Source: Mesorhizobium sp. B2-1-8
GTDB lineage: Bacteria > Pseudomonadota > Alphaproteobacteria > Rhizobiales > Rhizobiaceae
Assembly (NCBI RefSeq): GCF_006442545.2
Contig: NZ_CP083952.1
Coordinates: 5,929,501-5,993,500, forward strand
Length of the DNA: 64,000 nucleotides
Reading direction: 5' to 3'
Position numbers and translations under genes: made by a program. Below the pieces are notes generated by a model, which saw only the letters and a list, made by a program, of their open reading frames with translations, ran no database searches and had not been told where the DNA came from. Every line of letters starts with the position of its first letter. Position 1 is the stretch's first letter. This document shows positions 1 through 64,000 of this stretch, piece by piece.

Positions 1-105
1 ATCAGTTCCTCGGCGGCCCTGCATGGTCATGCGCCCGGTTTCCATCACATAGCCTCGGTCCGCGATGCCCAACGCGGCGTACGCGTTCTGGTCTACCAGA
101 AGCAC
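1..105 (-). pseudogene. livF: LivF C-terminal remnant (branched-chain amino acid ABC ATPase)
   Basis: Reading the minus strand from 105 to 1 gives 35 codons beginning [18 protein letters not shown] and continuing to YVMETGRM. This is the segment after Walker B (the LLVEQN...A..YVLETGR stretch) of LivF, the ATPase of branched-chain amino acid importers. After MQG the expected AEEL appears only after a one-base shift, so the frame is damaged. At 105-107 the similarity stops abruptly and istB sequence begins on the other strand. The missing upstream part seems to lie at 9617-9685. The gene continues beyond the left window edge, so the full extent is unknown. It is a remnant, not a working gene. 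Confidence 0.7.
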
Positions 106-106
106 A

Positions 107-541
107 CGCAACGCCGCGCTCATCGGCGGCACAGGAACCGGCAAGTCGCATCTGGCAATCGCCATTGCCCGCGCCCTGATCCGCAACGGCTCGCGCGGTC
201 GCTTCTTCAACGTCGTCGATCTCGTCAACCGGCTCGAGACCGAGCACCGCGGCGGCAAGCAGGGCCGCATTGCCGATCATCTTACTCGGCTCGACTTCGT
301 CGTCTTCGATGAACTCGGCTATCTGCCCTTCGCCCAGGCCGGCGGACAATTGCTTTTCCACCTGATCAGCAGACTCTATGAACGGACCTCGATCATCGTC
401 ACCACCAACCTGGCGTTCGGCGAATGGCCCGCCGTCTTCGGCGACGCCAAGATGACGACAGCGCTGCTCGACCGTCTCACCCATCATTGCGAGATCATCG
501 AGACCGGAAACGAATCCTGGCGCTTCAAGAACCGCGCCTGA
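107..541 (+). pseudogene. istB: IstB 3' half (IS21-family helper ATPase), cut at its 5' end
   Basis: About 144 codons from [20 protein letters not shown] to the stop at 541 encode the AAA+ half of IstB, the ATP-binding helper of IS21 transposition. Walker A is GGTGTGKS, Walker B is VVFDELGY, and the sensor region [10 protein letters not shown] and C-terminal SWRF are present. The N-terminal domain (about 97 residues) is absent here. The start-like ATG at 65 lies in antisense livF sequence and is spurious. The missing half is found at 9686-9980 on the opposite strand, so this is one gene split by an inversion rather than a separate copy. Confidence 0.85.
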
Positions 542-630
542 TCACCTGCCAAGCGTCATCCGCCTTCGCCCGGGCTGCGCAACCCTGACCAGCTCCGCCC
601 GGGCGAACGCTGACCGCCGCGCATTACATA

Positions 631-685
631 AGGGGGGGTCAAAATTGGACGCCGATCGGGGGTCAGTTTTGGAAGCCGTTTGACA
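631..685 (+). repeat. IS21 terminal repeat pair, istB end
   Basis: Two related blocks lie in tandem. The inner one, GGGGTCAAAATTGGACGCC, is around 636-653. The outer one is about 659-685 and ends CCGTTTGACA. Both match the blocks at 11534-11596 at the istA end. Multiple terminal repeats of this kind bind IstA in IS21 elements. Confidence 0.7.
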
Positions 686-852
686 GTGAGGCGTTGCTCG
701 TCGAGGGGGAGAGCGTCTACAGGCTTCCGTCAGCCTCAACGTCAGCGTAGCTGAACAGTTCGCCAGTTCGATCGTCGCCCCCGCGCACTCGTCACCTCCG
801 AATCCCTTCCGAACCAGTGAGTCACCGCTGCGGTCCGGTGGCGAGTGCCGTT

Positions 853-2121
853 TCAAAAGTCTGCTAGACTGTATTCGATATCCGCCTTTCCCGTGCAGAT
901 GGATTTCAGATTACGGACAAACAAGGAAATGTTCCCGAAATAATTCGGGTACATTTCAATAAGTTTTTCAAATTTATCTACTTCGACCAAGGCGGCCGTT
1001 ACATCAATACCTCTTATCTCGATCTTTTTCTCTATCTCCTCCAACGTCCGCACGCCTAACATAATAGTTCTGTATGGTTCAATTGTTACGTTATGATCTT
1101 TGCTATATTGGAGCAAATAGTATCGAAATTTTTCCGTCTTCTGGACGACGTTCTCTGAGTAGAGGGGAAGATCCTTGATGTCGTCTAATATGCTTGTCGC
1201 ACCTATACGCGTGTTGATATCCCGCAATTCCCGCACTCGGTCATCGTGATCCGGAACACCGATAGGAACGGGACACTGCTCAACGTACGCGAATTCCGCC
1301 GACATAAGCTGGAAAAGGCGTAGCCAATCCTGCTCGCCGTTTCCGTGCTTCAAGTCCTGGCGCCGGAATAGCCCGACGGCCTCAACTGCAGTTGCCCATG
1401 AGTGCTGAAGTGTGGTCCGAACTTGCAATTCGATGCGTCGTCCCTCGAAAGCCTCAGTGTCGGCAGCTCTGGGTCGGTACTGGAAAACAATATGGTGACT
1501 TCGATAGCCGTCCGGCTTCGGCTCATCGATATAGTCAAATTCCCGAGAGTGTATCTCATGGGGGAACCTGTCTCGCATCGATGCGAGAAGCATGCGAACA
1601 CTTTTGATGTCGGGCATGACTGCTCGGCAGCCGCCGATATCGTTCATGGTATCCAAATTGGTGGTGGACTCTCGAAGCTTCCGACGAATGGATGCCATGC
1701 GCTTCGGACGCGATGCCATGTCGCCCTTCAACCGCAGGGCTCTCATGTGGTGACCGACAGAGAACCGAACGCTCCGCATCGGCAGAAAGTGCGAGTCGCG
1801 CCAGCTATTGGCGATTGAGAAGATTTCGAGTGCGTCCACATACTGGCCGGCAGTGATGTCTCGTCCGAACTGCATAGGTTTTGCCAGCCGATCGCCTGCC
1901 TTGCGAACGGCTTTCATGCTGTATTCAAGGCGCGGGTACTCAGTCATTGGACCCATATAATCAAGGTAGGCCGCCTCATTCTGGACTGGCGGGACTACCG
2001 CAAGGGAATCGATCGCATGGATCGTATCTCTTTGTGTACGCGAAGTCCGCTCAGAGCGGCTGGGATCGAAGCCGGAAGCCCTCGACAGTGCCTCCTCGAG
2101 TTGCGCTGGCGCTAACCTCAC
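853..2121 (-). CDS. RelA/SpoT nucleotidyltransferase-domain protein (orphan, possible toxSAS)
   Basis: The protein (422 residues from 2121; an alternative start at 1947 gives MTEYPRLEYS) carries a ppGpp-synthetase fold: NDIGGCRAVM, PKPDGYRSHHIVFQ and RIELQVRTTLQHSWA correspond to the G-loop/acceptor and catalytic segments of RelA/SpoT synthetases. No HD hydrolase, TGS or ACT domain is present, so it is not the housekeeping Rsh. A C-terminal region of about 170 residues has no recognised domain. The DNA is visibly richer in A+T than its neighbours, suggesting transfer. The gene is alone between an IS21 end and the divergent mloK1, with no evident antitoxin. It could make (p)ppGpp-like alarmones, or act as a toxic synthetase that pyrophosphorylates tRNA or makes ppApp; the sequence does not decide. 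Confidence 0.8.
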   Translation of the reverse strand: MRLAPAQLEEALSRASGFDPSRSERTSRTQRDTIHAIDSLAVVPPVQNEAAYLDYMGPMTEYPRLEYSMKAVRKAGDRLAKPMQFGRDITAGQYVDALEIFSIANSWRDSHFLPMRSVRFSVGHHMRALRLKGDMASRPKRMASIRRKLRESTTNLDTMNDIGGCRAVMPDIKSVRMLLASMRDRFPHEIHSREFDYIDEPKPDGYRSHHIVFQYRPRAADTEAFEGRRIELQVRTTLQHSWATAVEAVGLFRRQDLKHGNGEQDWLRLFQLMSAEFAYVEQCPVPIGVPDHDDRVRELRDINTRIGATSILDDIKDLPLYSENVVQKTEKFRYYLLQYSKDHNVTIEPYRTIMLGVRTLEEIEKKIEIRGIDVTAALVEVDKFEKLIEMYPNYFGNISLFVRNLKSICTGKADIEYSLADF

Positions 2122-2287
2122 CGACTCCTGCAGCTCAAGCGCATGCGACGTCGGACCATGCGTCTGTTCACTTTCCCGGCCATCTGAGTTTCACCGTGTG
2201 ATGAACATCGCAGCGAAAGTAAGCACCTTTGCGCTTGCCTTGAAGGCATCCTATTCTGGAGGAATAGCATCCGCTCGTGGGCACAGA

Positions 2288-3355
2288 ATGTCGGTACTGC
2301 CTTTCCTGAGAATTTACGCGCCGCTCAACGCGGTGCTGGCTGCGCCTGGGCTGCTGGCGGTGGCTGCGCTCACGATGCCGGACATGTCCGGACGAAGCAG
2401 GCTGGCTCTGACTGCCGTGCTCACGGTCATTTGGGGCGCCTATCTTCTGCAGATGGCCGAGACGTTGTTCAAGCGCTGGGCGGGAGACCTTCGGGACAGG
2501 ACGCCGGCAATCGCCGTTGATATGCTCGCGGTTTTGGTTCCACTCGCCGCATTTCTGCTCGTCGGCACGCCCGACCGGAGCCTCTACTGTGCTGTCTGGC
2601 TGCTGAAACCGCTGCGCGACTCGACTTTCTTCCCGGTACTGGGCAGGGTGCTGGCCAACGAAGCGCGCAACCTGATCGGCGTCACCACGCTCTTCGGCGT
2701 CGTTCTGTTCGGTGTCGCGCTCGCGGCCTATGTCATCGAGCGCGACATCCAACCGGAAAAGTTCGGCAGCATCCCCCAGGCAATGTGGTGGGCGGTGGTC
2801 ACGCTGTCCACCACCGGTTACGGCGACGCCATTCCGCAAAGTTTCGCCGGCCGCCTCCTTGCCGGGGCGGTCATGATGTGTGGCATCGGCGTCTTCGCGC
2901 TCTGGGCCGGTATTCTTGCCTCCGGCTTCTATCAAGAAATCCGCCGCGAGGATTTCGTCCGCAATTGGCAATTGGTCGCCGCCGTGCCGTTGTTTCAGAA
3001 GCTCGGCCCGGCCACGCTGGTCGAGATCGTGCGCGCGTTGAGACCTCGTAATTTGCCGCCGGGCGCCGTGATCTGCCGCAGGGGCGAGACTGGGGATCGG
3101 ATGTTCTTCGTTGTGGAGGGCCGTGTCAGCGTCGCGACGCCACACCCGGTGGAGCTTGGCCCTGGCGCCTTTTTCGGCGAGATGGCGCTGATCAGCGGCG
3201 AACCGCGCTCGGCGACCGTCAGCGCCGCAACGGCGGTCTCACTCCTGTCGCTGCACGCGGCGGATTTCCAGATGCTGTGCAGCAGCAGCCCGGAAATCGC
3301 GGAAATCATCCGCAAGACCGCGCGCGAACGGCACGGCGCGGCACCGACGGCTTGA
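2288..3355 (+). CDS. mloK1: Cyclic-nucleotide-gated potassium channel MloK1
   Basis: The 355-residue protein starting MSVLPFLRIYAP matches the structurally characterised M. loti channel MlotiK1 (mll3241) over its full length with scattered substitutions. Order of parts: six inner-membrane helices (about 1-210), a pore with the K+ selectivity filter TTGYGD near residue 175, a short C-linker, then a cyclic-nucleotide-binding domain (about 220-350) with GPGAFFGEMALISGEPRSATV, the phosphate-binding cassette including its arginine. Binding of cAMP opens the pore in this family. The start at 2288 is chosen because it gives exactly the MloK1 N-terminus and length; in-frame codons upstream to 2198 are not part of the known protein. 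The gene is divergent from the RelA/SpoT gene. Its presence strongly marks the genus. Confidence 0.97.
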   Translation: MSVLPFLRIYAPLNAVLAAPGLLAVAALTMPDMSGRSRLALTAVLTVIWGAYLLQMAETLFKRWAGDLRDRTPAIAVDMLAVLVPLAAFLLVGTPDRSLYCAVWLLKPLRDSTFFPVLGRVLANEARNLIGVTTLFGVVLFGVALAAYVIERDIQPEKFGSIPQAMWWAVVTLSTTGYGDAIPQSFAGRLLAGAVMMCGIGVFALWAGILASGFYQEIRREDFVRNWQLVAAVPLFQKLGPATLVEIVRALRPRNLPPGAVICRRGETGDRMFFVVEGRVSVATPHPVELGPGAFFGEMALISGEPRSATVSAATAVSLLSLHAADFQMLCSSSPEIAEIIRKTARERHGAAPTA

Positions 3356-3890
3356 CCGTACCAGGCGTTCGCCAGGAGGAGGACGCGGATCCGGAAACTG
3401 ACGCTATGTTCCTTGATGTCATTCCAGGTCAAACCGGGCGCTTCGCCGAGGCGGCAGCCGAGCGCCGGCACAATCAACAAGGCCGCGTCTTTCTATGGAA
3501 AAGTTTGAGCGCGCCGAACATCGGCCTTTCCTCGGATGCGGCGAATCCGCGGCAATTCCCTGGCAGACGACTCCAGGCCTTGCCATGATTCCGTCGGCCG
3601 ATCGCCGGATTCGGCCGGAAACAGGCGGTTGCGGCGGGCCCGATAGTTAACGAGAGCTTTCTGAGTGAGGCCAAATCGTGACGTTTCTGCAACACAGGTC
3701 GGGGATAGCAGCCGAACTGTCCTTTCGCCGGTACGATCGTTGTTGAACGCCGCCGGCTCATGGGTAATGTCGAATTCGAAGGAGCGGCGCGGTGCGCATC
3801 TTTTTCGGTAGTGGGGATGGGGCAGGGAACGCTGTCCTTCAGCAAAGAATACCCAGACCCGTTTTTTAACTTTTGACTGGAGGTCAGAAA
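3356..3890. pseudogene. Intergenic region with possible tyrosine-recombinase scrap and porin leader
   Basis: About 535 bp without an intact gene. On the minus strand, 3480 to about 3360 reads LIVPALGCRLGEAPGLTWND, which resembles the R-box (G.RLGEAL.LTW.DI) of phage-type tyrosine recombinases; the frame then runs into antisense mloK1 sequence. This would be a short fossil of an integrase; the match is brief and not certain. The part from about 3600 to 3890 is the leader of the porin gene and ends in the ribosome-binding site GGAGG at 3879-3883. No clear -35/-10 pair was identified. Confidence 0.35.
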
Positions 3891-5057
3891 ATGAACATCA
3901 AGAGCCTTCTCCTCGGCTCCGCTGCGGCTCTGCTCGCAGTTTCCGGTGCGCGCGCCGCCGACGCCGTCGTCGTCGCCGAGCCGGAACCCGCTGAATACGT
4001 CAAGATCTGCGACGTCTACGGCGCTGGCTACTTCTACATCCCCGGCACCGAAACCTGCCTGCGCATCGGTGGCTATATCCGTTACGACATCAGCGGTGGC
4101 GACGTCGGTTCGTTCGATGGTGCGAAGTCCCGTGACGTGAAGGACGGTGACGTACAGGAGACCTGGCGCAAGAAGGCCCGCTTCACGCTGAAGACCTGGA
4201 CCGGCCAGGAAACCGAGCTCGGCACGTTGAAGACCTACACCGAGACCCGCTTCAACTTCCAAAATCGCAACGGCTATGCCTCCTACTATGGCAATCCTGC
4301 GGGCAACACGGGCGCGTCGCTGAACTTCGCCTGGATCCAGCTCGGCGGCCTGCGCGTCGGTAAGGACGAATCGGCCTTCAACACGTTCATCGGCTACGCC
4401 GGCAACGTGATCCAGGATACGCTTGTTCCTTACGGCGACTTCGACACCAACGTCGTGCAGTACTACTTCGACGCCGGCAACGGCTTCTCGGCCGTGGTTT
4501 CGCTCGAAGAAGGTTCGGGCAAAGGCACTCCTGGTGCCTACGGCGTGGGCACGATCGACAGCTACGTTCCGCATGTCGTCGGTGGCGTGAAGTGGACGCA
4601 GGGTTGGGGCGCCATCACCGGTGTCGTCGCTTATGACAGCAACTACGAAGAAGTGGCCGGCAAGGTTCGCTTGGACGTGAATGTCTCCAGCGCACTGTCG
4701 CTGTGGATCATGGGCGGCTATGGTTCTGACAACCACCTCAACGATACCAGCTATGCGCTCCCGGCTGGCGGCCGCGGCTTCTACAAGCAGTGGGGCGGCA
4801 ACTGGGCAGTTTGGGGCGGTGGCACCTACAAGTTCAACGAGAAGACCTCGTTCAACGCCCAGGCGGGCTATGACGACTGGAAGAACCTCAGTCTCGTTGC
4901 AAACGTTGCCTACGACATCGTTCCCGGCTTCACAGTCACGGCCGAAGTCGACTACCTGCACGCAGGTCATTTCGGCGATGTGGGCTTCTCGAACTGGACG
5001 AATGCCGACAAGAAGAACAGCGTCGGCGGTATGCTCCGCTTCCAGCGCTCCTTCTAA
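3891..5057 (+). CDS. Outer-membrane porin, RopA/Omp2 type
   Basis: The 388-residue protein begins MNIKSLLLGSAAALLAVSGA with a Sec signal peptide cut after ARA, giving a mature N-terminus AADAVVVAEPEP. It then has the rhizobial porin signature YVKICDVYGAGYFYIPGTET with the two conserved cysteines (KICD and TCLR), followed by many alternating beta-strands and a C-terminal aromatic residue (RFQRSF) needed for outer-membrane assembly. It forms a general diffusion pore as in the Brucella Omp2b / Rhizobium RopA family. The start at 3891 follows GGAGG at 8 bp; the upstream ATG at 3873 precedes that site and is rejected. A strong terminator follows at 5081, so it is monocistronic. Confidence 0.95.
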   Translation: MNIKSLLLGSAAALLAVSGARAADAVVVAEPEPAEYVKICDVYGAGYFYIPGTETCLRIGGYIRYDISGGDVGSFDGAKSRDVKDGDVQETWRKKARFTLKTWTGQETELGTLKTYTETRFNFQNRNGYASYYGNPAGNTGASLNFAWIQLGGLRVGKDESAFNTFIGYAGNVIQDTLVPYGDFDTNVVQYYFDAGNGFSAVVSLEEGSGKGTPGAYGVGTIDSYVPHVVGGVKWTQGWGAITGVVAYDSNYEEVAGKVRLDVNVSSALSLWIMGGYGSDNHLNDTSYALPAGGRGFYKQWGGNWAVWGGGTYKFNEKTSFNAQAGYDDWKNLSLVANVAYDIVPGFTVTAEVDYLHAGHFGDVGFSNWTNADKKNSVGGMLRFQRSF

Positions 5058-5080
5058 CAGGCGCTGCCTGATTGAAATCG

Positions 5081-5111
5081 AAAACCCGGCGGGCAACCGC
5101 CGGGTTTTTTT
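5081..5111 (+). terminator. Rho-independent terminator of the porin gene
   Basis: An 8-bp GC stem (CCCGGCGG / CCGCCGGG) closes a GCAA tetraloop, is extended by A/T pairing, and is followed by six to seven T. It lies 24 bp after the porin stop. The following 280 bp up to 5390 hold no gene that I can support. Confidence 0.93.
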
Positions 5112-5390
5112 ATGCCGTCTGTATGGAACTTCGGACAGCCGATGGCATGGCCGCCCGCCTGCTGCCACGCTTGCAGACGTGGAAGAGCAATCCTCGCAGC
5201 GAAAGGAAAGCAGGAAGCAAAACTGCTTGGCAAGCGACGCTCGAAACGGCGGGAGACTCTGTGGCCAGGATACGCAGGCAGGACAGAGCGGGTGTGAAAG
5301 AACTCAGCCTGAGCAAACCCTGGCGGCGGAAAGCGTACGCCTGCCGGATAGGATGCAACCTAAGATGCGCGCAGCATCAGGCACTACCGC

Positions 5391-7067
5391 TCAAACCTCA
5401 GCCAGATCGCCCAAGGCTTCGATCAACGGCTGAATCTCGCTTTCGTAATTCTTCCAACGCTTGACGGACGAATTATAGATCGGCTGGCGGACCTGCCAAT
5501 TGCTGTAGGTATTTACGGAGCCGCCCCTGTCAAAAAAGCGCAGGCAGGCATCGTCCCACGGCAATCCGAGATAATCTATGAGCCGGCGCGACTGCTCCTC
5601 CTGATTTTCGATCAACGTCTCGTAGCGATTTTCGAAAATGCGACCCGGGAAAACCTTATCCCAATGCCGCATCAAGCGATCATACTCCCTGTAGTAAAGC
5701 CCCAGCGTCTCAAGATCGGCACTGTAGCTGTGGGCTTTATTGAACTGCAGGACGAAACAGGAGATGCAATTGTCGATGGCGTCGCGACGACAATGAATGA
5801 TACGCGCTTTTGGGAAAAGGAGACCAACCAGGCCGATCATCTCGAAATTGTGAGGCATCTTGTCAACAATTCGCAGCGAGTCCGGAGCCCGCTCGCGCAG
5901 ATAAGCAAGGTGCTCTTCGGCCAAAGTCCTGGTCAGATCGGGAGTAATCATCGCGATCGATTGACCGAGGCTCGCGTTGGAACCGTCTACGACACCGAGT
6001 CCACTGGCTATTCGCCTAAGTTTGCTGAGCTCGCCGGCACCATGAACATCGGGGTGACTGGCACAGATCTGCTCTGTCAACGTCGTGCCCGAGCGAGGCA
6101 TGCCGACGACGAATACAGGCGTCTCCGAGGGATTGCCGTACGCGGCTCTTGAAGCGACCAGTTCCGGCGTGAAGGTTTCGATCATGACATCGATCCAGCG
6201 ACGATAAGATTGCAGATCGAATGTATGGCCCCCGGCTTGATTCCCCTTCTTGAAGTGATCCATCGCCTCCTTATAGCGACGGAGGTCGTTGAGAACCTTT
6301 CCAGCGGCGTGATGGAGCGCTGCCGCTCCCCCCGGCCCATGGCCCGGATCTTGAAGCTCCCTCAGGATTGCCCCGAGTTCTGGCGGCTCTTCAGCGAATT
6401 TGCGCGTGCGTACAAGCGCATTGTGGGCAGCCGGTACCGCGATGCGCCGTTCTATTGCCTCTTTCAGATGAACCGCGGCTTCGTCCATACGGCCGAGGCT
6501 TGCGAGCGCGCGGGGCAGCCCCAACCGGGCTACGGGATGATCTCGGTCGACCCTGAGCGCCTTCTCAAAGAGCGGCAGCGCCATTTCCCCCTTGTCAAAC
6601 GCATTGTATGCATCGCCCAAGGCGCAAAGCGCTTCCACCAGATCCGGCTTCAAGTCCAGGGCGTACTGAAGGTGACTGATCGCCGGCGTAAATTCGCTGA
6701 CCTTCAAATAGGTCTCGCCGAGGCTAAGATGGTAGTAGGGGTTCTGCGGATCCTCTGCCACCGCCCGAGCGAAATACCGCAGTGACTTTTCGTTATCGAA
6801 ACCGAGCCCGAGCGTTCCCAGGATATACAGGGCCAGCGGATGGTTTGACGTGCGAGCCAAGACCCTGTGGCACAGTTCCTCAGCCTCGGACAGACGTTCG
6901 GCCTGCTGCAATTCGAGCGCCTGCCGTAAAAGCAAGTCGTCGGCGTGGCTGCGGTGGGGGCCTGCCTTAGGCTGCGCTTTGAGTGGCGCAGCCTTCGGTG
7001 ATGCCGCCTTCGGCGAGGGTTGGGTCTTCAGGTGCTTTGCCCATGCGGGCGGCAATCGGTTGCTCAT
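5391..7067 (-). CDS. TPR-containing sulfotransferase
   Basis: 558 residues. A Pro/Lys/Ala-rich low-complexity tail (about 12-38) precedes several tetratricopeptide repeats (about 45-280; for example PQNPYYHLSLGETYLKVSEF). A sulfotransferase domain follows: VFVVGMPRSGTTLTEQI near 318-334 is the P-loop-like 5'-phosphosulfate loop for PAPS, and HCRRDAIDNCISCF near 425-440 is the 3'-phosphate motif with its Arg and Ser. The enzyme would transfer sulfate from PAPS to an unknown acceptor, the TPR part probably binding a partner or substrate. No signal peptide is seen, so it is cytoplasmic. The gene stands alone. Similar rhizobial proteins are annotated as tetratricopeptide repeat-containing sulfotransferases; no specific substrate can be named. 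Confidence 0.88.
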   Translation of the reverse strand: MSNRLPPAWAKHLKTQPSPKAASPKAAPLKAQPKAGPHRSHADDLLLRQALELQQAERLSEAEELCHRVLARTSNHPLALYILGTLGLGFDNEKSLRYFARAVAEDPQNPYYHLSLGETYLKVSEFTPAISHLQYALDLKPDLVEALCALGDAYNAFDKGEMALPLFEKALRVDRDHPVARLGLPRALASLGRMDEAAVHLKEAIERRIAVPAAHNALVRTRKFAEEPPELGAILRELQDPGHGPGGAAALHHAAGKVLNDLRRYKEAMDHFKKGNQAGGHTFDLQSYRRWIDVMIETFTPELVASRAAYGNPSETPVFVVGMPRSGTTLTEQICASHPDVHGAGELSKLRRIASGLGVVDGSNASLGQSIAMITPDLTRTLAEEHLAYLRERAPDSLRIVDKMPHNFEMIGLVGLLFPKARIIHCRRDAIDNCISCFVLQFNKAHSYSADLETLGLYYREYDRLMRHWDKVFPGRIFENRYETLIENQEEQSRRLIDYLGLPWDDACLRFFDRGGSVNTYSNWQVRQPIYNSSVKRWKNYESEIQPLIEALGDLAEV

Positions 7068-7216
7068 CCTGTTTCGCTAGCAAAAGGGGCTTGGAGAATC
7101 CAGCCTCAATAGCCGTTTTGCGCAGAGCGCTGGCGTGGCCCCATCGATTTGCCCATTCTTCCGGATCGAGCCTTATCGGATTTCCGCTCCGGTCGGTCCG
7201 GTGACGGCGCTCTTTC

Positions 7217-9511
7217 CTATTCCGTTGCGCCAGCTTTTTTTCTGCGACGAATGGTGTGCGATTGCGCGGCGGCCATTTGCAACGCGGGTGTGATGTCCAG
7301 CGGCGCATTCTCTGCCCCATGTGGATTCTGTAGCCCCTGGACCTGGACGGTCGGGAATGGGAGTTCGATGCCCTGCTCCTTGAAGACCTGGCGCAGGCGT
7401 ACATAGAATTTGCGTTTCATAGCGAAGGCGCCTCCCGGTCTGGTCGTGGCCTTGACCCTCAATACGATGCCGTACTCGCCGAACTCCTGTACGCCCTGCA
7501 TCTTGATCGGGTCGAGCACCCAGTGTTTGAAATCGGGATCTTCCGCCAGCTCGAGCCCGATCCGCTTGATCAGCTTGCGAGCGAAATCGATATCGGTGTT
7601 ATAGCCGACGGTGATGTTGAATTTGTCGATAACCCAGTCACGGCTCTGGTTCTGGACGGCCCCGAGTTCACCGAAAGGTATGGTGAACAGCGGACCTCGA
7701 TGGTGGCGCAGCTTCACCGAGCGCAGCGAAAAGCTTTCCACGGTACCCTTGTAATTGCCCGAGGAAATATATTCGCCGACGCGAAACGCATCGTCGAGCA
7801 GAAAAAACACGCCCGAAATGATGTCCTTGACGATGGTTTGTGCCCCAAAGCCCACCGCCACGCCGACGACGCCAGCGCCAGCGATCAGCGGGCCGATCTC
7901 GATACCCATTGAGGCGAGCATCATCAGCACCGCCATCACGATGATCGATGCGAGCAGAATGTTCTGGAGGATCGGCAAGAGCGTGTGCAGCCGCGCCTGC
8001 TGCGGATCGAGGATCGGGACCTCTTCGTCGCTGATCACAGGGTGCGGTGTTTCGATGCCCAGCTTTCGTTCGATCAAGGCTTTGATGATCGACCAGCCGA
8101 AATCGGCTGCGAGGGCAATGACCACGACATTGATCAAGCCGCGCAATATGAAGGTCGTCGTCGTATCGCTGTCCCGCATGGATTGCATATTCAGACCCCA
8201 GACACGCGCGAGAAAGTAAGCCGCCGCCAGGATGAAAATCATTCGGATTCCGCGATCGATGACAGCGATCGTCACCGCCGGGATCGTAGGCCGGCCGAGA
8301 TCTTCCGAACCTGGCCGCAGGACGAAATTAACCCCGCGTTGCGTCGTCACGATTGCCAACGGCAGGAAGAATGCGGCGAAGGTAAACCAGAAGTATCCAT
8401 AAAGGCCGGCGATGCGCTGCAGGAACAGGACGACGAAATAAGCCGTCAGTAGCCATGTCGCTTCCGTGTGAACGCTGTGGCGCGCACCGACTCGCTGCGT
8501 TCTTGGCCGGCGCCAAATGGCCAGCACCAAGAGCAGCAGCAGCACGAAATCGGCGCCCAGCGACAGGACCATCATTCCGTCCTGATCGATGCCGAGACCT
8601 GGCAAGAGGATGAACGCGGCGCCGAAGAAGGCGAAGACGCCAACGATCCGGGGTAGCCAATAGGACCAATGGTCAGCCGCTTCGTTGGTGATTGGCAAGG
8701 CACGAACCTCGACGGCGTTCTCGACGTTCATGAAGGAAGGGACGAGCATGGCCATGACGTACATGCGCACACCCCATGTAACGACCGCCGCCATCAGAAA
8801 TGTCAGTACTATCTCGCGGATAAGCATTGGCCAGTCGAACAGCATGAACGCGCCGGCGCTGCCCAGTGCGAACGAGACGATCAGCGTGCTGGAATAAAGC
8901 ATGCGACCACCAATCTTCTTGACTCGCCCAATGGGCGTATCCTTCGGTTGCGCGATAATCCAAAGGCGAAATGGACGGGTCAACTTATACGTTGCCCAAG
9001 TGAGCGCCAGGCCGGCTGCGATGAACACCGCGATCAGCATGATTATTCCGGCCGATCCCTTGCTGGACATATCCTCCATGGTCTTTGCGCGGACGAGCGC
9101 GAACTGACCGGGCAGCAAGGGCAAAGTTTGTATGATTCTTTCGATATGATGCTTGATCCGATCGAGCGTCGAGGATGCCATCGTATTCATCTGGCCTGGT
9201 GCGGCCACGGCGTCGGACGATGCGTCGGCCGGAGAAGCTCCTGCCTTGGCAGGCGCTCCCGTTGACCCGGCGTCCTGATTTCGCTGTTCGGCCACCCAGG
9301 CCTTCACTGATGGATCGTCGAGAAGCTCGAATAGCTGTTTGACCCTTTCAGGCGGGACGGTCGCCGGCGCCTGCGCCTCTGCCTGACCAGCCAACAAGAG
9401 GGCGATCCCAACAATCAGCGCCCTGGCAACCAGGACAAACATCGCGCCCAGGAGACGTTGTGTCGGGCGTGCCAGATACCTGGCTCCCAATCGTCGAATC
9501 ATGAGTGGCAT
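7217..9511 (-). CDS. Large MscS-family mechanosensitive channel
   Basis: 764 residues from the start at 9511, which follows GGAAGG at about 12 bp; upstream codons to 9616 lack a ribosome-binding site. Parts in order: signal peptide (ending AGQAEAQ), a periplasmic segment of about 130 residues, a run of transmembrane helices (about 165-560), then the conserved MscS core GAGVVGVAVGFGAQTIVKDI (pore-lining TM3) followed by SGVFFLLDDAFRVGEYI and the beta/alpha domains ending in FPTVQVQG. It acts in the inner membrane to release solutes on hypo-osmotic shock, and resembles the extended MscS proteins (YbdG/YnaI/MscM-like) rather than short MscS. It lies at the right edge of the inverted block, with the inversion breakpoint about 170 bp upstream. 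Confidence 0.92.
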   Translation of the reverse strand: MPLMIRRLGARYLARPTQRLLGAMFVLVARALIVGIALLLAGQAEAQAPATVPPERVKQLFELLDDPSVKAWVAEQRNQDAGSTGAPAKAGASPADASSDAVAAPGQMNTMASSTLDRIKHHIERIIQTLPLLPGQFALVRAKTMEDMSSKGSAGIIMLIAVFIAAGLALTWATYKLTRPFRLWIIAQPKDTPIGRVKKIGGRMLYSSTLIVSFALGSAGAFMLFDWPMLIREIVLTFLMAAVVTWGVRMYVMAMLVPSFMNVENAVEVRALPITNEAADHWSYWLPRIVGVFAFFGAAFILLPGLGIDQDGMMVLSLGADFVLLLLLVLAIWRRPRTQRVGARHSVHTEATWLLTAYFVVLFLQRIAGLYGYFWFTFAAFFLPLAIVTTQRGVNFVLRPGSEDLGRPTIPAVTIAVIDRGIRMIFILAAAYFLARVWGLNMQSMRDSDTTTTFILRGLINVVVIALAADFGWSIIKALIERKLGIETPHPVISDEEVPILDPQQARLHTLLPILQNILLASIIVMAVLMMLASMGIEIGPLIAGAGVVGVAVGFGAQTIVKDIISGVFFLLDDAFRVGEYISSGNYKGTVESFSLRSVKLRHHRGPLFTIPFGELGAVQNQSRDWVIDKFNITVGYNTDIDFARKLIKRIGLELAEDPDFKHWVLDPIKMQGVQEFGEYGIVLRVKATTRPGGAFAMKRKFYVRLRQVFKEQGIELPFPTVQVQGLQNPHGAENAPLDITPALQMAAAQSHTIRRRKKAGATE

Positions 9512-9616
9512 CGTGCTGTTAGCCTTCCGGTCAAATCGGCAAGCAACGACATCTATGCCCGCCATTGCTCCTACCTTGAAGAAGCCGATGTTGTGGTGCA
9601 AGACGCCATCGTTCAA

Positions 9617-9685
9617 GCTAGACCATTGCGTAGGGTCTGGTCGTGCAAATCATGGATCAGCAATTCGAAGACGCTGGGCGTCACG
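9617..9685 (+). pseudogene. livF: Possible LivF remnant upstream of the inversion breakpoint
   Basis: The last 24 plus-strand bases before 9686 encode NSKTLGVT; joined to VLLVDQNA from 105-1 they give the usual LivF stretch '..[12 protein letters not shown]..'. Further upstream VQIMDQ appears in a shifted frame, also LivF-like. Similarity ends within about 70 bp. The match is short and is supported mainly by the reciprocal join, so it is an inference. Confidence 0.45.
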
Positions 9686-9980
9686 GCTGGTCGGCGACGA
9701 AGGTGCCGTTGGCAAGGTCCCGGACCAGCACCTCGTTGACCGGCGTGCCGTCGAAGTCGAACTCCTCGATGTCCTTGGCCAGCGGCAGCTTGGCGACGGT
9801 GAGCTGGTATTTGATGGAGCGCGCCTGCTTCTCGGCGATCTCGGCCGACAGCAGATCGCCGACGATCCGCGGCGGCTCATGCTGGCGTTTGATGCCCGTC
9901 GCCATGACCTCGTCATAGGCGCCGCGCATGCCGTAGAGCTTCAACGTGCCCATCAAGTCGAGAACCTGAGTGCGTTCCAT
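9686..9980 (-). pseudogene. istB: IstB 5' half (IS21 helper), cut at its 3' end
   Basis: About 98 codons beginning MERTQVLDLMGTLKLYGMRG and ending GTFVADQ encode the N-terminal DNA-binding half of IstB. Coding similarity stops at 9686, where the next expected residues ([14 protein letters not shown]) are found instead at 107 on the opposite strand. The start overlaps the istA stop (TGATG) and follows AGGAGG, the normal translational coupling of IS21 operons. The few codons beyond 9686 are unrelated sequence. Confidence 0.85.
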
Positions 9981-11486
9981 CAGCTTGCCCTCCTGAGGCT
10001 GTCGTATCGGGCGCAGTCGGCCTGCGGCTCGTGTTGCAGGCGAAGAGCGTCCGGAGTGAGGATGGTGACGGCCGGCGCCGGATCGCGCCGGCGCGCCAAG
10101 ATGTTGAGGATGACGGCGGACGAGCAGACGTTCTGGTCGAGCGCTTCCTGGCAGGCGGCCTCCACGGCATCGATGCCGTCGGTCAACGCCGCGGCCAGGA
10201 TCGACACCATCTGCCGATCGCCATCATGCGCCGCCTTCAATCTCCGCGGCACCCGCTCCATTGCCGGTGGCAGAGCCCAGCCCTGGAAGGGTGCACCCGT
10301 TGCGCAGCGCGCCAGGCTTGCGGGCCAGCACCGGAACATAGTGCCAGGGATCATAAACCGTCTCGTTGCGGCCGAAGCAGCGTGCATGCTCGGCGACGAT
10401 CACGCCGTCCTGGCGGATGACGATGCGGTCGGCATAGGCATGGATCTCAACCGGGCGGCCGACTGCGGTCGAGAGCACGGAGTATTTGTTGTTGTCGAAG
10501 CGCACCGTGCAGGTCTTCGACACCGAGGCCGGCACCGCATGGAACCCGTCGAAGGGGCCGCGATATTCGACCAGCTTGCCGCGCTCTTCCTCGAACACGT
10601 TCCAGATCGTTCGTTCCGGCTGTTCGATGTGACGATGCGCCTTGGCGTAGGCGACGCACTTGTCCTGCAGCCAGGCGTTCAGTTCCTCATAGGTCTTGAA
10701 GCGCAGCCTGGGCTTGAAGAAGCGCTCGCGCACCAACCCGACCTGGTTCTCGACCTGACCCTTCTCCCAGCCCGACGCCAGTGTGCTGGCGACCGGCTGC
10801 ACCAGATAATGGCTGCACATCTGCAGGAGGCGGCGATTGTATTGGCGGTCCTTGCCAACAAAGATCGTTTCCACCGCCGTCTTCATGTTGTCGTAGATGC
10901 CGCGCGTGCAGGCGCCGCCGAAGAAGGCAAACGCCCTGTCATGGGCGTCGAACACCATCTCCTGGGTCTCGCGCGGATAGGCCCTGACGAACATCATGCG
11001 GCTGTGGCAGAGCCGGACATGGGCGACCTTCACGGTCACTGTCACGCCGTTGATCAGGACGATCTCATGGCTCCAGTCGAACTGGTAGGCCTCGCCCGGC
11101 GCGAAGAATAGCGGCACATAGGCGTCCGCCGTCGCCGACCCCTGCGCCTTGGCCCAGCTCTTCGCGTATCGGCGGACGGCGTCATAGCCTTCCTCGTAGC
11201 CGAGGCTGCAGAGCTCTTCGTAAATCCGGATCAGTGTCAGTTGCTCGCGCGCCGCCTTGCCACGGTTGCCATTCAAAAACCCGTCAAGCTGATCCTGCCA
11301 CGGACCGATCTTCGGCTTGGGCTGCCGCTCGCGTTCGTAGGAGAACGATGTCTCATCGGACCTGAGTATCTTGCGGACGGTGTTCCGCGACACATGCAGT
11401 TCGCGGCAAATCCGCTTGAGCGACCATCCCTGCACATGGAAGGCGCGCCGAACCCGGGCAATCGTATCCACCGACTTCATCCCCAC
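9980..11486 (-). pseudogene. istA: IstA transposase, frameshifted near its C-terminus
   Basis: Reading from MGMKSVDTIARVRRAFHVQG gives an IS21 transposase: N-terminal HTH, then the DDE catalytic core with Asp in QFDWSHE, Asp in YDNMKTAV and Glu in GQVENQVG. Near 10295 an extra base (sense T in CGCAACGGGTGCACCC) shifts the frame after KPGALRNG. The expected continuation GAPFQGWALPPAMERV runs in the next frame to the stop at 9980-9982. Repaired, the protein is about 501 residues, normal for IstA. As given, the first frame stops at 10224 with a short aberrant tail. All catalytic residues precede the shift, but the C-terminal region is lost. A sequencing indel is possible. Confidence 0.85.
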
Positions 11487-11533
11487 ACCATCCGCTCGCC
11501 ACGACGAGCGGATGGTCGCAAATCAAAGCATCA

Positions 11534-11596
11534 GGGGGGTCAAAATTGGACGCCGATTCCCCGGCTTATGGGGTCAATTTTGCGCGCCGATTCACA
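11534..11596 (-). repeat. IS21 terminal repeat pair, istA end
   Basis: The inner block GGGGTCAAAATTGGACGCC (about 11536-11554) and the outer block GGGGTCAATTTTGCGCGCC (about 11570-11588, running on to TTCACA at 11596) flank the istA promoter region. The inner block is identical, in the same orientation on the plus strand, to the one near 636; in an intact element the two would be inverted, which is direct evidence that one part has been flipped. Confidence 0.75.
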
Positions 11597-11716
11597 CGCA
11601 ATGCGTTCTCAATGACTTTGACATGCTGCGAGGCATCCCGCGCCGCAGGCTCTCGACTGCTAACCACCTGCGAGTTGCGCGGCAGACTTCGTGGGCGCGC
11701 TCTCCGGCGCTGAGCG

Positions 11717-12022
11717 TCAGCGCGATGAAGACCCGCGGTACTTTCTCAGCCTGGTAACCGCCGAGCGTCCGACGGTGATGATACCGCCGCAGTCAATCCG
11801 CACCGTCAACTTGTCGTCTTTGCGATCGATACGGATGATGTCCCCAACAAGAACGACCTTATCTCCAGCGCGGGTTTTCGGTGGCGGGTCAACCGAATAG
11901 GGTGGGTCATACGATGGAATGTTTACTTTGGCACGTCCGCTAGGCAGCATGGTGGTGACCGTACCCGTCAAGGCGACCTCGTCACCGATCTCAAATTCCC
12001 GGGGCACGCTGTGGTCTAGCAT
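11717..12022 (-). CDS. Small hypothetical protein
   Basis: I do not recognise the family. The start at 12022 is chosen because GGAGGAGG stands 2 bp before the ATG; open frame continues upstream to 12121 without a comparable site. The 101-residue product (MLDHSVPREFEIGDEVALTG...) is rich in Val, Ile, Asp and Lys in alternating patterns suggesting two small beta-barrel (KOW- or SH3-like) units, GDEVALTGTV and GDKVVLVGDI, separated by a proline-rich linker. It has no signal peptide or membrane segment. It ends RKYRGSSSR. It lies alone beside the IS21 terminus. Confidence 0.55.
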   Translation of the reverse strand: MLDHSVPREFEIGDEVALTGTVTTMLPSGRAKVNIPSYDPPYSVDPPPKTRAGDKVVLVGDIIRIDRKDDKLTVRIDCGGIITVGRSAVTRLRKYRGSSSR

Positions 12023-12525
12023 AGCCTCCTCCGGCGCCTTCCCAGATATTAATGCCGACAAACTGACTTGGTTGCGTGAAATCGCAAGTCTCTGCGCCGT
12101 CGCCTCCATCGGTCCGAGCACCGTTTCCTAGTGGGCTTCGGGAAGCCCGGGTGGGCATTTCCAGCGCCGCCGATCAATGAAATATTTGATCGCCGGCGAT
12201 CCAGCGACCCTCTCAGGGCTGGCTATCTTGTTGACGGGGTCGATGAACCGCGGCTCGTGACAATTTCTCTAGGGAAACAAAAGGTGATCAGAGACATTCT
12301 CTCCTGCTCAGACAGGGTGGTTCGCCAACCCATACCCTTCGTATGATCTCGTATGATCTGTCGAACCCGATAACGAGGACGACGATTGAGGTTCGACCCC
12401 GCGAGCCGTTGTCCGAACAAGCGACGTGGAGGATGCGAATTGCAAGGTAATTGGGTGCGAAGGCGAATCGCCGATACCGACATTCGCTGGTGGCAGCGAT
12501 TTTGGTGCATCGCCCCCGATTGCTT
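12023..12525. other. Intergenic region, no gene supported
   Basis: About 500 bp. Apart from the leader of the small hypothetical gene, I see no coding pattern, tRNA-like fold or terminator. A short tandem duplication, TCGTATGATC twice at about 12338-12357, is the only local structure. Confidence 0.5.
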
Positions 12526-13587
12526 TCAGTAGCGGTCGGCCTCGATGACTGCGTTGGCAAATTCTCGCGGAGCTTCCTGCGGCAGATTATGTCCGATGCC
12601 GCCGCTGATGACCCTGTGCGAATATCTGCCGGAGAATTTCTTGGCGTAGGAACTGGCGTCCGGATGTGGCGCGCCATTGGCGTCGCCTTCGAGGGTGATG
12701 GTAGGCACGGCAATGACCGGGGCCTGGGCGAGCCGCTGTTCCAGATCATCGTATTTCGGCTCGCCTTCGGCAAGCCCGAGCCGCCAGCGGTAGTTGTGGA
12801 TCACGATACTGACATGGTCCGGATTGTCGAAGGCCGCGGCGCTGCGCTCAAAGGTGGCATCATCGAAATTCCACTTCGGCGAAGCGAGCTGCCAGATAAG
12901 TTTGGCGAAATCGCGCGTGTATTTCTCGTAGCCAGCACGACCGCGGTCCGTGGCGAAGTAATATTGGTACCACCATTGCAGCTCCGCCTTCGGTGGCAGC
13001 GGCAGGATGCCGACTTGCTGATTGCCAATGAGATAGCCGCTCACCGAGACCATCGCCTTGCAACGTTCAGGCCAGAGCGCGGCGACGACGTTCGCTGTCC
13101 GGGCGCCCCAGTCGCAACCGGCTATCGTGGCCCTTTCGATTCCTAGCGCGTCCATCAGGGCGATCGTATCTGTGGCGAGCGCCGACTGCTGGCCGTTGCG
13201 CATCGTCGCGTCCGAATGGAAGCGCGTCGTGCCGTAGCCGCGCACGTAAGGCACAATCACGCGGTGCCCCTTCGAAGCGAGCATGGGCGCGACGTCGGCG
13301 TAGGTGTGAATATCGTAAGGCCAGCCGTGAAGCAGGACGACGGGCGCGATGTCGGCGGGTCCCAGCTCCGCATATCCGATGCTCAGCGCTCCGGCATTGA
13401 CCTGCCTGAGCGAGCCGAATGATCTGTGCGCCGGCTGCGTTGCAGACGCTGTTGCCTGCTTCGCCCAACCGGCTGCCGTTACCGGCACATTCAAGCCAAA
13501 CTCGGTGGCGGCGAACGTCATTGCCGCGGCACCAACAATGCGGCGGCGACTATGGTCGATTTTCTCGTTAGACTTGCTCTTATCCAT
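12526..13587 (-). CDS. Tat-exported alpha/beta hydrolase, epoxide-hydrolase-like
   Basis: 353 residues from MDKSKSNEKIDHS. The N-terminus carries a twin-arginine signal (SRRRIVGAAAMTFAATEFG) ending near AAGWA, so it should be exported folded to the periplasm. The core shows the oxyanion motif HGWPYD, the nucleophile elbow GCDWGAR with Asp rather than Ser, and a late histidine in SGGIGHNLPQE. An Asp nucleophile is typical of epoxide hydrolases and haloalkane dehalogenases; HGWP..IHTY favours the epoxide-hydrolase branch. The start at 13587 is favoured by AGAGG upstream and by placing the Tat motif near the N-terminus. Substrate is unknown. Confidence 0.85.
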   Translation of the reverse strand: MDKSKSNEKIDHSRRRIVGAAAMTFAATEFGLNVPVTAAGWAKQATASATQPAHRSFGSLRQVNAGALSIGYAELGPADIAPVVLLHGWPYDIHTYADVAPMLASKGHRVIVPYVRGYGTTRFHSDATMRNGQQSALATDTIALMDALGIERATIAGCDWGARTANVVAALWPERCKAMVSVSGYLIGNQQVGILPLPPKAELQWWYQYYFATDRGRAGYEKYTRDFAKLIWQLASPKWNFDDATFERSAAAFDNPDHVSIVIHNYRWRLGLAEGEPKYDDLEQRLAQAPVIAVPTITLEGDANGAPHPDASSYAKKFSGRYSHRVISGGIGHNLPQEAPREFANAVIEADRY

Positions 13588-13665
13588 GATGAAGCCTCTG
13601 TGATTGCTATGACCGACAAGCGGAAACGACAACCCGCCGCATCAGCCGACAAGAAAGCGTCACGC

Positions 13666-13851
13666 CTATTTCGACGGCGTCTTCATCGACGCAAGTATTT
13701 GACCCATGCGATTAGGGGGCAGTGCTAGGAGTTCTGATCGAATGTACGGAAGCGTGAGCGCTTCCTCGGCTTCCATCCTCAGAAATTCGGGGCGTAACCC
13801 ATCGCCGCGCTTGGCAGCGATCAGATGTAGCGTCTGCAGAAACGGTAGCAT
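13666..13851 (-). CDS. Small hypothetical protein with strong RBS
   Basis: 61 residues, MLPFLQTLHLIAAKRGDGLR..., not recognised. It is supported by GAAGGAG placed 8 bp before the ATG and by its position in a same-strand run between the GST gene (ends 13925) and the hydrolase (starts 13587). It might be the truncated tail of a larger protein. No signal or membrane segment is evident. Confidence 0.4.
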   Translation of the reverse strand: MLPFLQTLHLIAAKRGDGLRPEFLRMEAEEALTLPYIRSELLALPPNRMGQILASMKTPSK

Positions 13852-13924
13852 TGAATGGACTCCTTCGTTGTGTCTGGCTCGGGCGTTATCTTGTGTTTGG
13901 TGGATGCAAGGAGATCCAGTTCGC

Positions 13925-14512
13925 GGTTAGACGAGCCCGTCGCGTTCCATCGCGATGCGCACCGCAGGACGGGCCGCCATTCGGGCGCGCAGGGATTCCA
14001 ACGGGCGCAGGGATCGGGACGTGGAAGCGCGCGACCCAAGGCAGCGTTACGAGGAGGTAGAAATCCGCGACACTCGGGTTGTCGCCGAATAGATAATCGG
14101 TCCACAGACCATCGGCGAACAGGTCGAATTGCATCGCATTCGTCGCGCTCGCCTTGGCCTTTTCCGCATCGCTGTCCTGATGCCACATGGGCTTGAAGCT
14201 TCGATGTATTTCGGTTGAAATGTAGGTCAGCGCCTTCAGAACGCGGGTACGGCCCAGCGGCCCTCCGACGCCCAGTTCTGGATATTGCGACGCGATCCAG
14301 TCGAGAACGGCGACATTTTCTGTCAACGTCTCCCCGTTATCCAGCACGAGGGTTGGAACGTACTCCCTGCGCGTGATGCCGGTGAAATCATCCCCAGAGG
14401 CCGTTCTTTTCGTCTTGAGGTTCACCGTTTCGCGCTCGAAGGAAGCACCAGCCTCCAGTAGGGCGATGTGGTAAGAAAGGCTGCGGGCAAGAGGGTTATA
14501 GAAGAGCTTCAC
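13925..14512 (-). pseudogene. Glutathione S-transferase, frameshifted C-terminus
   Basis: A GST starts at 14512 with GTG (AAAGGA upstream): MKLFYNPLARSLSYHIALLE is the thioredoxin-like N-domain and YVPTLVLDNGETLTENVAVL contains the cis-Pro and the glutathione gamma-Glu contact (ENVAV). The all-helical C-domain follows. Near 14003 a CCC where CC is expected shifts the frame; the lost frame continues LESLRARMAARPAVRIAMER and stops at 13925, giving about 195 residues. The uncorrected frame runs to 13886 with an abnormal tail. Compared with Beta-class GSTs (PGACSL..H), the catalytic cysteine position holds arginine (PLARSL..H). So even a repaired protein might use another chemistry. Confidence 0.75.
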
Positions 14513-14966
14513 CGTTTTTTCCTTTCTGGACCCGACTGCGTTCTGTTATTTGGTCTCGGACGGAGACGTCCCCAGCGCCACGCGCTGCTTGTCGCTATCC
14601 TTGCCCGCGGCTTCGAAGAGAAAACCCCTCCAGAAAAATCGCACTTCGATGAAAGCGCGGCCACGACACCGACAGGTAGGCGCGCCTATGCCGAGGTATG
14701 AGCGGGCTGAAACAATTGTCCTGCGACTGCGGTGTGCGCCACGCAGGGGTCCAGCCTCTGTCACGGCGCGTGACGCCTCGATGGTCCGGCCAGTCCTTCG
14801 CTCAGGAGACCATAAACGAAGGTATTGGAAGCACGTGCCCTTGGCACGATGGCTCACATCCCGCCGTGGCCGGCATATTTCGACCCGAGATGGAACCTCG
14901 AGGCGAGGCGGGCACACCGACCTTGCTTGCTCGACGCAGCCTTTCCAATAACAGGGGTCGCTATCA
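14513..14966. other. Intergenic region upstream of the truncated bc1 operon
   Basis: About 450 bp. An open frame starting at 14698 runs through but shows no family; it contains CPWHDGSH near 14839-14862, reminiscent of a Rieske cluster, followed in another frame by FDPRW, but the pattern breaks down at once. No membrane-helix coding sequence for a Rieske anchor is present in any frame near 14967. Confidence 0.4.
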
Positions 14967-15430
14967 TGGCCGACGCTTCCGACTCCGAAACCCGCACCGC
15001 CGAGGCGCTGGCCGCGGTCGAAGTCGACATCTCCTCGTTGACGCCCGGTATGTCGCTCGTCGTCAAGTCGCACGGCAAGCCGGTGGTGGTGCGCAACCGC
15101 ACCGAACAGGAAATGAAGGATGGCCAGGCAGTCAATCTTGGCGATCTCAAAGACCCGATCGCCCGCAACGCCAATCTGACCGCCGACGCGCCGGCGACGG
15201 ACGCCAACCGCACCACGCCGGGCAAAGAAGCTTGGATGGTGATGGTCCAGGTCTGCACCCATTCCAGCTGCATCCCGCTCGGTCAGGAAGGCGATTTCGG
15301 CGGCTGGCTCTGCCCGTGCCACGGTTCGCAATACGACACTGCCGGCCGTATCCGGAAGGGGCCGGCGCCAGAGAATATGGCGGTGCCGGTGTTCAAGTTC
15401 ATTTCCGACACCAAGATCCGTATCGGCTGA
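14967..15430 (+). CDS. petA: Rieske iron-sulfur protein lacking its N-terminal anchor
   Basis: 154 residues. The soluble head of a bc1-type Rieske protein is intact: [18 protein letters not shown] and [20 protein letters not shown] hold the two Cys and two His ligands of the [2Fe-2S] cluster plus the disulfide cysteines. Usual proteins of this family have about 40 more N-terminal residues with a Tat motif (RRDFL) and a transmembrane helix; here the frame starts [20 protein letters not shown], just after the place where the anchor should end, and upstream codons are not hydrophobic. It should stay in the cytoplasm and could not dock normally. Usual CTHLGC is CTHSSC here. It is followed after 14 bp by cytochrome b. 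Confidence 0.85.
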
Positions 15431-15444
15431 GGCAGGGGATTTCC

Positions 15445-16737
15445 ATGAGCGCGGGCCACTCGACCTACAAGCCCAAGACCGGTATCGGACGCTGGTTCGA
15501 CGCCCGCCTGCCGTTGCCACGGCTGGTGCACGGCAGCTTCATCGTCTATCCCGTCCCGCGCAACCTGAACTACGCCTACACCTTCGGCGGCATTCTCACG
15601 ATCATGCTGGTTTCGCAGATCCTCACCGGCGTCGTGCTGGCGATGCATTATGTTCCCGACACGGCGCTGGCGTTCAATTCGGTCGAAAAGATCGTGCGCG
15701 ACGTGAATTCGGGCTGGTTGTTGCGCGCTCTGCATTCGAACGGCGCTTCGTTCTTCTTCATCGCCGTCTACATCCACATCCGCCGCGGACTCTACTACGG
15801 CTCCTACAAGGCCCCGCGTGAGCTTCTGTGGGTACTTGGCTGTACCAACCTTTTGTTGATGATGGCGACGGCCTTCATGGGCTACGTGCTGCCTTGGGGG
15901 CAGATGTCTTTCTGGGGTGCAACCGTCATCACCAACTTTTTCACCGCCATCCCGCTCGTCGGCGACTGGATCCAACAGTTGCAGCTCGGTGGCTTCGCGG
16001 TCGACAATCCGACCCTCAATCGCTTCTTTGCACTCCATTATCTGCTGCCGTTCATGCTCGCCGGCGTGGTGACCTTGCATATCTGGGCGCTTCACGTAGT
16101 CGGCCAGAACAACCCGACCGGCATTGAGGTAAAATCGACGGCCGATGTCGTGGACTTCACGCCTTACGCCACCGTCAAGGACGCATTCGGCATGATCGTG
16201 TTCCTGTTCTTCTTCGCCTACTTCGTCTTCTACCTGCCGAACTACCTTGGTCATCCGGACAATCAGACGGTCTCCAACCCACTGAAGACGCCCGCCCATA
16301 TCGTGCCGGAATGGTACTTCCTGCCGTTCTACGCAATCCTGCGCGCCGTCACCTTCAATGTCGGACCTATCAATTCGAAACTCGGCGGCGTGCTCGCGAT
16401 GTTCGGCTCAATAGCGATGCTATTCGTCGTGCCGTGGCTCGATACCTCGAAGGTCCGCTCGGCGGTCTACCGGCCCTGGTACAAGGTGTTCTTCTGGGTG
16501 TTCGTAGCCAACGCTCTCTTTCTCGGCTGGCTTGGCTCAGGGCCGGCGGAAGGCGCCTACGCAATCATGTCCCAATTGGCCACGCTTTACTATTTTGCGT
16601 TCTTCATCGTCGTCATGCCAGTGCTCGGGCTGGTCGAGACACCGCGTCGGCTGCCGAACTCGATCACCGAAGCGGTTCTCGAAAAAAGCGAGGCCGCAGG
16701 TGATGGCGGGATCGCCGGGCCGGAGACCAAACCTTGA
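15445..16737 (+). CDS. petB: Cytochrome b of the bc1 complex (second-copy type)
   Basis: 430 residues with eight membrane helices. The haem-ligand helices are present ([20 protein letters not shown] and [20 protein letters not shown], each with two His 13 residues apart), as are the Qo-site PEWYFLPFY and the stretch [13 protein letters not shown]. Length and sequence are those of alphaproteobacterial PetB/FbcB. AGGGG precedes the ATG at 15445. No cytochrome c1 gene follows: after the stop there is no haem CXXCH reading frame, and an unrelated minus-strand gene begins at 17376. With an anchorless Rieske protein upstream, this operon cannot encode a complete bc1 complex on its own. Confidence 0.95.
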
Positions 16738-16908
16738 TGGACAGGGTGGGTTGTCCACGGCGCGTGCTTTCCGCCCGTTGACCAGGCACCGATAGAAAAC
16801 ATCCTGGACCGATCCGAGCAGTCAATGCCGATCCGCACGACAAGGGAACCCTCGCGTGCAGGAATAGCCAGGGCCTTAGTTCAGGAAATAGAGGGTTAGG
16901 TCGTGAAC

Positions 16909-17376
16909 TCATAAATGCGGAATGGCCGAGATGGGTGGAGTGCCGCCATCATCGGGCTCAGTCCATCGAACTGCCGTTTTCCCCATAGACAGGATGTCGC
17001 CACGGAAGTCGGCCTTCACCCTGATCGATTTCGCGTCTTCGACCTTCAGGGCGGCCTCGACGACTGTGGCTAGCTCTTCGTAGCGCTTCCTATCCTTTGC
17101 GAGAGTCGGGTGATGGTCTTCTGGCCGCAGAGTGCCATTGTCGTGCGCCGATCGCCACCGCAACCAGAGATGCCATTGCTCTTTGACGGCAGACAGTTGT
17201 TCGTCACTGACCGGGCTCAACAGGAGCGTATCCGCCCAGTCGTCCTGATCTACATCCCATTCGCGCATATAAGCATGCGGGAACCCTTTATAGTCGGCGA
17301 TCCCCTTCAAGGGTCGATCATAAAATTCATGGACAGTGTGAACGGCGTCCCACTCGTCGGCTCTAACGGAATTCAT
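16909..17376 (-). CDS. Hypothetical protein
   Basis: 155 residues, MNSVRADEWDAVHTVHEFYD..., not recognised. It is acidic and rich in Trp and Asp (WDVDQDDWADTLLLSP, EQWHLWLRWRSAHDNG), with no signal peptide or membrane segment. The composition and a full-length open frame make it a plausible cytoplasmic gene. It lies between petB, which converges on it, and the IS5-family element, about 70 bp from the IS end. Similar short proteins are sometimes annotated in rhizobia as hypothetical; I cannot assign a role. Confidence 0.6.
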   Translation of the reverse strand: MNSVRADEWDAVHTVHEFYDRPLKGIADYKGFPHAYMREWDVDQDDWADTLLLSPVSDEQLSAVKEQWHLWLRWRSAHDNGTLRPEDHHPTLAKDRKRYEELATVVEAALKVEDAKSIRVKADFRGDILSMGKTAVRWTEPDDGGTPPISAIPHL

Positions 17377-17448
17377 CTACCGGCCTTATAGCTATGCCTT
17401 CCTCGGCAATGGATCATTCTTTCAATTGACGCTTTCATATCACGCCAG

Positions 17449-18206
17449 GTTCTGATTCAGAATCATCATGAGCCGATATGATCTTAGCGACTTCGAATGG
17501 CGCGTGATCAAGCCGCTTCTCCCCAACAAACCGCGTGGTGTGCCGCGTGCAGACGACCGCCGCGTGCTCAACGGCATCTTCTGGGTGCTTCGTTCCGGCG
17601 CACCGTGGCGAGACCTACCCGAGCGATATGGCCCACGCACCACCTGCTACAACCGCTTCGTCCGCTGGCGGAAAGCAGGTGTGTGGGATCGCCTCATGGA
17701 CGCTATCACCACAGGCCATGACGGCAAGGTGCAGATGATCGACACCTCCATTGTTCGCGTCCATCAGCATGGCGCGACGGCAAAAAGGGGGGTCGAGATC
17801 ATTGTCTCGATCGTTCCCGAGATGGGCTGACAACTAAAATCCATGCTCTCGTCGACGCCGAAGGCAGGCCAATAAAGCTGATGCTTACGGCAGGCCAGAA
17901 GAGCGACATCGCCTCCGCAGCCGACTTGATCAAGGATTTGCCCGAGGGTGCCATGCTGCTCGCCGACAAGGGCTACGATGCCAACGCATTTCGCACTGCC
18001 ATCACCGACCAGAAGGCATGGGCCAATATCCCGCCGAAGGCCAATCGAAAAGACCCGATCTGCTTCAGCCCCTTCTTATACAAAGCCCGTAATCTGATCG
18101 AGCGCTTCTTCAACAAAGCCAAGCAGTTCCGTCGCATCGCGACGCGCTATGACAAGCTGGCCGAAAATTATCTCGCCGCCCTTAAACTCGTCGCAATCCG
18201 CATCTG
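17449..18206 (+). mobile_element. IS5-family (IS427-like) element, right end lost
   Basis: The left end appears to be at about 17449, where the terminal-type sequence CCAGGTTCTGATTCAGAATC begins. The transposase runs to about 18206 and should end with a short tail and a matching inverted terminus, but its coding sequence passes directly into an ion-channel gene. The right end is therefore deleted together with the 5' part of the channel gene. Confidence 0.8.
17468..18206 (+). pseudogene. IS5-family transposase in two frames, 3' truncated
   Basis: Frame one (17468-17830, MSRYDLSDFEWRVIKPLLPN...) carries the N-terminal domain and the first catalytic Asp (QMIDTSIVRVHQH). At GCAAAAAGGGGGG near 17785 the expected protein moves to another frame (DHCLDRSRDGLTTKIHALVD), continuing through LADKGYDANAFR (second Asp) and NLIERFFNKAKQFRR (Glu). 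The A/G run is the usual place for programmed frameshifting in the IS427 subgroup, so the two-frame state may be natural. The C-terminus is cut after KLVAIRIW, where the normal ending (LRFYES..) is replaced by channel sequence. Confidence 0.85.
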
Positions 18207-19390
18207 GTGGGCGCTGATCGGATTTGTTCGCATCTATCTCGTCGTCGAGCGAAAGCCGCGCGAGGCACGCCTCTTGCAAGACCTCGTCGTCGGTATCGTC
18301 TACGTTGGAATGCTCCTGTCGATCCTGGCATTCGTCTTTGCCGTGCCGGTCGGCACCCTAATCACGACGTCGGGCGTCTTTGCCATCATGCTGGGATTGG
18401 CGCTCCAGAACACGCTCGGTGACTTGTTTTCCGGGATCGCGCTCAACGTCGGTCGCCCCTATGTGCTTGGAAACTGGATCATTCTGAGCGACGGAACCGA
18501 AGGGCGCGTTATCGAGACCAATTGGCAGTCGACCCATCTCCTTACCGCGGCCCATGACGTTGTAGCGGTACCGAACAGCCTTCTCGCCGAAATCGGCGTG
18601 AACAAATGTCAGTAACCCGGACGAGAGCCACGGACTTGCCGTGACCGTCAGGATGGCGCCAACCACGACGCCGGCGATCGTCGTAGACCTCATGCATACC
18701 GTACTGCTGAGCTGCAACACAATTCTCAAGGAGCCCTCGCCTGCGGTTGCGATCGCCAGCCTGGATGCGGCGGCTATCGAGGTCCAGCTCTTTTTTCGCG
18801 TCGCAAATCTCGACCAGCAAGGTGCGGCCAGAAACGAAATCTTCGATCTGATCTATCGCCATTCGAAGTGGGCCTGCATGCTGCTGGCGATGCCGCTTTC
18901 CGCTTCGGTTGCTGCGACCAGCCCGTTGAGCGATGAGGCGGCGGCACCCCCGCGCTTCACCCCGATCGAACTTATCAAGTCCATACCGCTGTTCTCCGCA
19001 CTGACGGATGCCGAACAGGAGTCGCTCGCTGCAACGACCTCTGTTCGCACCTACCGCAAGGGCGACATCATCGCCCGGCAAGGAGAGATCCTGCCGTCAC
19101 TGATGATCGTTCGGACCGGCGTCATCGTCCGGCGACGCGGCGAAGACGAGGCCAGCCCGCGGGAAATCGGCCGCCTCTCGCCCGGCGACTTCTTCGGCGA
19201 GAACGGTCTGCTCGCTGGCATTGGCGAGATGTCGACGTTACGGGAAATGACCCACGTCGCAGTTTACGAAATTGATCAGAAAAGCTTCGCTTCCTTGCTG
19301 CTCGAGAGGCCTGAAATGGCCAAAGATCTTGCGGCGATCCTGTCGAGCGGGACGCCGACGTTCGGCGAAAGCAGCATTCCAGAACATTAG
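18207..19390 (+). pseudogene. MscS-type channel with cNMP-binding domain, 5' truncated and frameshifted
   Basis: From 18207 the frame reads an MscS core: membrane helices (VGIVYVGMLLSILAFVFAVP), the pore/TM3 region GVFAIMLGLALQNTLGDLFS and the beta-domain (WIILSDGTEGRVIETNWQST). At about 18601 an extra A breaks the frame (stop at 18613). The expected continuation TNVSNPDESHGLAVTVRM runs in the next frame through the C-terminal part to a cyclic-nucleotide-binding domain (RLSPGDFFGENGLLAG) ending at 19390. The first transmembrane region is gone, replaced by the IS5 transposase. Intact relatives are about 470-500 residues and are proposed to be cyclic-nucleotide-modulated mechanosensitive channels. 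Non-functional as read. Confidence 0.85.
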
Positions 19391-19481
19391 CACGCAAGAT
19401 CGCCGGACCGGAATCGTGAATATCGACACAGTCGTCTTGACAGCGGTCCGTGACTTGGCGAAGGGAATCAAGGTGCGATGC

Positions 19482-20291
19482 TCATTGCCCTCCGCGGATC
19501 GGCGCCTGATCGGACGCTTCATAAGGCAGGTCGACTGATCGCGTCTCGTCGATTCCCAATCGTATCGCGGGCAACCGCAATATTACGGTTGTGCCTGACC
19601 CCAGCATGCTCTCGATCTCGACACTTCCGCCTGACTGCCCGGCGAAACGCTTCACCATCGGCAAGCCGACACCGCCCAGGCCTTCCCCTTTCGTCGTGAA
19701 GAAAGGATCGAAGGCGCAGGCGATCGTCTCGCGCGTCATTCCGATGCCGTTGTCCGCGACACGAAGATCGATCTGGGTGGCGTCGGAGCCTTCCCCGATC
19801 GCCGCCGCCTCGATAGAAATCAAACCGCCGTTCGGCATTGCATCGCGCGCGTTGAACACGAGGTTTAGAACCGCGTTTTGCAGATCCATCCGATCGCATT
19901 TTGCCAAGGGCAAATCGGGCCTGACTCGAACCGCAAGACGGATGTTGGGATCCCAGGCAGTTCGGATGAAAGTCTCGATTTCGGCCAGGCACGTAGCCAC
20001 GTCGGCATGTTCGATTTCAGTGTGGTTCTCCCGGGCCAGGCTGATGGTATGGCGGACAAGCCCGCCAGCTCGTTCCAGGGCCGTCCTGGCACTGGCGATT
20101 ACGAGCACAAGTGCCGGGGTCGCTGAGACGCCCGGGTCGCGAGCCAGCCGGTTCAATGCGGATGAAGCGACCTGAATGAGGTTGCCCAGGTCATGAACGA
20201 TGCCAGCTGTCGACAGCTGCATGGGCGCCCCGTCCGGAACAACACTGGCGGGGCGGTCGAAGACATCTATTTTTACTTCTGCGCGTGACAT
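19482..20291 (-). CDS. Soluble sensor histidine kinase
   Basis: 269 residues from MSRAEVKIDVFD; the start at 20291 follows GGGG at about 8 bp. The phospho-acceptor helix is IVHDLGNLIQVASSALNRL, followed by an HATPase_c domain with N-box NAVLNLVFNARDAM, G1 ADNGIGM, F-box DPFFTTKGEGLGG and G2 GVGLPMVKRF. There is no transmembrane or sensory domain, so it likely receives its signal from a partner protein. It is the last gene of a same-strand group with CBS and HD-domain genes. Its N-terminus lacks a PAS domain, unlike the large kinases at 30-37 kb. Confidence 0.88.
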   Translation of the reverse strand: MSRAEVKIDVFDRPASVVPDGAPMQLSTAGIVHDLGNLIQVASSALNRLARDPGVSATPALVLVIASARTALERAGGLVRHTISLARENHTEIEHADVATCLAEIETFIRTAWDPNIRLAVRVRPDLPLAKCDRMDLQNAVLNLVFNARDAMPNGGLISIEAAAIGEGSDATQIDLRVADNGIGMTRETIACAFDPFFTTKGEGLGGVGLPMVKRFAGQSGGSVEIESMLGSGTTVILRLPAIRLGIDETRSVDLPYEASDQAPIRGGQ

Positions 20292-20393
20292 TCCATTCCC
20301 CGTTTGCTCGACGTTTAGGCGTGTGATGGGCATCTGCGGTCGGTGGTGTCCTGTTGCCTGGTGGAGGTCGCAAAGCGGTGTCCCGCTGATGCG

Positions 20394-20831
20394 CTATTGG
20401 TAGCCGACACCGCCAATGTAGTTGGCGAGCAGCCGCTCCTGGAACTCCTCTTGCTCGAAGAGCGCCTTCATCGCATCGCGGATATCGAGAATGCCAAGCG
20501 GTTTCGAGCCGGCGCCGAGAATCGGGACGTTCTGAAGTCCTTGTGCGACCATGGTCTGCCAGACTGAATGGACGTCGTCTTCGGGACCGCAGGAGACGAC
20601 GGACCGGCCCATCAGTGTCGATGCGGCCGCGTCCGCCGATCCTGAATTCGCCAGATGACGCACAAGGTCGGATTTGCTCAACACGCCTGCGGCCTCTCCA
20701 CTGCCGTGGCACACTACAACCAGGCCTATGGCTGGATTGGAAAGTGAGAGCGCTGCATTCCGCAGCGTAGCGTCCACGCCGATCACCATGAGGCGGGCCG
20801 ATGTCACCGGATGCAGACTGTCAATGCGCAT
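20394..20831 (-). CDS. CBS-domain pair protein
   Basis: 145 residues containing two CBS motifs: the first spans about 8-65 (MVIGVDATLRNAALSLSNPA ... GVLSKSDLVRHLA), the second about 75-130 (VSCGPEDDVHSVWQTMVAQG ... ILDIRDAMKALF). Such stand-alone CBS pairs bind adenine nucleotides such as AMP or ATP and regulate partners. AGGAGG precedes the start. Placed between the HD-domain gene and the soluble kinase with short gaps, it may be co-transcribed and could tune either protein. Confidence 0.85.
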   Translation of the reverse strand: MRIDSLHPVTSARLMVIGVDATLRNAALSLSNPAIGLVVVCHGSGEAAGVLSKSDLVRHLANSGSADAAASTLMGRSVVSCGPEDDVHSVWQTMVAQGLQNVPILGAGSKPLGILDIRDAMKALFEQEEFQERLLANYIGGVGYQ

Positions 20832-20891
20832 GACGTCCTCCTGGGCGCGCCTTGCGGAGCGTGCCGGAGCAAGATGGGCAACTGGCCAACA

Positions 20892-21539
20892 TCAGTCGTC
20901 GAAGGCCGTGTTCATCACATAATCAACCGATGAAGGAGCCTTATAGCCAGTGACAAAGCGCTCACCGAAATCCCGGGCAAAGTTGTCATATGTCGTTTCC
21001 GGCCTGACCTTGGCGATATGGCAAAAACATCGCGTCATTCGTTGCTTCATTCCAAGGCGCGGGAATTCGCGGACGACCTTTGCGATCTCGGCGGACGAAA
21101 TGAGGTTGTATTGCAGCCCAACGACATCGAGGCAGACGCCGGCGGTGCACAGCGCCACCTCAGCCTCCTTGTAGAGGCCGATTGACGGCGTCGAGTTCAG
21201 GGCGACGCTGTCCCAGATGAGTTGAGCGCGTCGCTCGTCGAAGCCGCCTTCCCGAACGAAAGTCCGGGCAAGGTCGGCGCCTTCCACCTCGAAACGGCGT
21301 GGCCCGGCGAAGTTCTCATTGAGCGTGAGGTCGTGTAACAGGGTGCCGACGGCAACGACTTCCGCGTCGTGCTCGACGTTCTGAATCTGTCCGATCCTGG
21401 TCGCGAACAGCCAGGATCGGACCACGTGGTTGAACAAATAAGGTTCACATTTCTGGCGGGCATATTCGATCGCCTGAACGACGAGTGGCGTATCGGCGAC
21501 TGCGATCCCCGCGAGTATCCGACTGGCGATTGCATTCAT
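20892..21539 (-). CDS. HD-domain hydrolase (cyanamide hydratase-like)
   Basis: 215 residues. Metal-binding HD superfamily motifs are visible: NHVVRSWLFATRIG (first His), TLLHDLTLNENF (His-Asp pair) and the later EVEGADLARTFV helix with its acidic residue. The layout resembles the family named after fungal cyanamide hydratase, whose bacterial members have mostly unknown substrates. It is not an Rsh-type or HD-GYP protein, because the distinctive residues of those families are absent. Start has AAAGG upstream. First gene of the HD-CBS-kinase group. Confidence 0.82.
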   Translation of the reverse strand: MNAIASRILAGIAVADTPLVVQAIEYARQKCEPYLFNHVVRSWLFATRIGQIQNVEHDAEVVAVGTLLHDLTLNENFAGPRRFEVEGADLARTFVREGGFDERRAQLIWDSVALNSTPSIGLYKEAEVALCTAGVCLDVVGLQYNLISSAEIAKVVREFPRLGMKQRMTRCFCHIAKVRPETTYDNFARDFGERFVTGYKAPSSVDYVMNTAFDD

Positions 21540-21596
21540 GGCAGTGACCTTTCCTTCCCGCCGGTGGTGCGCCCAGATTAACTGGGTGCTCCAAGC

Positions 21597-22001
21597 TCAC
21601 TTCGCGTACGTCGTCAGGTTCGTCTCGCTTGTATCAACGACGAAGATCGCAAGCAGGCGAGCGCGTTCCGTCTTGCTCGCGTTCTCGCTCACGGCGTGAT
21701 GGTCGCCCGGAAATTCAGAGAAGCTTTCGCCGGCGCGATAGGTCGTCACGGGTCCATCGTTGACCTGGCTCCGGATCGCTCCTTCCAGGACGGTTGCATA
21801 GATGAACGCGGAGTTGGGATGGGTATGGGCCGGCGATGTGCCGCCCGGTGCATACTCGACAAGCACGGCTTTCATGCTCTTGCCGGGCACGTTTGGAAGA
21901 GCCTGGTCGTAAACAAGCTTCACGCTTGCATCATCGTGGGCCATAGCTGCGGGAACAAATGCGGTGGCGAGCGCCGCCGCGCAGAGAAATGTCTTGATCA
22001 T
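21597..22001 (-). CDS. Exported cupin-domain protein
   Basis: 134 residues from MIKTFLCAAALATAFVPAAM, a Sec signal peptide cut after AMA; AGGAG lies at 7 bp from the start at 22001. The cupin core shows PGGTSPAHTHPNSAFIY and a metal-binding PGDHHAVSENAS. It would bind a metal in the periplasm; the activity is not known. It belongs to a same-strand cluster with an NmrA-like reductase and an exported hydrolase, a grouping frequent in rhizobial stress clusters. Confidence 0.88.
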   Translation of the reverse strand: MIKTFLCAAALATAFVPAAMAHDDASVKLVYDQALPNVPGKSMKAVLVEYAPGGTSPAHTHPNSAFIYATVLEGAIRSQVNDGPVTTYRAGESFSEFPGDHHAVSENASKTERARLLAIFVVDTSETNLTTYAK

Positions 22002-22081
22002 GTCGGTCTCCTGTTTGGAAGAGAATGGTGAAAGACCGCCGATCTGGTGGATCACGAGATCGGCGGTCCTTTTCTGACTGC

Positions 22082-22840
22082 CTATTTCTGTTGCGCGGAG
22101 TGGCTGAGCCAATCGTCGAAGTGTATCGAGCCGATGCGAGCATTCTCGCCGGGGACGAGCGTTCGATCGTCAATTTCCACCGCGCCGTAGTAGAGCGCGT
22201 GAGGATCCACGACCAGTTTGCGAGGGTCCTTGGTAGCCTTCAGGAACCGCCCGACGAGTTCGCTGAGACGCACCCGCTCCGGACCGGCGATTTCGATCAT
22301 ACCGTTCAGTGGCGCCGCAAGCGCGGCGTCCGCCATTGCATCGGCGACATCGTCGGCTGCCATCGGCTGGAAGTATGCCGGCGACAGGTGAATGGTGTCC
22401 CCGACGGCGCCGGCATTGGCGATCGCGGACGTGAATTCGAAGAACTGCGTCGCGTGAACGATCGTGTAGGGAATGCCCGACTCTTTGATGAGCCTCTCCT
22501 GAGCCATCTTGCCGCGGAAATACCCCATGCCCTGCAGGCGGTCGGTGCCGACAACCGACAGCGCAACGTGATGGCGCACGCCAGCTGCCGTTTCGGCTGC
22601 AAAGAGGTTTCGTCCGGCCGTCTCGAAGAACTCGATGGCAACCTTTTCCTCGAACGACGGCGAGTTTGCGAGATCAACGACGACCTGCGCGCCCGCAAGC
22701 GCGGCGGCCAGCCCTTCGCCCGTGACGGTGTTGACTCCCGAGTTCGGTGACGCGGCAAGCACGTCGTGTCCTTTGTTTCGTAGCCTCTCCACAGTCTTTG
22801 AGCCGATCAGCCCGGTTCCGCCGATGACGACGATTTTCAT
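22082..22840 (-). CDS. NmrA-like NAD(P)-binding atypical SDR
   Basis: 252 residues, MKIVVIGGTGLIGSKTVERL, with the Rossmann motif GGTGLIGS at the N-terminus and the SDR-a middle region (VGTDRLQGMGYFRGKMAQE). The active-site tyrosine motif is YFRGKMAQE, an atypical form. AGGAG precedes the start at 22840. Members bind NADP(H) and may sense redox state or reduce quinones. A decayed copy of the same protein lies at 41571-41840. Confidence 0.87.
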   Translation of the reverse strand: MKIVVIGGTGLIGSKTVERLRNKGHDVLAASPNSGVNTVTGEGLAAALAGAQVVVDLANSPSFEEKVAIEFFETAGRNLFAAETAAGVRHHVALSVVGTDRLQGMGYFRGKMAQERLIKESGIPYTIVHATQFFEFTSAIANAGAVGDTIHLSPAYFQPMAADDVADAMADAALAAPLNGMIEIAGPERVRLSELVGRFLKATKDPRKLVVDPHALYYGAVEIDDRTLVPGENARIGSIHFDDWLSHSAQQK

Positions 22841-22910
22841 GTCTAAGCTCCTGGTTTTGCGTGCTGCTACTGGATTGTTTGATCGAACAGAGACGTTCCC
22901 GGCCAACTGC

Positions 22911-23696
22911 TCAGTGAGCCGATGCAGCGTCCTCGATCAGTGAAGTGACCTCGTCGGGATGCGAGACCATCACAGCGTGGGACGCGCCCTCGATGACGAT
23001 GGTTTTTACGGCGTGCGCGCGTTTAGCCATGAAGCTCATGACGGCTGGCGGGATATTGCGGTCATCTGAGCCGTAGATCATGTAGGACGGCAGCGTCTTC
23101 CATGCGGCGACGCCCGAAGCGTCAGCCAGAGCTGCCTGCGTAACGGGGCGTTGTGTGGCCGCCATGAGCAAAGCCTGCTCTTCGGGAACATCGGCGGCGA
23201 ACTGCGCGCGGAACTTGTCCGGCTGGATGAAGAGATCCCGTCCGCCGTCCGGCAATGCGACTGGGACAATCGCACTCCCCAAGGTGCTGCCGGGAAACTT
23301 GCCAGAAAGCGTGAAGGCCGATTCGCCGGTATCCGGTGCGAATCCTGCCACGTACACCAGGGCCTTGACATTGGCGTTGCCATTGGCGGCCTCGGTGATG
23401 ACAGGCCCGCCATAGGAATGACCCACCAGCACGACCGGCCCGGAAACCGACCGGACGATGGCCGAGACCGCCGCTGCATCGCCGGCGACGCTGCGGAGCG
23501 GATTGGCTGCGGCTATCGCTACATAACCGTCCCTGGTGAGTTTGGTGATGACTGCGTCCCAGCTCGATGACCCTGCGAAGGCGCCGTGCACCAGTACGAT
23601 CGTCGGCTTGGGCTGAGGGCTCGCGGCCTGCGCTACCGCGCTGCCCGACATAGCAAGCGCTGCAGTGAGCGCCAGAACTCCAGTAATATTTGACAT
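22911..23696 (-). CDS. Exported alpha/beta hydrolase
   Basis: 261 residues with a Sec signal peptide (MSNITGVLALTAALAMSGSA ... QAAS). Core motifs: oxyanion loop LVHGAFAGSSSWD, nucleophile GHSYGG with Ser, and a late GASHAVMVSHP with the catalytic His. It resembles periplasmic esterase-like hydrolases of the EstC/salicylate-esterase (HbpD-like) type; substrate unknown. AAGGAG lies before the start. The 38-bp element at 23761-23798 is about 65 bp upstream and recurs upstream of the hydrolase at 26591. Confidence 0.88.
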   Translation of the reverse strand: MSNITGVLALTAALAMSGSAVAQAASPQPKPTIVLVHGAFAGSSSWDAVITKLTRDGYVAIAAANPLRSVAGDAAAVSAIVRSVSGPVVLVGHSYGGPVITEAANGNANVKALVYVAGFAPDTGESAFTLSGKFPGSTLGSAIVPVALPDGGRDLFIQPDKFRAQFAADVPEEQALLMAATQRPVTQAALADASGVAAWKTLPSYMIYGSDDRNIPPAVMSFMAKRAHAVKTIVIEGASHAVMVSHPDEVTSLIEDAASAH

Positions 23697-23760
23697 TTGC
23701 TTTCTCCTTCATGGCCTGTCGTGACCGTGAGGGAGAAGATGCGCCGACGCGGCGCGCCCG

Positions 23761-23798
23761 CCTATTCTACGGAAGGGTCTGTCATACGATGCCAAGGT
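23761..23798 (-). promoter_or_regulatory. Shared upstream element, copy 1
   Basis: A 38-bp stretch, on the minus strand starting ACCTTGGCATCGTAT and ending CCGTAGAATAGG, differs at two positions from 27729-27766. Both copies lie just upstream of exported alpha/beta-hydrolase genes on the same strand. It contains TTGGCA and TAGAAT but at wide spacing, so it may be a promoter plus operator. Function is inferred only from position and repetition. Confidence 0.5.
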
Positions 23799-24029
23799 AC
23801 AGGGTAGGCCATCAGGGGATGGGGACCAGCGGGATGAGGCCCGATTTCCCGTGCGTCGCAGTGAGGTATTTATCGCTAGTGTGGAAGGCCGGCAGATGCC
23901 GGAACAGGAATCGCGGCCGCTGGCCAGCATTTCCGCGCTAACTCTTCATAGCCTGGCGCCGAAGGTCTCTGGCGAAGAGAGTCACACTTCAAGCGGCCGT
24001 CGCCATGATCCGCGACGATGTCCGAGCGG

Positions 24030-24140
24030 CGATTTTAGAGCGCGTCGCGTCAAAACTGATCCATGCGACGCGCTCTAAGTTTTTTTGTTCGATGCATGTC
24101 CGCAAAACCGGGGTCACTTTTGCGCGACATGCATTAACCC
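24030..24140. repeat. Mesorhizobial palindromic repeat with two hairpins
   Basis: AGAGCGCGTCGC (about 24037-24048) pairs with GCGACGCGCTCT (about 24066-24077), followed by TTTTTTT. A second pair, GCATGTCC and GCGCGACATGC, flanks AAAACCGGGGTCACTTTTG. This combination is a common interspersed intergenic repeat in rhizobial genomes (general knowledge). It may also act as a terminator. The rest of 23697-24029 holds the hydrolase promoter region and no gene. Confidence 0.65.
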
Positions 24141-24149
24141 GACAAGCGG

Positions 24150-25067
24150 TCAGTAATCCCAGACGGCCGGTACGCAACGAAAAGCGTCGCCGTCGACCGC
24201 GACGTGGCAGACGGATGGGAACGACAGGTGAGTGGCCACCAGGGGCTCGCGGGTCGCCGCCAACTCCCGCAAGAGACCGATGCGGACGCGGGCCGCCTCT
24301 TCGGGATCGTGTTCGAAGCCGTTGTGCCAGTCTGGGCGGTCGAACCCGACCTGGAACACGGCGTCGCCCGCGAACGTCAGCCGATCGCCGCCGGACGCGA
24401 GGCGGACGACGCTGTGCCCGGGGGTATGGCCGCCGGTGCGACGGACGATCACCCCCGGCGCCACCTCATGCTCCTCTTCGAATGGCCGCAACTGCTTGCG
24501 GTAGTCGTTCACGAACTGCTTTGCCGCTCGCCGAAGTGCGTCTGGGAACCCCGGCGGCATTGAGGCGCGCGAGAAATCGGGCGACTCCCAGAACTTGAGC
24601 TCGGCGGCTGCCACGTGGATCCGCAGATCCGGACGCAGCTGGTCCTTCACTCCCTCGACGAGCAGCCCGCCAATGTGGTCCATGTGCATGTGGGTAAGCA
24701 CCACGTCGGTGACGGATGCGAGATCGATGCCGGCGGCTTCCAGTCGCTGGCCCAACCGCCCTGCCTGCGGCAAGTGCAAGTCCGGGTCCATGCCCAGCCC
24801 AGCGTCGACGAGTATGGTCCGGCCGCCGCTACGCAGCACGATCACGTTCAGCGGCCACTCGAGCATTTCGGGCGGCAGGAACATGTCCTCCAGCCAGGCC
24901 GCCCGGACGGCCGGGTCGACGTTGTGTGCCATAACCGGGGCTGGTATCGGTAGCACTCCATCGCTGACCACCATTACTTCAATCTCGCCGACCCGCAGCG
25001 CGTAGCGCGACGGAACCAATTCGTCCGACCCCGGTCTACCGGGCTGTGAGGTATTGTCCAAGCTCAT
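24150..25067 (-). CDS. MBL-fold metallohydrolase, AHL-lactonase-like
   Basis: 305 residues. The metallo-beta-lactamase zinc motif is THMHMDHIGG; the second His is in RTGGHTPGHSVVRL and the bridging Asp in TFAGDAVFQVGF, with a late THLSFPSVCHVAVDG. This arrangement fits the AttM/AiiA-like N-acyl-homoserine lactonase branch and related lactonases of the MBL superfamily, but a general hydrolase role is possible. No signal peptide is seen. AGGAG precedes the start. It could degrade quorum-sensing lactones in the cytoplasm. Confidence 0.85.
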   Translation of the reverse strand: MSLDNTSQPGRPGSDELVPSRYALRVGEIEVMVVSDGVLPIPAPVMAHNVDPAVRAAWLEDMFLPPEMLEWPLNVIVLRSGGRTILVDAGLGMDPDLHLPQAGRLGQRLEAAGIDLASVTDVVLTHMHMDHIGGLLVEGVKDQLRPDLRIHVAAAELKFWESPDFSRASMPPGFPDALRRAAKQFVNDYRKQLRPFEEEHEVAPGVIVRRTGGHTPGHSVVRLASGGDRLTFAGDAVFQVGFDRPDWHNGFEHDPEEAARVRIGLLRELAATREPLVATHLSFPSVCHVAVDGDAFRCVPAVWDY

Positions 25068-25519
25068 GTCTGTCTCCTGCTGATCGCCTTATCACGGCCG
25101 TATCGGCCACCTCCGCCGCTGGCCTCCCTGGGTCGGCATGCGCCTCCACGGATGGTCACTGACGTCGGTGGAAATTGCACCGCATCGGCCCGCGAGGCCA
25201 TCGAACAGAAGCGTCGGTCTCGCCATGCGAAGGTCTATGCCAGACCCGTTGCGAGCATGGGTGATCTCCCGCAAACGGCTATGATGCAGTCGACATACCT
25301 CCAGCACGGCGTTTACGCATGTCGTTGGTTTGCACGCTGGTAGAACAAGCAAGGGCGGCGCGGCCGAAAAGCCAACGACATTATCCCCTGCACCTTGGCC
25401 TACACCGCCCAATTCTTTTGTGCCGCTCAGGCAGTCAGCTCGTCTTATCGCTCGGCACCTGCGCGGGTATTATATTTCTGTAGTACTGATTGTCCAGAAA
25501 CCAATACAGGAGTTACTCG
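25068..25519. other. Intergenic region between MBL hydrolase and DUF680-like gene
   Basis: About 450 bp with no supportable gene. It should contain promoters for both divergent genes. The last 90 bp before 25520 are A/T-rich (GTATTATATTTCTGTAG) and likely hold the promoter of the small secreted protein. Confidence 0.45.
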
Positions 25520-25747
25520 ATGAAAACGACCGTCCTTACTGCCGCTGTTCTTCTTGTTTCGGCAGGAGGCGCCTTCGCCGGAAGCGACCACTATGGGTCA
25601 GACAGGGATCTGCAGCCTGCAGCTGTCACGGACTACATGCATACTCGCTCGACCAAAAAGACGAACAACGACGCCGACGTGCGGCAAACCGTACGCAAAC
25701 CGATGATTCCCAACGACGAATACGGCCAGGGCATTTGGGGCCGCTGA
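25520..25747 (+). CDS. Small secreted protein, DUF680 type
   Basis: 75 residues starting MKTTVLTAAVLLVSAGGAFA, a signal peptide, then mature GSDHYGSDRDLQPAAVTDYM and a C-terminus ending YGQGIWGR. AGGAG lies 8 bp before the ATG at 25520, which is chosen over the upstream codon at 25490. This pattern (signal peptide, GSD.YGS, GIWG end, about 75 residues) fits DUF680, a family described almost only from Mesorhizobium. Function unknown; presumably periplasmic. Confidence 0.78.
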   Translation: MKTTVLTAAVLLVSAGGAFAGSDHYGSDRDLQPAAVTDYMHTRSTKKTNNDADVRQTVRKPMIPNDEYGQGIWGR

Positions 25748-26590
25748 GCCTGACAGTCAGGAAATTGAAGGACCGGGGCGCGGCCTCGGTCCTTTCGTCG
25801 TATCAGCGATATTCCTTGGAAATGTGAACCCTACTTCTCGGGCAGATCCTGCACCGCTCGCACAGCTGGGCTGTACGGCGCGCCGGGACCTCTGCCACGA
25901 ATAGGTATCGATCTGCTCTGCGATCACGCCCTGTAGTTCAGCGCCAGGTTTGATCGATAGATCGACCGGCCCGGCCTGTCATATCATGGCGGATGAACAG
26001 CAGCGCCGAGATTGGACTCGCAAAACAGCTACTTACGATCGATAAATTTCCCGGCCCTCTGCCGGCCCAAATTCCTCCAGAGCGCATTGGTCCTTATGGA
26101 TTGGTCCTTGTGGAAGGACAGGCGCCCGGCGGCGATGGTCGGCAATCACATAGTGTCGAACGCCGGCGGCCACCTCCGTAGCGAGCGGAGGACCGCCAGA
26201 GGTCTCCAGGACCTCTGGCGGCATCCCTCCTTCAAATAATGACCAGTTCGCTAGCTCGCGGACGAGTTGAGCGTGTGCAGTGCCCGCCTGTTCGGCAGAA
26301 GTTTCATGCCTCGGCAGCTGTTGCCCTGGTGGCCGTCCGTACGCCATGCGTGCCTCAGCGTGTTCACTTTGACTACGCCAGCGATCGAGTTCGATGGCGC
26401 AGTGGTTCGGCTCCACCGCCCGAGACATGAGTAGACAAAACCAGCATTCCGGCCACCACTCGGCTATGCGAGCGCTCAACGTTTGGCCTCGAGGGCCGCC
26501 CGACATGCGGTTCAACACCCGCGAAAGGTTGCCGAGGATGGTCATTGGGAACTCCAGGGAATTGCGAACGACGCGGCAGTTTAGGCAACA
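25748..26590. other. Long intergenic region with one open frame of doubtful coding value
   Basis: About 840 bp. A minus-strand frame from 26545 to 26033 (170 codons, MTILGNLSRVLNRMSGGPRG...) has no recognised family, is rich in His, Arg, Pro and Trp, and contains the perfect hairpin at 26193-26221; I regard it as non-coding or at most a decayed gene. No ribosome-binding site supports it. Nothing else was found. Confidence 0.4.
26193..26221. repeat. Perfect 12-bp inverted repeat
   Basis: CCGCCAGAGGTC pairs with GACCTCTGGCGG around a 5-base loop (TCCAG). A smaller GC hairpin (CCTCCG..CGGAGG) is directly adjacent at 26173-26191. There is no T-run after it on either strand, so it is not a classical terminator. 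Confidence 0.7.
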
Positions 26591-27580
26591 TCATCCCCTG
26601 ATGAAGGCGAGCAGGTCAGCGTTGACCTGGTCCTGGTGCGTGGCTGTGATGCCGTGCGGCGCCCCGGGGTAGTAGATATCCTTGGCACCCTTTATCAGTC
26701 GCGCCGACTTGACCGCCGAGTCCTTGACGGGAACGATCTGGTCGTCCTCGCCGTGCAGGATCAGGGTCGGCACGTCGAACTTCTTGAGGTCCTCGGTGAA
26801 ATCGGTCTCGGAGAATGCCTTGACGCTTTCGTAGGCGTTCAGAAGACCGGCCTGCATGCTCCACAGCCAGAACTGATCCAGGATCCCTTGCGAAACCTTG
26901 GCGCCGGGCCTGTTTGCGCCATAAAACATCGGCGCCAGGTCGCGGTAGAATTGCGAGCGGTCCCTGACGAGCGCGCTCCGCATGTCGTCAAATACTTCCT
27001 GGGGCAGGCCTTCCGGATTGGCCGAGGTCTTCAGCATGATCGGCGGAACGGCGGCGACAAGAACGGCCTTGGCGACACGCTTCGTCCCGTGACGTCCGAT
27101 ATAGCGAGCGACCTCGCCGCCTCCGGTGGAATGTCCGACCAGCGTGGCGTCCCGAAGGTCCAGCGCCTCGATCACCGCTGCCAGATCGTCGGCATAGCCG
27201 TTCATGTCATTGCCGGACGAGGCTTGACTGGACCGGCCATGGCCGCGGCGGTCGTGCGCAACCACCCGGAAGCCGTTCTGTGCGAGAAAGAGCATCTGAC
27301 CGTCCCAGGCGTCGGAGTTCAGCGGCCAGCCGTGCGAGAACGTTACAACCGAGCCCTTGCCCCAATCCTTGTAGTAAATTTCGGTGCCGTCCTTGGTTGT
27401 GATGGTGCTCATCGGCTTGGATCCTTTGTTTGATTGAGAGGTGGGAAGGTTTTGCTTTCGGTTCGTGGCCAAGGCAGCCGGAGGCAGACCGGCCGCCGCA
27501 ACGGCGCTCAAGCCAGCCAACAAGACATCGCGGCGGGATCCGCCAACGGAGAAAAGTCCATTCTTATTCATCGCATCCAT
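26591..27580 (-). CDS. Tat-exported alpha/beta hydrolase, non-haem chloroperoxidase type
   Basis: 329 residues from [14 protein letters not shown] (start 27580; 27571 is also possible). A twin-arginine signal ([20 protein letters not shown]) leads to a domain beginning [20 protein letters not shown], the usual start of cofactor-free haloperoxidase-like hydrolases. Motifs: [15 protein letters not shown] (oxyanion), [13 protein letters not shown] (Ser nucleophile), [10 protein letters not shown] (Asp) and APHGITATH (His). Family members show esterase or perhydrolase activity. The Tat leader is an added feature: most relatives are cytosolic and start at the internal Met. The 38-bp shared element is about 150 bp upstream. 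Confidence 0.9.
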
Positions 27581-27728
27581 CCATGATGTGTGGCTTTGAA
27601 CTTCCAGCTCACCATCACGACTGTCGAAATCGACCTGCACGATCGCATTTGGGGAGGGGCGAGCGAAGGAGCGGTCGAAACTCGACGGGCGTGATGGCTG
27701 GGAAGAGGATGCGCCGATCCGGGCCGCG

Positions 27729-27766
27729 AACCTATTCTACGGAAGGATCTGTGATACGATGCCAAG
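27729..27766 (-). promoter_or_regulatory. Shared upstream element, copy 2
   Basis: This copy differs at two positions from 23761-23798. Similarity extends beyond the core to about 27702 (GATGCGCCGA shared) and 27776. It precedes the Tat-exported hydrolase on the minus strand. A common regulator for both hydrolases is the simplest reading. Confidence 0.5.
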
Positions 27767-28224
27767 GTGCAGGATAGGCACGCCGAGGTGTGGGTCCTGC
27801 CGAGGCAGGGCGCTCATGACATCATTCGGCAGGCATGCGTGCTCCCGGATGGGGCATCAAGGATATGGCCCCCCGGGCGTCGGGTTGCAACCGGCGATAT
27901 CGGTTCGATCTGCGAAGGGTCACGACAGGAGCCAGACCCGCCGCTCGGACTCGTCGATCCAATTCTCATAGGAGGCTCGAGGTGGCCACGTCGCTGTGTT
28001 CGTCGCAAAGGTCTGCCGGACGCGCATGCGGGTGGCCGGCGTGCCATTTTCCTCGCGCATTTACGCAAGCGCCTCATGCGACTGGACGAAATCGGCGTCG
28101 TTGTGCATGAGTCGTTGGCGGCGGGAAATGTCGCCAACCGAGCGAATGGCGGTGCCGCCGAGTTTGCGCACCGAAGGCTGCGAAACGGTGCATTGCTGAC
28201 TCTGCTGACGGAGCATGGATAAGC
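27767..28224. other. Intergenic region with two small candidate ORFs
   Basis: On the minus strand, 28216-28061 could encode 51 residues (MLRQQSQQCTVSQPSVRKLG...) and its TAA is directly followed by an ATG opening a 46-residue frame, 28060-27920 (MREENGTPATRMRVRQTFAT...). The stop-start contact suggests coupling, or the pair may be one decayed gene. Neither has a recognised family or a strong ribosome-binding site. The plus-strand frame across the same region looks like a shadow. Confidence 0.3.
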
Positions 28225-28932
28225 CTATCCCAGAGCAGAAGTTGCCCCGGCTTCGCGCATCGGCGCGGGCAGTGTTTCCCATGCCCGGATCAACTCGCCG
28301 ATGGAAGCGGCCTCCATCTTGCGCATGACATTGCCGCGATGCAGCTTGACTGTCACTTCACTGATGCCGAGTTCGAAGGCGATCTGCTTGTTGAGACGGC
28401 CGCGCGCCACTTCATGCAGAACCTCGCGCTCGCGTGGCGTCAGCGTCTCGACGCGCTCGATGTTGCGCTTGACGACCACGGCCTGCGCCCGCCGCTCGGC
28501 ATCCGTCGCGATGCCCGCGATCACGGCGTCGAGCAGTGTTTGGTCCCGCACCGGCTTGGTCAGAAAGTCCACGGCGCCGGCCTTCATCGCCTGGACGGTC
28601 ATCGGAATGTCGCCATGCCCGGTCAGGAAGATGATGGGCTTGGGGTTTCCGTTCTTCGCAAGATGATGCTGCAGATCGAGACCGCTCGTCCCTGGCATGC
28701 GCACGTCGAGGATCAGGCAGCCGGGGCTGTCCAGTATGTCGGCGTCAAGCAATTCGCGGGTCGAGGTGAAGCAGACCGGCAGGAAACCCGCCGACAGGAT
28801 CAATTCGAACAGCGCCTCTCGAACAGACGCATCGTCATCGACAATGATGACGAGCGGCTGCCCCGCTTCACGCTTCCGCTGCTGCTGCGATAACGGCGCC
28901 GATTTCCGTAAGAGCGGCTGGTCAACTCTCAT
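28225..28932 (-). CDS. FixJ/NarL-type response regulator
   Basis: 235 residues from MRVDQPLLRKSAPL. The receiver domain (about 28-145) shows acidic pocket IVDDDAS, phospho-acceptor Asp in CLILDVRMPGTSGLDL, ITGHGD-type Thr (FLTGHGD) and Lys in FLTKPV. A LuxR-type HTH follows (LTPREREVLHEVARGRLNKQIAFELGISEVTVKLHRGNVMRKM). The sequence is of the FixJ/TodT/StyR branch. The ATG overlaps the end of the CheY-like gene (ATGAGAGTTGA), so translation is coupled. An N-terminal extension of about 25 basic residues precedes the receiver. Likely output of the kinases encoded upstream. Confidence 0.92.
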   Translation of the reverse strand: MRVDQPLLRKSAPLSQQQRKREAGQPLVIIVDDDASVREALFELILSAGFLPVCFTSTRELLDADILDSPGCLILDVRMPGTSGLDLQHHLAKNGNPKPIIFLTGHGDIPMTVQAMKAGAVDFLTKPVRDQTLLDAVIAGIATDAERRAQAVVVKRNIERVETLTPREREVLHEVARGRLNKQIAFELGISEVTVKLHRGNVMRKMEAASIGELIRAWETLPAPMREAGATSALG

Positions 28933-29311
28933 GTTTGTCCTCGGTTTCTTGGTTGCGTAAAGCGTCGCTGACGGCGGCAAGCAGGGCCTGGCCATCAAAA
29001 GGTTTGCGGAAAAACCCACTGATGCCCCTGGCGCGGTACTGATCCGCTATCTCGTGACGGCCGGTGATCAGGAAGACCCGCAGTTCCGGGCGCGCCTTCT
29101 TCACCAGGTCGCGAAGTTCGAAGCCGTCCATACCAGGCATCCCGATATCCGTGATGAGTACGTCCACGCCCGACAGTCCGTCGACGAGCAGCGATCCCGC
29201 CGACGAGAAGCTGCGAGCCACATAGCCCGCGGATTCAAGAAGGTCCTCCAGCGACTCAAGCAGTCTTGGATCGTCATCTACAACCGCCACGACAGGTCTT
29301 CGCTTGGTCAC
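28922..29311 (-). CDS. CheY-like single-domain response regulator
   Basis: 129 residues, MTKRRPVVAVVDDDPRLLES. It holds only a receiver: acidic pair VVDDDP, phospho-acceptor Asp in LITDIGMPGMDGFE, Thr in LITGRHE, Lys in GFFRKPFDG. There is no output domain, so it probably acts as a phosphate sink, relay or allosteric partner in the kinase/regulator cluster. It is 2 bp from the upstream regulator's stop and overlaps the next gene, consistent with an operon. Confidence 0.92.
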   Translation of the reverse strand: MTKRRPVVAVVDDDPRLLESLEDLLESAGYVARSFSSAGSLLVDGLSGVDVLITDIGMPGMDGFELRDLVKKARPELRVFLITGRHEIADQYRARGISGFFRKPFDGQALLAAVSDALRNQETEDKHES

Positions 29312-29313
29312 GC

Positions 29314-29955
29314 TCAGCTCCCTCCCGCTCGGCGCGAGTGGGTGATCGGGATCTCCAGTCGCTCCGCGAAACGGACGAGATCGGCCAGCGACGCCGCCGC
29401 CATCTTCTGCATCACATTCCTTCTATGGATTTGTAGCGTGACCTCGCTGATCCCGAGTTCCGCGGCGGCCTGCTTGTTGAGCAGACCGCTCACCACCAGT
29501 GGCAGCACCTCACGTTCGCGCGGCGTCAGATCAAGATAGCGTTGCCGCAGCACACCAAGCTCGGCGCGCTCTGCTCGCTTTTCTCGATCCTGCGCGATCG
29601 CCGCGTGGATTGCGGCCATAAGATCCGCATCACTGAAGGGCTTGGTCAGGAAATCCACGGCGCCGTGCTTGATCGCACGCACCGAGGATGGGATGTCTCC
29701 ATGTCCGGTTATGAAAACGATCGGCGGATGATCGCCCTCCGCGATCTGCCCCTGCAGATCAAGGCCGTTAATATCCGGCAGCTCGACATCGAGGATGAGG
29801 CACGACGGGGCGTCCGGCTTGTCCGCGCTGACATAGTCACCCGCTGATCCAAACGCGATGGCGCGCAAACCGTGCGAGGCCAGCAATTCGCCGAGCGCCT
29901 CCCGAATACGTTCATCGTCATCCACGATGAAGACAATATGATCTTCCATCGTCAT
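29314..29955 (-). CDS. FixJ-type response regulator
   Basis: 213 residues from MTMEDHIVFIVDDDERIREA. The receiver has the DDD pocket, Asp in CLILDVELPDINGLDL, Thr in FITGHGD and Lys in FLTKPF; the LuxR-type HTH is LTPREREVLPLVVSGLLNKQAAAELGISEVT. The start overlaps the stop of the upstream kinase (ATGA), so kinase and regulator are made together and are the likely cognate pair. A second start two codons on (29949) is possible. A stump of a near-identical regulator follows the second kinase at 33003-33077. Confidence 0.93.
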   Translation of the reverse strand: MTMEDHIVFIVDDDERIREALGELLASHGLRAIAFGSAGDYVSADKPDAPSCLILDVELPDINGLDLQGQIAEGDHPPIVFITGHGDIPSSVRAIKHGAVDFLTKPFSDADLMAAIHAAIAQDREKRAERAELGVLRQRYLDLTPREREVLPLVVSGLLNKQAAAELGISEVTLQIHRRNVMQKMAAASLADLVRFAERLEIPITHSRRAGGS

Positions 29956-32840
29956 GGCGCCTTTATAGGCAAGGTGAAGATGAACGTCGCTCCATGCGGC
30001 TCGTTCCTCTCCATCCACAATCGCCCCCCGTGAGACTCTATGATCGACCGGCAGATCGCCAACCCCATCCCCATCCCCTGCTCTTTCGTCGTGAAGAACG
30101 GCTCGAATATCCTGTCCGGAAATTCGACGCCCAGGCCACGATCGCTGATTTCCGTCTGGACCAGATCCCCAATTCGACGCACTCGCACACCGAGAATCCT
30201 TTCGCCCGCAGCAGGGTCCATCGCCTCGATGCCGTTGCGGATGAGGTTGACCAGAACCTGCTGGACCTGGACACGATCGAGCGCGACAGGCGGAAGCTCA
30301 CTCTCGACGTCGATGTCCAGACGGACACGGCGCCGCGCCGCCTCCTCGGCCATGAGGCTACCCGCTTCAGCAATGACGCTGGCGATCGGCGTGCTGATTC
30401 TCATTTCAAGGGATGGTCTGAACAGAGCACGGATGCGGCTGACAACATCCGCCGCCGAGTTGGCGTCCCGGATGATGCGCTCGGCCGTGGTCTTCGCACG
30501 AACGATGTTAGGGGGCTCAGCGGTCAGCCAACGATAGCAGGCGTGTGAGTTGGCCACGATCGCCGCCAGTGGCTGGTTCACCTCGTGCGCGATAGAAGCC
30601 GCAAGCTCGGCAAGGCTTGCCGCCTGGCTCGCCCGTGCAAGTCTTTCTCGCGCCAGACGCAGTTCCTCCTGCATCCGAACCTCACTATCGATGTCCAGGC
30701 AGATGACATTCCACTGCACAATGGCCCCCTCGGCGTTGCGCATCGGCGCAGCGCGCGTGTCGACCCAGAGGTATTCGCCATCGAAACGCCGCAGACGGTG
30801 CTTGCGCGAGTATGGCTCGCCGGTGGCCAATGAATGGGCGTACTGCTCCTTCACCCCCGCGACGTCGTCGGGATGAACGCCAGCGTCGAGCGTCCCGCTC
30901 AGCCGTGATTTTCCGTTACCATCCAAGTCTTCAAGCTCGTAGCCGAGGAACTCGCGGAGCTGCTGGCTGCGATAGATCGGCTCGCCATCCGGCGCGGCGC
31001 AATCGATCAATGCCGGCAGCGTTTCGACGAGCTGCCAGACAAAACGCTCTCTCTCGCGCAGCGCCTCTTGAGCGGTGACGAGATCGTGTATGTCAACGCA
31101 CACGCCATACCACTGGAGGATGGCGCCATCCTCGTCGCGCAACGGTTCCGCGCGTGTCTCCGTCCAGCGATAGCTCCCGTCCACCCGCAACTGCCGATAC
31201 CGCTGAATGTAGGGATCGCCCGTTGTGAGTGAATGGCCAATTGCCTGTCTTGCCGCCCCGACGTCGTCCGGATGGATAACGCTGAGGGAGGGCGAGCCCT
31301 CAGCGTCGGTGATGTCCTTGAGGGTGGCGCCAGTTATGTCGATAAAGCGTTTGTTGACGTAAGTCGGTGTTCCTGTGGGCGTTGTGGTCCAGATCAGGGC
31401 AGGAACGGTGTCGATCAACTGCTGGAGCTGCTGCTCCCGTTCGCGCAACGCCGCCACGGTTTTCTTATAAACGTCGATGTCAAGCGCGATGCCAAACCAT
31501 CCTGTGATTTGACCCTGGCTGTCGCGCGTTGGCCGTGCGGCGGTTCGAGCCCAGACATAGATGCCGGTCGCGCGCCGAAAGCGAAACTCGACATTGAAAT
31601 GATCGCCGGTCTCCAGGCAGTGACGCCATGCGGCTGCGACCTGGTCATAGTCGTCCGGATGAAGCAGCCGTTTCCAGGCGGTATGACCCTCCTTCAAGGA
31701 GGCGTTCAAATCCTCCGGCGTCACCCCGAGGGAGTTCTGGGCAAACGGATGCAGGTAGATCCATCTGCCGGCCGCATCGAATGCCCATCCGTTGCCGAAT
31801 ATGCTCTCGATGACCTTCGCCGACCGGATTGGTTCGGCTTCGGGTTCACCCAGCGGGTCTAATCCTGTGGTAATTGGCGGCTCCCTGTCCGTCACCAGAT
31901 CGTCGATGTCGACACTTGTACTGTACCCGGGCTCTGATCGGGTCTCGGTCCAACGATAGTTGCCGTCGACCTGGAGTTGCCGATGTCTCGTGACCTGGGG
32001 GACGCCGGTCCAGAAGGCGCGGGCGGCCGCATGAGCCGTCGCAGTCCGATCATCCGGATGAATAAGGCCCAGCGAATGCGGTGCATCGGGCGCGGCTTTT
32101 TCCTCGAGCGCGGCACTGGCGGCGTCCGCAAATCGATCACTGACGACGGGCGGAACATCGCCGTCAATAATTGTGCCGTACCATGCAAGGACATAACCGT
32201 GGCTGTCACGCAATGGCTGCCCCGAGATTCGACTCCAACCGTAAGCACCACTCGCGCGTAACATGCGATGTTCGACATTGTAATGCTCACCTGTTTGCAG
32301 GCAGCGACGCCATGTGGCGACGGCGTCGTCACAATCGTCTGGATGAATCACGTGCTTCCAGCCAAATTCACCTTCTTGCGACGAAGAATTCAGATCGTCC
32401 AGCCTCATCCCAAGAACAGCCAGTGCGGCCGGCGTCACGTAGGTGAACCTGCCGGCGGCATCGGTCGCCCATGCATTGCCGACTACCCTCTCGACAACCT
32501 GCGCTGCCCAACCTGGGTCGGCATCGGGTGGCGCCGAGACACCTGTGGCAACGACCGCCGCAACGCAAAGCGCTACGGCAAAGAACGTTGCCCACGGCAA
32601 TGCGAGATCGCGCATACCGCCAACGTCGAACCAGGCGGCCCAGACCAAACCGACGAGCGCGATCCCCAATATCGCATAGAGGAGTTGAACCTTGCGACCA
32701 CGTGCATAGAGGTTAAGGGCGGCAACCGGGGCCACCAGGCCAAATGGCGTCGCGGTCAGCCAGGAAGCGGTGATCCCGACGACGGATGCTCCGATGACAA
32801 GGGCCAGGCGTTGTTGCAGGAGCGTTGCTAACATCATCAT
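29952..32840 (-). CDS. Multi-PAS membrane sensor histidine kinase (HK1)
   Basis: 962 residues from MMMLATLLQQRLALVIGASV; AGGAG lies 6 bp before the ATG at 32840. About four membrane helices occupy 10-105. Then come PAS/PAC units recognisable by their HPDD and 'W..T.A.P.RD..G.I..W.G...DI' signatures: near 115-235, a partial one near 260-320 missing its front half, then about 340-465, 470-595 and 600-725. The kinase core has the H-box ASIAHEVNQPLAAIVANSHA, N-box LVNLIRNGIEAM and F/G2 boxes EPFFTTKEQGMGMGLAICRS. It belongs to the NwsA/TodS-like family in rhizobia. The C-terminal third is almost the same as that of HK2. Ligand unknown. ATGA overlap with the FixJ-type regulator downstream. Confidence 0.93.
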   Translation of the reverse strand: MMMLATLLQQRLALVIGASVVGITASWLTATPFGLVAPVAALNLYARGRKVQLLYAILGIALVGLVWAAWFDVGGMRDLALPWATFFAVALCVAAVVATGVSAPPDADPGWAAQVVERVVGNAWATDAAGRFTYVTPAALAVLGMRLDDLNSSSQEGEFGWKHVIHPDDCDDAVATWRRCLQTGEHYNVEHRMLRASGAYGWSRISGQPLRDSHGYVLAWYGTIIDGDVPPVVSDRFADAASAALEEKAAPDAPHSLGLIHPDDRTATAHAAARAFWTGVPQVTRHRQLQVDGNYRWTETRSEPGYSTSVDIDDLVTDREPPITTGLDPLGEPEAEPIRSAKVIESIFGNGWAFDAAGRWIYLHPFAQNSLGVTPEDLNASLKEGHTAWKRLLHPDDYDQVAAAWRHCLETGDHFNVEFRFRRATGIYVWARTAARPTRDSQGQITGWFGIALDIDVYKKTVAALREREQQLQQLIDTVPALIWTTTPTGTPTYVNKRFIDITGATLKDITDAEGSPSLSVIHPDDVGAARQAIGHSLTTGDPYIQRYRQLRVDGSYRWTETRAEPLRDEDGAILQWYGVCVDIHDLVTAQEALRERERFVWQLVETLPALIDCAAPDGEPIYRSQQLREFLGYELEDLDGNGKSRLSGTLDAGVHPDDVAGVKEQYAHSLATGEPYSRKHRLRRFDGEYLWVDTRAAPMRNAEGAIVQWNVICLDIDSEVRMQEELRLARERLARASQAASLAELAASIAHEVNQPLAAIVANSHACYRWLTAEPPNIVRAKTTAERIIRDANSAADVVSRIRALFRPSLEMRISTPIASVIAEAGSLMAEEAARRRVRLDIDVESELPPVALDRVQVQQVLVNLIRNGIEAMDPAAGERILGVRVRRIGDLVQTEISDRGLGVEFPDRIFEPFFTTKEQGMGMGLAICRSIIESHGGRLWMERNEPHGATFIFTLPIKAP
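29990..31040 (-). repeat. Direct repeat copy A (kinase-core DNA of HK1)
   Basis: This segment aligns with 33121-34171 at a constant offset of 3,131 bp with no insertion or deletion that I could see and only scattered substitutions, densest conservation around 30401-30560. It covers the last PAS, H-box and ATPase domain. Confidence 0.85.
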
Positions 32841-32964
32841 CGGCGGCTCCTGCCGGACAAGCAAGGCCTTGGGACCGTCAGCGCTTCGTTCAGCACTTGT
32901 TCTTAATATCTGGGCTGGCGAGTTCACGCCCCACTCTAGTGCGGTCGCGCTAGAGCTGCATCTT

Positions 32965-32982
32965 ATGGAAATCCATGTATTG
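32965..32982 (-). promoter_or_regulatory. Palindromic element upstream of HK1
   Basis: The 18 bases ATGGAAATCCATGTATTG (plus strand) occur identically at 37251-37268 upstream of HK2. They include the dyad ATGGA-AA-TCCAT. The site lies 125 bp before the HK1 start, against 143 bp for HK2. It is a candidate operator for a FixJ-type regulator of this cluster. Confidence 0.5.
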
Positions 32983-33002
32983 GGGTGTGGCCGCTATAGA
33001 GG

Positions 33003-33077
33003 GCCGCAGTGCGCTGAGAGCTTCGGGATTGTGTCCATCCTCATCCACGATGAAGACATATGATCCGCCATCGTCAC
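33003..33077 (-). pseudogene. Stump of a duplicated FixJ-type response regulator
   Basis: Right after HK2, overlapping its stop (GTGACGATGG), the minus strand reads M-T-M-A-D-H and then, after one missing base, VFIVDEDGHNPEALSALR. This parallels MTMEDHIVFIVDDDERIREALGE of the regulator that follows HK1. Similarity ends at about 33003. It is the 5' end of a third regulator copy, the remainder deleted. Confidence 0.75.
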
Positions 33078-36000
33078 GGCGTCGCTTTCGCTTTTATGGG
33101 CAAGGTGAAGATGAATGTCGCTCCATGCGGCTCGTTCTTCTCCGCCCACAACCGCCCGCCATGAGACTCGACAATTGAACGGCAGACCGCCAACCCCATG
33201 CCCATACCGTGCTCTTTGGTCGTGAAGAACGGCTCGAATATCTTGTCGGGGAATTCTACGCCTCGACCGAGGTCGCTGATTTCAGTCTGAACCTCGTTCC
33301 CCATTCGGCGCACGCGTATCTCAAGAACCCTGTCGCCCGCAACGGAGCCCATAGCATCCATGCCGTTGCGGATGAGATTGATCAGAACCTGCTGAACCTG
33401 GACATGATCGAGCGCGACAGGCGGCAGCTCGCCCTCGACATCAACCTTCATGCGAACGCGACGGCGCGTGGCTTCCTCGGCCATCAGGTCACGCGCTTCG
33501 GCAATGACGCTGGGGATCGGTGTGCTGGTTCTCATTTCAAGGGATGGTCTGAACAGAGCGCGGATGCGGCTGACAACATCCGCCGCCGAGTTGGCGTCCC
33601 GGATGATGCGCTCGGCCGTGGTCTTCGCACGAACGAGGTTAGGGGGTTCAGCGGCCAGCCAACGGTAGCAGGCGTGTGAGTTGGCCACGATCGCCGCCAG
33701 TGGCTGGTTCACCTCATGCGCGATAGACGCCGAAAGCTCAGCAAGGCTTGCCGCCTGGCTTGCCCGTGCAAGACGCTCTTGCGCCAGACGCAGCTCTTCC
33801 TGCGTCCGAACCTCACTATCGATGTCCAGGCAGATGACATTCCACTGTATAATGGCGCCCTCGGCGTTGCGCATCGGCGCAGCGCGCGTGTCGACCCAGA
33901 GATATTCGCCATCGAAACGCCGCAGACGGTGCTTGCGCGAGTATGGCTCGCCGGTGGACAATGAATGGGCGTACTGCTCCTTCACCCCCGCGACGTCATC
34001 GGGATGAACGCCGGCGTCGAGTGTGCCGACCAACCGGGATTTTCCCGCACCGTCTAATTCTTCAAGGTTGTATCCGAGGAATTCGCGGAGCTGCTGGCTG
34101 CGATAGATCGGCTCGCCATCCGGCGCGGCGCAATCGATCAATGCGGGCAGCGTTTCAACAAGTTGCCAGAGGAATCGTTCTCTCTCACGCAATGCCTCCT
34201 CGACATGCACCTGGTCGTCAACGTCGTGCGAGAGGCCGTACCACTGGAGGATACGTCCGTCCTCGTGCCGCAGCGGCTCCGCGCGGCCTTCCATCCAACG
34301 ATAGGCGCCGTCCGCACGACGCAAACGATACTTCATCGAGAAGCGCTCGCCGGTAGCGAAGCTTCGATTGAGCGCTTCTCCCAGCCGGGCCGTATCGTCG
34401 GGATGAACGAGGGCTGCTATGGCAGCCGCCAGCCCGCTCCTTCCCTGCTTGTCGTAATCTCCTACATTCAGGCCGAAGAACTCGATCATGCGCTTGCTGA
34501 AGAAAACCGGTTCGCCTTCGGGAGACAGGCGCCAGAGGAGGCTCGGAACCAAATTGACAAGCTGCGAGAGTTCCCTTTCCCGCTCGCGCAATGCTTCCTG
34601 CGCGCGCACCTCTTCGTCGATGTCGAGTGTGACCGCGTACCATTGCACAATTGCTCCACTCTGATCACGCAGAGGCTCCGCGCGGCCCTCCACCCAGCGA
34701 TACACGCCATCCGCACGCCGAAGGCGATACTTCATGGAGAAACGCTCGCCGGTGAGGAGCGAGTGGCTGTAGGTTTCACCCAGGCTGGCTGCGTCATCGG
34801 GATGAATGACGGTGGCCAGGGCGGCGGCCAGGCGACTCATGCCTGGCTTGTGTGCATCCGCCACATCAAGACCCAGAAAATCTATCAGGCGCTTGTTGTA
34901 GAAGGTCGGCTCGCCATCGGCTGTCGAACGTGAGATAGCGACCGGGACAACGTCGACGAGCTGCGACAACTCTCGCTCGCGTTCACGCAATGCCTCCTGC
35001 GCGCGCATCTCATCGTCGATGTCGATGGAAATTGCGAACCATTGCACGATCGTTCCGCCTTGATCCCGCAGCGGTTCCCCGCGACCGTCAACCCACCGGT
35101 ACGCGCCGTCGGCGCGACGCATACGATACTTCATCGAATAGGGGTCGCCTGTAGCGAGGGAGTGGCGGACGGTATCGAGCAGACGGGCCTTGTCTTCAGG
35201 GTGGACGAGAGTCTGAATGGCTGCCGACAGCCGGCTCATGTTCGCCTTATCCAATTGCGCTACGTCGTCCAGACCGAAAAAGTCCAGCAAGCGCTTGTTG
35301 AAGAAGGTCGGCTCGCCTTCGGGCGTCAGACGCCTGATCTGGACCGGGACCATGTCTACGAGTTGCGAGAGCTCACGCTCCCGGTCGCGTAATGCCTGCT
35401 GCGCGCGCACCTCATCGTCGATATCGAGAGAGACCCCGTACCATTGCACAATCGAACCATCTTGATCACGCCGGGGCTCCACCCTGCACTCCGCCCAGCG
35501 ATAAGCGCCATCCTTCTCAAGCCAACGAAACCGCATCGCGGAGCCGCCGCCGGTTTCGAAAGAATTCCGCAACGTTCGCTGCACCTCGAGAGCATCTTCG
35601 GGATGAATCAGCTCTTGCAGCAATTCTTCGATGCTCGGCTCCTCAAGCGCTTCGAAATTCGGGATGACGGAGCGAAAATGGTCTTGGTATCGCTTGTTGA
35701 AGTAGACTGGCCCACCCGCAGGGGTTGCGCTCCAGACGCGGACCGGCACGGCGTCGATCATTTCTTGAAGCTGCCGCTCGCTCCGCCGCAGCGCTTCTTC
35801 GGCGTACATCTGATCGTCTATGTCATGGCAGAGGCCGTACCACTGGACGATGCGTCCGCCATCATCGTGCATGGGCTCCGCGCGGCTCGACATCCAGCGG
35901 TAGACGCCGTCGGCGCGGCGCAGGCGGTATCGCATCGCAAAGCTCTCGCCGGTGGCGAGACAGCGGTATAGGGCGTCCCTAAACTCCGCTGCGTCGTCCG

Positions 36001-37108
36001 GATGGACGGTCTCTATGACCGCCTCCAGTCGGCCCATGCCGGGCTTGTTCGTATCCACTATGTCCATACCGAGGAAATCGACCATCCGCTTGTTGAAGAA
36101 GGTCGGCTCGCCGTCCGGCGTCAGACGCCAAACGTGGCTCGGAACCATGTCGACAAGGTGCGAGAGCTCCCCTTCCCGGTCGCGCAATGCCTCCACGCTT
36201 TGACGCAATGTGAGCAACGCCAGTTGATGCTGCCGGGATATGGCGGCCACGATCAGCGCTGAAAATGCCGAGATGGCCAGAAAAAGCTGAAGCATGATCT
36301 GATTATGCTTCTGGGACTCGACATCGCCGGCAAATTGGCTGGCACCGGAGATTGTGAATACCGCCGTGATGACAGCGAGGAGGGCCAGGGCGACGGCAGC
36401 GCCTCTAAACTCAAAGCGCACCGCCGCCCAAAGAAGTGGCGGCATGATGATGTAGGCGAACGGCAGGTAACCGCTCAAGGAAAGCGTGGCAACGCCGAGA
36501 AAGATCACCCCCAGGATGCAAGCTTCTATCCATCGCGCTACCGACAGTTGGATCTTACCGCGCCAGTTCTGGAGCACGACCAGCGCCAGTGGCGCTATGA
36601 TCAGGACCCCGGTGGCATCTCCAATCCACCAGAGAGGCCAGGCCGCCGCGAAGGTTTGCGATTGCATGCCAAACCACGCAAGCGTCGCGCTCCCAACCGT
36701 CGCGCTTATGACCGGCGCAACTCCGGCACCCAGCGCGACGAATGCGAGAACCTCCTGCAAGGTTTCCAGCCGAACGGGTCGCCGCAAGGTCCGGTTCACG
36801 AGCCACGCGCCGGCCATCGCTTCAAGAGCATTACCGGTATAGATCAGGAAGGCCGCAGGCAGCGGGCTGTGGAACCACAAGAAATTGCTGAACAGTTCGG
36901 CCAGGCAGGCAGCCAGTATCCACCATGACCAGCTATGCCTGGAGGCGAGGACAAGAGTAGCGATGAAAAGCCCGCTCGGAGGCCAAATGGCAATACCTGT
37001 TCCAGGGACGATTGCGAGCGACTGAGCGAATCCGCAGCCCAGAACATAGGCCGCAACAAAAAGCCCCAGGTGCAAGAACTGGGGGCGGTGCGACCTCACG
37101 CATGTCAT
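33074..37108 (-). CDS. MASE1 multi-PAS sensor histidine kinase (HK2)
   Basis: 1,344 residues; AGGAG lies 6 bp before the ATG. An N-terminal MASE1 integral-membrane sensor (about 1-300, eight or more helices; GTGIAIWPPSGLFIATLVLA, WPLWWIGDATGVLIIAPLAL) is followed by six tandem PAS/PAC domains, each with an HPDD or HPED motif (for example ETVHPDDAAEF, LIHPEDALEV, VIHPDDAASL). The kinase core has H-box ASIAHEVNQPLAAIV, N-box LINLIRNGMDAM and EPFFTTKEHGMGMGLAVCRS. PAS units 1 and 3-5 resemble each other strongly (LSQLVDMVP... FFNKR...FLG), showing internal amplification. Its former partner regulator survives only as a stump, so its signal may now pass to the regulators after HK1. Confidence 0.93.
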   Translation of the reverse strand: MTCVRSHRPQFLHLGLFVAAYVLGCGFAQSLAIVPGTGIAIWPPSGLFIATLVLASRHSWSWWILAACLAELFSNFLWFHSPLPAAFLIYTGNALEAMAGAWLVNRTLRRPVRLETLQEVLAFVALGAGVAPVISATVGSATLAWFGMQSQTFAAAWPLWWIGDATGVLIIAPLALVVLQNWRGKIQLSVARWIEACILGVIFLGVATLSLSGYLPFAYIIMPPLLWAAVRFEFRGAAVALALLAVITAVFTISGASQFAGDVESQKHNQIMLQLFLAISAFSALIVAAISRQHQLALLTLRQSVEALRDREGELSHLVDMVPSHVWRLTPDGEPTFFNKRMVDFLGMDIVDTNKPGMGRLEAVIETVHPDDAAEFRDALYRCLATGESFAMRYRLRRADGVYRWMSSRAEPMHDDGGRIVQWYGLCHDIDDQMYAEEALRRSERQLQEMIDAVPVRVWSATPAGGPVYFNKRYQDHFRSVIPNFEALEEPSIEELLQELIHPEDALEVQRTLRNSFETGGGSAMRFRWLEKDGAYRWAECRVEPRRDQDGSIVQWYGVSLDIDDEVRAQQALRDRERELSQLVDMVPVQIRRLTPEGEPTFFNKRLLDFFGLDDVAQLDKANMSRLSAAIQTLVHPEDKARLLDTVRHSLATGDPYSMKYRMRRADGAYRWVDGRGEPLRDQGGTIVQWFAISIDIDDEMRAQEALRERERELSQLVDVVPVAISRSTADGEPTFYNKRLIDFLGLDVADAHKPGMSRLAAALATVIHPDDAASLGETYSHSLLTGERFSMKYRLRRADGVYRWVEGRAEPLRDQSGAIVQWYAVTLDIDEEVRAQEALRERERELSQLVNLVPSLLWRLSPEGEPVFFSKRMIEFFGLNVGDYDKQGRSGLAAAIAALVHPDDTARLGEALNRSFATGERFSMKYRLRRADGAYRWMEGRAEPLRHEDGRILQWYGLSHDVDDQVHVEEALRERERFLWQLVETLPALIDCAAPDGEPIYRSQQLREFLGYNLEELDGAGKSRLVGTLDAGVHPDDVAGVKEQYAHSLSTGEPYSRKHRLRRFDGEYLWVDTRAAPMRNAEGAIIQWNVICLDIDSEVRTQEELRLAQERLARASQAASLAELSASIAHEVNQPLAAIVANSHACYRWLAAEPPNLVRAKTTAERIIRDANSAADVVSRIRALFRPSLEMRTSTPIPSVIAEARDLMAEEATRRRVRMKVDVEGELPPVALDHVQVQQVLINLIRNGMDAMGSVAGDRVLEIRVRRMGNEVQTEISDLGRGVEFPDKIFEPFFTTKEHGMGMGLAVCRSIVESHGGRLWAEKNEPHGATFIFTLPIKAKATP
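33121..34171 (-). repeat. Direct repeat copy B (kinase-core DNA of HK2)
   Basis: This is the partner of 29990-31040, offset 3,131 bp. The two copies also share the structure kinase stop / regulator start immediately beyond their 3' ends, which shows that the repeated unit included a regulator gene. Confidence 0.85.
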
Positions 37109-37489
37109 CGGCTGCTCCTACCGGACAAAAACTGGACCGTCGATGCTTCGTATAGCACTACTTCTGGACATCTCGCTGGCGAAGTCACCTTAAGATGTGC
37201 TGGCGAACCCGGTGCCTCCACTCTAAGTCCACCATGCCCCAGCGCACCCCATGGAAATCCATGTATTGACGGACGAATGGCCGGCGGCCCCCTCGCGGAA
37301 AGCTGGAACCAAGCCGGGGCGCTCGTGCGCGCGAGACGATCGCCGCCTCGGCGCGCATGGAGCGACGTGCACATCAACGAGGCGGCGCCACTCACCGCCG
37401 AGAAATGATTGCCGGACATGTAGGACGCTCGCCTTAGACAGAGTGATTTAGCAGTCGTTCGACATACTCCAGTGGAGGAAGCTTCAACG
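37109..37489. other. Intergenic region upstream of HK2 with shared palindrome
   Basis: About 380 bp. The 18-base element at 37251-37268 is identical to 32965-32982. Other traces of a shared leader are visible nearer the kinase start (CGGACAA, GACCGTC, GCTTCGT, CGCTGGCGAAGT), so the promoter region was duplicated with the gene. No small gene is supported. Confidence 0.55.
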
Positions 37490-38239
37490 TTAAAGAACCG
37501 TCATTCCCCCATCGACACGCAGGTTGACGCCCGTAATGAAGCTGCTCGCGTCCGATGCCAGAAACAGCGCAGCCTGTGCCAGCTCCTCCGGAAGGCCCAT
37601 TCGGCCGAGGGGTATCGCGTCCGCCATCGCTTTTTCGAAGATACCGCGCTGCTCGCCGGGTATGCCCAACTTGGCGAGGATTTCCGTATCCACAGGCCCA
37701 GGGCTCAGCACGTTGACGCGGACGCGGCGAGATTTCAGCTCAATTGCCCAGCTTCGAGCGAAGGCAGTAAGGGCCGCCTTGGAGCCGGCATAGACGGCAT
37801 GCCCGTCGAGTACCTTTTCACTGGCAATCGACCCAGTGAGAATGATTGTGCCGCCATCCCGGATGATCGGGGCGAGCTTCTGAACGCCGAAGAACGTACC
37901 GCGCGTGTTGACGGCGAATTGTGCATCATACTCCGCTTCGGAAACTTCGGCCGAATGCGTGATGGTGTTGATCCCTGCGTTCGCCATGTAGATGTCGAGC
38001 GCTCCGAACTTCTGAAGGATTTCCTTTGCGACGAGATCATGATGGGCGAGATCGGCAACGTCTCCCTGTATACCCACAGCCCCTGACCCGATCTGCTCCA
38101 CCGCCCGGTCGATCGCCTGCTGGCGGCGGCCGGTGATGACGACCTGGGCGCCTTCAGCGGCGAATGTCTTTGCGACGGACAGTCCGATTCCGCTGTTTCC
38201 GCCGGTGACCAAGGCGATTTTGCCCGTGAGAGTACCCAT
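37490..38239 (-). CDS. Classical SDR-family oxidoreductase
   Basis: 249 residues from MGTLTGKIALVTGGNSGIGL. The cofactor motif TGGNSGIG, NAG (MANAGIN), catalytic Ser (ILTGSIAS) and YxxxK (YAGSKAAL) are present, with the C-terminal VDGGMTVL end typical of classical short-chain dehydrogenases. GRRQQA after the second strand (Arg-rich) suggests NADP preference. It probably reduces a small carbonyl compound; substrate unknown. AGGAG stands 12 bp upstream, somewhat far. Divergent regulators are absent; it precedes the kinase cluster on the same strand. Confidence 0.9.
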   Translation of the reverse strand: MGTLTGKIALVTGGNSGIGLSVAKTFAAEGAQVVITGRRQQAIDRAVEQIGSGAVGIQGDVADLAHHDLVAKEILQKFGALDIYMANAGINTITHSAEVSEAEYDAQFAVNTRGTFFGVQKLAPIIRDGGTIILTGSIASEKVLDGHAVYAGSKAALTAFARSWAIELKSRRVRVNVLSPGPVDTEILAKLGIPGEQRGIFEKAMADAIPLGRMGLPEELAQAALFLASDASSFITGVNLRVDGGMTVL

Positions 38240-38359
38240 GTTGTTTTCATGCTCCTGTTTCGGAAAAGGGATGTCGGCTGAGGCCGTCACTTGCCGGCAG
38301 CTTTCACTATGGTGACGGCGAACGTGGTGGATTTACCTGGCAAAGCCCGGTGGTCATGG

Positions 38360-39970
38360 CTACGTCCCCTCCAGAGCGGTTTGGTTGCTGCCCGGAGCGG
38401 CTTGGCGGCCGAGCAATTGCTTTGCGAGAATGACACAGGGCGCTGCGACCGCGAACAGCAGGACAAGCGCGAAGAAAGCTTCGTCGAACGAGATTGTGGC
38501 GACCTGCTTCTCAAGGGTGCGCTGCAATACCGAGAGCGTGGCCTTCGTTGCGGAGGCGCTGTCGATGCCGTTCGACGCAAGAACATTCGCAATGGCCCGC
38601 AAGCGCTGATCCACGGCCGGGTCGCCACGGACGAGATGGGCAGACAACATCGTCCGGTTATGTGCATTCTGGTGATCAATATACGTTTGCAAGAGGGCCG
38701 TACCGATCAGACCGCCTGCCTGCTTGCCGAAGTTGAACAGCCCAATGCCGAACGGCAGCGCGTCGGCGGCAAGTCCCTGCAGTGTAATCAGCGTCAATGC
38801 CACGAACAGAAGGCCCAGGCCGCCACCTCGCAAAAGTAGAGGAAGGGTCAGGTCCGGTGATCCGCTGCCGCTCGTCGAACCGGACAGGAGCCACATCGCT
38901 CCTGCGAAGAGCAGAATGCCAAATGGAACAAGCATGATCGGACGGATCCCGGTCTTTTCGATGGCGAGCCCGGACAACAGAAGTGCCAGCGCGAGCACCA
39001 TTCCGCTGGGCAGCAGAAGCACTCCCGCGCCCGTAGCGGTAAAGTCGAGGACGTTGAGGGCGAAAGCCGGAATGAGATAGGCGCTGCCCGAAAGGGCAAG
39101 ACCCGCTACGAGGCTGACGAGAAGGCCAAAACAGAAGTCGGGATTGCCAAATGGCGAGATGGCCAGCAGTGAGCCTTCTGAACGCAAACAGGTTTCCCAG
39201 ATAGCCAAAAGACCGACCGTCGCCACTCCGATCGTTGCAAGGACAGTGATGTCCGGGTCGTCGAACCAGTTGAACCTGCTGCCCTGCAGCAGGACGTAAG
39301 TCAAAAGCGCGGCACCGATCCCGAGCAAGAATATCTCCGGGACAGGAAGCCTGATTTCCCGCCAGTAGGTCCGATCGCCGTCCGTGGCCAAAAGGGCAAG
39401 GGAGGTGATGCCGAGCGGAATGTTGCTCAGGAATATCCAGTCCCAAGAGAGATGGTCGACGAGCCAGCCCTGCAGAGCCGGCGTTATGGCAGCCGGAGCC
39501 ATGACGGCGCCTACGGCAAAAACGGCTTGAACGATCGGCTGTTGGCGATGCGGGAAGCGAGAGAACAGCAACGTCTGACCCGCGACCAGAATTGTGCCGC
39601 CAGCCAGCCCTTGGACAAGACGGCAGATGCAAATCCAGGTGAGGTCGACCGAGAAAGTCATGGCGGCGGATGCCAGCAACAGGGTGACAGCCCCTGCGCG
39701 CAGGCAGGCGGTCGGCTTGGCTGCCTTGACAAAAAGCGGAGCCACAAGGAAGGCAGTCAGCTTCGCAGCGATGAAAACAATGTCGACCATCGCCAGTTCA
39801 TCCGGCGTTGCGTAGGTATCGCCCAGCATGTCGATCCTGCCGATGGATAGAGCCGTGCTTGCGACCGCATCCATGAGGGCGGCCAATACGACGCCGGTCG
39901 CCATCAACCAAGCGCGCAGCGGCGCGTCGAGACGGTCCTGCACGACCCCTTTTTCAGCGAGGTTTGTCAC
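38360..39970 (-). CDS. emrB: DHA2-family MFS efflux transporter, EmrB-like
   Basis: 536 residues with about 14 membrane helices, starting at a GTG that overlaps the stop of the periplasmic adaptor gene (GTGA). The antiporter motif region ICRLVQGLAGGTILVAGQTL and VGAVMAPAAITPALQGWLVD (motif C-like) mark a drug:H+ antiporter of the 14-helix DHA2 branch. With EmrA-like 39967-41058 it forms a two-gene efflux pump in the inner membrane. The C-terminal soluble tail (HLVRGDPAVDQRLRAIANVL) is like that of rhizobial EmrB homologues. Substrate unknown. Confidence 0.9.
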   Translation of the reverse strand: MTNLAEKGVVQDRLDAPLRAWLMATGVVLAALMDAVASTALSIGRIDMLGDTYATPDELAMVDIVFIAAKLTAFLVAPLFVKAAKPTACLRAGAVTLLLASAAMTFSVDLTWICICRLVQGLAGGTILVAGQTLLFSRFPHRQQPIVQAVFAVGAVMAPAAITPALQGWLVDHLSWDWIFLSNIPLGITSLALLATDGDRTYWREIRLPVPEIFLLGIGAALLTYVLLQGSRFNWFDDPDITVLATIGVATVGLLAIWETCLRSEGSLLAISPFGNPDFCFGLLVSLVAGLALSGSAYLIPAFALNVLDFTATGAGVLLLPSGMVLALALLLSGLAIEKTGIRPIMLVPFGILLFAGAMWLLSGSTSGSGSPDLTLPLLLRGGGLGLLFVALTLITLQGLAADALPFGIGLFNFGKQAGGLIGTALLQTYIDHQNAHNRTMLSAHLVRGDPAVDQRLRAIANVLASNGIDSASATKATLSVLQRTLEKQVATISFDEAFFALVLLFAVAAPCVILAKQLLGRQAAPGSNQTALEGT

Positions 39971-41058
39971 TGTACCGAGCGTCCGTTGGCGGTTTCGCCA
40001 GTCCGCGTTTCGAGCGCCACGGCCTCGGCATTCCCGCCGACAGCGACGGCAACGCGGGCCGAGAGCCCCGGAACAAGGCGGCCGGGCAACGGATTGCGCG
40101 TCATCCTGATCTTGACCGGCACGCGCTGGACAACGCGGATGAAGTTTCCGGTGGCATTGTCCGGCGGCAGCAGGCTGAATGCCGCGCCGCTGCCGGGGGC
40201 GAAACTATCAACAACACCGTCGATTTCGAGATCTGGGTATTGATCGATCTTCACGCGGACCCGTTGGCCGATCCTAACCTGGCTCAGTTGCGTTTCCTTG
40301 AAATTGGCGACTATCCAGACGTCGTTGACGGGAACAATGTCCAGCGCAGCCGTCCCCGGGGTGACATAGCGACCGACACGGATCTGGCGATTGCCGACAA
40401 TCCCGTCGACCGGAGCCTTCACAACGGTATTGGCTAGGTCAAGAACAGCCAGGTCGAGCGCGGCCTGCGCTTGTGACAAGGCTGCTTGCGCGCCGGTCAA
40501 CTGTGCGTCCAGGACGCCGAGCTTCAGTCTTTGAGCCAACAGATTGGCCTCTGCCCCGTCCAGGGATGCCCGCGCCTTGTCGTGGGCAGTTTGCGTATCC
40601 TGAAGCTTCTGGTCGCTTGCGGTCCCGTTCTTCTGGAGTGTGACGTAGCGGTCCAGGTTGGCGCGCGCGAACTGCAGGTCGGCTGCGGCCGACTGCTTCT
40701 GCGCCTCAGCCTGCGCGATCAAAGCGTCCTGCAATTTCCGAGTTGCCTCGATGTTCGCGATTTCCGCCTCCCGGGCGGCGACGTTGGCCCTCGCCTGATG
40801 CGCCTTGGCCTTGTAGTCGCTATCGTCGATGCGAAACAGGACAGTGCCCCTCGAAACGCCGGCGTTGTCATCTACATCAACTTCGACAACATAGCCCGCG
40901 AGCTTGGGAGCAATGCTGGTGATGTCTCCGCGGAGATAAGCGTTGTCAGTTGTTTGTTCGAAACGGCCCCTCACGAACCACTGCCAGCCCCACGTACCTC
41001 CCAAGGACATCACCACCGCGGCAACGATGGCGATCGCGATCTTGCGAGTTATGCTCAT
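39967..41058 (-). CDS. emrA: HlyD/EmrA-family periplasmic adaptor
   Basis: 363 residues from MSITRKIAIAIVAAVVMSLG. An N-terminal membrane anchor (about 6-25) is followed by the lipoyl half-motif DNAYLRGDITSIAPKLAGYV, a long coiled-coil hairpin (about 95-205; rich in Ala, Gln, Lys), the second half-motif VKAPVDGIVGNRQIRVGRYV and beta-barrel domain (VWIVANFKETQLSQVRIGQR). It connects the EmrB-like pump to an outer-membrane factor not encoded here. The start at 41058 is preceded by GGCGAGG. A dyad at 41262 may control the operon. Confidence 0.9.
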   Translation of the reverse strand: MSITRKIAIAIVAAVVMSLGGTWGWQWFVRGRFEQTTDNAYLRGDITSIAPKLAGYVVEVDVDDNAGVSRGTVLFRIDDSDYKAKAHQARANVAAREAEIANIEATRKLQDALIAQAEAQKQSAAADLQFARANLDRYVTLQKNGTASDQKLQDTQTAHDKARASLDGAEANLLAQRLKLGVLDAQLTGAQAALSQAQAALDLAVLDLANTVVKAPVDGIVGNRQIRVGRYVTPGTAALDIVPVNDVWIVANFKETQLSQVRIGQRVRVKIDQYPDLEIDGVVDSFAPGSGAAFSLLPPDNATGNFIRVVQRVPVKIRMTRNPLPGRLVPGLSARVAVAVGGNAEAVALETRTGETANGRSVQ

Positions 41059-41570
41059 GATTGCCTCGCCCACAAATCGACCCGCTCGCTATTGACGAGA
41101 ATTCCCGCGATATGGTCGCTGGGGCTGTGAGCGTTTGGAGGTTGGTGCGGCGTCACCATGGTGTCTCCGTCGAACTGGGATCCGCTACAATGATGATGGT
41201 TGTTTAGATCTCCCCGCCATCACGCGGACTGGTATCCCAGCGCTCACTGATCGGTAGGTCTTGCCAAACTTTGGCATAGGTTGGTTAGTCAGAAAGAAAA
41301 TGCCCATAGGGACTTCAATGCCGTTTGGCTCAGCCGCGGCCTACAGATTCGATCGAAACCTGATGCACCTGAATGGGGCGGAAGTCTTCAAGGACGAGCC
41401 GGGCTTCGATTATCACCGAAATATCCTGAAAACTCGGCCACCGGGTGCACGTGGAACCGTTGTATGCCAAGACAGATTGGCGCCCCATGTTCTCGGTCAC
41501 CCGCGGGGCGCAATCCTTCGAAACAGAAACGCCGCATCTGCGAACTTGTGGGCCATCCGCCGCGCCGACC
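41059..41570. other. Leader of the emrAB operon and non-coding sequence
   Basis: About 510 bp. It contains the dyad at 41262-41276. Open frames on the plus strand (from 41261 or 41281) show no recognised family and no ribosome-binding site. On the minus strand a short frame ending near 41210 (YAKVWQDLPISERWDTSPRD) looks protein-like but is too short to assign; it might be the tail of a lost gene. Confidence 0.4.
41262..41276. promoter_or_regulatory. Perfect 7-bp dyad upstream of emrA
   Basis: TGCCAAA and TTTGGCA surround one central C. The site lies about 205 bp before the emrA start. It resembles operators bound by dimeric repressors, but no regulator gene is adjacent. Confidence 0.35.
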
Positions 41571-41840
41571 TTAATCCGAGTAAGAACGCCTCACCCTGAA
41601 AACGCCAAGTCTGCCACGCCCGGCACTTCGGTAGCGCCACATTTCACGCATGACTGCCACGATATTCAGAAGACAAAGTCGCAGAGCTTGGCCCGAGTAC
41701 CCAGCGTCGAAATAATCCGTGTTGATGATATCGATGCCGATCTTCGGGGACACGGCCTCAACTTCGTGACCCTCTCGTCGCAGCTTCTTGACCGTCCTCG
41801 ACCTGATATGACGGGTGCCACCAATGACCACAATTTTCAT
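41571..41840 (-). pseudogene. Decayed NmrA-like reductase copy
   Basis: The frame starts MKIVVIGGTRHIRSRTVKKL, aligning residue by residue with MKIVVIGGTGLIGSKTVERL of the intact gene at 22840, then EGHEVEAVSPKIGIDIIN. The Rossmann glycines are mutated (GGTGLIGS to GGTRHIRS), and similarity ends after about 42 residues; the rest is unrelated. A truncated, inactive copy. Confidence 0.75.
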
Positions 41841-41909
41841 GTTGAACTTCCCGTGATTTTTCGAGTTTGAGTTTTGTCGTACGTCTCGTGCAGCCCTCGG
41901 ATATTCATT

Positions 41910-42092
41910 TTAAGTGGGTCCGCTGCTGGATAACTCCGTCGTGAGACCGTCGCAGCTCAACAATTCCGTTGTGGCTTCCTCCACGGCCCGAACTTCATCG
42001 GTCGCGACGGCATGCGCTGGCAAGGTTCCGGCGACAGTAAGAGACGCGCCGAGCATCATGGTCTCGTGACAACTTCGCATCGTCTTTGCCAT
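41910..42092 (-). pseudogene. Short exported-protein fragment
   Basis: 60 codons from MAKTMRSCHETMMLGASLTV give a signal-like peptide (ending LPAHAVA) followed by TDEVRAVEEATTELL, reminiscent of the start of exported SnoaL/DUF4440-like proteins, then an abrupt end. It is probably the truncated 5' end of such a gene. Low certainty. Confidence 0.3.
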
Positions 42093-42728
42093 ATGGCCGC
42101 AGTTGGCAAAGACACGAAATACGATGGCGTGGCCGCCGAAAACCATTAAACCGGGGTATCTCCAAGGTGATGCGAAGGTGTATGGCACACCGCGAGACCG
42201 CTGCCCGCGGCAAGTGGCGATCGAGGGTTCCGACGCCGAAAGTAGCGCCGATCGACCACCCACGAAATCGGCAGCAGGCCAATCCGGCCAGACGCTTTGC
42301 CGAGGCGCCCGAAATAGCTTTGCGGAGTTTCCAATGGAGACGAGCAGTTTAGACGGCCGCTTACCTCTGATGGGCTGATCGAGGCCCGCTCCGAGACGTG
42401 TTCAACCATGTGAGGTCACAGTTTCGAACCAACGAGGCGGTGGAGTGGGGCGCGTTGCTTCGACATTAGGCCAGTCATTCGTCCCGCCAGATCACACACT
42501 TCGCCCATCGGATCGAAACCGCACAGACACGCCGCGAACGTTCGGTTAGCAGACGATTTCTACAACAGCGCTGTATTGGCGGTAGCCCTCTCCCGCTACT
42601 ATCATCAACCACACTGTCCTTTCTACAGGCCAAATCGACCGCTTCTGCTACCGCCTTCACGAAAGTATTTTAACGTCACCGATTATCGGCTTCTATCGCC
42701 TTCAGTGTTCACGATGGAGGTACAGGGC
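42093..42728. other. Intergenic region left of the AlpA-like gene
   Basis: About 640 bp with no gene I can support in six frames; frames present are Arg-rich and lack ribosome-binding sites. The last 130 bp become A/T-rich (AAAGTATTTTAACGTCACCG) and probably hold the promoter of the AlpA-like gene. Confidence 0.45.
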
Positions 42729-43025
42729 ATGAGCCGCGCAGAACCACTGCCAATCAGACAAACCACTCGCAGGCAGCGCCTGCGCGAGATCGTGCCGCTA
42801 GCGGACAGCACAATCTACGAAATGGAACAGCGGGGGGAATTTCCCCGACGCTTCGCTTTGACCCCAAGATGCGTGGTTTGGGATTTGGGCGAGGTTCAGG
42901 CATGGCTTGCGGCCCGTCGCTCAAAGCCAGTTCTCCGTGCTCCCGGCCCCGACGTGAAACAACGTCGAGCTCGCCCGGTCAGAGAGCAGGATCGGGAGCC
43001 AGGATCGGCATCGACGGCGGGATGA
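42729..43025 (+). CDS. AlpA-like excisionase/transcriptional regulator
   Basis: 98 residues, MSRAEPLPIRQTTRRQRLRE. A winged-helix MerR-like AlpA core is visible: LREIVPLADSTIYEMEQRGE, FPRRFALTPRCVVWDLGEVQ and AWLAARR. GGAGG lies about 9 bp before the ATG at 42729. Such proteins adjoin P4-type integrases and act as recombination directionality factors or activate the integrase gene; in the Mesorhizobium tripartite ICEs each integrase has an AlpA-like RDF. Its 3' end overlaps the convergent integrase 3' end by 47 bp. Confidence 0.85.
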   Translation: MSRAEPLPIRQTTRRQRLREIVPLADSTIYEMEQRGEFPRRFALTPRCVVWDLGEVQAWLAARRSKPVLRAPGPDVKQRRARPVREQDREPGSASTAG

Positions 43026-44235
43026 GCGTTGGCACGTACTTCTTTCCATCGACCCAAGCGTCCAAGATGTCCGACCACTCCTGCATCATGTGCCTTCGCT
43101 GTACCTCATACTCGGCTTTGTTATAGACGCCACGCGACGAGCGCCCGTCCTCATGTGCCAGACACTTCTCTATCCAATCGCTGCTGAAGCCGAGTTCGTT
43201 CAGCAAAGTCGAACCTGTCCGCCGCAGATCGTGCACCGTAAACGGTTCCAGGGGCAAACCTTCCGCCTTTGCCCGTTCGACAACTGCGTAGGTTACCCGG
43301 TTGAAGGTGGCACGCGACATCGGGGCATCTGCATCCTACCGCGACGGCAGAAGGTATCTTGAATTTCCTGCACAGGTCTTCAGGGCAATCATGATGTCAA
43401 GCACTTGGCGTGATAGGTAGACGTTATGCGCCTTGGACCGCTTCATTCGTTCCTTCTGGATCGTCCAGACCGCATTCTCGAAATCGACCTCATCCCAGAC
43501 AGCGTCTTGTAGTTCGCTCTTCCGCACCATGGTGAGCAGATAAAGCCGCATTCCCAATCGGATTGTGGGAAGCGTGGCGATGTGCTCGAGCTGCTTCAGC
43601 ATCACGCGAATCTCGGAGGGCGAAAGTGAGCGGTCCTTTGGCACGAAGGTGGCAATCGATGCCGGCCCGACGTCGTCCGCTGGGTTGGCAACTTTTTCAC
43701 CATGCAAGATCGCGAAGGCGTAGATCTGCTTGAGAATGTCTCGTACGTGGATGGCCGTTGCCGGAGCGCCGCGCTCAACGATCTTGCCGCATTGGGTTCT
43801 TAGATCGTCTGGCGTAATCTCCGTCAGGAGACGATTGCGCCAGACAGGCAGCAGATCCCGTTCGAAGATCGATCGCCGCATGGCCCGCGTGCTGTCGGCC
43901 ATCGGCGCGCCGGCCAGCCACTTCTCGCCGAATTCGCCAAAACTCTTGGCTTCCTTCAGACGGCGCTTCTCGCGCTGCTTCTCGATCGCTGGCGATCGTC
44001 CTTCGCCGATGGCGCGCCTCGCGTCGATGCACTTCTCCCGAGCTCGGGCGAGTGAGATCCCGTCCCGTCCGTACCCTCCCAGATAGACGGTCTCTCGGCG
44101 GCCGTTGAGCCTGTAATCCAGGCGGAACGAAATTGCGCCACTTGGCATGACGCGAACATACATCCCGTCGCGGTCCGCAACTTTGTAAATTTTGTCTTTG
44201 GGTTTCAGTGCCTTGAGGGCAGCATCCGTCAACAT
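42979..44235 (-). pseudogene. intG: P4-type tyrosine integrase at guaA, interrupted by one in-frame TAG
   Basis: A 418-codon frame starts MLTDAALKALKPKDKIYKVA with an N-terminal arm-binding (DUF4102) domain, continues through the SAM-like core-binding region (about 95-180) and the catalytic domain: Arg in MVRKSEL, HDLRRTG (His and Arg), and Tyr in VYNKAEYEVQRR with CLAHEDG upstream. At 43336-43338 a TAG replaces the Tyr expected in LLPSR-Y-DADAPMS; the frame continues without shift to 42979. Truncation at residue 299 removes the HxxR and catalytic Tyr. The orientation and position, 292 bp from the guaA stop, match the IntG-type integrases that use the guaA 3' end. The symbol is given by analogy. 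Confidence 0.85.
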
Positions 44236-44527
44236 CCGTATTGTCTCTTGAAAAGTACCGTCAGCGCAATTTCAAGGGCTCGTGGTGGCGATTACCTTTT
44301 ACTTTCAATCCGTTAAAGCAAAAAAAGTACCGTCACGAGCCTGATTGGCCGTGACGGTACTTTGAAAAACTTGTCCGAGCAATATGCCGAAGGTCCGTCA
44401 GGCAGGCCGCCAAAGCCAAACTCTGCGTGCCGATAGTCACCGATTGTCTTGGAAAGGATTTATTTTTGTATTCACTGGCTTGCGTCGTAGCTTGGCGTAG
44501 ATTCGGCGGCGTTTGCGTAGGCCTGAA
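44236..44527. other. guaA-proximal attachment-site region
   Basis: The sequence between the integrase start and the guaA stop should contain one hybrid attachment site of the element, whose core normally includes the last bases of guaA. It carries the repeats at 44250-44363. I found no second copy of the guaA 3' end elsewhere in the window, so the distal boundary lies outside. Confidence 0.55.
44318..44363 (-). terminator. Terminator downstream of guaA, also a repeat cluster
   Basis: AAAGTACCGTCACG (44324-44337) pairs perfectly with CGTGACGGTACTTT (44350-44363). On the minus strand the hairpin is followed by seven T, making a good intrinsic terminator for guaA. A third partial copy, AAAGTACCGTCA, at 44251-44262, lies about 15 bp before the integrase start, so the sequence may also be a protein-binding site. 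Confidence 0.75.
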
Positions 44528-46090
44528 TCATTCCCACTCGATCGTCCCAGGCGGCTTCGAGGTGACATCATAAACCACGCGGTTGATGCCGCGCACTTCG
44601 TTGATGATGCGCGTGGCGGCGGCACCCAGGAAGGCCATGTCGTAGTGGTAGAAATCAGCCGTCATGCCGTCGACCGAAGTGACGGCGCGCAGCGCACAAA
44701 CGAATTCGTAGGTGCGGCCGTCGCCCATGACGCCGACGGTCTGCACCGGCAACAGCACTGCAAAGGCCTGCCAGATCGCGTCATAGAGGCCGGCCTTGCG
44801 GATCTCGTCGAGATAGATGGCGTCGGCCTCGCGCAGGATCTCCAGCTTTTCGCGCGTTATGCCGCCAGGACAGCGGATGGCGAGGCCAGGACCTGGGAAG
44901 GGATGGCGTCCGATGAAGCTTTCGGGCAGGCCGAGTTCCTTGCCGAGCGCCCTCACCTCGTCCTTGAACAGTTCGCGCAGCGGCTCGACGAGTTGCATGT
45001 TCATGCGCTCGGGCAGACCGCCGACATTGTGGTGCGACTTGATCGTCACCGACGGGCCGCCGGTGAAGGAGACGCTCTCGATGACGTCGGGATAGAGCGT
45101 GCCTTGTGCCAGGAAATCGGCGCCGCCGAGCTTCTTCGCCTCGTCCTCGAACACTTCGATGAACAACCGGCCGATGGTCTTGCGCTTCTTTTCCGGATCC
45201 GACTCGCCCTCGAGCGCGGAGATGAATTTTTCCGACGCATCGACAAGGATCAGCGGCAGATTGTAGTGCTGGCGGAACATCGCCACCACACCGGCGGCCT
45301 CGTCCTTGCGCATCAGGCCATGGTCGACGAGAATGCAGGTGAGTTGGTCGCCGATCGCCTCATGGATCAGAAGGGCGGCGACCGAGGAATCCACGCCGCC
45401 CGACAGCGCACAGATGACCTTGCCCTTGCCGACCTGCTTGCGGATCGCCTCGACCGCGTGTTCGCGGTAGGCGCGCATCGTCCAGTCGCCTTCGATGCCG
45501 GCGATGTTGTGAACGAAATTCCGGAGCAGCCGGGCGCCGTCGGGTGTGTGCACCACCTCCGGGTGGAACATGATGCCGTACATCCTGCGCTCGACATTGC
45601 CGAAGATGGCGAAGGGCGAGCTTTCCGATTTGCCGAACACCTCGAAGCCGGGCGGCAGGGCGATGACGCGATCGCCATGGCTCATCCACACCTGATGGCG
45701 CTGGCCGGTGGCCCACAGGCCCTCGAACAGCGGGCTGTCCTTTTCGATCTCGACAAAGGCGCGGCCGAATTCGCGATGGTTGGAACTTTCGGCGACGCCG
45801 CCCATCTGCACGCACATGGCCATCTGGCCGTAGCAGATGCCCAGCACCGGCACACCGGCGTCGAAGACGATCTGTGGCGCGCGCGGGCTGCCGATATCAG
45901 ATGTCGAGGCGGGGCCGCCGGACAGGATCACCGCTTTCGGATTGATGCGCTTGAACGCCGCCTCGGCCGACTGGAACGGCACGATCTCGGAAAACACGCC
46001 GGCCTCGCGGATGCGGCGGGCGATGAGCTGGGTAAACTGGCTGCCGAAATCGACAATCAGGACGGTGTCGGTGTGATTGGCTGTCGTCAT
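44528..46090 (-). CDS. guaA: GMP synthase (glutamine-hydrolysing)
   Basis: 520 residues. The class-I glutamine amidotransferase domain (about 9-200) has VLGICYGQM with the catalytic Cys and MFHPEVVH with His-Glu. The ATP-pyrophosphatase domain has the P-loop ALSGGVDSS, and the C-terminal dimerisation domain ends KPPGTIEWE. It converts XMP to GMP with glutamine and ATP in the cytoplasm. The gene is complete, although the adjacent integrase shows that its 3' end serves as an integration target; the last codons match the normal C-terminus, so integration preserved the frame. Confidence 0.98.
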
Positions 46091-46145
46091 GGCGAGCCTT
46101 TAGAGAAAGAAACGAGTCGGCGCAATGGGTTGCGTCGCCTGACTT

Positions 46146-46811
46146 TCAGAGAGGTATCGCCTCGTCACGGGGTGATTCCGGCCGGAGCAAGCCCGAACCG
46201 ATCGCCCGTTCGAGGCGCATGACGGCGTCGGCCAGCTTTTCGTCGATGACGTGCAGATACTCGGTCCAGTCGCCGACGTGCCTGAGATCGGCCGCGCCGT
46301 CGGAGATGCCGCGCAGCCCGATGATCGGAATGTCGAAAAGCTGACAGGCGCGCAAGCAGGCGAAGGTCTCCATGTCGACCATGTCGGCCTCAATCGTGTC
46401 GTAGGCCGCGCCGGTGATGATGGCGCCGCCGGTCGACAGCGTCGCCTCCTTGATTTCGGAAATGCGCAACGGCAGCGGCACAGTCACCGGCAGGTCGAGA
46501 AACGGCGTCGCGCCTTTTTCGAAGCCCAGCGGCGATGCATCGATGTCACGATAACTCACCGAGATGGCCTGGTAGATTTCTGCCTGCTCGAGGGTCCGGC
46601 TGCCGGCCGAGCCGAGCGATACGACGAGGTCCGGCAATGCCTTCTCGGATTTCAACCAGGAGAGCTCGGCGCCCAGCCGTACGCCGGCTTCGACCGGGCC
46701 GACGCCCGTCATCAGCGGGGTGAACAGCCGCTGCAGATGCGGGCCGTATTCGGCCTGCGCCGCCATGACGAAGAGGACATCCTTGCCGCCAATGCGCACG
46801 ATGTTGCTCAT
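46146..46811 (-). CDS. 5'-methylthioadenosine/S-adenosylhomocysteine nucleosidase-like protein
   Basis: 221 residues, MSNIVRIGGKDVLFVMAAQA. Nucleoside-phosphorylase-fold motifs are seen: GVGPVEAGVRLGAEL, VVSLGSAGSRTLEQAEIY, VDMETFACLRACQLFDIPII (purine/ribose contact Met-Glu) and LRGISDGA with the catalytic Asp. It cleaves the glycosidic bond of MTA or SAH in the methyl cycle. The gene follows guaA's start on the same strand after 55 bp. Confidence 0.87.
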   Translation of the reverse strand: MSNIVRIGGKDVLFVMAAQAEYGPHLQRLFTPLMTGVGPVEAGVRLGAELSWLKSEKALPDLVVSLGSAGSRTLEQAEIYQAISVSYRDIDASPLGFEKGATPFLDLPVTVPLPLRISEIKEATLSTGGAIITGAAYDTIEADMVDMETFACLRACQLFDIPIIGLRGISDGAADLRHVGDWTEYLHVIDEKLADAVMRLERAIGSGLLRPESPRDEAIPL

Positions 46812-46815
46812 CGGA

Positions 46816-47274
46816 TCATCCTGCTATGCCGTCGCGACCAACCACCGTCATCATCGTCCCGGTCATGGTGGCGATCAGCTTGGCCTCGCCGTCGGCGGCG
46901 AAGGCATAGGCCTGGCCGTCGGCAACGATGATGGTGCGGCCGGGTTTGGTCACCGAACCGCGGAACAGAAAGCGCTCGCCGCGGCCCGGCGCCAGAAGGT
47001 TGACCTTGAACTCGATGGTCAGCACGCCGGAATTCTCCGGCATGAGCGAGAACGCCGCATAGCCGCAAGCCGAGTCCAGCGCCGTCGAAATGACGCCTGC
47101 ATGCAGGAAGCCATGCTGCTGGGTCAGCGCCGCTGAATAGGGCATCTCGATCTCGATGATGCCGGGCGTCACCAATGTCAGTTCGGCGCCGATCGTCGCC
47201 ATCGCCTGCTGGCGCGCGAAGGACGCCCTGACGCGATCCTCATAGTCCGGAGCCGGTACGATCTTCGCTGCCAT
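46816..47274 (-). CDS. PaaI-family hotdog thioesterase
   Basis: 152 residues from MAAKIVPAPDYEDRVRASFA; the start at 47274 has GAAGG upstream. The hotdog motif QQHGFLHAGVISTALDSACG, with HGG-like residues and Asp, is that of 4HBT/PaaI thioesterases, which hydrolyse small acyl- or aryl-CoA. It is 4 bp from the nucleosidase gene and probably co-transcribed. Substrate unknown. Confidence 0.87.
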   Translation of the reverse strand: MAAKIVPAPDYEDRVRASFARQQAMATIGAELTLVTPGIIEIEMPYSAALTQQHGFLHAGVISTALDSACGYAAFSLMPENSGVLTIEFKVNLLAPGRGERFLFRGSVTKPGRTIIVADGQAYAFAADGEAKLIATMTGTMMTVVGRDGIAG

Positions 47275-47414
47275 CGCCGTTGCCTTCGTTTGTCTGGCAA
47301 AGCTTATTGCAGAGGGATCGGTGGCAGGCAATCTCAATTGCTGCACTGCAACAATCGGTCTCGTAGGCCGTCGCCGTCCGAGTGGCCGCGAACCGACGGG
47401 GGAATCCGGCGAGC

Positions 47415-48704
47415 TTAGATGGTCCGGCGCAGCGCGCAGAAATAGAACCCATCAGTGCCGCTCAGCGCTGGCGACAGGGAAATATCTCCGCCAGCGCCGA
47501 TCCGCGCCGCTGCTTGGTGGCCCGGAAAACGGCCGTCCCAAAGGGCGCGGTGATCGACCGGGGCAAAGCCGCTGCTGCGCTCACGAAACGCGGCGACCTG
47601 TTGGCCATTCTCCTCGTCGAACACCGAACAGGTGACATAGACCAGCAGGCCGCCGGGTTTGACATACACCTTGGCGGCATCGAGGATCTTCGCCTGCTCG
47701 CTCTTGCGGGCGTCGAGCTGTCTCTGCGTCAGCCGCCATTTGGCGTCGGGACGGCGCCGCCAGGTGCCGCTGCCGGTGCAGGGCGCGTCGACCAGCACGA
47801 TGTCCATGTGACCGACCAGCGGGGCAAGCTCGGCCGGCTTGGTGGCGACCTGTACATTGCGATTTTCCGAGCGGCGGATGCGGTCGAAGATTGGCGCCAG
47901 CCGCGCCTTTTCGGCATCATGGGCAAAGATCTGACCGTGATTGTCCATCGCAGCCGAGAGCGCCAGCGTCTTGCCGCCGGCGCCGGCGCAGAAGTCAAGC
48001 ACCTGCATTCCAGCCGTCGCGCCGGCAAGCGCCGCCGCAATTTGCGACCCCTCGTCCTGGACCTCGAACCAACCCTTCTGGAAAGCCGGCTCGGCCTGCA
48101 CGTTCGGGTGTCGGCCGTCACCGTCGATCGGGGGAATGCGGATGCCGTAGGGTGCGATCCGGGCGGCGCTGGCACCGGTCTGCTCCAGTTCGGCCAAGAC
48201 CTTGGCGCGATCGGCCTGAAGCGTGTTGACCCGGATGTCGAGGGGCGGGCGTGTGGCGAGCGCGGCGCCCTCCTCGACCCATGTCTCGCCAAAGGCCCGC
48301 TCGAAAAGCGGTTCGCACCAATCGGGTATGTCGGCGCGAACCGCGGGCGGCGCGTCGGCAAGCCGGCGTTCCGCGATCGCCTGGAGTTCCGTGGCGCTGA
48401 GCAGCGGCGGCGCGAACTTGTCGCCTTCGAGCGTGGCGTTGAGCGACTGCCCCGTCTGGCTCCATTCGAGCAGCAGCGCCCCGAAGCCGATGGCACGCGG
48501 CGTGTCTTCGCCCAGCAACCAGCCGGCGGAGCGCTTGTGGCGCAGCGCGTCGTAGACGATGTTGCCGATCGCGGCGCGATCACCACCGCCGGCGAAGCGA
48601 TGCGACAGGCCCCAGTCCTTCAGCGCGTCGGCCACCGGCCGGTGACGCCGGCCAATGTCCTCCAGCACTTCGATGGCCGCAGCCAGCCGTCCGCCCAGTC
48701 GCAT
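47415..48704 (-). CDS. rsmB: RsmB-like 16S rRNA m5C methyltransferase (NOL1/NOP2/Sun)
   Basis: 429 residues. An N-terminal NusB-like helical domain (about 1-130) precedes the SAM-dependent methyltransferase: VLDFCAGAGGKTLALSA (SAM binding), VLVDAPCTGSGTWRRRPDAK (motif IV with one catalytic Cys) and LLVYVTCSVFDEENGQQ (motif VI with the nucleophile Cys). It would modify 16S rRNA (C967 in E. coli). A close paralogue specificity cannot be excluded. Confidence 0.9.
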   Translation of the reverse strand: MRLGGRLAAAIEVLEDIGRRHRPVADALKDWGLSHRFAGGGDRAAIGNIVYDALRHKRSAGWLLGEDTPRAIGFGALLLEWSQTGQSLNATLEGDKFAPPLLSATELQAIAERRLADAPPAVRADIPDWCEPLFERAFGETWVEEGAALATRPPLDIRVNTLQADRAKVLAELEQTGASAARIAPYGIRIPPIDGDGRHPNVQAEPAFQKGWFEVQDEGSQIAAALAGATAGMQVLDFCAGAGGKTLALSAAMDNHGQIFAHDAEKARLAPIFDRIRRSENRNVQVATKPAELAPLVGHMDIVLVDAPCTGSGTWRRRPDAKWRLTQRQLDARKSEQAKILDAAKVYVKPGGLLVYVTCSVFDEENGQQVAAFRERSSGFAPVDHRALWDGRFPGHQAAARIGAGGDISLSPALSGTDGFYFCALRRTI

Positions 48705-49021
48705 TCGTCATTCCATCAAATCGAGCACATTATCTCGGTTTGCTCTTAGAGCCTTTCACGTCCGGATTGAACCCCGCTCGGTCTCGCCGCGAGCGCAAGC
48801 TGGCCATGGTCGGCAAACCTGTCCGATCAGTAAATCTTCGCGGCCGCTGGCGGCAGGCAGACCAGTAGATGCAAGACTTCTAATGTTCATAATTGGCGTC
48901 CGCAAGGTTGGTGCGTGGCGCTACAGCTCTGCTTTCCAAGTTTTTCGGTTGGGAATACTCTTGCCGCCATGATTCGCGGCGCGGAAAACGTGGACCGGCG
49001 GATCGTCACGAGGAGAGGGCA
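48705..49021. other. Intergenic region between rsmB and aqpZ
   Basis: About 317 bp between divergent genes. It should hold both promoters. GAGGAG at about 49011 is the aqpZ ribosome-binding site. The open frame from 48893 into aqpZ has no supporting signal; nothing else is seen. Confidence 0.5.
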
Positions 49022-49699
49022 ATGAAGACTTATCTGGCGGAAGTTCTAGGCACATTTCTGTTGGTGTTCATCGGCACGGCGTCCGTGGTGACGGGCGGCT
49101 TCGGCGGCGCGCTGCCGCTTGGCCAGGAGGGCATCGGCCTGGCATTCGGCATCGGCCTCATCGCGGCGGCCTATGCGATCGGCCCGATTTCGGGCGCGCA
49201 TCTCAACCCGGCGGTGACGCTCGGCGTGTTCCTTGCCGGCCGGCTGCCGGCCAAGGACGTCATCCCTTACTGGATCGCGCAGATCATCGGCGCCATCATC
49301 GCCTCGCTGGCGCTGTGGATCATCGTTTCCGGCCAGACGGGCGGCCACACCGGCGGCTTCGGCGCCAATGGCTGGGACGAGACGAAGTGGGGCATGAGCT
49401 CGGCGTTCCTGTGGGAGCTGATCGGCACGTTCACCTTCGTCACGGTGATCCTTGGCGTTACCGCTGAAAAGCACTCGACGGCTTTTGCCGGTCTGGTCAT
49501 CGGCCTGACACTGGCGGGCATTCACTTTGCCATGATCCCGGTCACCGGCACCTCGGTCAATCCGGCGCGTTCGATCGGCCCGGCGCTGTTTACCGGCGGT
49601 GCCGCACTCAGCCAGCTGTGGCTGTTCATCGTCGCGCCGCTAATCGGTGGCGCCATTGCCGGCGTCGTCGCCAAGGCGCGCGTCTTCGAGAAGGATTGA
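49022..49699 (+). CDS. aqpZ: Aquaporin Z
   Basis: 225 residues with six membrane helices. Two NPA boxes are present, SGAHLNPAVTLG and GTSVNPARSIGPAL, and His in LAGIHFAMIPVTG occupies the aromatic/arginine filter position typical of water-selective aquaporins. It allows water movement across the inner membrane. GAGGAG precedes the start. A bidirectional terminator follows at 49717. Confidence 0.96.
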   Translation: MKTYLAEVLGTFLLVFIGTASVVTGGFGGALPLGQEGIGLAFGIGLIAAAYAIGPISGAHLNPAVTLGVFLAGRLPAKDVIPYWIAQIIGAIIASLALWIIVSGQTGGHTGGFGANGWDETKWGMSSAFLWELIGTFTFVTVILGVTAEKHSTAFAGLVIGLTLAGIHFAMIPVTGTSVNPARSIGPALFTGGAALSQLWLFIVAPLIGGAIAGVVAKARVFEKD

Positions 49700-49716
49700 T
49701 TTCCGGAGCCAGGATG

Positions 49717-49748
49717 AAAAAGGCGCGGGCCGTGGCCCGCGCCTTTTT
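49717..49748. terminator. Bidirectional terminator between aqpZ and katG
   Basis: GGCGCGGGCC (49722-49731) pairs with GGCCCGCGCC (49734-49743), flanked by A5 on the left and T5 on the right. It serves aqpZ on the plus strand and katG on the minus strand. Confidence 0.93.
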
Positions 49749-49768
49749 CGTACGTCCTTAAGCTCGGA

Positions 49769-51973
<2,205 letters not shown>

Positions 51974-52149
51974 TCACTCCAATTTTGCCGAGGTTTGATT
52001 TTGCCGAGGTTGATTTTTGCCAAGATTTTGGGGGCGGCCAGCGGCCCGCGCCAATCTGGAACCGTTCCAGACTAGGCCACACTGACGATAAAAACAAATT
52101 GCCTTTCCTGTTCATTTCGATAGGATTTTCTTATGATAGGCTTGACTGC

Positions 52150-53058
52150 ATGATCGGATTGACAGTTCGCCAGATGCATTATTTCGACGCGCTGGCGCAG
52201 ACGCTGCATTTCGGGCGCGCGGCGAAACTTGCGGGTGTCAGCCAGCCGGCGCTGTCCTCCCAGATCGCCGAAATGGAGCAACGGCTGAACTGCCGGCTGT
52301 TCGAACGCGGTGGCAAGTCGGTGCGCATGACGGACGACGCGATCGCTCTGTTGCCGCGTATCGAGCGCATCCTGGCTGACATACGTGACGTGGAAACGAC
52401 GGCCCGGCGTGGTCGCACGGCCATGGAGGGACGCTTCCGGCTGGGCATCATCCCGACCGTCGCGCCCTATCTTCTGCCGCGCGCCCTGCCCGAACTGAAG
52501 AAGCATTTCCCGGCCCTGCTGCTCGAACTGCGCGAGGCGGTCACCACCTCCCTGGTCGAGGACACCGCATCGCGAAAACTCGACGCCTTCATCGCCGCGC
52601 TTCCGCTCGACCATCCCGGACTGATCACCGAAGCGCTGTTTCCCGACCGGTTCTTCCTGGCCGTGCCATCAGGCGATCCGGCCTTTGCCTCGCCGCCGGT
52701 TCCACCCGAGAGCCCGGCGCTGGAAAGACTAATGCTGCTGGAAGAAGGCCATTGCCTGCGCGAACAGGCGCTCGCCGTCTGCGGCAATGTACGGCCGGTG
52801 GCGATGGCAAGCTATGGCGCCACCAGCCTGACCACGCTCTTGCAGATGGTGGCGCACGGGCTCGGCGTCACACTCATCCCCGAAATGGCGGCGGGGCCGG
52901 CCGGCACCATTCCCGACCTCAAGATCGTGCCGTTCCAGGAGCCGATGCCGCAGCGCATGATCTGCCTTGCCTGGCGGCGCAACAATGCGCGGCACGGCGA
53001 ATGCGTCGAACTGGCGAAGATTATCCGGGGTTTGGGTGCGGTGATGCTGGCCGCTTGA
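52150..53058 (+). CDS. oxyR: OxyR, hydrogen-peroxide-sensing LysR-type regulator
   Basis: 302 residues, MIGLTVRQMHYFDALAQTLH. An N-terminal LysR HTH (about 5-60) is followed by the substrate-binding-like domain with EEGHCLREQALAVCG, whose two cysteines match the redox pair (C199/C208) of E. coli OxyR. Divergent arrangement with katG over a 179-bp intergenic region fits the usual OxyR-katG module; the A/T-rich stretch at 52090-52140 is the likely promoter/operator. The ATG at 52150 is chosen because it begins the LysR domain. Confidence 0.95.
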   Translation: MIGLTVRQMHYFDALAQTLHFGRAAKLAGVSQPALSSQIAEMEQRLNCRLFERGGKSVRMTDDAIALLPRIERILADIRDVETTARRGRTAMEGRFRLGIIPTVAPYLLPRALPELKKHFPALLLELREAVTTSLVEDTASRKLDAFIAALPLDHPGLITEALFPDRFFLAVPSGDPAFASPPVPPESPALERLMLLEEGHCLREQALAVCGNVRPVAMASYGATSLTTLLQMVAHGLGVTLIPEMAAGPAGTIPDLKIVPFQEPMPQRMICLAWRRNNARHGECVELAKIIRGLGAVMLAA

Positions 53059-53078
53059 GAACTGGCCAAAAACAGCCG

Positions 53079-53144
53079 CTACAGCACCCGCGATAGGAAC
53101 TCGCGGGTCCGCGGCGAAGTCGGATTGGCGATCATCTCGCGCGG
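53079..53144 (-). pseudogene. C-terminal tail of a GlnQ-type amino acid ABC ATPase
   Basis: The minus strand from 53144 reads PREMIANPTSPRTREFLSRV-L-stop, the usual last 20 or so residues of polar amino acid transporter ATPases (..NP..ERTR.FLS..L). The upstream gene is absent; at 53144 the sequence joins the hydrolase fragment. It marks a rearrangement scar. Confidence 0.7.
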
Positions 53145-53612
53145 TTGACGGGCCTTGTCCTGTGGGGGACGCTCGCGAAAGGCAGCCGCGCGCCCGACTA
53201 TCCCTACGCCTTGACCGCCGCGCAGTATGACCTGTGGAAGCAACGCCTGCTCGCGGGCTGGGGTGGCCCGGCGGAAATCGAAACCTTCGCCCCGAGCCTC
53301 ACTGGCGACCGTCAGGCGAGGACCTGGTGGGCCGGATTGCTCAGGGCAGCCTCCAGCCCGGGTGCGGTCGCGGGCCTGCTCGATGCACTACGGGACGCCG
53401 ATGTCCGTAATCTTCTGGCAAAAGTCTCCGCCCCGACGATGATCCTCCACCGTTCCGGCGACCGCGCCGTGCGCATCGAGGCCGGGCGGTTTCTCGCGTC
53501 CAGGATTCCCGGCGCGCGGTTCATGGAGGTCGATGGCGACGATCACTGGTTCTGGGTCGGCGACCAGCGGTCGCTGCTCGACAGCATCAGCGCGCTGGTG
53601 CGACGCGGCTGA
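53145..53612 (+). pseudogene. C-terminal half of an alpha/beta hydrolase
   Basis: 155 codons, opening GLVLWGTLAKGSRAPDYPYA, correspond to the part of an alpha/beta hydrolase just after the nucleophile elbow, with the late acid region MILHRSGDRAVRIEAGR and catalytic His in VDGDDHWFWVGD. Hydrolases of this kind are often linked to LuxR or adenylate-cyclase domains. The N-terminal half, with oxyanion hole and Ser, is missing, and only a TTG codon is available as start. Inactive fragment. Confidence 0.75.
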
Positions 53613-53619
53613 TCCGGCC

Positions 53620-55392
53620 TCACGCCGTTTTCTGCGTCACCAGCCCGAGTTCCTCGACCATCGCCTGACGCATCAGGAATTTCTGCGGCTTGCCGGTCAC
53701 CGTCATCGGCAATTCGGTGCGGAAGCGGATGTGGCGCGGCACCTTGTAGTGGGCGATCTGGCCGGCGCAGAAGGCCTTGATCTCCTGTTCGGTGGCCACC
53801 TGGTCGGGCTTGAGCACGATCCAGGCGCACAGCTCCTCGCCATATTTGGCGTCCGGGATGCCGAAGACCTGCACTTCCCGCACTTTGGGATGACGGTAGA
53901 GGAATTCCTCGACCTCGCGCGGATAGACGTTCTCGCCGCCGCGGATGACCATGTCCTTGACGCGGCCGACAATGTTGCAATAGCCCTCGGCGTCGATAGT
54001 GGCGAGGTCGCCGGTGTGCATCCAGCCGTCGCTGTCGATCGCCTCGCGGGTCTTTTCGTCGTCGTCCCAGTAGCCCTTCATCACCGAATAACCGCGCGTG
54101 CAAAGCTCGCCCGGCGCGCCGACCGCAACGGTGGCGCCATCGGCGTCGATCGCCTTGACCTCGACATGCGGGTGGATGCGCCCGACCGTCGAGACGCGCT
54201 TTTCCAACGGATCGTCAACGCTGCTCTGGAACGAGACCGGACTGGTCTCGGTCATGCCGTAAGCGATGGTCACTTGCGCCATATGCATCAGCGACACCAC
54301 CTTCTTCATCACCTCGATCGGGCACGGCGAACCGGCCATGATGCCGGTACGCAGGCTGGAGAGATCGAAGGACGAAAAGTCCGGATGATCGAGCATGCCG
54401 ACGAACATGGTCGGCACGCCGTAGAGGCCGGTGCAGCGCTCCTGCGCCACGGCTTTCAGCGTCAGGCCGGGATCGAAGCCTTCGCACGGAAAAACCATGG
54501 TCGCGCCCTTCGACACGCAACCCATCGTGCCCATCGACATGCCGAAGCAATGATAGAGCGGCACAGGAATGCAGAGGCGGTCGTCGACGGTGAGCTTGAT
54601 GGCCGAGGTGACGAAATTGCCGTTGTTGACGATGTTCAGATGGGTGAGCGTCGCGCCCTTGGGAGCGCCTGTCGTGCCTGACGTGAACTGGATGTTGATC
54701 GCATCGCCCGGCTTCAAGCGCTCGGAAATGCGGTCGAGGCTGTCATGCTCGTCGCGGCCGGCCATTGCCAACACATCGCCGAAATTGAACATGCCTGCCG
54801 AATTCTCCTCGCCCATGCGGATGACGATCCTGAGCGTCGGCAGCTTCCTGGCCTTCAGCTTGCCCGGGATCGCCGTGGCGATCTCCGGCGCCAGCGTCTC
54901 TATCATGCCGAGATAGTCCGAGGTCTTGAAGCTGGCCGCGGTGACCAGGGCCTTGCAGCCGACCTTGTTGAGGGCATATTCTAGTTCGGTCAGCCGATAG
55001 GCCGGATTGATGTTGACCAGGATCAGGCCGATGCGGGCGGTGGCGAACTGCGTCACCAGCCATTCCCAGCGGTTGGGCGACCAGATGCCGACGCGGTCGC
55101 CCTTGTGGAGGCCGAGCGCCAGGAAGCCGGCGGCCAGCGCATCCACCGTGTCCGACAGTTCGCCCCAGGTGAAGCGCTTGTCCTGGCCGACGAAGACGGC
55201 GGCATCGAGCGTGCCGTATTTGCTGACGGTGTCGGAGAAAAGCTCAGGGATCGTTTTGTCGAGCAGCGGCACGCCGCGATCGCCCGAGACATGTGCCCTG
55301 CCGTCCACGGGCGCGATAAAGACGCCGTCGGCGCGCGCGCCGCGTCCGCGCAGATTGGTGGCGTTCTTCAACTCGTCGAGATTGACCGGCAT
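53620..55392 (-). CDS. Fatty-acyl-CoA synthetase (AMP-binding)
   Basis: 590 residues from [26 protein letters not shown] lies before the start at 55392. Adenylating-enzyme motifs: [20 protein letters not shown] (P-loop), [17 protein letters not shown], the hinge [20 protein letters not shown] and the late catalytic Lys in [12 protein letters not shown]. It activates a carboxylic acid, probably a medium- or long-chain fatty acid, to its CoA ester. No signal peptide. Chain-length preference cannot be read from the sequence. Confidence 0.92.
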
Positions 55393-55485
55393 CGCTGTCT
55401 CCTCCAAGACTGGCCGAACCTATCAGCCTGCCGGGATGGTGGAAATCCCGTCGATGGTACTGGAGCCTCTTCCCTGAAAAGACCG

Positions 55486-56184
55486 CTATGCGACCGCGGC
55501 CGCCATTTTCGCGACGATGTCGCGCAAGACCGCTTCGTCGGCGGCTGCACGTGTCTTCCTCGAGGCCACAAGGCAGGCCTGCGACTCCAGCACGATGCCA
55601 TCGCCCAGAACCTTGAGATGGTTGGCGCGCAGCGTCGAGCCCGTGCTGGTGATGTCGACGATAACGTCGGCAAGGCCGGCCGCCGGCGCACCTTCGGTCG
55701 CGCCGAGGCTCTCGACGATGCGATAGACCTGGATGCCGTGCTTGAGCGAAAAGAACTGCTGCGTCAGCCGCCAGTATTTGGTGGCGATCCTGAGTCGCCG
55801 ACCATGGCGCTGGCGGAAATCGGCTGCAACGTCGTCGAGATCGGTCATGGTATCGACATCGAGCCAGATCTCGGGCACCGCGACCACGACATCGGCATGG
55901 CCGAAGCCGAGGCGGGCGACGATCTCGGCCCGCGCTTCCCAGTCGGCGAGATTTTCCCGCACCAGATCCTCGCCGGTGATGCCGAGATCGACCGCGCCCT
56001 GGCCTATTTCGCCCGATATTTCGGAGGCCGACAGGAAGACCACTTCGACATTGTCCATGCCCTCGACGCGGGCGTGATATTTGCGCTCGTCGCCGGGCAG
56101 GCTGACGGCGAGGCCAGCCTTGGCGAGCACCTCCAGCGCCTGCTCCTTGAGCCTGCCCTTCGACGGGATCGCCAGCGTGATCAT
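55486..56184 (-). CDS. hisG: ATP phosphoribosyltransferase, short-form catalytic subunit
   Basis: 232 residues from [20 protein letters not shown]. It lacks the C-terminal regulatory domain of long HisG, so it needs HisZ. Substrate motifs include [12 protein letters not shown] and [20 protein letters not shown] (PRPP binding). It catalyses the first step of histidine synthesis. The ATG overlaps the hisZ stop by 4 bp (ATGA). The usual annotated start at 56223 would overlap hisZ deeply and is rejected. Confidence 0.95.
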
Positions 56185-57302
56185 GGTGCCGTCTCCCGCA
56201 ACGCCTCGATGCGGTCGAGCCACACCGAGAAGCCGACACCGGGGATCGCGGTCTTGGCGCCGAGCAGCGTCAGCAACCTGTCATAACGCCCGCCACCGGC
56301 CAGGGGACGCTCGCCATTGGCGGCCGCGATTTCGAAGACGACACCGGTGTAGTAATCGAGCGGACGGCCGAAAGCGGCGTCGTAGCGGATTTTTCCCGAG
56401 GGCAAGCCATGCGCCTCGATTGCCTTGGCGCGGGCCGAGAATTTTTCCAGCGCCACACCCAGCGAAAGTCCGGCGCCGGCGGCGAAAGAATCCAGCGCCT
56501 GCGCCGCGCCATCGAGCGGCACATTGATCGCCAGAAAACTTTTCAGCGCCGCGAAGGCCTCGTTCGACAGCCGCACGCTGCGCAATTCGGCCTTCTCGAT
56601 CAGCCGCCGCGCAATGTCCGAAGGCGCGCGCCCGGCGGATGCCGACAGGCCGGCCTTCTCCATGCCGCTGGCAATGTGCTGGGAAAGACCGTCCAGATCG
56701 CCGTCGAGGACAAGCGCCGCGACGGGACCGGAGAGCTGGCCGTTGCGCGGCGGGTTGGCGAGATCGGCGAGTGCCGACTCCAGCATCGGCGCCGAGCCGA
56801 AGGCGCGGGCCAGCCGCATGCGCCAGCCGCGCGGCAGGCCGAGTGCCGCCAACACCGCCTCGAAGATGCCCTGGTCGCCAAGCGTGACCGCCAGCGACTG
56901 GTCGGGCAGCACCAGCGACAGCAGCGCGTGCGCGTCGGCCACCGAGCGGGCATCGGCTTCAGCCGTGTCGCGGTCGCCGAGATCCTCGATACCGGCCTGG
57001 AAGAACTCGTTGCCGCCTTCGCGGCGCTGGCGAAACACTTCGCCCAGATAGGAGTAGCGGCGCGGCGTGCCGGCCTGGCTGGCAATGTGATCGAGGCAGA
57101 CGGGGATGGTGAATTCGGGCCGCAGGCAGAGCGTCTGCCCGGTCTCGCTCTCGGTCAGGAAAATGCGGCGGCGCAGATCCTCGCCGGCCATGTCGAGGAA
57201 CGGATCGGCCGGCTGCAGCACCGCGACTTCCACCGCATGCGCGTTGCGCGTGGCGAACAGCGTGGTGATGTCGGTTGATATGGCGGGGTAGCGGGAGGTC
57301 AT
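56181..57302 (-). CDS. hisZ: ATP phosphoribosyltransferase regulatory subunit
   Basis: 373 residues from [20 protein letters not shown]. It is a histidyl-tRNA-synthetase paralogue without tRNA-charging function; class-II core motifs are seen in degenerate form ([40 protein letters not shown]). It forms the hetero-octamer with short HisG and provides histidine feedback. Lies between hisS and hisG on the same strand. Start at 57302 is chosen since upstream codons are part of the inverted repeat. Confidence 0.93.
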
Positions 57303-57323
57303 GGACAGGATGTGCGCGAGGCA

Positions 57324-57477
57324 CCCCCCTCTGTCCTGCCGGACATCTCCCCCGCAAGGGGGGAGATCGGATGTCGCGCATGCCTTCGCCAACCGTCGGC
57401 GTTGCAGAAAGGACTCCGCACTTGAAGCTGCCAATCTCCCCCCTTACGGGGGAGATGTCCGGCAGGACAGAGGGGGG
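57324..57477. repeat. 47-bp inverted repeat between hisS and hisZ
   Basis: Arm 57324-57370 and arm 57431-57477 are reverse complements except at two positions, and could fold into a very long hairpin around a 60-base loop. Each arm also contains its own smaller dyad (CTCCCCC..GGGGGAG). Elements with CTGTCCTGCCGGACATCTCC are widespread intergenic repeats in Mesorhizobium and relatives (general knowledge). It separates hisS from hisZ and could affect the mRNA between them. Confidence 0.88.
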
Positions 57478-57480
57478 CGC

Positions 57481-58986
57481 TCAAGCGCCACCCTTCCCGC
57501 GATCGGCGGCTTGCGCCGCCAAAATCTTCTTGACCTCGGCGACCAGTTCGTTTTCCGCCACCGTCACCTGCGCCGGCCGCGCGGCGCGCCATTCGGCATT
57601 GTCGGTGATCTCCGCCGACATGCGGGCGCCTTCGATCAGGTCCTTGATCTGCAACTCACCCTTGGCGCGTTCGTCGCCGCCCTGGATGATGGCGACGGGA
57701 CAACCGCGCCGGTCGGCATATTTGAGCTGCGCCTTCATGCCGGCGCCGCCGAGATACATTTCGGAGCGGATGCCGGCGGCGCGCAATTGCGAGACCATCT
57801 TCTGGTAGCGGCCGAGGCTTTCCGTGTCCCTGTCCATGACCAGCACGACAACCGGCGCGATCACATCGGCGCTGTCGAGCTTGCCGAGGTTCTTCAGCGC
57901 CGTCATCAGCCTGGAGACACCAATGGAAAAGCCGGTCGCCGGAACCGGTTCGCCACGGAAGCGGGAAACCAAGCCATCGTAGCGCCCACCACCGCCGACC
58001 GAGCCGAAGCGCACGATCTGGCCGTCCTCATTGGGGATTTCGGCCAGAAGCTCGGCCTCGAAGACCGGACCGGTATAGTATTCCAGGCCGCGCACGACGG
58101 AACGATCCATGGCGATGCGGTCCTCGGCATATCCGGCGGCCCTGACCAGGGCTTCGATCGTCGCGAGTTCGCCTACGCCCTCCTGGTAGACCGCGTTTCC
58201 GCTGACGCTGGCATCCTGGCCAGCCTGCGCATTGCGCGCGGTCGCCAGAAGAACGGCCTCGGCTTGCGTGTGATTCAGCCCGGCGCCTTTGGCGAAGTCG
58301 CCCTCGCCTTCCTTACCGCCGTCCCAACGCCCCGGGCCAAGCAGCAGCCGCACACCGTCCGGACCGAGCTTGTCGAGCTTGTCAATGGCGCGCAGCACCG
58401 TCAGCCGGCGGCCGGCATTCTCCTCGCCGCCAAGGCCGATTGCTTCGAGCACGCCGTCCAGCACCTTGCGGTTGTTGACGCGGATGACGTAGTCGCCGCG
58501 CTTGATACCGAGCGCTTCCATGACGTCGGCCATCATCATCGCCATCTCGGCGTCCGCCGCCACGCCCGGCGTGCCGATCGTGTCGGCATCGAACTGCATG
58601 AACTGGCGGAAGCGGCCGGGACCGGGCTTCTCGTTGCGGAACACCCAGCCTGAGCGGTAGCTGCGGTAGGGTTTGGGCAGGCGTTCGAAGTTCTCGGCGA
58701 CGAAACGCGCCGTCGGCGCCGTCAGGTCGTAGCGCAGCGACAGCCACTGGTCGTCATCGTCCTGAAAAGAGAACACGCCTTCGTTCGGCCGGTCCTGGTC
58801 GGGCAGGAATTTGCCCAGCGCATCGGTGTATTCGATCAGCGGCTGGTCGGCCGGCTCGAAGCCATAGAGCTCATAGACCGAGCGGATCGTCGCCATCATC
58901 TTCTCGACGGCGCGGATGTCCTCGGCGCTGCGGTCGGCAAAACCGCGCGGCAGCCGCGCTTTCGTCTTTTCCGATTTGTCGGCCAT
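57481..58986 (-). CDS. hisS: Histidyl-tRNA synthetase
   Basis: 501 residues from [20 protein letters not shown]. Class-II aminoacyl-tRNA synthetase motifs: [36 protein letters not shown] (motif 2), [17 protein letters not shown] (histidine A loop) and [10 protein letters not shown] (motif 3 region), followed by the anticodon-binding domain ([20 protein letters not shown]). It charges tRNA-His. The start at 58986 begins the conserved N-terminus; the open frame to 59058 has no site. Confidence 0.96.
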
Positions 58987-59221
58987 GGGTTTGCTCGGTG
59001 TTTGTGGCGATGGCAGGTCGGTAGTGGTGCGATTTTCGCAATATGATGCGATTTTCACAACGCGCGTGTCCTAAACGATGACGCTTGGTGCGGCAAGGCC
59101 GCGCGAAGCCTCGCTTCGCTGCAACAAACCACTGCAGAAATGAACCAATTCCGCCATAAGCGCGGCATTCCGCCGACACAATCGCAGGCGATAAAGCGGA
59201 CCGGAACAAGGGGATCGGGCC

Positions 59222-59470
59222 ATGGCGGTGGCGCGGAAATTCGACATCGGCTATCGCAGCGCCAGCGACCTGCACGCACAGCTGCGCCCAGCCAACACCC
59301 ACACTCACAAGATAACAAGCCAGGCAGCCGGTCCCTTCGAGCCAGGCGAAGGCGCCAGCCCCACTATGCGCGATGCGCTGGTGACCGGCCTGCTGGTGAT
59401 TTATCCGGCCCTCGCCATCGTGGCCGCCATTGTCGCCGGGCTTTACCTGTCCGGAGCCGGCGGCACCTGA
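59222..59470 (+). CDS. Small single-pass membrane protein, hypothetical
   Basis: 82 residues. A soluble N-terminal part (MAVARKFDIGYRSASDLHAQ...) is followed by one hydrophobic helix near 55-78 (LVTGLLVIYPALAIVAAIVA) and a short tail GLYLSGAGGT. No family recognised. A weak GGG precedes the ATG. It may be an inner-membrane protein of unknown role, lying alone between divergent hisS and convergent tag. Confidence 0.45.
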   Translation: MAVARKFDIGYRSASDLHAQLRPANTHTHKITSQAAGPFEPGEGASPTMRDALVTGLLVIYPALAIVAAIVAGLYLSGAGGT

Positions 59471-59507
59471 TATCTGCCGGCCTGCTCTCGGGACCTGAGC
59501 GTCGCCG

Positions 59508-60146
59508 CTATTTCGGCCGTTTGAAAGCCTTCCGTTCCTTCTCGACCTCCTTGCGGCACACACACCCCTCGAGATGGTCGTTGACCAGGCCCATGGCCTG
59601 CATGAAGGCGTAGACCGTGGTCGGGCCGACGAAGGTCCAGCCGCGCTTCTTCAGGTCCTTCGAAATCCGCACGGAGACCGCGGTGGTCGGATTGGCGCGC
59701 AAATGGGCGAGGTCGACGATCTTGGGGCGCTCTTCCTTGCCGGGTTCGAACTTCCAGAACCAGGCGGCCAGCGAGCCGAACTCGTCGACCATCTCGCGGG
59801 CGCGTTTGGCATTGTTGATGGTCGAGACGATCTTGCCGCGATGGCGGATGATGCCGGCATTGCCGAGCAGGCGCTCGACGTCCCGTTCGGTGAAGGCGGC
59901 GACCTTGTCGAAATCGAAGCCGGCGAAGGCCTCGCGAAAATTCTCCCGCTTGCGCAAAATGGTCAGCCACGACAGGCCCGACTGGAAGCCTTCTAGGCAG
60001 ATCTTCTCGAACAGCCTGTGGTCGTCGGCCATCGGCCGGCCCCATTCGTGGTCGTGGTAATGCAGATAGTCGGGCAGATTGCCATGCCAGAAGCAGCGCG
60101 CGACACCGTCAGGACCGGCAAGCAGGCCGGTATTTTCATTGCTCAT
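59508..60146 (-). CDS. tag: DNA-3-methyladenine glycosylase I
   Basis: 212 residues. TagA signature: RCFWHGNLPDYLHYHDHEWG (Cys and His of the zinc site), ICLEGFQSGLSWLTILRKRE (with the catalytic Glu region), NAGIIRHRGKI, and GLVNDHLEGCVC carrying the remaining His and Cys zinc ligands. It removes 3-methyladenine from alkylated DNA. GAGCA at the start gives a weak ribosome-binding site. Confidence 0.95.
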   Translation of the reverse strand: MSNENTGLLAGPDGVARCFWHGNLPDYLHYHDHEWGRPMADDHRLFEKICLEGFQSGLSWLTILRKRENFREAFAGFDFDKVAAFTERDVERLLGNAGIIRHRGKIVSTINNAKRAREMVDEFGSLAAWFWKFEPGKEERPKIVDLAHLRANPTTAVSVRISKDLKKRGWTFVGPTTVYAFMQAMGLVNDHLEGCVCRKEVEKERKAFKRPK

Positions 60147-60359
60147 CCTGAAAAATCCATCCGTTAACGCGCTTCCGCGCTGTCTTTACCGTGGCTTTAC
60201 CAGATTCCTGAACCCGGCGGTAACCACACCAAAGGGTTTACTGACAGAACCGCATTTTACGCATTCCGATTCATGTTTCGGTTGCTGCTCGCCGCCAATG
60301 ATCGCGCAAGCCGGGAGCGTTCTCGCCCGGTGTATTTAGACGATCAAGGTGCGTTCCCG

Positions 60360-61091
60360 ATGAAGAGAGTTCTGTTTCCCTTGCTCGGCGCCGTGGCTGT
60401 GTTTGCCGCCGGCGTCACACCCTCAACCGCCGGCGACCGCTATGCCGACAGGCCGCCGGTGATGGTGAGCCCCGACCTTTCCGCGCCCTGGGTGCTGCAG
60501 CTCGGCCATGCGCCGGGCATCGTGCGGCAGAACCGACAGGCCGCGCAGCCGCGCCAGCGCACCGCGCAGCCAGACCGCGTGCAGACGGCCGCCGTGCAGG
60601 CGCCGGGCAAACGCATGGTCATGCGCCCGCAGATCAACCCGGTCTACCTGCCGCAGGAAGTCGCCTATGACGGCGCGCAGAAGCCGGGCACCATCGTCAT
60701 CGATACCACGCAGAATTTCCTCTATCTGGTCGAGAAGAACGGCAAGGCGCGGCGTTACGGCGTCGGCACCGGTAAGCCCGGCTTCGAATGGTCGGGCACG
60801 CACAAGATCACCAACAAGCGCGTCTGGCCGGACTGGCGTCCGCCGGCCGAGATGATCAAGCGCGAGGCGGCCAAGGGCCGCTACCTGCCGACCTATCTGG
60901 CCGGCGGCATGGAGAACCCGCTCGGCGCGCGCGCACTCTATATCGGCACGACCGAGTACCGCATCCATGGCACCAACCAGCCCTGGACGATCGGCGGCGC
61001 GGTATCGTCGGGCTGCATCCGCATGCGCAACGAGGATGTCGTCGACCTCTATGAACGGGTCAATGTCGGAACGACGGTCGAAGTGATATAG
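60360..61091 (+). CDS. L,D-transpeptidase (YkuD domain)
   Basis: 243 residues from MKRVLFPLLGAVAVFAAGVT, a Sec signal peptide. A basic, Gln/Pro-rich linker (about 60-100) leads to the YkuD domain: TIVIDTTQNFLYLVEKNG and the catalytic HGTNQPWTIGGAVSSGCIRM with His and the nucleophile Cys. It would act in the periplasm, making 3-3 cross-links in peptidoglycan or attaching outer-membrane proteins, as Ldts of Rhizobiales do. AAGG precedes the start at 60360. Confidence 0.93.
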   Translation: MKRVLFPLLGAVAVFAAGVTPSTAGDRYADRPPVMVSPDLSAPWVLQLGHAPGIVRQNRQAAQPRQRTAQPDRVQTAAVQAPGKRMVMRPQINPVYLPQEVAYDGAQKPGTIVIDTTQNFLYLVEKNGKARRYGVGTGKPGFEWSGTHKITNKRVWPDWRPPAEMIKREAAKGRYLPTYLAGGMENPLGARALYIGTTEYRIHGTNQPWTIGGAVSSGCIRMRNEDVVDLYERVNVGTTVEVI

Positions 61092-61199
61092 TGATAGCGA
61101 ATCAACCGGTTAAGCAGTGCTGAGTAGATTTTGGCGCACTGTTGCCCTCAAGCCATAGCGCACTTTTGGAAGACGTGCTTAGACTGGCAGCGAGTTAAC

Positions 61200-61272
61200 G
61201 GGGGACGGGCCGTGTGGGGATACGGCCAGTCACGAGAGGGCAGCACGGGTAACCGGGCTGCCCTTTTCGTTT
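61200..61272 (+). ncRNA. Candidate structured leader or small RNA with terminator-like hairpin
   Basis: Two hairpins lie between the transpeptidase and folD: GGCCGT/ACGGCC (61208-61227), then GGGCAGC/GCTGCCC (61238-61263) followed by TTTTCGTTTC. The second looks like an intrinsic terminator, placed about 110 bp before the folD start and too far (about 150 bp) from the transpeptidase stop to be its simple terminator. It could end a short RNA or form an attenuator for folD. I could not match it to a known riboswitch class. Confidence 0.4.
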
Positions 61273-61380
61273 CACGGTGCGACAGGTCGCCCCGGAGGCA
61301 CGGTGTTTCGTTTTCAGGGCTGATTTCCTGGCCATGCTCTGCTATTGCAGTGCACAATCTCCCCACCAAAGGTTCGAACT

Positions 61381-62301
61381 ATGTCCCTGTCCGACGACAG
61401 CCGCTATCTCAAGGGCGGGCCGGTTGCCCAGCGCATCATCGCCGCCGTGCGCGAGGACGCGGCCATTGCCAAGGCCGAGGGCTTTCCGCCCAAGCTGATC
61501 TCGATCACCGTCGGTGATACCGACGCGGTCGATGTCTATGTGCGCAACCAGCGCGCCAAGGCTGAGCTCGCAGGCATCGATTTCGAGGAACGGCGCTTTC
61601 CCGCCACCATCACCTCGGGTGAACTCGAAGCAGCCATCCACGGGCTGAACGCCGATCCGCGCGTCACCGGCATCATCATCCAGCGGCCGGTTCCCGCGCA
61701 TATCCCGATCAAGACTCTGCAGGCGGCCGTCCACCCGCTCAAGGACGTCGAGGGCATGCACCCGGCCTCGATCGGCAATATCGTCTACAACCAGCTCGAC
61801 CTCGCGCCCTGCACGGCGGCGGCCTCGGTCGAGTTGCTCAAGGAAACCGGGCTCGACCTCAAGGGGCTCGAAGTCGTCATCGTCGGCCATTCCGAAATCG
61901 TCGGAAAGCCGATCGCTTTCCTGCTGATGAGCGAGGGCGCGACCGTCACCGTCTGCCATCATATGACACGATCGGTCGCCGCCCATGCGCGCCGCGCCGA
62001 CGCGCTTTTCGTCGCCGTCGGCAGGCCGCGCCTGATCAAGGCCGACATGGTAAAGCCGGGTGCGGCCGTCATCGACATCGGCATCAATTCCGAAATTGGA
62101 CCTGATGGCACGAGCCGCATCGTCGGCGACGTCGACACCGACAGCGTGCGCGAGGTTGCCTCCTGGATCACGCCGGTGCCGGGCGGCGTCGGCCCGATCA
62201 CGGTGGCGATCCTGCTGCGCAACACAATGGTCGCGCTCAGCCGCCAGCGCGCGCTCTATGAGGCGACCTATGGCACGTCGGACAGGCTCGCGGCCGAGTA
62301 G
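61381..62301 (+). CDS. folD: Bifunctional methylenetetrahydrofolate dehydrogenase/cyclohydrolase
   Basis: 306 residues from MSLSDDSRYLKGGPVAQRII. Conserved motifs: GDTDAVDVYVRNQRAKAE (Tyr/Lys active site, with Asp for the usual Ser-Xaa-Ser), IIIQRPVPAHI, NQLDLAPCTAAASVELL, the NADP loop VVIVGHSEIVGKPIAFLLMS, and the C-terminal TPVPGGVGPITVAILL. It interconverts one-carbon forms of tetrahydrofolate in the cytoplasm. The start at 61381 matches the usual N-terminus; a preceding purine-poor stretch gives only a weak ribosome-binding site. Confidence 0.95.
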   Translation: MSLSDDSRYLKGGPVAQRIIAAVREDAAIAKAEGFPPKLISITVGDTDAVDVYVRNQRAKAELAGIDFEERRFPATITSGELEAAIHGLNADPRVTGIIIQRPVPAHIPIKTLQAAVHPLKDVEGMHPASIGNIVYNQLDLAPCTAAASVELLKETGLDLKGLEVVIVGHSEIVGKPIAFLLMSEGATVTVCHHMTRSVAAHARRADALFVAVGRPRLIKADMVKPGAAVIDIGINSEIGPDGTSRIVGDVDTDSVREVASWITPVPGGVGPITVAILLRNTMVALSRQRALYEATYGTSDRLAAE

Positions 62302-62316
62302 CAATGAAACGAACGC

Positions 62317-63642
62317 CTATTCCGCCGCGACCAGGCTGTCTTCCGTAACGCCGTCCGGCTTCGGCCCGCCATAGGCCCAGTCGAGCAGCTTGATCGTGTG
62401 CACCACCGGCATCCTGGCGGCGGATGCGATCTGCGTGATGCAGCCGATATTGCCGGTGGCGACGATCGAGGCACCCGTCGCCTCGATGTTCCTGACCTTA
62501 CGATCGCGCAGCCTGGCCGAAATCTCGGATTGCAGGATGTTGTAGGTGCCGGCCGAGCCGCAACAAAGGTGCCCCTCGCGCGGCTCGCGCACGACGAAAC
62601 CGGCCTTGGCCAGCAACTCCTTCGGCTGGCGCGTTATCTTCTGGCCGTGCTGCATCGAGCAGGCCGAGTGATAGGCGACAACCGTGCCAGGCTTGCGCAC
62701 GGGTTCAGGCAGGTCGATGGCGGCCAGATACTCGGTGATGTCCTTGGCCAGCGCCGACACGCGCGCGGCCTTGTCGGCATAGGCCGGATCGAGGCGCAGC
62801 ATGAAGCCGTAATCCTTGATCGTCGTGCCACAGCCCGATGCGGTGATGATTATGGCGTCGAGCCCGCCCTGCTCGATGGCGCGCGTCCAGGCATCGACAT
62901 TCTGCCTGGCCGAGGCAAGGGCGGCTTCTTCCCGCCCCATGTGATGAACCAGTGCGCCGCAGCAGCCCTCGCCCGGCGGCACCACGACCTCGACGCCGAG
63001 CCGTGTCAGCAGCGAGATGGTCGTATCGTTGATGGCGGGATCGAGCACCGATTGCGCGCAGCCGGTCAGGATGGCGACGCGGCCCTTTTTCGCCCCCTGC
63101 CCGGCATGGACGCCCGGCAAGGCCATTGGCGAGGCTGCCGGGATCGATGCCGGCGCGAGCTTGAGCATCGCGCCGAGAGGCTTCAGTGCCGGGATTTTTT
63201 CGAACAGGCCGATGAAAGGCTTGCCGAGTTTTGCCAGTTTGAGCGCGGCGCGGAAGCGCTGGGGATAGGGCAGCACGAAGGCCAGCATGGCGCGGGTCAG
63301 GCGATCGAGCAGCGGCCGCTTGTAAGTCTCCTCGATATGGGCGCGGGCATGGTCGACCAGATGCATGTAGTTGACGCCCGACGGGCAGGTGGTCATGCAG
63401 GCGAGGCAGGACAGGCAGCGGTCGATATGGGTGACGATCTCCTTGTCGGCGGGACGGCCGTTCTCCAGCATGTCCTTGATCAGGTAGATGCGCCCACGCG
63501 GCGAATCGAGCTCGTTGCCGAGCGTTACATAGGTCGGGCAAGTGGCGGTGCAAAAGCCGCAATGCACGCATTTGCGCAGGATCTTTTCCGATTCCGCGAC
63601 GTGCGGATCGGCAAGCTGTGCGGGCGAAAAATTGGTCTGCAT
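62317..63642 (-). CDS. glcF: Glycolate oxidase iron-sulfur subunit
   Basis: 441 residues. Two [4Fe-4S] motifs lie near the N-terminus: CVHCGFCTATCPTYVTLGNE and CLSCLACMTTCPSGVNYMHL. Two CCG (cysteine-rich) domains follow, for example GEGCCGALVHHMG and HLCCGSAGTYNIL. With GlcD and GlcE it forms glycolate oxidase, passing electrons from glycolate to the respiratory chain. It converges on folD and is 10 bp from glcE upstream. Confidence 0.95.
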   Translation of the reverse strand: MQTNFSPAQLADPHVAESEKILRKCVHCGFCTATCPTYVTLGNELDSPRGRIYLIKDMLENGRPADKEIVTHIDRCLSCLACMTTCPSGVNYMHLVDHARAHIEETYKRPLLDRLTRAMLAFVLPYPQRFRAALKLAKLGKPFIGLFEKIPALKPLGAMLKLAPASIPAASPMALPGVHAGQGAKKGRVAILTGCAQSVLDPAINDTTISLLTRLGVEVVVPPGEGCCGALVHHMGREEAALASARQNVDAWTRAIEQGGLDAIIITASGCGTTIKDYGFMLRLDPAYADKAARVSALAKDITEYLAAIDLPEPVRKPGTVVAYHSACSMQHGQKITRQPKELLAKAGFVVREPREGHLCCGSAGTYNILQSEISARLRDRKVRNIEATGASIVATGNIGCITQIASAARMPVVHTIKLLDWAYGGPKPDGVTEDSLVAAE

Positions 63643-63652
63643 CTCTGATGTC

Positions 63653-64000
63653 CTAGGCCATGCGGCCGGGATTGAGGATGTTCTTCGGGTCGAATTCCTG
63701 TTTCAGCCGCTGGCTGAGCGCCGCCAATGCCGGCGCCTGCGGCTCGAACACCGGCAGAGCCGCCCGATGGGAAGGGGTAGAGCGCACCAGCGTCGCATGG
63801 CCGCCGCCATGTTTTCTCAAGAGCCCACGCAGCAGCGCGGCTTCCGGGTCGCCCTCCTCCATGCGCAGCCAAACCAGCCCGCCCTGCCAGTCGTAGAAGG
63901 CGCTGACGGCTGCCTGCATGCGTAGCGTCAGGATCATCTGGTGGCCCTGGGCGGGGGTCATCGAGACCCGCCAGACCGGTTTTTCGCTGCCATCGATGAA
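63653..64000 (-). CDS. glcE: Glycolate oxidase FAD-binding subunit, 3' part only
   Basis: The frame is open to the right edge of the window and ends at 63653. The visible 115 C-terminal residues include QAAVSAFYDWQGGLVWLRME and the end FDPKNILNPGRM, the standard C-terminus (FDP..ilNPGR) of FAD-linked oxidases of the GlcD/GlcE family. Size and gene order (glcE-glcF) indicate GlcE. The N-terminal FAD-binding part is outside the window. Confidence 0.9.
   Translation of the reverse strand, partial: FIDGSEKPVWRVSMTPAQGHQMILTLRMQAAVSAFYDWQGGLVWLRMEEGDPEAALLRGLLRKHGGGHATLVRSTPSHRAALPVFEPQAPALAALSQRLKQEFDPKNILNPGRMA

Follow-up and report, generated by a model that had tools for sequence, protein, structure and literature searches.

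Evidence for a derived inversion of about 9.6 kb through an IS21 relic and a livF remnant in Mesorhizobium sp. B2-1-8

Gene content of the inverted block

The window, which is the complete stretch of 64,000 nucleotides analyzed, corresponds to G000:C1:5929501-5993500, with G000 as the source genome of 6,870,590 bases in two contigs and with a completeness of 99.99%. The block of interest extends from position 106 to position 9685 of the window. These end points came from an earlier inspection of the letters alone, the sequence-only reading, and are uncertain by about 1 base. The left and right ends of the block are named breakpoints A and B in the following.

Five genes are located in this block. 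They encode a RelA/SpoT-domain protein of 422 aa (positions 853 to 2121, minus strand; PF04607), which is colinear in the relative G133, a cyclic-nucleotide-binding ion channel of 385 aa (2198 to 3355, plus strand; PF00027/PF00520), a Porin_2 protein of 394 aa (3873 to 5057, plus strand; PF02530), a TPR-sulfotransferase of 558 aa (5391 to 7067, minus strand; PF13469), and an MscS-family channel (7217 to 9616, minus strand; PF00924), which has 799 aa according to the mechanical listing of open reading frames. All five had been named in the sequence-only reading, and the Pfam profiles agreed with this assignment. Each of these genes is still an open reading frame after the inversion. The listed start of the MscS gene is about 70 bp away from breakpoint B, and the true start may be positioned further inside the block.

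An IS21-family element is split between both ends of the block

An istB gene encoding the helper ATPase of an IS21 element had been claimed to be cut into two pieces on opposite strands, and both pieces were found at the respective places with complementary parts of the Pfam profile IstB_IS21 (PF01695). The 3' part, at positions 107 to 541 on the plus strand, covers profile positions 94 to 235 of 238, and the 5' part, at 9686 to 9980 on the minus strand, is contained in a match of profile positions 4 to 91 to the window positions 9681 to 9980 of the same strand. The istB side of the element comprises positions 107 to 685 (plus strand) with a terminus at 685 (...TTTGACA), and the istA side comprises positions 9686 to 11596 (minus strand) with a terminus at 11596 (...GATTCACA). 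Both ends agree with those of the copies in G022, G098, G103, and G152. The breaks are consequently situated within istB, 579 bp and 1911 bp inside the element when counted from its termini.

The other features of an IS21 element are present only in part. TG...CA termini are typical of the IS21 family, and the sequences at 685 and 11596 are of this type and shared with the other copies. An istA-type transposase gene is located upstream of istB in the same gene order as in G022, with a match to PF22483 above the cut-off, while the rve profile reached 30.9 bits and remained below its cut-off of 32.6. This istA (10224 to 11486, minus strand) encodes 420 aa and is frameshifted, compared to an open frame of 516 residues in G022. 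In an alignment of seven copies, the frameshift in the window region 10224 to 10387 was evident against all of them. A target duplication was not found at the two outer flanks of the split element, the best flank match being 3 bp and off register, whereas three of the five related copies that were tested (G022, G103, and G152, not G098 and G165) have a duplication of 8 bp. The element thus shares the istA and istB genes and the TG...CA termini with the IS21 family, and it differs by being split, frameshifted in istA, and devoid of a target duplication. Due to the frameshift and the split by the inversion, it has been damaged twice. Judged from its sequence and because the target duplication is missing, an absence that reflects the history of the element, this copy is to be regarded as a degraded relic of the family and not as an intact member.

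The second broken gene is a livF remnant

On the opposite side of each breakpoint is sequence related to livF. Positions 1 to 105 (minus strand), left of breakpoint A, align with the loci L016, L069, and L070 of other genomes, in which the alignment continues into the window positions 9684 to 9686. The other part (..SNSKTLGVT) is at 9637 to 9686 on the plus strand, left of breakpoint B. Related sequence extends leftwards beyond the window.

The sequence-only reading had treated livF as a gene that was broken by the flip. This did not hold, since in G125 the readable stretch, located next to the MscS gene, is 74 residues long, and its best NCBIfam match, LivF, is restricted to profile positions 168 to 236 of 237 with 60.7 bits in comparison to a cut-off of 441, which makes it a C-terminal fragment of the last 69 profile positions. 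The part at 1 to 105 is 85% identical over 34 residues to this remnant. Other matches to it in the source genome are in longer open frames with an identity of at most 58%, one of them in a frame of 292 aa, which was read as LivF-like from its sequence. Because the relatives keep only the 3' end of livF, what the inversion split was already a remnant rather than a functional transporter gene. The assertion that turning the block back would rebuild two broken genes is hence valid for istB. It is not valid for livF, which had already been a remnant in the relatives, and the neighboring istA is frameshifted in addition.

Related genomes carry the uninverted order at both break sites

The uninverted order, which had been proposed as a check, was present in relatives at both break sites. 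For 12 out of 13 IS21 loci (11 genomes), window positions 107 and 9686 fall on a single base; these loci were a selection from the better matches in other genomes, not all matches listed, and the exception was L077, in which the two istB parts do not abut. Likewise, the two livF parts are adjacent in L016 (12861/12859), L069 (10069/10069), and L070 (9929/9929). When the livF junction of G025 was used as query in 146 genomes of the genus, including the source genome, a continuous match was obtained in G025 itself, G125, and G163, that is, in at least 3 of the 145 other genomes, and these counts are lower bounds with up to 3 candidates scored per genome. In G106 the junction was colinear in two pieces. 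Many other genomes yielded weaker matches (71 to 79% identity where listed) that started at about query position 354 and were taken for livF paralogues.

The present arrangement, on the other hand, seems to be restricted to one genome. A query across breakpoint B (window 9600 to 9770) matched over its full length only in the source genome among 146 genomes and in 0 of the 145 others, with up to 5 candidates scored per genome, so that the source genome carries the derived state. The other matches listed ended within about 10 bases of the breakpoint or were wholly on one side of it. An exact scan of a contig database, which may omit records of the source genome itself, with 18 bases across this junction returned 30 stretches, no title of which named Mesorhizobium, and judging from the titles alone, these were taken as chance matches. 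From these comparisons, the inverted order seems to be private to the source genome.

Two relatives indicate how much of the region was turned. In G133, positions 864 to 9614 are colinear in three aligned pieces, and about 4.1 kb of unrelated sequence separates them from the upstream flank, which comes next in the uninverted sense. In G152, the flank comes about 0.1 kb behind positions 3987 to 9614. The whole block, and not merely its end, was therefore turned round in the source genome. The two junctions are reciprocal, and the sequences that they separate are found next to each other, as two pairs, in relatives without the inversion. Taken together, the sequence comparisons strongly support an inversion of about 9.58 kb that would be derived in the source genome.

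Both joins were made with next to no homology

At breakpoint A, position 106 is a single filler base without a counterpart in the IS21 or livF sequences of the relatives, and no base is shared in comparison with livF of G125 and G163 and with the IS21 copies. At breakpoint B, one base, the G at 9686, fits both livF and IS21. These single-base details were read against relatives that are about 89 to 94% identical on the livF side and against IS21 copies that are about 84 to 95% identical. Of the shared bases “ACG/CG” that had been suggested for the two joins, the comparison leaves the one at 9686 and none at the other join. Taken together, the joins exceed the pair of uninverted sequences by two bases, and a flip of the block can therefore not leave both frames as they are in the relatives, whichever end points are chosen. 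The statement that both genes would be joined in frame had to be abandoned accordingly, because one frame is always off.

Repeats that may have mediated a recombination were not apparent. The longest exact inverted match between 500-bp pieces around the breakpoints was 10 bp, and a match of this length or longer occurred in 111 of 300 random control pairs, so that this 500 × 500 bp comparison gave no inverted repeats above chance. A search for inverted repeats over positions 1 to 10100 revealed nothing at the breakpoints among the 25 longest of 89 pairs. Long homology is absent from the joins, as in an illegitimate inversion. Recombination between inverted repeats was rejected as an explanation, the searches at the breakpoints having yielded chance level only.

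A programmed or reversible inversion of the block with the MscS and relA genes should also be considered, since one end of this gene block is close to the start of the MscS gene. Such a phase switch has next to no probability, given that the end repeats are not above chance, that one break hit a transposon gene and the other a dead remnant, that bases were gained at the joins, and that the inverted junction was found in full length in only 1 of the 146 genomes searched.

Second copies of the break sites were not found in 74 kb compared. In searches of the whole genome, window positions 1 to 700 retrieved only pieces of the IS terminus among the best 40 of 121 candidates, and positions 9300 to 12200 retrieved no match at the break among the best 4 of 153 candidates. 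These results bear on the possibility that chimeric joins during assembly had created both junctions in silico. Inverted chimeras that share little homology are known to arise as artefacts of libraries. An artefact would nevertheless be very unlikely here: it would have to account for two separate junctions that are reciprocal, the region 1 to 13000 of the window contains no ambiguous bases, the matches listed contained no further copy of either break site, and the assembly is nearly complete in its two contigs.

End joining may explain the inversion

The sequence-only reading had left open if the inversion was illegitimate or assisted by a transposase. The first part agrees with the homology of 0 to 1 base and with the lack of inverted repeats above chance. 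The second part, in which an IS21 end would have moved intramolecularly into livF, could be based on the breakpoint within an IS21 element and on the missing 8-bp target duplication of the split copy, which is present in G022, G103, and G152. Intramolecular transposition would link an IS end to the target, and neither of the two junctions does so; the breakpoints are instead inside istB, with 579 and 1911 bp between them and the ends of the element. An involvement of the transposase is thus highly improbable, even less probable than an assembly artefact, and IS21 transposition as the cause was rejected with both breaks being internal to the element. Since the breaks are internal to IS21 and no inverted repeat exceeds chance, neither transposition nor repeat recombination fits.

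The source genome contains four matches to Ku and three matches to the LigD polymerase domain above the cut-off, and therewith the genes for non-homologous end joining (NHEJ). A two-break inversion by end joining is the best explanation for the arrangement and a probable one. In the ancestor, an IS21 copy would have been located beside the relA/SpoT end of the ion-channel/porin gene block, and the opposite end of this block would have been at the 3' remnant of livF. Two double-strand breaks, one in istB and one in the livF remnant, may have released the 9.6-kb piece, and the ends would have been rejoined with this piece in the reverse orientation. One join may have been formed through the single shared base and the other with a filler base, as could be expected for Ku/LigD-dependent joining by the NHEJ pathway.

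The same inversion could have arisen with joins made by replication-based template switching, and an overlap of one base together with one base of filler is compatible with such a process. A balanced inversion would require two coordinated switches, however, and end joining is the simpler route because the Ku and LigD genes are present. Template switching is unlikely for these reasons, even if it is the less improbable one among the alternatives. At the level of the sequence, the event is a real, derived, and ordinary illegitimate inversion.

The neighborhood of the MscS gene is variable

The inversion is located in a region of changing gene order. In G001, G017, and G091, the position of the MscS gene with respect to the flank is a different one, and the flank further out is in the opposite orientation in G125, G163, and G106. 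Across the genus, several orders and orientations of the MscS gene and its flanks were observed (L069, L070, L071, L017, L018, and L102), and the region looks as if it had been rearranged repeatedly. The sequence of G025 beyond the block (L016, positions 1 to 8840) is not adjacent to the block in the source genome.

A single ancestral site could not be assigned to the relA/SpoT end of the block, and no relative with an IS21 element at the same place was found. An empty target site was searched for in 146 genomes with the queries 600 to 2300 and 11590 to 13700 of the window, and among the matches listed, with the best two candidates per genome, no joined flanks occurred, while pieces of both outer flanks are present in other genomes. 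The outer flanks of the IS21 element have a history of their own. As the order is variable, a target duplication is missing, and no joined outer flanks were found among the matches listed, further rearrangements have occurred at this site.

Two additional observations concern these flanks. A segment of about 135 bp that separates the RelA/SpoT gene from the IS21 end (window 733 to 868) is 86 to 92% identical to sequences in at least 8 genomes of the genus and recurs in others with lower identity or in shorter form, and the RelA/SpoT gene was not beside these copies among the matches listed. On the other side, window positions 11649 to 12122 are 89% identical to G000:C1:5102225-5102686, which is about 300 bases away from a Ku match at 5101432 to 5101920.

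Comparison with other bacteria and meaning of the inversion

Spontaneous inversions between short inverted repeats have been described in Salmonella LT2, and the part of that study considered here gives 22 confirmed junctions with a microhomology of more than 10 bp, the confirmed rearrangements having repeats where they end (PMC3411829). Both cases are inversions without long repeats that were detected from their junctions, and they differ in the extent of the homology, which is 0 to 1 bp at the locus described here. In Rhizobium etli, a minority of the breaks introduced by I-SceI underwent repair by NHEJ, with deletions of 1 to 4 nt, according to the portion of the publication used (PMC10932983). 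Broken ends were joined there, too, without long homology and with changes of a few bases. Those events were repairs at a single site with deletions, and the word “inversion” does not appear in the main text of that paper. As far as these parts of the two publications allow a comparison, the near-zero homology fits better to the NHEJ class of R. etli than to the Salmonella class.

The main consequence of the inversion is the split of the IS21 element, on top of its frameshifted istA. Moreover, the MscS gene on the minus strand, with its listed start at about 9616, is now directly downstream of istA and the 5' part of istB on the same strand. Transcription coming from the IS element could drive expression of the MscS channel in this arrangement, and the inversion could perhaps have been kept by selection, a reading that is very doubtful as a whole. 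A promoter scan of positions 9500 to 11700 did not reveal a sigma-70-like promoter, and the idea of an altered MscS expression is therefore not supported.

The inversion appears to be a real but ordinary genome accident. It adds to the tally of such events and does not by itself raise a new question. Its value is that of a clean natural case, a balanced inversion whose joins show hardly any homology, in a bacterium with Ku and LigD, for which both uninverted junctions are available in relatives.
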